Source of the DNA: Amanita rubescens
Lineage: Eukaryota; Basidiomycota; Agaricomycetes; Agaricales; Amanitaceae
DNA: 24,751 nt
Direction of reading: 5' to 3'
Assembly (NCBI GenBank): GCA_015039365.1
Contig: WION01000680.1
Coordinates: 1 to 24,751 of the forward strand
The number at the start of each line of letters is the position of its first letter. Position 1 is the first letter of the stretch. This document shows positions 1-24,751 of this stretch, piece after piece. The notes below the pieces were generated by a model that saw nothing but the letters and a program-made list of their open reading frames with translations, searched no databases and had not been told where the DNA came from. The position numbers and the translations under genes were made by a program.

Positions 1-722
1 AGTTCGATGGAGATGGACACAAAAGTGGCCAGGGAGAAGGAGTGTTCCCATGGTTGAGGAGGCCCAGGGGTAGGAAAGCAGCGCGCTCCCGTTTCCTCGA
101 GCCTTTACTGGTTGTACAACTCGTGAGGCGAGGGTTGCTTGCAGACGGCACTGGCGAACTGCGGCACACGTGGAGATGTCGATGGTGGCTCAGCACTCAG
201 AGGCTGTGATGCGACCACGACAAGCTGTTTCAGAGATTTCCGCTGCTCTGCTTATAACTCAACCGTCCATCCCTATCTGTCACTGCAGATCTCATCGGAG
301 GTTATCCTTACCTGCCGGTGGCGTCAAAGCCCGAAAAAATCGCGCTAAGCTGTCAGTCACAGTTGGTGCAGCACTAGGTTAGGACTTGCGCAGACTTCGA
401 TTGCAGTATCTAATATCCAGCGCACTTGGTGATGTACCCCTTACTTATCACCGTCCATAATACATGTTATTGAGGCTCAAACTGAAATAGTGCCTGGGTT
501 GTATCACAAGTGGGTGTGTTTGTCACAAACAAAATGCATTTTGCAAGAGCCATAGAAACTAACAGTCTACTAGTACATCAAAATGAGAGCATATCATACA
601 TGTCTGACCATCGAGAAAAGAAGTTGGTACAAGATGACAAAATTAGGATAACAACTGGAGGTTTGTCCTGAGAATGAAGCTTGCATAGGCATTGTGTGAT
701 AGGAATGGAGAACATACCAGAT
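1..722. other. No gene recognised (left edge)
   Basis: Short open frames at 139-382 are unsupported by any recognisable domain or splice pattern. The part at 578-722 lies just beyond the stop codon of gene M. It contains a plausible intron (about 655-714 on the minus strand, donor GTATGT, acceptor TTCTCAG) that probably belongs to the 3' UTR of gene M, because gene P has an intron in the matching place. Confidence 0.5.
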
Positions 723-3700
723 TCAAATATGGGAAATCTGATCATACAGAAACATAAACAGATCATCTGGATCTGAAGGTAGCAATGCAGAATTTAGGTG
801 ATTCTTCACTTTCTCAACATTGCCCTGCTCCTTGAACTGCTTCAAAGCTTCCATTACTGATTCATAAATTGACTTCATCTTCACCCAGAATGCCTGCTTG
901 ACAATGATGAGGATAGCTTGAAAGTGTCAGCTTGTAAGAAAGTAAATTAGACAGGATGCATTACTAGCTAAGATTTGACAGCCTATGGGCTAATCAAACC
1001 AATATCAGCTATGTATATATGTATTAATCCAGATAAAAGTTAGAATCTCACAGTTGTGGAAATCCCATCATCTGTTTCTTCCCCAAACAACACAAGAATT
1101 TCATCCTAAAGATGGCAAAGAGTGAAATTCTAAGGTCAGTTCAGCACTAGACCTACAACCTGACATGAAGATGAAGATGCCTGCTGAGTCATCTTAAATT
1201 GTGTGCTTACCTAAACAGAGGAGAAATTAGAAAAATTGCTATGAATGACAGTAAGTTGTGTTGCACAATCTGTACACAGTGGTATCATCATAAAAAAATC
1301 TAAAATGTTATACATGTGTCCCACTCACTGGCTGTGAAATCCAGATGGAGACATGTAATTGTTAAAAAGAAAGAATATTTCTCACAGCCTGTTTTGATCA
1401 CCAGGTGAATGAGAGAAGAGAGTCTACAAGTTTGACAGATATGAGTAACTTACAAACTGTTGTCAATGTCATCCTATGGTGAAATCTCTACCAGATATAT
1501 GCACACAAATACTTACATCCTGTCAGTCATGAAATCAGACTGCAGCCTGAATAAACAAAATGTGTGTTGTATGTATGACATACATACTAGCATTCATTGG
1601 TAGAATATTTTCAGGAAGGTGAATGGAATGCCACTCAGGATAGATCATAAAATTGTAGCATTACTTCTTCCTGTTGGCCATGAGCTGAATGTGACTACTT
1701 GGACAAAAGAGCATGATACACACCAACTGGTGATTAAAGGATGAGATGTATCTGATGAAGGAAAGAAGGGTATCACTTGCTATCTGTTTATCACAAGATG
1801 CCAAGTCTGTATAGCATATGAAAGCATATTGTCACTCACAAACTGTCAATCATAGCATGAGACATGATGGGTCTGGCAGGCAGAAGAAATGCAATGCTAG
1901 TACTCACTGCCTGAGGATTATTAGAGGGGTTGTGATGAAACTGATTGCAAGGAAAAGTGGCTTCCTCACTCACATCCTATGGATTATTGGATGAGTTGTG
2001 AAGACTAACTAGTAAACATGATTACTGTGTCACTCACACTCTGATGTTTATGAGACAGAAAATTGCCTGAAAAAGGTGTAATGGCTCACTTCCTGTTGGA
2101 GATTGAATATGTGGTGTCACTATCTGTAGAAGTGCAATATCACTCACTCCCTGTTTGTAATAGGATTGGACAAGATAAGACTGCCAGAAATGAAAGGCAG
2201 AGTGATACTTGCTTCCTTTTAATCATGACACAAGATGTGAGATAATGTGTTAGACAAGTGTCCAATGTCACTTACTAGCTGATCATAAGGATGAGTTGTG
2301 TGTGTGATAAAACTACTTCATAATATCACTTACAAACTTGTGGATCACATATGTAAAAATTGTACAACTTCCTGTCAGAGAGGGAAGGTGGCTCACAAGC
2401 TATGGTTCAGGTCATGATATGCTCAAACTTTCTGACAGATGGAACTTCACTTACATCCTGTTAGTCATGAAATGGGTTGGTGAGACTGCCTGTCACCTGG
2501 GAGAACCAAATGAAGTTCACTCACATACTGAAATTGAAAGGTCCAACTTTGAGACTGCCTTGAAGACAAAATTACAGCATCACTCACATCCTAAAGAATA
2601 TGGGATGAAAGGAAAGAAGACAGCTAGATGAAAGTGGCATTCACCTTCTGTTGGTCATGGGATTTGACATCCAGCAGATATCCAGCAGATATGTTATGCT
2701 GCTTGCCTGCTGTTATAGTGGAGCATTGTGATGAGGTTGCCCAGCAGTGAAATCACAGTGATGCTTACAAGCTAAATATTGTATGAAAAGGATAGCCATA
2801 TGAGAAAAGAAGGGGTTGCTCACATACTGAATGGAATGTGATGTGATGTGCAACTGGGAAATAAAGCATCACTCACATTCTTTGGATATGATACAACATG
2901 TGGTGAGACTGCCTATCAGAAAAATAGTGAAGTTTTACTCACTTCCTGAGGGCATATGATAAGAATACTTCATTAAATATGTTGCCTTACTTTCTGTTGA
3001 TCATATATAATATGTGATGACTCTGGCAGGAAAGATTACATTGCCACTCACTTTCTGTTGAGAATATGAAGTACAATGAGATGGCCATTCATAAAGTGCA
3101 ATGTCACTTGTTACATACATACTGTTCAAGGGTTGGGGTGTAAAGAATGTGCTCAGCACACCTGAGAAAGAAAAAGAGTACAGTGTCACTTACTTCCTGT
3201 TAGCAATGGAAAGGGATGTGGTAAGACTTTTTGGCAAATAAACTAATGTGTCACCTACATTCTTTGCATATGGCATCATGGGGTTAGATGATCACTGCCA
3301 CTATGCAAAAAACAAGCACAGTATGACTCACTCTCTGTTAGTGATCAAAGGTAATGGAATGAGAATAGCTTAAGAGGATGATACTGTTACTTACCTCCTG
3401 TTGGTCAGGTATCATTTCTGAGAAGACTGTCCATTAACAAAAAAGCAGTGCCACTAACTTTCTATGTATATTTAATAATGGGCTGTACTAGTCAGACATG
3501 GGTCAGAGAATACTTACAAACTGTTGGCAATCAGGTGTGATGTTGTGATTAAATATTTTATTTCACCCACCCACTGTTTGTCATAGGATGTCCATAAAAT
3601 ATTTGCCTAATAGATAAAACCAATACTTCACACACTTTCTGATGTGGATGGAGGGATGCAAATGAGACCCAAGGGCCTATGTAAATTCTTTACTCACTTC

Positions 3701-5782
3701 CTATTGTTCATGGAATGCAATTGATGACATTGTTAAAATGCTGTAATGTTACTCACATGCTGTTAATCATCAGAAGAGACATGATGAGAGTACTTCCTTG
3801 CATCAAATTGAATGACACTCACATACTGTTAATTTGGAATGAGACTTGATTAGATACAAAGATTAGTGCACTGACATCCTTTTGGTTGTGAAAGCATATC
3901 AGCATGTACTAATGTGCAGAAATAAGTTTAATAGAGCACTTACTTCCTGCATATGTATTGCACATTAATGTGACAAGAAGGATTTCCCTATAGGTACTGT
4001 AGCACTCACCTCCTGGTACAATGAGCCACCTTATGTACATATCCAAATGTCAAGTAGTACTTACAGTCTAATTGTTGGCATGAATTCTGAACTAGAAATG
4101 GGACAGGTTCACGCACTTGCTTTTGGTGATACAATCAGACCTCATTGGCATCAGTTATATTTCATCATCACTTACCCACTGTTGTCTATTGCATTAGATC
4201 TGGTTGCAGGTGCAGTTATAATATTGCTCACTTTCATCAAAAAATGCTATTTTCAAGAAATTTGCATCACTATGTCAGCATATCAGGTTGAGCAGAATTA
4301 CACACATCCTTCACCATGGTATTCAGAAAATAAATTTACAGCAACATGTGAAAGTGCACTCACATTCTAATTCATATTTTTTGAACATCTACTGTTTTAG
4401 GTATGGCTATGAAAAGCACAGTACTTACTTTTTTGATGAACTTGCCAGGGCTTAACATTACTAGTCTTCTCAAAGGCATTTACAGCTTACCCAAAAGTAT
4501 GGAAAGCAGTTGAGGGCATTCCAAATAACCTGACTCCATGAAGGCTCATGATTAACTAGGGCTTGTCTGAAAATTGTCAAAATTTATCACTGGAATTTGG
4601 AATGTGACTCTCACTTAAGGGCTGACTTGACACAAAGATTAAGATTGTTCATTTGTGTTGAGACAAAGAGCTTGTATAGGCTGGTATCATCAATTGCATC
4701 AGCAGTTTTCTCAGTCAATTCAGAACAGTCCATCTCTGGTGTATCCATGTCTATTGAACATTGTATTAGTATCTCTCATGATTCAAAAAATGTTAATTAT
4801 TTTCACCTCGCAAGTGCACATATGCCTTTGGAGGAAATTGAACATTTAAAACTTTGGAAAGGTATGTCTCCTGGAAAACAGTGTCAGCTTTTTCCTCAGC
4901 TTTAGCCCACCTATCTGATCCATCTTGTTCATCATTCAATTTAGCATATTCCTGAATCACCAGAGCATCAAATTTGGTGAATGCATTCACCAAAGGGACT
5001 GTGGGGTATGCCATTTAGGACACAAAAATGAAATCAATAAAAGCACTGGACTTATTTGTGATGGCTTACCTTTCCCTGTCCCTTTAGTAAAGAACTCAAG
5101 TTCTGATGATAGAATGGGGCGAGAGCCATCCATGGGTATACAATACCTATGAAAATGTTGACTAACTGGCCATGGCCATGTAGAAAAAAATTAAGAATAC
5201 CAAATTGCATGCAACTGATCTCCTACTTCAATTGCAGCAGATCGCCTCTCAATGAATTTCCAAACATCCTGAAGCTCCTTGTTGTCCCCAGCTTCAAATC
5301 CCTGTGAATCATGGAAGATAAAGTTACTTCCAGCATATGTAATCTGGTCCTCTATATTGTGTATGCCTCGCTGAAAATATTGCATATCAATCCTAGTAAG
5401 TTTATGCAGAAGTTTACTCACCTCCATCGATGGTGCCAAATGCATTGATGAAAGTTCTGATTATTGGTGTCAAAAGGCAACCACAGCCCCATAGTATACA
5501 GATGAAGATCAAGCATACCTTCAAGCTCAATACCATTTTGATCATATACGATGGGCTTTGTCCCCTTTCCCACACCACAAACCTTCTCAAGGATAGTGGT
5601 CTTGCCTGCATTGGCCCTTCCTATGATGAGAATACGGAAATGGCGGCATTTGTATCGCTCTTTGAGCATATTAACGGAGCCTACACGATGAGAAATTTGA
5701 AGAGTTACTACTAGTAAATGTTGATGTATGCAGATTGCAACGTACATGATTCATTTGTGTTAGAAGCCTCCGACTGCGACAT
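723..5782 (-). CDS. P-loop GTPase, gene M, with about 64 exons
   Basis: Predicted 432-residue protein. The N-terminal half is a P-loop GTPase of the type expanded in Agaricomycetes. The P-loop reads GRANAGKTT, the switch II region FHDSQGFEAG (DxxG), and the G4 motif FTKFD. Exons in transcription order: 5782-5746, 5680-5519, 5456-5422, 5370-5201, 5146-5070, 4998-4807, 4750-4615, 4566-4491 (ends CFPYFW), 4440-4429 (FIKK), then the one-codon array, 1105-1052 (LVLFGEE), 965-967 (Leu) and 896-723 (FWVKMKSIYES..., TGA). Introns of 45-65 nt keep the frame at every junction. The start ATG at 5782 opens a 37-nt first exon. Exon lengths 170, 77, 192, 136, 76, 12, 15 and 54 are identical in gene P. The GTPase call and N-terminal exons are secure; the splicing of the array is inferred from sequence. 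The cellular role is unknown. Confidence 0.85.
965..4366 (-). other. Array of 51 one-codon exons in gene M
   Basis: On the minus strand a 3' splice site (usually CAACAG), three bases and a 5' splice site (GTRAGT type) recur every 50-75 bp. Codon and lowest coordinate, in transcription order: AAT 4364, GAT 4306, [15-nt exon 4232-4246], TGG 4176, CAA 4117, ACT 4065, GAG 4010, GAA 3944, GAT 3876, TAT 3823, CAT 3757, GAA 3698, AAA 3636, TGG 3571, TTT 3518, AAA 3459, GAG 3395, AGA 3332, AAT 3259, GAA 3194, TAT 3119, AAA 3052, AAA 2991, GAA 2943, AAT 2877, TAT 2824, CTT 2769, CAG 2707, AAG 2645, GAT 2588, TAT 2525, GAT 2455, CTT 2397, TTT 2334, CTA 2276, GAA 2213, GGA 2148, GAA 2090, AGT 2038, GAT 1974, GCA 1908, TTT 1840, ATA 1781, TTG 1724, [6-nt exon 1665-1670], TAT 1584, GAT 1517, TTT 1454, GCT 1386, CCA 1329, ATT 1267, GTT 1157, [54-nt exon 1052-1105], CTA 965. 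All are phase 0 and none is a stop. Confidence 0.85.
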
Positions 5783-6607
5783 GAGTTTTGCTTGTGCTGG
5801 ACGGAAACAAGTCCTAGATAGGGACGACAGCCCATTAGAGCGGACCAATGTTTGCGAAGTAGAAAAAAGTACGTTACTAGAGAGCCGCGTTCAAGAAGCG
5901 ACGAAGTGGGGGGTCGAGTTATAAGAAGCGGCTGATGATGGAGGTAGCCGGTAACCAGCTTCGATGCTTACTCCATAGGCAAACCCAGAACGAGTACATT
6001 CTGATCATCTGATAGCACATATATGCTGAGCCTAGGCTCAAATGACTCAGTCACGTCTCCGAATTCGGATTTCGGGTGACGGTACTACGATAATGCCTCA
6101 GCTGCACTTTGACCACTCGTCTGTAATGAAGCGCGAACCTTATGACATCATTATCGACTCGGGAACAACGCAACTATATGGCAAAGATCCTTTCACGTCC
6201 ACAGATAACGCGGATGGGTGCCGATTACGAGCAGTATCATTGTCTTGGCGCCCGGCGTATTGATCCGATCATAAGATCTGAGAAGCTGAGGTTGTGCGAT
6301 CAGTCATCGATTCGCCATAAACGCAATGGTACGACGAATGACAAGGAGATGCAGATGCACAAAGCATGGTTGGACGATTCTTGAGAATCTGAGTGTACGT
6401 ACTTATAATATACATACTCTTTCCGGGAAGTTGCCATAGCATCGGCTCGGCTGAGGGTCAATCCGGCCGTGCGAGCTCACTTCCTGCCAACCAATAGCTC
6501 AGCGCAACGTATAAGAAATAAAACAAGGGAATGCCCGTAGGTATTACAACAAGCGGCTTGGTCAACTAGAGTCCAGCGACTAATAGTCGCATGTTCAGCG
6601 CTGGTGC
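5783..6607. other. Intergenic region, no gene recognised
   Basis: This stretch lies between the start of gene M and the 3' end of the aspartic protease. Overlapping short frames at 6042-6384 show no family signature that I trust, although one contains the words IIDSGTT. It probably holds the gene M promoter at its left end. Confidence 0.4.
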
Positions 6608-8168
6608 CTACGATTCTTGGGTTGTTTCATGAAATGGCGCCAACCCAAGTTTTGGCCTTAATTCATTCTCTGTATTAAATACGACGTGTGCATTCTTCAT
6701 AAAACTATGAGGTTCTGTTAGTTTTTGTCAACAGATACAATTGGATTTCACCTGTTGCCTAAAGCCCATGAACCTGAAGGCCATTCACCCTCGGGCATCA
6801 CCTGAATTGCCCCGAGACATACATGCTCGTTGTCCGAGTGGCCTTGGTTTGAATAGGTTCCTCCGTGGTTAACAATGGTCCCGAAGAGCATAAAACTAGA
6901 ATTGCGCATCAATATCAATATGCTCCTCGAGAGCCTTGCTCACCTATCACGACTCAACGTCCAATCTTGGCCACCCCATGAAAAACTTATTTTGGGAAAT
7001 GGGTGTAAGTTACACCTGAGGATCCAATGCCCATTCCTTTTGACAGCAGTTTCTATCTTGGCGTAGATCTTATCCACCTGTTCTTGAGGGCCAAATATCG
7101 TATCCGTTCCACTGATGATAAGTGTCCGCAATGTCTCTGCTATAACTTCTTCGCCCACTTTGACCTTTCCATTATCGATTGCCCAGTATGACAAGACTTC
7201 TTTTTCCAACCCCACGGCCCCCGCCTTGACGCCTGGGTGGTACTCGAGACGACTTTCGTCAAACAACGCCGGATCTCCAAGCCAGCCGATGAAGAGTTTG
7301 GAACCGGTCTCTGCGATGTGGAAAGCAAAGACGCGAGTAAGTTTGTGTTGACCGAGGAGCTCGGCAATAACAGATTTTCCCTTGTTGAAGGACAAAGCGG
7401 GGAAACCGAGAATGCTGGTCATTTAAATTTCAGCACAAAAATTCAAGTAGACAAATAGGAGATCGCTAACCCGTCATACGGCTGATTGTCAAAGTCTCTT
7501 GTAAAGCCCTCTAAAGCACCATATAGGTGTCTCACTACTGTTACGCCTCCAAATATTACATTGCCTTCGTACGCTCTGCTTTTTTCATTGTTTGAATTGT
7601 CTTGCAATAAACCCCACATGCTATACTTAGGCCATACGTTCCAATGTATAGAGCTGGTGCACCTGAGTTGGGTGGTATCTCCAATATAGTTTTCCGAATA
7701 TCTGGATTCACAGGCGGTACACGAGCAACCCAGAGGTCAGATGATCCAGTATCGACTTTCACTTTGAATACAGTGTTATGGATGTTGATTCGTGCGACGA
7801 AAACATTGTCGTATTCAAATCGATTTGTTCTGTAGTGCTGGAGGTTTATCGTGATCAGCTGCGGGTTCCGCCGTTCAATGGGTGACGCCGAAACAAACGA
7901 CCCATCAGCGTGAGGGTCGATATCGCTACCCTGTGGTTGAAATTCAGCATGTCGATAAAATAAGTAGGGGAACATGCCTCCATACCATGGTAAAAGTCTC
8001 GTCATCAGTGTAGGAGTAGTAATTTAATACGCCGTCCATCGTCGAGTTGCTGTCGAGAGGGATGAAGTCATCTTCGCTTTGTTTGCGGCGGGAGCGAGCG
8101 GAGAAGGTGACAGTGGCAGTGAGGAGGGTAACCACCAGCTTTGAAAGGATCATCAACAAAGATCTCAA
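6608..8168 (-). CDS. A1 (pepsin-like) aspartic protease, probably inactive
   Basis: Secreted pepsin-family protease. A hydrophobic signal-like N-terminus (from 8168, or ATG 8153) is followed by a spliced propeptide. The first active site VDTGSSDLWV is intact (Asp codon 7751-7753). Later exons carry QPYDG|ILGFPALSF, FIGWLGDP, a C...C pair, and the C-terminus SWALGN|SFMKN...LGLAPF ending at TAG 6608. Supported exons: 8168-7986, 7930 to about 7646, about 7590-7471, 7414-6944, 6895-6752, 6704-6608. Two oddities suggest decay or neofunctionalisation. The second catalytic motif reads LIISGTDT where the family has IIDSGT or IIDTGT, so the Asp is replaced by Ile (codon 7114-7116). I also found no clean intron that keeps the frame between about 7646 and 7590. 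The gene is divergent from the prolyl-tRNA synthetase. The family call is secure; activity is doubtful. Confidence 0.8.
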
Positions 8169-8525
8169 GAATTGGTCTGGACAAGGCAGTTGACGTGGGG
8201 GTTGATTTACGACCTTTTATTGCCAATACGTTTTCCGAGTTGCCCGAGAGTTCAAGTTGTCCCTTGATAGGTGGTTTCCATGAGCTATGGTCGGTCACTG
8301 CGCTCCCAAAATGAAGAATTTACATACGGTTGTACTCTGGTGTACTCCGACGCATCATGGAGTATTATTTGATAGACGTTAGCAGACAAGAAGATGGTGC
8401 GGTCGGAACTGCGTAGATGCCGTACTTTATCTCGCTAAGATAAAAATTTAAACATCAACCGAACCTGAGCACAACGAAAAGTCAAACCTCGTTTTGCTCT
8501 CGTCGTCGCCGGCAGTGAGCACCGG
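8169..8525. promoter_or_regulatory. Shared divergent promoter region
   Basis: This 357-bp gap separates the 5' ends of the minus-strand protease and the plus-strand prolyl-tRNA synthetase, so it should carry both promoters. No strong TATA box stands out. A minus-strand open frame (8298-8068) overlaps the protease start in a different frame; I cannot assign it. Confidence 0.45.
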
Positions 8526-11221
8526 ATGCTCCGAGCCTTGCGTCTTGTTTCTAGTTGCCGCCATCAGATAAGAGTCATAAGACTCGAATCACCTCCCTTA
8601 TCTTTTCCCAACCGCTTCTGCTCATCGTTCTTGACGGCCACCACAACACGCGCTAGGATGGACACCATCACAGCTTCGCTTTCCGCCATCTCCATCACTC
8701 CAGTCGCCTCAGCTGCACACAATGAAACCTCTTCACCAGCGAGCTGGAAAGACGCGCTTCTAGGTGCTTCCTCTGCACCTGCCTCATTCAACCTCATCAA
8801 GACCCTCGTCTACAAGCCAAAAACCCCAAAATCAACTGCCCCGGTTCCAGTCATTGTCATCGCAAACGAAAATACGGAGACTTCGTCCAGTACCCTCGGA
8901 AAAAAACTCAATCTTAAAGAACTTCGTCTCGCTTCCGAAGACCTTCTCACAAGTTTTTTCTCGCTCGACAAAAACTCACGTACGTCCCCTATCTATGAGA
9001 TTCTCTTCTCTACTAACGTTTAGTGGTAGTCTCCCCTCTTTCTTTGACAGAAAAAAACTTTTCTCGCGTTTCCACTGTCGTTGATGCTTCCATTGACTCA
9101 GATACCATCTATGCCCTACATGCCTCCTCCTCCTCTTCTACCATCTTCCTCAAGGGAAAAGATGTACTCGCATATCTTCGCAATCTAGAAACGTCTGAAA
9201 CCAAGCTCCAAATTGTCGATTTCGCCGAACCCGCTGCTCCATCCGCCACCGGTGCAACAGCCCCTGCTCCTGTTGTTCCAGCAAAAGAAAAGGAAGACGC
9301 AAAGATAGAGGGTGCAGTTCAGATTGCTATCGGAGTTAAGAAAGAGGCTGATTTTGCATCATGGTATACCAATGTGCGTTTTTTCATCGATAAATTTTTC
9401 CTTGTGCTGATTATGAGTGATTAGGTCCTGATCAAAGCAGACATGTTAGACTATTACAGCGTCAGTGGTTGCTATATCCTCAAACCCTGGTCATACAGTA
9501 TCTGGGAGGAGATCCAACGTATGATCAATGGACTACCATCGTCATTCGCTTCTAACGTCTAAACAGAGTGGTTCAACACTCAGATCAAGGAGCTCGGCGT
9601 CCAAAATTCATACTTCCCCATGTTTGTGTCAGCCAAAGTCCTAGAGCGGGAGAAAGACCATATCGAAGGATTCTCTCCAGAAGTTGCATGGGTCACACGA
9701 GCGTTCGTACAAACTTTGCCCTTCAATCCGTTAGCTAATTGATGACGTGTAAATCACAGTGGAAACTCAGATCTAGAAGAGCCAATTGCAATTCGCCCGA
9801 CTTCGGAGACGGCAATGTACCCTTGTAAGTCTACATATGCGCTTCAGAAGAGTGCATATATTCACTCATGTGGCAGACTACGCTAAATGGATCAAGAGTC
9901 ATCGTGATCTTCCACTCAAACTCAACCAATGGAATAGCGTCGTTCGATGGGAATTCAAAAACCCTCGTACGTTACTCCGCATCATTCTCCTTCTCTTTTT
10001 AACACGACTACCTTCGCAGAACCTTTCCTTCGTACACGAGAGTTTCTCTGGCAAGAAGGCCATACGGCACACCTCACCAAAGTCGAGGCTGATACCGAGG
10101 TACTGCAAATCCTCGACCTCTACCGCCAAGTATATGAGGACCTCCTCGCTGTTCCGGTTATCCCCGGTATCAAGTCCGAGAAGGAGAAATTCGCTGGAGG
10201 ACTTTACACGACCACCCTGGAGGGGTTTGTCCCCACCTCTGGACGAGGAATCCAAGCTGCTACGTCTCACTGCCTTGGTCAAAACTTTTCCAGGGCTGAG
10301 ATGTTCAACATTGTCGTAGAGGATCCGAATGATCCAACTGGCCAGGGCAAGTTGCACGTTTGGCAGAACTCGTGGGGTCTTAGTACCCGTACGATTGGTG
10401 TGATGGTTATGATTCACGGAGATAACCAGGGTTTGGTCCTTCCTCCAAGGGTAGCCTCCGTTCAGGCTATCATTGTACCGTGCGGTATCACGGCTCGTAC
10501 ATCCGATGAGGACAGGAAGAAGATTAATGGATCTTGCGAAGAGCTTGCGGCAAAGTTGAAAAAGGCCGGGATCAGAGCCAAGGCGGATTTGAGGGAAGGA
10601 TACACCCCAGGATACAAATTCAACGATTGGGAACAAAAGGTGTGTGTTATCGCCTCTTTTGTTAACGAACGAGTGTGACTAATGCTGGGACGTTAGGGTG
10701 TTCCTCTCCGACTCGAAATAGGTCCCAACGACCTCACCAAATCTCAAACTGTCACTGTCCGCAGAGATACGGGCGCCAAACATCCAATTTCACTCTCCAA
10801 CGTGGAAACGACTGTGCAAACCATGCTTGACACGATCCAAAAGGAAATGTTCAATCGCGCCAAGGAGGCATACGATTCACGTGTTATTCCGGTTACCAAA
10901 TGGGAAGATGTCGTTCCCACGTTGGATAACAAGTGTATTGTGGCTATGCCATGGTGTGAGGTTGAAGCATGCGAGGATGATATCAAGGATAGGAGTGGGA
11001 GAGCGTGAGTGTCTTCAATGTTGTCTACAGGCTTTCTGAAAAGCTAACGAGGCACGCGTAGAGCTGAGCCTACGGACGAGCGCGCGCCTAGTGCCGGTGC
11101 TAAATCACTCGCTATTCCGTTTGATCAGTCCCGCTGGCCGGCAATTGAACCTGGCAAGACCAAGTGTACGGCGTGTGGTCAGGATGCGAAGAGGTGGACG
11201 TTGTTTGGTAGGTCGTATTAA
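8526..11221 (+). CDS. Prolyl-tRNA synthetase, eukaryotic type
   Basis: Class II aminoacyl-tRNA synthetase that attaches proline to tRNA-Pro. Exons: 8526-8979, 9024-9373, 9425-9518, 9567-9702, 9760-9824, 9877-9966, 10020-10639, 10697-11004, 11062-11221. They total 2277 nt with consistent phases, giving 758 residues. The N-terminal part (about residues 45-250) resembles the YbaK/deacylase-like extension of fungal enzymes, followed by an Ala/Pro linker. The core shows [15 protein letters not shown] (motif 2 region), [17 protein letters not shown], the [16 protein letters not shown] segment and motif 3 around [16 protein letters not shown]. The C-terminal domain ends [19 protein letters not shown] with the terminal Tyr typical of eukaryotic and archaeal-type enzymes. 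A second in-frame ATG lies at 8658. The 44 residues before it are Arg/Ser-rich with one acidic residue, like a mitochondrial presequence. Confidence 0.95.
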
Positions 11222-11474
11222 TGTGTAGAGTTCCATGGGCAGAAAGAAATTGGTACTTTGTATATCATAATCAATTACTGTCGGGGAATACGAATAGGTG
11301 TAGCCGTTCCGGGACACACAGGCTCCTGATTCGTACTACCATAAGGTATCCATGGTCCTTGACCAGATGACCCCGTCACGACGCTGATAAATGCCTTTAT
11401 GTCATAGTTGCGACTGATGAGAAGACCAAATGTCAACCCATATCATCCCCGTCCCTTCGCGTGGTGCTGCCCCC
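11222..11474. other. 3' flank of the prolyl-tRNA synthetase gene
   Basis: Short gap between the TAA of the synthetase and the next candidate gene on the opposite strand. No open frame with recognisable content is present. It should contain the polyadenylation signals of two convergent genes. Confidence 0.4.
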
Positions 11475-11797
11475 TTAAGGCACAACCAGCATTGCGAAGC
11501 TGTTGTGGATGTTTGCCTGGAGAAGTTGTGTTAGCGCACGCTGTGGCATACTTTGTCCCGTAGATGGGGCTGCGTACGTTGTGAGACTGACGTTTTCGGC
11601 GTTGCCCTCGAATTTGGCGCGAAAGTTAAACTTTCCCTGCATCACTTCAGTTGACTCTCTGCTCACGCCATTGTCAGAGAAAATGATTGTAATACTACGG
11701 AGACATACCGTCGCGCGCTGACAGCCGGCTAAGTAAACTATATCCTTCCTTCAAGGACCGTTATAAACACAGAAGCGAGAATCCATGCTTTGAACAT
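11475..11797 (-). CDS. Possible small secreted protein (weak)
   Basis: An ATG at 11797 opens a hydrophobic, signal-peptide-like segment (MFKAWILASVFIT). It can be joined through two short introns, GTCCTT...TGTCAG and GTATGT...GAGCAG, to a frame reading ESTEVMQGKF and ending at a stop at 11475. That implies a 9-nt middle exon, so the model is speculative. The downstream frame (about 60 codons) has balanced composition and no recognised domain. No homologue comes to mind. Confidence 0.25.
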
Positions 11798-12885
11798 TTT
11801 AGATCTCGTGTTTGTCTCGCTGGAGGTAACTTTGTTCTCAATTAAAATGATATGTGCCATGCAGTTATTCAAGATACGAACCTGACGGCTGTACAAGGTT
11901 GGTTCAATTGATACAAAACGTTCAAGGTACTTACTAGTCCGGAAGTTCAGCGGCTCTGATATGTGACATGTGACATAACACATTAAATTGACAGCACCTC
12001 ATGACGGTCGAGGACGGTCACCATTAATCGGAGAAGTTGTGAGTCTCGCATCAGGCAACACAGTGAGAAAGGGGTATTAACTTGAACTTCAAACCGTCAG
12101 CGAATCAGTCCTTTCCACGTCGCCAAGTTCTTAGTTCATAGCCCTGACCATCCATCCAGCTTCAAGAACTACATGTTCCATGGCACCAGGTAATTGAATG
12201 GATTATGTATGTTCAGCTGTCAGCACCGCCCGCTATGAAACGTAAACCTTATTTCAGACCAAATCGGCAAATATGCCCTTGACAAGAATGACATGATACG
12301 AGTCCTTTTTATCTTCAGCTGAATTAACGCTGAAAAATTGCTGCTCGACTTGACTCTTATGTTGCCAACATCCTCACATCAATCGGGTCTCTTTTTCCTC
12401 GACGCATACAGTTCGATAACAGCACAATGACTCTCCAGCAGGGATCTTCGTTCCGATGTCAAGGGCCAATACATAATCTCGACGTTGATGACGGATCAGG
12501 TTGATCTACGTGAGGCACCATCTGGATCACGTCATTAAGTCAATGATGGTTGCTGGTAAGCAGAACCTAGCACATTTCTTCATAGAGGGAACTTAGAGCA
12601 CTAAGTATCCATATTACTGGAATCCAACTACTATTCGGTGGCCTTACCTCACACCACTTCAATCGTCATCGTGCAATCTCATCTTTCGCTCCTACGATCA
12701 GTCGCTCTTAGAAACCTGTCAGCGGGAACAGATGATGTATAACGTCATCTTTGGACTGCGAAACAAGGCCGTAACTACAGGTCGTTTTTGGTAATCGTTT
12801 ATATCAAGATGCAAGGGAACTAGATGAAACACGGATTTCAATGTATATACGTACGTTCCTGCAATTGACCAGGTCGTCACTCCCA
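11798..12885. other. Intergenic region, no gene recognised
   Basis: No frame here has a recognisable domain or a coherent set of exons. Open frames at 11798-11983 and 12719-12946 on the minus strand are short and compositionally unconvincing. Confidence 0.45.
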
Positions 12886-13815
12886 ATGCTTGCCCATAAG
12901 GTGCGTCAGTGTACCCAATCACAGGCCATCTGTGACACTTAACCAAAACAGCTTCCTGTCGGACTAGTACTTCTGTTATCTTTTTTCACCGTTGCTCTTG
13001 GTTCAGGCCCCAACTTCGCTGCGTGCCTACAGCAAGCCCTTCAAAACAACGGTTCGCTCGAAGGCACCGTTGATACCAACGGAAATCCAACAACAAACAC
13101 AAGCCAGATAACTGGCCTCACGTACGATCGTTGCGTGGCAGATTGCGGTCATGGATCAGTTAGTTTCGACTGGCACACGTTCTCCCAGCAATTTACTTCG
13201 TGGCTCCTCCCGTGGCTAGCCCTTATTTCTCAGCTGCCGTACGGTTCACGAGATACACTGAGCAACTGCCTAGCTGTGCTCCTGACGATTGGATCTCCGA
13301 CCCTTGCAGCATACTCTCTCGCACTCTCTGTCATCAGTAATCGATGGATGGTCAAACGGTCTGGAAGGAGCAACTATCTCAGCAGTCGTTTGGCAGCCCA
13401 GACTCTGAGTAATCTTCAACAGGTGTCTCTGGACCTTCCTGACGATGAACATGTACTGCTGTCCCTAATCGTTATTCAAAAGAACCAGCAGTGGTGGCAA
13501 AAGCTCGCTCAGGGCCTTGATTATGCAAAGTGGACGTTGGCTTCAATCATGTCCGTTGTGTATGTTGTATTGGCCGATCTCTTCACGTGGATCGATACCC
13601 TTTCTGGGCCTCTTTCCAATGTCGTCGTCAATGCCACTGGTGGAGGCATTTCGTCGCTTTGGTTATGTTTCTTGCCTATCGTCATTGGGAACCTACAACT
13701 ATCCCCTAAAACCGACCCTAATCGCATTTGTAGAGCTTTTGACCACGCCAACTCATGCCTTTTTGTCGCTATCGATGAGGGCCCGCCAAAACAGGCTCAT
13801 CGTTTTCTGCGCTAA
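12886..13815 (+). CDS. Hypothetical multi-pass membrane protein
   Basis: Two exons, 12886-12900 (MLAHK) and 12952-13815, are joined in phase 0 across a 51-nt intron (GTGCGT...AAACAG) to give 292 residues. The start is chosen because the second exon's frame is open back to the acceptor and the upstream ATG continues it exactly. A signal or anchor segment (LVLLLSFFTVALG) is followed by a Cys-containing extracellular-looking region with DRCVADCGHG. Hydrophobic segments follow around WLLPWLALI, LAVLLTIGSP...YSLALSVI, SIMSVVYVVLADLF and SSLWLCFLPIVIG. Proteins with this layout are common, uncharacterised products in Agaricomycetes. The function is unknown. Confidence 0.75.
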
Positions 13816-13896
13816 TACCAAACGTATTCAATCGCTGATCAAACGGCAAAATGGAGCATTCGGTCCGTGTCGTGATCGACTATTCTACTCATGTAT

Positions 13897-14045
13897 AGAT
13901 GAAAGGTACCCGCCGCAGCAGTTCCCTTATAAAGCACTTAACTCACCATCTATAGATTCTTCTATTTACACATAAATGAAAGGTACCCGTCGCACCATGT
14001 TCTCTCATTAAAATACTAAAGTCACCATTTATATTCCTCCCTATT
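13897..14045 (+). repeat. Imperfect tandem duplication, about 77-bp unit
   Basis: Two adjacent units begin with GATGAAAGGTACCCGCCGCA and AATGAAAGGTACCCGTCGCA. Both continue through a diverged middle to CTCACCATCTATA and GTCACCATTTATA. They lie just downstream of the membrane protein gene. Confidence 0.7.
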
Positions 14046-14537
14046 GATAAGGATCTGTACAGCACTTTTACAACAATGGGGAGAAACGAATTACGCCCGA
14101 GTGGTTGGCGTCTCTTCTCTGTTATGAATGAGAGCTTGACACTGCGCGGGCACAGCCGCGCCATAAAGCAACGTTAGAAAGACAATTGATTTCTGAAAAG
14201 AGCGATACTCCGATCGGAAGGTCGGCTTAAAGTCCATATAGGGATATGTATACCAAGTACCGCATCATCGTGCAATTTGCTGTTCTTCTATCGGTTGACA
14301 ACGTCTTCTTGTAAGCAAGGCTGTCTCTAATGAAATTTCTCACAGTAACAACTCGCTATGACTCGAAGGCACAGCCCTTATGATCTATCCCACGGTTATC
14401 CTTGTCATAACATTTCCGTGCAAGACAATTCTTTGTGTTGATTACGTATGTTCTTCCAGTGTGCTCAGAAAGCATAGCTACATGGCTGTTGTTCGCACTA
14501 ATCCGTGAACAATTGGTTCATGAGTACCTCAGGTCCT

Positions 14538-14553
14538 TCCTTATATATAAGGA
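14538..14553. promoter_or_regulatory. 16-bp palindromic TATA element
   Basis: The sequence TCCTTATATATAAGGA is a perfect palindrome about 90 bp upstream of the ATG at 14641. Its position and TATA core fit a core promoter for that gene. The symmetry could also mark a dimeric factor site. Confidence 0.5.
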
Positions 14554-14640
14554 CTATGCGGATTCCATTCAATATTGCCAGGCCTACCTAGGTTACGCGC
14601 TACATTCTCCACCCTTCTATTTACACCATCCTCGATTGCG

Positions 14641-15200
14641 ATGCCCTTCTTCCAAGAAGCGCATAATTTCTCCGTTCATAATGCGAAGATGAACGATGTC
14701 GGTGGCGACTACACCGAGAACAGGCAGACGACGGAAACGAACAATAGCGACTCCAATAACCTTTACATCGGGTCCTCAGTACGCAAAGGTAATACAGAGA
14801 CACATACCACGACTATATTGGTACGTATCGTCGTCAGCATCCATAACAATCAAGCTGATTTACGGAAGGGGATGGCAACCACAATACTATTACACGTGGA
14901 AACAGCGGAGCAGCAAGCAACAGTACGTTCTCATAGCTATTTTGAAAAAGACCCGTCGTAATTTTATCCTCAGCAACAACCGCGACGAACTTCCTGACGC
15001 CAGAAGTGCTTCGAATCATTCAGGCAGCGTCACAGCCACCTGTGATCACGCCAAAGAGTACACCCGGACTCCCTCCTGATGTCTCCAAATCTCTTGGAAT
15101 TTTGCAAGAAGTGCCAGGAGATGCGTGGACGTCAGATATGGTCACGGCACTGGAATATTGCGTAGGATTTATTAAGTCAGCAGCCAGAGCGAGCAAGTAA
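14641..15200 (+). CDS. Small lineage-specific protein, possibly frameshifted
   Basis: Paralogue of the gene at 23620-24243. Exon 1 (from 14641) begins MPFFQEAHNFSVHNAKMNDV and is Asn/Thr-rich, like the N-terminus of many Agaricomycete proteins that precede NACHT or helical domains. A Gly/Asn-rich middle exon lies at about 14868-14930 (donor GTACGT). The last exon is about 14976-15200 and reads TNFLTPEVLRIIQAASQPP...WTSDMVTALEYCVGFIKSAA, ending with TAA. The last junction is in phase 1, as in the paralogue. The first intron (donor about 14820) does not join in the phase the paralogue uses, so either a junction is misplaced or the gene is frameshifted. The 3' part lies in the direct repeat shared with 17057-17725. 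Confidence 0.55.
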
Positions 15201-15583
15201 ACCAGTCGTACTCCTCTACACCGTATTATAGTGTCCTTTCATGCGTCCTATAGTGTATCTTCCGCGTCTTCTTTCTGTCATCCATTGCTTGTAATTGGAA
15301 TCAGACGAATCTATGGATAAATACCCAATTAAAGTTGACGATCTAGCTGCTATGCTTCTGGATTTCTGCACGTACCAGGTCATGTAGTAGACTTTCAAGT
15401 CACATTTGCTCGACCGCAAAGTGCTCTGAGAAATCGGTCATGGCATGGTAAGCTGGAGGTCACGGATCTTGATAGATTTGAAGTCTTGATAGACCATTTA
15501 GCTTTCAACGACGTTCCGGCCGCAGCGCTGACTACGGATTGACCATGATCCTAAACCAGACACTGCGCAGTGTGAAGTTAGTA
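14893..15583 (+). repeat. Direct repeat, copy A
   Basis: Nearly identical to 17057-17725 in the same orientation, with scattered substitutions and small indels. It covers the last exons of the small gene and about 380 bp of downstream sequence. The HNH gene lies between copies A and B. Confidence 0.9.
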
Positions 15584-15596
15584 CACTGAACATGAT

Positions 15597-16930
15597 CTAA
15601 TTTGTCTCGGGATTCTCCACTGATTCTAACCACTTTTTAACACCTTCGTTGCGAGAAAGACTCGCTACATGAACATCTTCTGTCTTTTTCTTGCCCATCC
15701 TCGAAGACTGCATCCACAGCGCGCACACTCCATTCATCAAATCAGCCAAGCGACTCTCTTTCGGGGGAACATTTGACGTTCTGTTCCTGCTATGTAGAGC
15801 GTAACGTCCGGATGCAGATTGTCCTGTTGTCTGATCACCCATCTGTGCATCAACATGACTTGATCCACTACTATCCGACACATTGTCATCATCTTCATCT
15901 TCATCTTCCCCTTCGGGATAATAAACGTCGCTCGACTGTTCCCGGACATAGTCGATAAAGGATTTTGGACTCCATGCATTCATAGCGGCCACGGCATAGA
16001 AGAGATCAACAATGACAGCAGGTGGCCATTCACTGGTGTCTTGTGGCTGCCGCGCATCAGAGTTGTGGGGAGCGAGATTGGGGATCACGCGGCCAAGCTG
16101 AGGTAAATCGACGAAATGGTGCAGCGTAAGGCGACTGGCCGGGCCCTCTTCATCTGCTGCGTTTGGTTGATTGTAAGGAATATCATCAACAGTCAAACCA
16201 AAGTTGGGCGTCTGAGATACTTAAGTTTCAGAATAGCCCTGGATGGAAATAACAGCAAACCTTCAGGAACGCTATGCGAGCAGCTCCAAACGGGAAATGG
16301 AGTTGGTTGACTAACAGAAGTCCATTCCGAGTGTCATTAATGTCGTTAATGTCATCGTCTGGTCCGCCGCGGTGATGGACGACGTTCGAGATGTACTTGA
16401 TTAAGTCAGAAAGTTGCCAAAGAAGATTGGTAAGGCCGCACGTTGCTTCCCTTCGCATGGGGGAGAATATGGCACGCAGTGCAGTATTCATCTATATCAT
16501 CCGTTATCACGCAGGTTCCATCTCGCTCAATCACGTTGGTCCTAAAATCTCTTCGGCGGATAGTTAAATTTGAAGTAATTGATGTTCTGTCGTCCACTGC
16601 ATCGACATCGACAAGGCGGGGTGAACCTGAGAAGGCAAACCACGTTAGCGAGGTATTATCGTATGCCGGACACTCCACCTTACCCTCTGAGACGAAATAG
16701 TATGGACGGGCCTCTATAGGTGCTGTATAATCACCGAGATCTAGGCCATCTTTCGATAGGGAGAGGTGGCCTTCGCGTCCATAGATGGAAAACCCTAGAA
16801 ATCGGAGCCATTTTAGAGGGTTAACAGCAAAGGTGACGCATTTATCAAGTGGGATCGACAGCGCAACCTTGGCCCGGGTCACATTGGGGAAAGACAGCCG
16901 TAACCTGACTTTGGGCGTGGTTGCAGACAT
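15597..16930 (-). CDS. Fungal HNH nuclease-domain protein
   Basis: Three exons, 16930-16442, 16395-16261 and 16211-15597, are joined in phase 0 by introns of 46 and 49 nt to give 412 residues. The central region, RRRDFRTNVIERDGTCVITDD...CTACHILPHAKG followed by NDTRNGLLLVNQLHFPFG...AFLKTPNFGL, matches the HNH domain widespread in mushroom genomes: ACHI-PH is the first His motif, the N-GLLL segment follows, and the distal H lies in QLHF. The C-terminal part has an acidic stretch (GEDEDEDDDNVSDSSGSSH) and ends KKWLESVENPETN. Such proteins are predicted nucleases of unknown role. In this copy the second Cys that often pairs near VIT-C is not visible, and the domain reads DDIDEYCTACH. The gene is flanked by direct repeats. 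Confidence 0.85.
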
Positions 16931-17056
16931 GATCTTCAGCCTGACGTTTGATATGGTTCTATCGGCGAAACAGCACTAGAGGAAATATATGGAGATTGAT
17001 GCGCAGGATGACGTCTGTCCTCAGATTTTTTCAATCTCCGACTCAGATGGTGCTGG

Positions 17057-17363
17057 ACGTGAAAACAGCGGCGGAGCAGCAAGCAACGGTACGTTCTCAT
17101 AGCCGTTTTGACAAAGACCCGTCGTAATTTTGTTCTCAGCAACAACCGCGACGAACTTCCTGACGCCAGAAGTGCTTCGAAAGCGTCACAGCCACTTGTA
17201 ATCACACCAAAGAGTACACCAGTGACCGGGACTCCCTCCTGATGTCTCCAAGTCTCTTGGAATTTTGCAAGAAGTGCCAGGAGATGCGTGGACGTCAGAT
17301 ATGATCACGGCACTGGAATATTGCGTAGGATTTATCAAGTCAGCAGCCAGAGCGAGCAAGTAA
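17057..17363 (+). pseudogene. Truncated copy of the 14641 gene
   Basis: Carries only the tail of the middle exon, the intron and the last exon of the gene at 14641. A 10-nt deletion after GTGCTTCGA and a 7-nt insertion near GTACACCAGTGACC together change the length by minus 3. The frame between them is shifted and meets TAA, so the product would be cut. The original stop is preserved at 17361-17363. No start exon precedes it. Confidence 0.8.
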
Positions 17364-17725
17364 ACCAGTCGTACTCCTCTACACCGTATTATAGTGTGGC
17401 CGCCCTGTCATGCGTCCTATACTAGTGTATTTTCCGCGTCTCCTTTCTGTCATCTATTGCTTGTAATTGGAATCAGACGAATCTATGGATAAATACCCAA
17501 TTAAAGTTGATGATCTAGTCCAATAAGCTGCTATGCTTGATTTGTGCACATACCAGGTTATGTAGTAGACTTTCAAGCCACATTTGCTCTGAGAAATCGG
17601 TCATGGCATGATAAGCTGGAGGTCACGGATCTCGATAGATTTGAAGTCTTGATAGACCATTTAGCTTTCAACAACGTTCTGGCCGCAGCGCTGACTGCGG
17701 ATTATTGCGCGGTGCGAAGTTAGTA
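17057..17725 (+). repeat. Direct repeat, copy B
   Basis: Second copy of the segment at 14893-15583. Matching continues through the shared downstream sequence to about GCGCTGACTGCGGATT and again at GCGAAGTTAGTA. It ends about 220 bp upstream of gene P. Confidence 0.9.
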
Positions 17726-17748
17726 GCGATCATACGGATTGATGCGCA

Positions 17749-17794
17749 TGTGTCACACCGGGCCGCCAAATTCAACATTCGAAGGTGTGACACA
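17749..17794. promoter_or_regulatory. Perfect 11-bp inverted repeat upstream of gene P
   Basis: TGTGTCACACC at 17749-17759 is mirrored by GGTGTGACACA at 17784-17794, with a 24-nt spacer. It sits about 150 bp before the gene P start codon. It could be an operator-like dimer site or a hairpin. Confidence 0.55.
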
Positions 17795-17943
17795 ATGTGA
17801 CGCTCCATCGATCATCTCGCCCTCATAGTGCATCGTGCGAGCTTAAACACACCATCCATTGCCCAGTTTCCAGTTGGGCTTGCCAGTACTCACATAACCC
17901 AGATCAATCCCTTGTCTTATTTTCTGTGTCGGCCAACACAATA

Positions 17944-20900
17944 ATGGCAGAGACCCCTGGCAGTAGGAACAATTAAATGTATTTGACCACAACAAAACTT
18001 AAGTGCTGGATACAGACAGTGTGGAACACATTACGGCTCTGAAGGAACGATACAAATGCCCCCATTTTCGCATTCTAATTATTGGGAGAGCAAATGCAGG
18101 AAAAACAACCATTCTCGAGAAGGTTTGTGGGGTAGAGCAAGGAACAAAACCAATCATATATGATGAGAATGGTAAGCTGGATTAATGTGGCAGCCACTTT
18201 TGCATATTCATGAGTCATGACTTTATAGGCACTGAACTAGAACCTTCTACACACCTGACACCATCAATTGAGGTGAATAAAAAAATCAATTGCAAATGTC
18301 ATTGGCATTAATATGCAGCAACTTCTAGAGAGGCACACACAATATTGAGCACCAGATTACATACCATGGGAGTAATTTCATTTTCCATGATTCTGAGGGT
18401 TTTGAATCTGGGGCAACTGAGGAGTTGGAGCATGTTTGGAAGTTCATTGGGAAGCGGTCCACTACAACTGAACTAAAAGATCAGTTGCATGCAATTTGGT
18501 ATCTTTTGAATTTTGGTTGTTAACAGGATCAGATGACTAAGATTTCTCAGGTACTGTGTACCTATGGACAGTCCCCGCCCTCTGCTATCTGCAGAACTTG
18601 ATTTCTTTAATAAAGGGACAGGGAAAGGTGAGCTCTGAGGTTAATCAACACTACCACAGTGCTTGGCTTGGTATGGTGAGAAGCCTCTACTTTGCAGCAA
18701 TGCATACAATTTTATATTCATGACTTGCCTGCATATCATGCAATCTACCAGTCCAAGCTATGGCATGGCAACTAGAATTATTTTCACAGTTCCTTTGGTG
18801 ACCATATTCACAAAATTTGATGGTCAAATAATAGCAGAATATGTCAAATTGAATGATATGGAGAGTGCTCAAGATAAGTGGGAGAAGGCTAGGGAGAATG
18901 CTGAAAATACTTTTCAGACAATTTATCTTCCAAAAATATTGGATAGTAAATGTCCTCCCAAAGCCCATGTGCGACTACAAGGTGAGAGTTATGGACATTT
19001 CTTAGCAGGAGATGCCAACTCTTTGTAGATATGGATGTTCCAGAGAACAATTGTCCTGAACTGACAGAGAAGACTGCTGATGCAATTGATGATGACATTC
19101 TACATGATCTGTTTGTCTCAACACAGATGAACAATCTTGATCTTTGTATCAAATCTGCCCTTCAGTATGAATCACATTGACAATAACATTCCACACTTTT
19201 GACAGCATCCAGATATGTTTTGATTCAACAAGAACCTACATGGCATGGAGTTCTCATCATGGTCCTTTCCAAGTTCCCACATTTCTGGGTATTTTAAAAA
19301 TACTTTTGTGTGTAGTAAGACTGAAAGAGGGACAGGTCAATATAAAGGTGGGCTGTGTGATATCATAGGTGTCTTATTTGCCAAAATGGGTAACAGGATG
19401 TAAGTATAGTGAGATGCCCTTTATTAATTAAACAATGATGATGATTAGAATGTATGTGACACTGTACTTCTACTGCAAGGAAGTGCAAGATGTGTAATGA
19501 TTCTGCATGAACAGTTGGAAGTTCTACATGTGAGTGGTACTCTAACCCTCTCTGGATCAGGATCTGATTGTATACATATATGACAGTGGGTAAGTGGTGT
19601 GGAATAGATATAGAATTTGATAGGTTATGATCCTACAACAGGGGGTAAGTGGCACTACATATTCTGCTACAAGTCTCATCAAATCTCATGTTCCACAACA
19701 GAAAGTAAGTGACATTGCACTTGGAAGTTCCACACATCACATGTGATTATGAATAGAGAGTAAGTGATTGCAGTCATACCACTCATCATTGTTGATGTAT
19801 CATATGATCAGAGAGTGGGTGCATTTGTTTCTAGCATTTTGATCCTATTTTATCTTCAGTTTTATAGGAGGTCAGTAGCATTCATTTTTTCTGCAAGTAG
19901 ACCTTGTTACATACATCTTGAACAACAGAGGGTGAGTTGTTTTTATGTTAAGCTATTGCATCACTGAGTCTCATCCCATATATTGAAGGAAGTGAGTCAC
20001 ACTAAGTTTTTCCAGCAAGGTAGCAGTTGTCACATTGCTTTCATGGCATACAGGCAGTGAGTGACTGAGTGTTCACTGCTAAGCAATCTGACTTTCACAT
20101 CCTGTCCAACAGTATGTGAGTTATGGTGATTTCTGCTAGGAAGCGGTTCACCACACTTTTTTTTTAACAACAGGAGGTGAGTGATGGCACTGTGTTTTGT
20201 CTTGCAGTCTCAATTCATGTCATCCCATGGCCAACAGTCAGTGAGTGATAACAGCTTTTTTTGGAAAGGTAGTCTTGTTGCATCTCATATCTTTTACAAC
20301 AGGAGGTAAGTCATACTGCAATTACAATGTATTTCCCACCATATCTCACCTCATGACAGTATGTGAGTATACTAGATTTTTTTCTTACAGACACTGTTAT
20401 TCTGACATATACATACTATGATCTCCTATGAAAAAAAAAACAGGTTGTGAGCAACCTTTCCTCTCTCCTAGTTTGTATAAGCACATCTCATCCCACAACT
20501 AACAGTATGTAAGTCACACTACAACCTGCTTTGCAAGACATTGTGTCCCATTTCAGCTCATGACCAACAGGTTGTGAGTGATATATATTTCAGTTTCTCC
20601 TGCCATGTGACATCATTATCACAATCATCCATAACCAACAGAGGGTGAGTCAGTTTATTCTTATGTAGGCTCACTACATCACATCTAACAATCAACAGGA
20701 TGTAAGCACTACTGTTGCATTTCTTGCAAGGCTATTGCATCACAGCTCATTTTTTAACCAACTTTAGGCTGTGAGTAGCAGTAGTTCTTCTGCCAGGCAA
20801 TCTCATCATGCCTCATACTATCCTGATCAACAGCAAGTAAGACATGCTGCACTTTTCTGCCAGCTGCTGCATCAGGCTTCTCACTCATTAATTGACAGGA

Positions 20901-22953
20901 TGTGAGTAGCACTTCTGTTCTTTGATACATGATTACATCTCATCCCACAGGGTGTGAGTAATACTGTGCTATTGCTATGAGCTATTTTATAACATTTCCA
21001 ATAGCTTGTAGGTGACACTCTACTCCATAATTTTTCCAGACAGTCAGAGCATATCACTCATTGCATGTCCAACAGGATGTGTGTGACACTGCATGTTTTT
21101 CTGGGACCTGAAGTTGTCTCATCAACCACCTTATCCTATGATCAACAGGAAGTGAGTGTTGCAATTATTGCTGCAAAGCATTTTGTCCCAACTACTTTGG
21201 CCAACAGACAGTAAGTAGTATGCAGTGACTTTTCATGAGAAAATTGCCAAATGGTCACATCACATATGAATAAAAGACTGTATGTGGAGTTGAATATTGA
21301 AATTTGTGCAGTTTGATAATCATATCTCATTGCCAACAGTCTGCAAGTAACATTGCAGCTTATTCAATTTCCAGCCATCTGATCTTACTCACTCAATAGG
21401 CTGTGAGTGATGCTCCAATCTTTTCTTGAGTCTCACCCTGCTGATTGTGTGATCAACAGCAAGTGTGTTTTATTGCATTTTGTTCTGCAAAAGTTATCTC
21501 ATCATATTTCAACCCATGAATAGGAAGTGAGTTTGTATGCTGCAGTTCTTTCTGCCAGGTTATCTTATACATGTCTCATACTAACAGCTTGTGAGTGAAG
21601 TTATGTTTTTCCCCTAAGCAGTCTCTTCACAGAATTTTTTCATAATCCCTAGGAAGTGGGTGACACATCCTGCCTTCAATACAGACTTCTCATCATAAAA
21701 CCAACAGGGAGTAAGCCATTTATCACTTTCATCTGCTAGGTAACCCTTCACATGCCATGACAGCGTGTAAGTGACTTTGAACTACTTTCTTGAAGTCACA
21801 CATCTCATTTTTTGACTAACAGCGAGTGAGTTACATTGCTTAGTATGCAAGTGGCTTTCATCATATTTCAAACAGGGAGTGAGTGAAATTGCAATTTCTC
21901 TCACTGTGTAATTTTATTTAAGATGATCCTGGAATGGCCAAATAGGAAGTAAGTGACATTAACACTCTTTTTACCTTCACCTTTATTCAACCTATTTCAT
22001 GGTCAACAGCAAGTGAGTGATACAGTTTTTTCAACTGCTACATTGTCTTATGCATCACATACTACAAATAAAAGCTTGTGAGTGATTCTACAGGTATGTT
22101 TTGCCTTCATTGCAATCTAATTTAAGAACCAAAAGAGAGTGGGTCATACTCATGTTTCTCCATAAATAATCTCATAATGTCTTGATTATTAGACAGTAAG
22201 TAACACCAGATTTCTTTGCTCACTGTGTCATTTTTCATCTGACCTAACAGAAAGTGGGTAAATATTATTTGTTTCAATCAATCTTTTATGCTAATATTAT
22301 GATATGTGCATAGATTGTAAGATACACTAAGGATTCTCTAATAGCTGCCTCTTGATTTGGTGTATCAAGGCAAGTGATGAAAAAGAGCAAATAAAATATG
22401 CTGACAAACATATAAGGTTGTATGTCCACTGCTGAGATTCTATTGAAATTTTGCTCCTTCATCCTTACTAGTCTAAACTGCAATACCTCTTTGGTGATGA
22501 ATCAGAAAAACTTTCAAGAATCAGTGTAAGGCCTGTGTCTGATTAATTCTGCACTATGATGCAGCTGATGTTGTAACCAGCCCACAGCCTGTCAGCTGTT
22601 AGCTGGTAAGTCACTGTATTGTATTTGTTGTTTTATTTGACCTAATAGTTACTAAGCAACTAATATCCTTGCCAAGCTGTCATTTTGGATCAGGAAACCA
22701 ATCTATGAATCAATCATGGATGCCTTGGAACAGTTTGAAAGACAAGATGATGTGAAGAAACTGAAGCTACAAATCACTTCTGAATCAATGCCTTCCAATT
22801 TGGAAGATTTAATTGCTTTTCTTATGATCAGGTCATCCACATTTGATGGTATGCATTTGATTTACAAGTTATTGTCATCTTCATTTACAATACTTTGTAA
22901 AACCAGCTCTACTGCACCATCCTATGTACTTCCCTTGTGCATCAGGATTTTAA
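17944..22953 (+). CDS. P-loop GTPase, gene P, with about 62 exons
   Basis: Predicted 429-residue paralogue of gene M. Motifs: GRANAGKTT (P-loop), FHDSEGFESG (switch II), FTKFD (G4). Conventional exons: 17944-17962, 18004-18171, 18229-18272, 18329-18498, 18551-18627, 18790-18981, 19029-19164, 19213-19288 (ends KFPHFW), 19336-19347 (VNIK). The one-codon array follows, then 22472-22525 (YLFGDESEK), 22603-22605 (Leu), 22677-22848 (FWIRKPIYES...) and 22946-22953. Frame holds at every junction. Intron 19165-19212 is 48 nt, as in gene M. Gene P splits DENG|TELE with an intron that gene M lacks, and lacks the intron gene M has four codons later. The 3' end is the least certain part: without intron 22849-22945 the frame would run to 23090. 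Role unknown; splicing of the array is inferred from sequence. Confidence 0.85.
19397..22605 (+). other. Array of 49 one-codon exons in gene P
   Basis: Acceptor (mostly CAACAG), three bases, donor, repeated with a period near 61 bp and introns of about 47-81 nt. Codon and first coordinate: GAT 19397, AAT 19449, [15-nt exon 19515-19529], TGG 19587, GGG 19642, AAA 19702, AGA 19757, AGA 19812, GAG 19868, AGG 19929, GAA 19989, GCA 20054, TAT 20113, GAG 20174, TCA 20238, GAG 20303, TAT 20360, GTT 20444, TAT 20506, GTT 20571, AGG 20642, GAT 20699, GCT 20768, CAA 20834, GAT 20899, GGT 20951, CTT 21005, GAT 21076, GAA 21149, ACA 21208, ACT 21277, TCT 21340, GCT 21400, CAA 21460, GAA 21524, CTT 21588, GAA 21653, GGA 21708, CGT 21764, CGA 21823, GGA 21876, GAA 21946, CAA 22010, CTT 22075, AGA 22136, ACA 22193, AAA 22251, ATT 22314, GTT 22417, [54-nt exon 22472-22525], CTG 22603. 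All are phase 0, with no stop codon. Confidence 0.87.
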
Positions 22954-23619
22954 GCCCTATGTGGCATTTGCTGCCCAACTTCTTTCACTTCAATGTAGGG
23001 AATGACAGAGGAGATAAACCTAGTCATTCTGCAGATGAATCATTTTTACTTGAACATTTTTTACATTCATACCATAAAGAAAGAGTCTAGAGATCCTCAT
23101 TCACTGATGAGTGCTGAACAAGAGATTTATGGAGATGATTAGTAAATAACTCAGAGATGTAAGCTGAGGGGACAAGAAACAATCATGTGCAGCATCAGTC
23201 ACCATTTCTAAGCCACAGCCCACAGAAGATAGTTGAAGAGCAAAAACGATTCAACGAAGGGGAGGGAATAGGCAGTTACAGCAGGTGTCCAGGATATGGA
23301 AGCTCTGAGGCCAGGCTGGCGTACTGGGGTACTATTATCTCGTAGCCACAGGCAATGTCCGATCAGTACGTGAGTTCCAAACTTTCTTATATTAATTGCC
23401 ATAACACGCGCATTTGTTCAATTGAAGCTGTGATAAAACAATGACGCTGCTAGGTCGAGACTGGATGCACAGCTTTTCATCCGAATCAGTGAACAATTTA
23501 CTCTTTGTTTTGTGGGAGTCACAGCCCTTCTTACACGTATAAGAACGGCAGAGGACACTTACCCTAAGTCTAACATCGTCCAGATTCCATCCTAGTCTAC
23601 AAGAAACCTCGATTGCGTT
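22954..23619. other. 3' flank of gene P and promoter of the next gene
   Basis: The frame of the gene P last exon, if read without its final intron, stays open to 23090. Otherwise I see no gene. Base composition changes near 23240 from the AT-rich array style to the more balanced style of the flanking genes. Confidence 0.4.
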
Positions 23620-24243
23620 ATGACTTTCTTCGAAGGAGCACACGACTTTAGCCTTCACAACGACAAAATGAACGATGTGAAGGGAAATTACAATGTAAAC
23701 GAAACAAAGAATGTCACGAACAACACTGATTGCAATAATCGCTATCTGTTCTCCGACGTGAGCAGAGGAAACAATGTGACGCACACTAATAGCATCGGTA
23801 TGTCCTTTTATCACGGTTCGCGACACCCGCCCTGATCCATTGAAGGGAACGGAAATGGAAACATAATTTCAACTGGAAACGGACAGACTGGTGGCGGTAC
23901 GTTTCATGGCAGCATTGGAAAGCCTTGTCATAACTCGCTCTCGTCTTGAATAGCTGCCTCAGTGAACCCGCAGGACATTGCCCGAATGCTTGTCGCAGCA
24001 GGGGTATTCAATACCGTCATTCCCGCAGCACAAGGATCGGTTGCGCCACAAAGCGCGCCACAGCAGCCCGCGCAGAGCGCAGCACCTACCCCTGCCGCCA
24101 CCATTCCGATGAATGGTATAATGGAGAGCATCCAATCTGGAACATGGACGCCCGAGATGATGAGCACCTTTAACGCGTTCTTGAAATCCATACAGCCAGT
24201 GACGCAGACAGACGGGAAGCAGCCCCAGAATAGCCAGCAATAA
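23620..24243 (+). CDS. Small lineage-specific protein, intact
   Basis: Three exons, 23620-23797, 23846-23896 and 23954-24243, both introns in phase 1, give 172 residues. The N-terminus MTFFEGAHDFSLHNDKMNDV and the following Asn-rich stretch match the gene at 14641. The middle exon is Gly/Asn-rich (GNGNGNIISTGNGQTGG). The C-terminal exon has two helical segments, PQDIARMLVAAGVFNTVI and WTPEMMSTFNAFLKSIQPV, separated by an Ala/Pro/Gln linker. It has no signal peptide, membrane segment or enzyme motif. In Agaricomycetes this N-terminal style often heads NLR-like or helical adaptor proteins, but nothing here proves such a role. Confidence 0.8.
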
Positions 24244-24460
24244 CTTTTACGCGTTCTACATTGTATCATTGTCCGTATGTGTAATATTTGCCAAGTTTCC
24301 AGGTTCCGGTTGTCTTTTTTTTCTTTCTTTTTGCTTCTGTGTATGTCTAGAAAGATACGAGGATTCCTGTAACGGAGATTGTAGAATCGTACAGTGACAA
24401 TTCTGTATCCCACGGTTAGCAGTATGCAAATAATTACATAATCCCTTGAGGCCCCGCATC

Positions 24461-24751
24461 ATGGCCGCCGCTGTGAGACGCGTACAGAAAGCCTTGCTCA
24501 GACCAACGGAGAGACTTGCCAGAGATGCGAATACGGGAAAAGCCATGGAGCATGCTCTCCACCTAGTCAAAGACGTCTTGGCAAAGAACCTCACTCCTGA
24601 GGGGCTCACCACCGCAGAGATATTCAAGCTCTCCCAAGAACACAAACCCCCTCCCGACTTCAAGCCTGCGCACCTTCCAAAGAATTCTACCATCCCTCCG
24701 AAACCGGACTCGGTTATTCGATCCCCCCAGTGAGTATAGTAATCCATCAAG
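24461..24751 (+). CDS. 5' end of an unidentified gene (partial)
   Basis: The ATG at 24461 opens a frame that reaches a good donor (GTGAGT at 24730), leaving phase 2. The rest lies outside the window. The N-terminus MAAAVRRVQKALLRPTERLA is Arg/Ala-rich without acidic residues at first, consistent with a mitochondrial presequence. The remainder is Lys/Pro-rich (HKPPPDFKPAHLPKNSTIPP). It may be a mitochondrial ribosomal or assembly protein, but I do not recognise it. Confidence 0.6.

What the first reader, a model, noticed from the sequence alone, without database searches (positions are those of the whole stretch)
19397..22605. One codon per exon: 49 consecutive 3-nt exons in a GTPase gene
Between the GTPase domain and the C-terminal exons, acceptor plus three bases plus donor repeats about every 61 bp for 3 kb. 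Nearly every unit has CAACAG or a similar YAG/AAG, exactly three bases, then GTRAGT or a near match. Entry is in phase 0 (after TGG of KFPHFW and the 12-nt VNIK exon) and exit is in phase 0 (54-nt exon), so each microexon is one whole codon. I know of isolated 1-6 nt exons in other eukaryotes but of no run like this. An exon of three bases cannot hold U1 and U2AF at once, so removal must be by intron definition and probably in a set order.
Basis: partly seen in the sequence, partly recalled or inferred. Interest (0 to 1): 0.98.

Follow-up and report, generated by a model that had tools for sequence, protein, structure and literature searches.

The report
One-codon exon arrays in mushroom GTPases
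This mushroom gene carries 48 three-base sites, nearly all in one unbroken run and each squeezed between two splice signals, which are predicted to be spliced together one codon at a time into a probably flexible linker of a GTPase protein; thousands of matching sites occur in the same genome, and a similar kind of run is known from an unrelated truffle gene family.

Summary
Window 19397-22419 contains 48 (not 49) three-base sites between a 3' and a 5' splice signal, and the predicted spliced frame stays open into the C-terminal exons. Only 3 of the 3490 triplets are stops (about 185 expected). A copy 98% identical differs at 46 of 2113 intron-interior bases but 0 of 150 exon bases. Peptides decoded from 7 of 14 arrays beat every shuffle when aligned to intron-free environmental proteins, so sibling arrays are probably spliced as read; the window's own array did not. 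In a relative's predicted structure the array-coded stretch is mostly low-confidence, probably a disordered linker between a GTPase and a helical domain. In one young array introns are nearly identical but triplets highly variable. The kind is not unprecedented: papers citing Iotti et al. 2012 report tens of codon-sized microexons in Tuber NACHT-ANK genes. What I did not find in print is this gene family, the scale and the intron-plus-one-codon repeat. No RNA of the window gene was available.

The parts
18021..19288 (+). coding exons and ordinary introns of the GTPase domain, ending KFPHFW at 19288 (start-codon side not mapped)
   Evidence: tblastn of P0001 and P0060 onto the window; P0001 is 98% identical to the hand-translated exons
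19336..19347 (+). 12-nt exon, VNIK
19397..22419 (+). array of 48 three-base exons (one codon each), predicted; the 15-nt exon lies among the first of them
19515..19529 (+). 15-nt exon LEVLH, just before the W codon at 19587
   Evidence: L010, L012, L009 and L057 have 15- or 18-nt exons (VNEID, QNDEID, KHNEVD, KHNDID) just before their W codon
21340..21345 (+). microexon TCT followed by a GC donor (gcaagt); the copy L051 has GT here
22472..22525 (+). 54-nt exon SKLQYLFGDESEKLSRIS
   Evidence: by eye it lines up with the start of the C-terminal part of P0060 (ILPELFSVFGE)
22581..22605 (+). 25-nt exon PTACQLLA
22657..22847 (+). C-terminal exon (NILAKLSFWIRKPIYESIMDALEQF...STFD); 3' end approximate
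726..5693 (-). second gene of the same family: GTPase exons 5693-4488, array of 46 predicted three-base exons 4366-1329, C-terminal match 968-726

Best explanation
Between the GTPase domain and the C-terminal exons of this gene lie 48 three-base sites, each set between a 3' and a 5' splice signal, that are predicted to be spliced as single-codon exons in phase 0 and so to encode a probably flexible linker. Shown by sequence: the sites, the 3-base spacing, the near absence of stop triplets genome-wide, the open frame, and fewer changes in exon and splice bases than in intron interiors. Shown for half of the arrays tested: the decoded peptides align with intron-free proteins better than any shuffle. 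Inferred: each intron of about 58 nt is recognised by intron definition; neighbouring introns, 3 nt apart, are probably removed one after another; skipping any exon would delete one residue and never shift the frame. Inferred origin: the arrays probably grow as minisatellites whose repeat unit is one intron plus one codon (about 65 bp), then diverge until little but splice signals and codons is kept. Inferred role: a fast-varying linker in an expanded GTPase family, possibly of immune or non-self-recognition type.
For: Spacing: 156 of 159 CAACAG..GTRAGT pairs at k=0-24 in 13 sources have k=3; 3490 sites vs 17 control in the genome. Codon reading: TAA+TGA 3 (all TGA) and TAG 0 of 3490, against about 185 expected from the base composition of the 156-triplet sample; VAA 961 but TAA 0. 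Selection: window vs L051, exon bases 0 of 150 changed, acceptor 1 of 230, donor 2 of 276 (one G-to-A inside GTGAGT, one GC-to-GT), intron interior 46 of 2113; exon plus splice bases vs interior p=0.0019. Transcript-like proteins: 7 of 14 decoded arrays beat all 200 shuffles, e.g. L009 116 vs maximum 52, L011 87 vs 51. The best matches P0060, P0025 and P0084 are single open frames on jgi contigs of 1.4-1.9 kb. Frame. Linker: in the AlphaFold model of P0060 (pTM 0.81) the segments under pLDDT 50 are residues 1-10, 74-78 and 297-344; the last lies within the stretch between FPHYW and ILPELF, residues 294-355. Variability: P0060 and P0121 are identical at 279 of 292 positions up to FPHYW and 85 of 90 in the C-terminal part, but at 36 of 60 in between, where they have 62 and 79 residues. 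Origin: TRF, run on four sources, finds a 65-bp unit with 72.4 copies in L016, 28.5 in L011 and 48.7 at 93% in L054, and nothing in the window.
Against: No RNA of this gene was examined. The decoded window peptide scores no better than shuffles against the nine proteins used (116 of 200; its copy L051 109; L019 119; L056 15; L015 14; L014 7; the minus-strand gene 2 of 200). Exon bases alone, 0 of 150, are not significant (p=0.07). That the jgi contigs are cDNA is inferred from the lack of introns; the library type is not shown. Five of the nine proteins (P0012, P0014, P0025, P0042, P0084) end in or after the array-coded part without the C-terminal domain, which could mean retained introns, frame shifts or cut contigs. 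In L054, 17 of 46 young units have exons of 0, 1, 2 or 4 nt, which could be assembly noise, decay or real. One A. rubescens gene model (P0082) skips its array. The decoder favours 3-nt exons by design, and the matrix was trained on sites taken to be 3 nt; one search makes no such assumption.
Confidence: 0.88

Rival explanations
1. The array is used combinatorially: only a varying subset of the single-codon exons is kept in each mRNA, making many linker isoforms from one gene.
For: Every predicted three-base exon of the window is phase 0 and stop-free, so any subset keeps the frame. Alternative splicing of codon-sized microexons is reported for Tuber NACHT-ANK genes (passages in PMC10197012 and PMC3689799).
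Against: The one close pair compared, P0060 and P0121, differs by substitutions in all three parts, so it looks like two paralogues, not two isoforms. No read data were at hand.
Confidence: 0.4
2. Non-coding rival: the repeats are recursive splice sites or decaying splice motifs inside one long intron, and the triplets never reach the mRNA.
For: The A. rubescens gene model P0082 joins FPHYW almost directly to the C-terminal domain across about 2 kb. One L054 unit has AG directly next to GT.
Against: Stops are nearly missing from the triplets (3 of 3490), which non-coding triplets would not show. Decoded peptides of 7 of 14 arrays align with intron-free proteins above all shuffles. The P0082 locus itself decodes to 21 three-base exons, though that peptide does not beat shuffles (15 of 200).
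Confidence: 0.06
3. Origin by insertion: a mobile intron (introner-like element) was inserted again and again next to itself, so that introns are copies and the codons are older or are made at each junction, rather than by tandem duplication of an intron+codon unit.
For: In L054 introns are nearly identical (mean pairwise diversity 0.030 over 22 units) while triplets are not (0.478). Of 59 pairs with 3 or fewer intron differences 52 have different triplets, while 3-base windows inside the introns differ in 14.6%. 17 of 46 three-base junctions but 13 of 46 whole introns depart from the usual length.
Against: Random insertion would not leave exactly 3 nt between neighbours. The L054 codons come mostly from a small set (CAA, CGA, CTT, GAA, GGA), as expected of a few amplified units. 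In L054, units with similar flanks share triplets more often (0.17-0.29 at 0-5 differences) than distant ones (0.06), as linkage by descent would give.
Confidence: 0.3

Closest known systems
[quoted passage not shown] 2012; known here only through passages of PMC4986451, PMC10197012 and PMC3689799)
   Same: Tens of 3-bp exons in an expanded, fast-evolving fungal gene family of an ectomycorrhizal species (Amanita's ectomycorrhizal habit is recalled, from no call).
   Different: Ascomycete (recalled) NACHT-ankyrin receptors; here a basidiomycete P-loop GTPase family without a NACHT or ankyrin hit. Whether the Tuber introns form repeats, and how many units exist, I could not read.
Schistosome and tapeworm micro-exon genes (MEGs; PMC7653826 and PMC10526429, passages read)
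   Same: Runs of consecutive exons mostly divisible by three, so exon skipping keeps the frame; missed by gene finders.
   Different: In Schistosoma most exons are 15 bp (6-81 in the text, 3-81 in the abstract) with introns of 0.1-5 kb, and the proteins are secreted; here nearly all exons of the array are 3 nt, introns about 58 nt, and the product is a predicted GTPase.
Single 1-nt and 3-nt exons (Arabidopsis APC11, PMC4674806, passages read)
   Same: Exons too small for exon definition; the authors propose intron definition combined with recursive splicing.
   Different: One isolated exon, not an array.
Podospora NWD-type receptors with homogenised repeats and hypervariable codons (passages in PMC4986451)
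   Same: Repeats kept alike by concerted evolution while a few codons per repeat vary, in fungal non-self-recognition genes.
   Different: There the repeat is a coding WD unit; here it is an intron carrying one codon.
[quoted passage not shown]
   Same: New introns made by duplicating a stretch that carries splice signals.
   Different: One new intron there; here runs of tens of intron+codon units.

Membership tests
Micro-exon gene, by the criteria of PMC7653826 | at least 7 exons, at least half of them under 70 nt and divisible by three, with a run of at least 4 | tested here: met
   48 predicted 3-nt exons plus 12, 15 and 54 nt; predicted, not transcript-verified
Micro-exon gene, as described for Schistosoma (PMC10526429) | long introns (0.1-5 kb) between exons mostly of 15 bp | tested here: not met
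   introns 49-100 nt, exons mostly 3 nt
Micro-exon gene, as described for Schistosoma (PMC10526429) | secreted protein | not tested
   no signal-peptide prediction was run
Tuber nank family | multiple codon-sized microexons | tested here: met
   predicted exons
Tuber nank family | NACHT and ankyrin domains | tested here: not met
   Pfam scan of 5 family proteins gives MMR_HSR1, Arf, G-alpha, Dynamin_N and AAA_23; no NACHT or ankyrin at E 0.01
Tuber nank family | alternative splicing of the microexons | not testable with these tools
   no RNA reads at hand
Introner-like elements | many near-identical introns in one genome | tested here: met
   in L054, 17 of 46 introns are identical and 33 of 46 are 62 nt long; within one array
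Introner-like elements | insertion into many unrelated genes | tested here: inconclusive
   only the first 100 of 3490 places are listed; 10 of the 12 regions fetched from them held an array of 5 or more units, L020 none and L019 only by the finer decoder; no FPHxW motif was found in L016, L017 or L020
P-loop GTPase (MMR_HSR1, Pfam PF01926) | Pfam gathering score | tested here: inconclusive
   2 of 5 proteins exceed it (P0089 25.2, P0001 22.8 vs 21.9), 3 fall short (18.1, 18.3, 21.1)
Immunity-related GTPases (IRG) | IRG fold: G domain plus helical domain | tested here: inconclusive

The most novel reading that the evidence does not exclude
The arrays are a codon-shuffling device: a minisatellite whose repeat unit is one spliceosomal intron plus one codon. 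Recombination between the near-identical introns adds, drops and reorders single codons without ever shifting the frame, and so rapidly diversifies the linker of an immune-type GTPase family. This would have arisen independently of the codon-exon NACHT genes of Tuber.
Probability: 0.4. Interest if true: 0.92.

Novelty: new variant of a known kind. Interest (0 to 1): 0.78.

Why it matters
If the reading is right, a spliceosome carries out dozens of consecutive splices, each adding three bases, in what are probably scores of genes of one genome, and standard annotation is largely blind to it: a search of 5.8 billion predicted proteins with residues 255-445 of P0060, which include the array-coded stretch, returned only P0060 itself and two others (the search reaches only relatives sharing short exact words). 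It gives a natural test bed for how introns 3 nt apart are recognised and ordered. With Tuber it would be a second, apparently independent case of codon-sized exon arrays in an expanded fungal gene family, and it suggests a way to vary a protein codon by codon through recombination in introns.

Tried and rejected
TRF on the window found no repeat, so this array is probably too old; L011, L016 and L054 show the 65-bp unit. I considered a chance pile-up (reversed control), a dead array and exons of other length, and rejected them. The 15 bases CTGCCTCTTGATTTG after 22344 were considered as an exon and dropped, because the intron before them would be 28 nt. The 0-, 1-, 2- and 4-nt exons of L054 are not claimed as real: homopolymers in its introns vary little (CATTTTG in 45, GAAAGG in 46, CTTTTCC in 41 of 46), but 13 of 46 introns are not 62 nt long, and a consensus made over variable triplets could produce such exons. 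The comparison of contigs C1 and C170 (L011 vs L055) was uninformative: the same triplets in the same order, 68 and 67 sites; the two were not aligned. Sharing of triplets against unit similarity shows no clear trend in L011, L013 and L016, and a weak one in L054. In one search I listed 15 sources; L016 was left out for lack of an FPHxW anchor, so 14 were decoded; L017, L020, L054 and L055 were not given to it. The nine comparison proteins were chosen by me from those with FPH.W. An earlier, looser decoding gave 6 of 9 arrays above all 300 shuffles, with the window 168, L014 2 and L015 15 of 300. The last protein search (P0025 residues 270-350) returned only P0025 and P0084. No structure or PDB sequence search was made for the C-terminal domain alone.
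Full report
WHAT IT IS. The window lies on contig C630 of a 75.7-Mb, 786-contig genome. Three of its contig lengths (C1 1667397, C101 451917, C650 976794) equal those given for annotated Amanita rubescens proteins P0039, P0001 and P0082, and P0001 is 98% identical to the window's GTPase exons, so I take it to be A. rubescens (Basidiomycota; taxonomy). The gene reads GTPase exons to KFPHFW (19288), a 12-nt exon VNIK, then the array, then a 54-nt exon, a 25-nt exon and a C-terminal exon. The predicted spliced frame, translated from VNIK on, is open and enters the C-terminal exon in the frame that matches P0060.

THE ARRAY. 48 three-base exons are predicted at 19397-22419, with a 15-nt exon at 19515-19529 after the first two; introns are 49-100 nt, median 58. 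One donor is GC (21343) and is GT in the copy L051, 98% identical without gaps. A second gene of the same family on the minus strand of the window carries 46 more such exons (1329-4366).

MORE THAN CHANCE. Genome-wide the exact motif CAACAG-NNN-GTRAGT occurs 3490 times, the reversed pattern 17 times. Other spacings are near background: 1-2 nt 71 vs 46, of which 13 lie on one contig, C749; 4-14 nt 271 vs 264. In 13 sources 156 of 159 pairs at spacings 0-24 have spacing 3. With free exon length, 360 of the 373 exons of 45 nt or less are 3 nt (from the 13 of 14 sources that gave a chain), with the caution that the matrix was trained on the same arrays.

READ AS CODONS. Of 3490 triplets 3 are stops, all TGA; the composition of the 156-triplet sample predicts a fraction of 0.053, about 185. 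VAA occurs 961 times, TAA never. NAG triplets (57) and NNC triplets (38) are scarce too; the first may avoid a second AG acceptor and the second may reflect donor context or CpG loss (inference). Against L051 the exon bases are unchanged (0 of 150) while intron interiors differ at 46 of 2113 bases; exon plus splice bases together differ less than intron interiors (3 of 656, p=0.0019); the exon bases alone do not reach significance, p=0.07.

TRANSCRIPT-LIKE EVIDENCE. Eighteen of the 120 listed GTPase relatives come only from jgi contigs of 1.0-2.6 kb (731 were found, 120 listed). P0060 (445 aa on 1492 bases) is one open frame where the window gene is broken into several pieces, so it and its like are probably cDNA, or copies of it; the library type is not shown. 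Peptides decoded from arrays one codon at a time were aligned to nine such proteins: 7 of 14 arrays (L009, L010, L011, L012, L013, L018, L057) beat all 200 shuffles. For instance L009 decodes as W-F-E-S-A-D-N-A-A-A-K-E-R-Q-Y-Y-D-D where P0060 has WFGQADDSANFERNYYVD, and L013 as E-W-F-E-Q-K-K-E-T-D-R-E-I-E-Y-N-G where P0025, with one residue more, has KWFEKGKKESDREIEYDG. The other seven, including both genes of this window, did not beat all shuffles (window 116 of 200, its copy L051 109, L019 119, L056 15, L015 14, L014 7, minus-strand gene 2). Of the nine proteins only P0060, P0121, P0122 and P0062 reach the C-terminal domain; the other five end in or after the array-coded part. The window array is therefore supported by family, frame, signals and conservation, not by a transcript of its own.

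ORIGIN. Of four sources given to TRF, three show the intron+codon unit as a tandem repeat of 65 bp (72.4 copies in L016, 28.5 in L011, 48.7 at 93% in L054); the window shows none. In L054 introns are nearly identical (diversity 0.030) but triplets are not (0.478), and 52 of 59 pairs with 3 or fewer intron differences have different triplets. A wider comparison in L054 still finds more shared triplets among similar units (0.17-0.29) than among distant ones (0.06); L011, L013 and L016 show no clear trend. I favour amplification of a few units with homogenised introns and varied or selected codons; repeated insertion of a mobile intron is the rival. Seventeen of 46 young L054 units have exons of 0, 1, 2 or 4 nt; I do not know whether that is assembly noise, decay or real.

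MECHANISM. With introns of about 58 nt and exons of 3 nt, recognition across introns, one neighbour after another, is the likely route; the authors of the Arabidopsis 1-nt exon paper argue the same for their case (PMC4674806, passages). Because every unit is one in-phase codon, skipping any of them would cost one residue and never the frame, so the array would tolerate splicing errors and allow many isoforms.

WHAT IS KNOWN. Searches for Amanita with microexon (0 papers), for 3-nt or single-codon exon phrases (9), for consecutive or tandem microexon phrases (7), for microexon with basidiomycete (9), and (15 of 37 listed; 8 of 152 listed) showed no report of these arrays in their listings; the library holds open-licence papers only. 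The basidiomycete search led to the key precedent: passages of PMC4986451, PMC10197012 and PMC3689799 say that Tuber melanosporum NACHT-ANK genes carry codon-sized, 3-bp microexons, tens of them, with alternative splicing, citing Iotti et al. 2012, which is not held. The kind is therefore known; the GTPase family, the phylum, the genome-wide scale and the intron-plus-codon repeat are what I did not find in print in these searches.

Noticed in passing
window 726-5693, minus strand: A second gene of the same family with 46 predicted three-base exons (1329-4366); 2 of 200 shuffles of its decoded peptide score as high as the real one.
   Followed up: partly
L054 (C749:1500-7300, minus strand): Introns almost identical, triplets highly variable, and 17 of 46 units with exons of 0, 1, 2 or 4 nt; intron homopolymers vary little, though 13 of 46 introns are not 62 nt.
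   Followed up: partly
genome-wide arrays: The third base of the triplet is almost never C (38 of 3490; 1 of 513 decoded exons).
   Followed up: partly
L056 (C650:813600-816700): The A. rubescens gene model P0082 skips an array that decodes to 21 three-base exons.
   Followed up: partly
Amanita polypyramis P0071 and Hebeloma P0108: These gene models end exactly at FPFFW and FPNFW, which may mean that other Agaricales carry such arrays too.
   Followed up: no
L016 (C3:122000-131999): An array of 77 predicted introns in the fetched stretch, with matching sites further along the contig; one loosely matched unit reads TGA.
   Followed up: no
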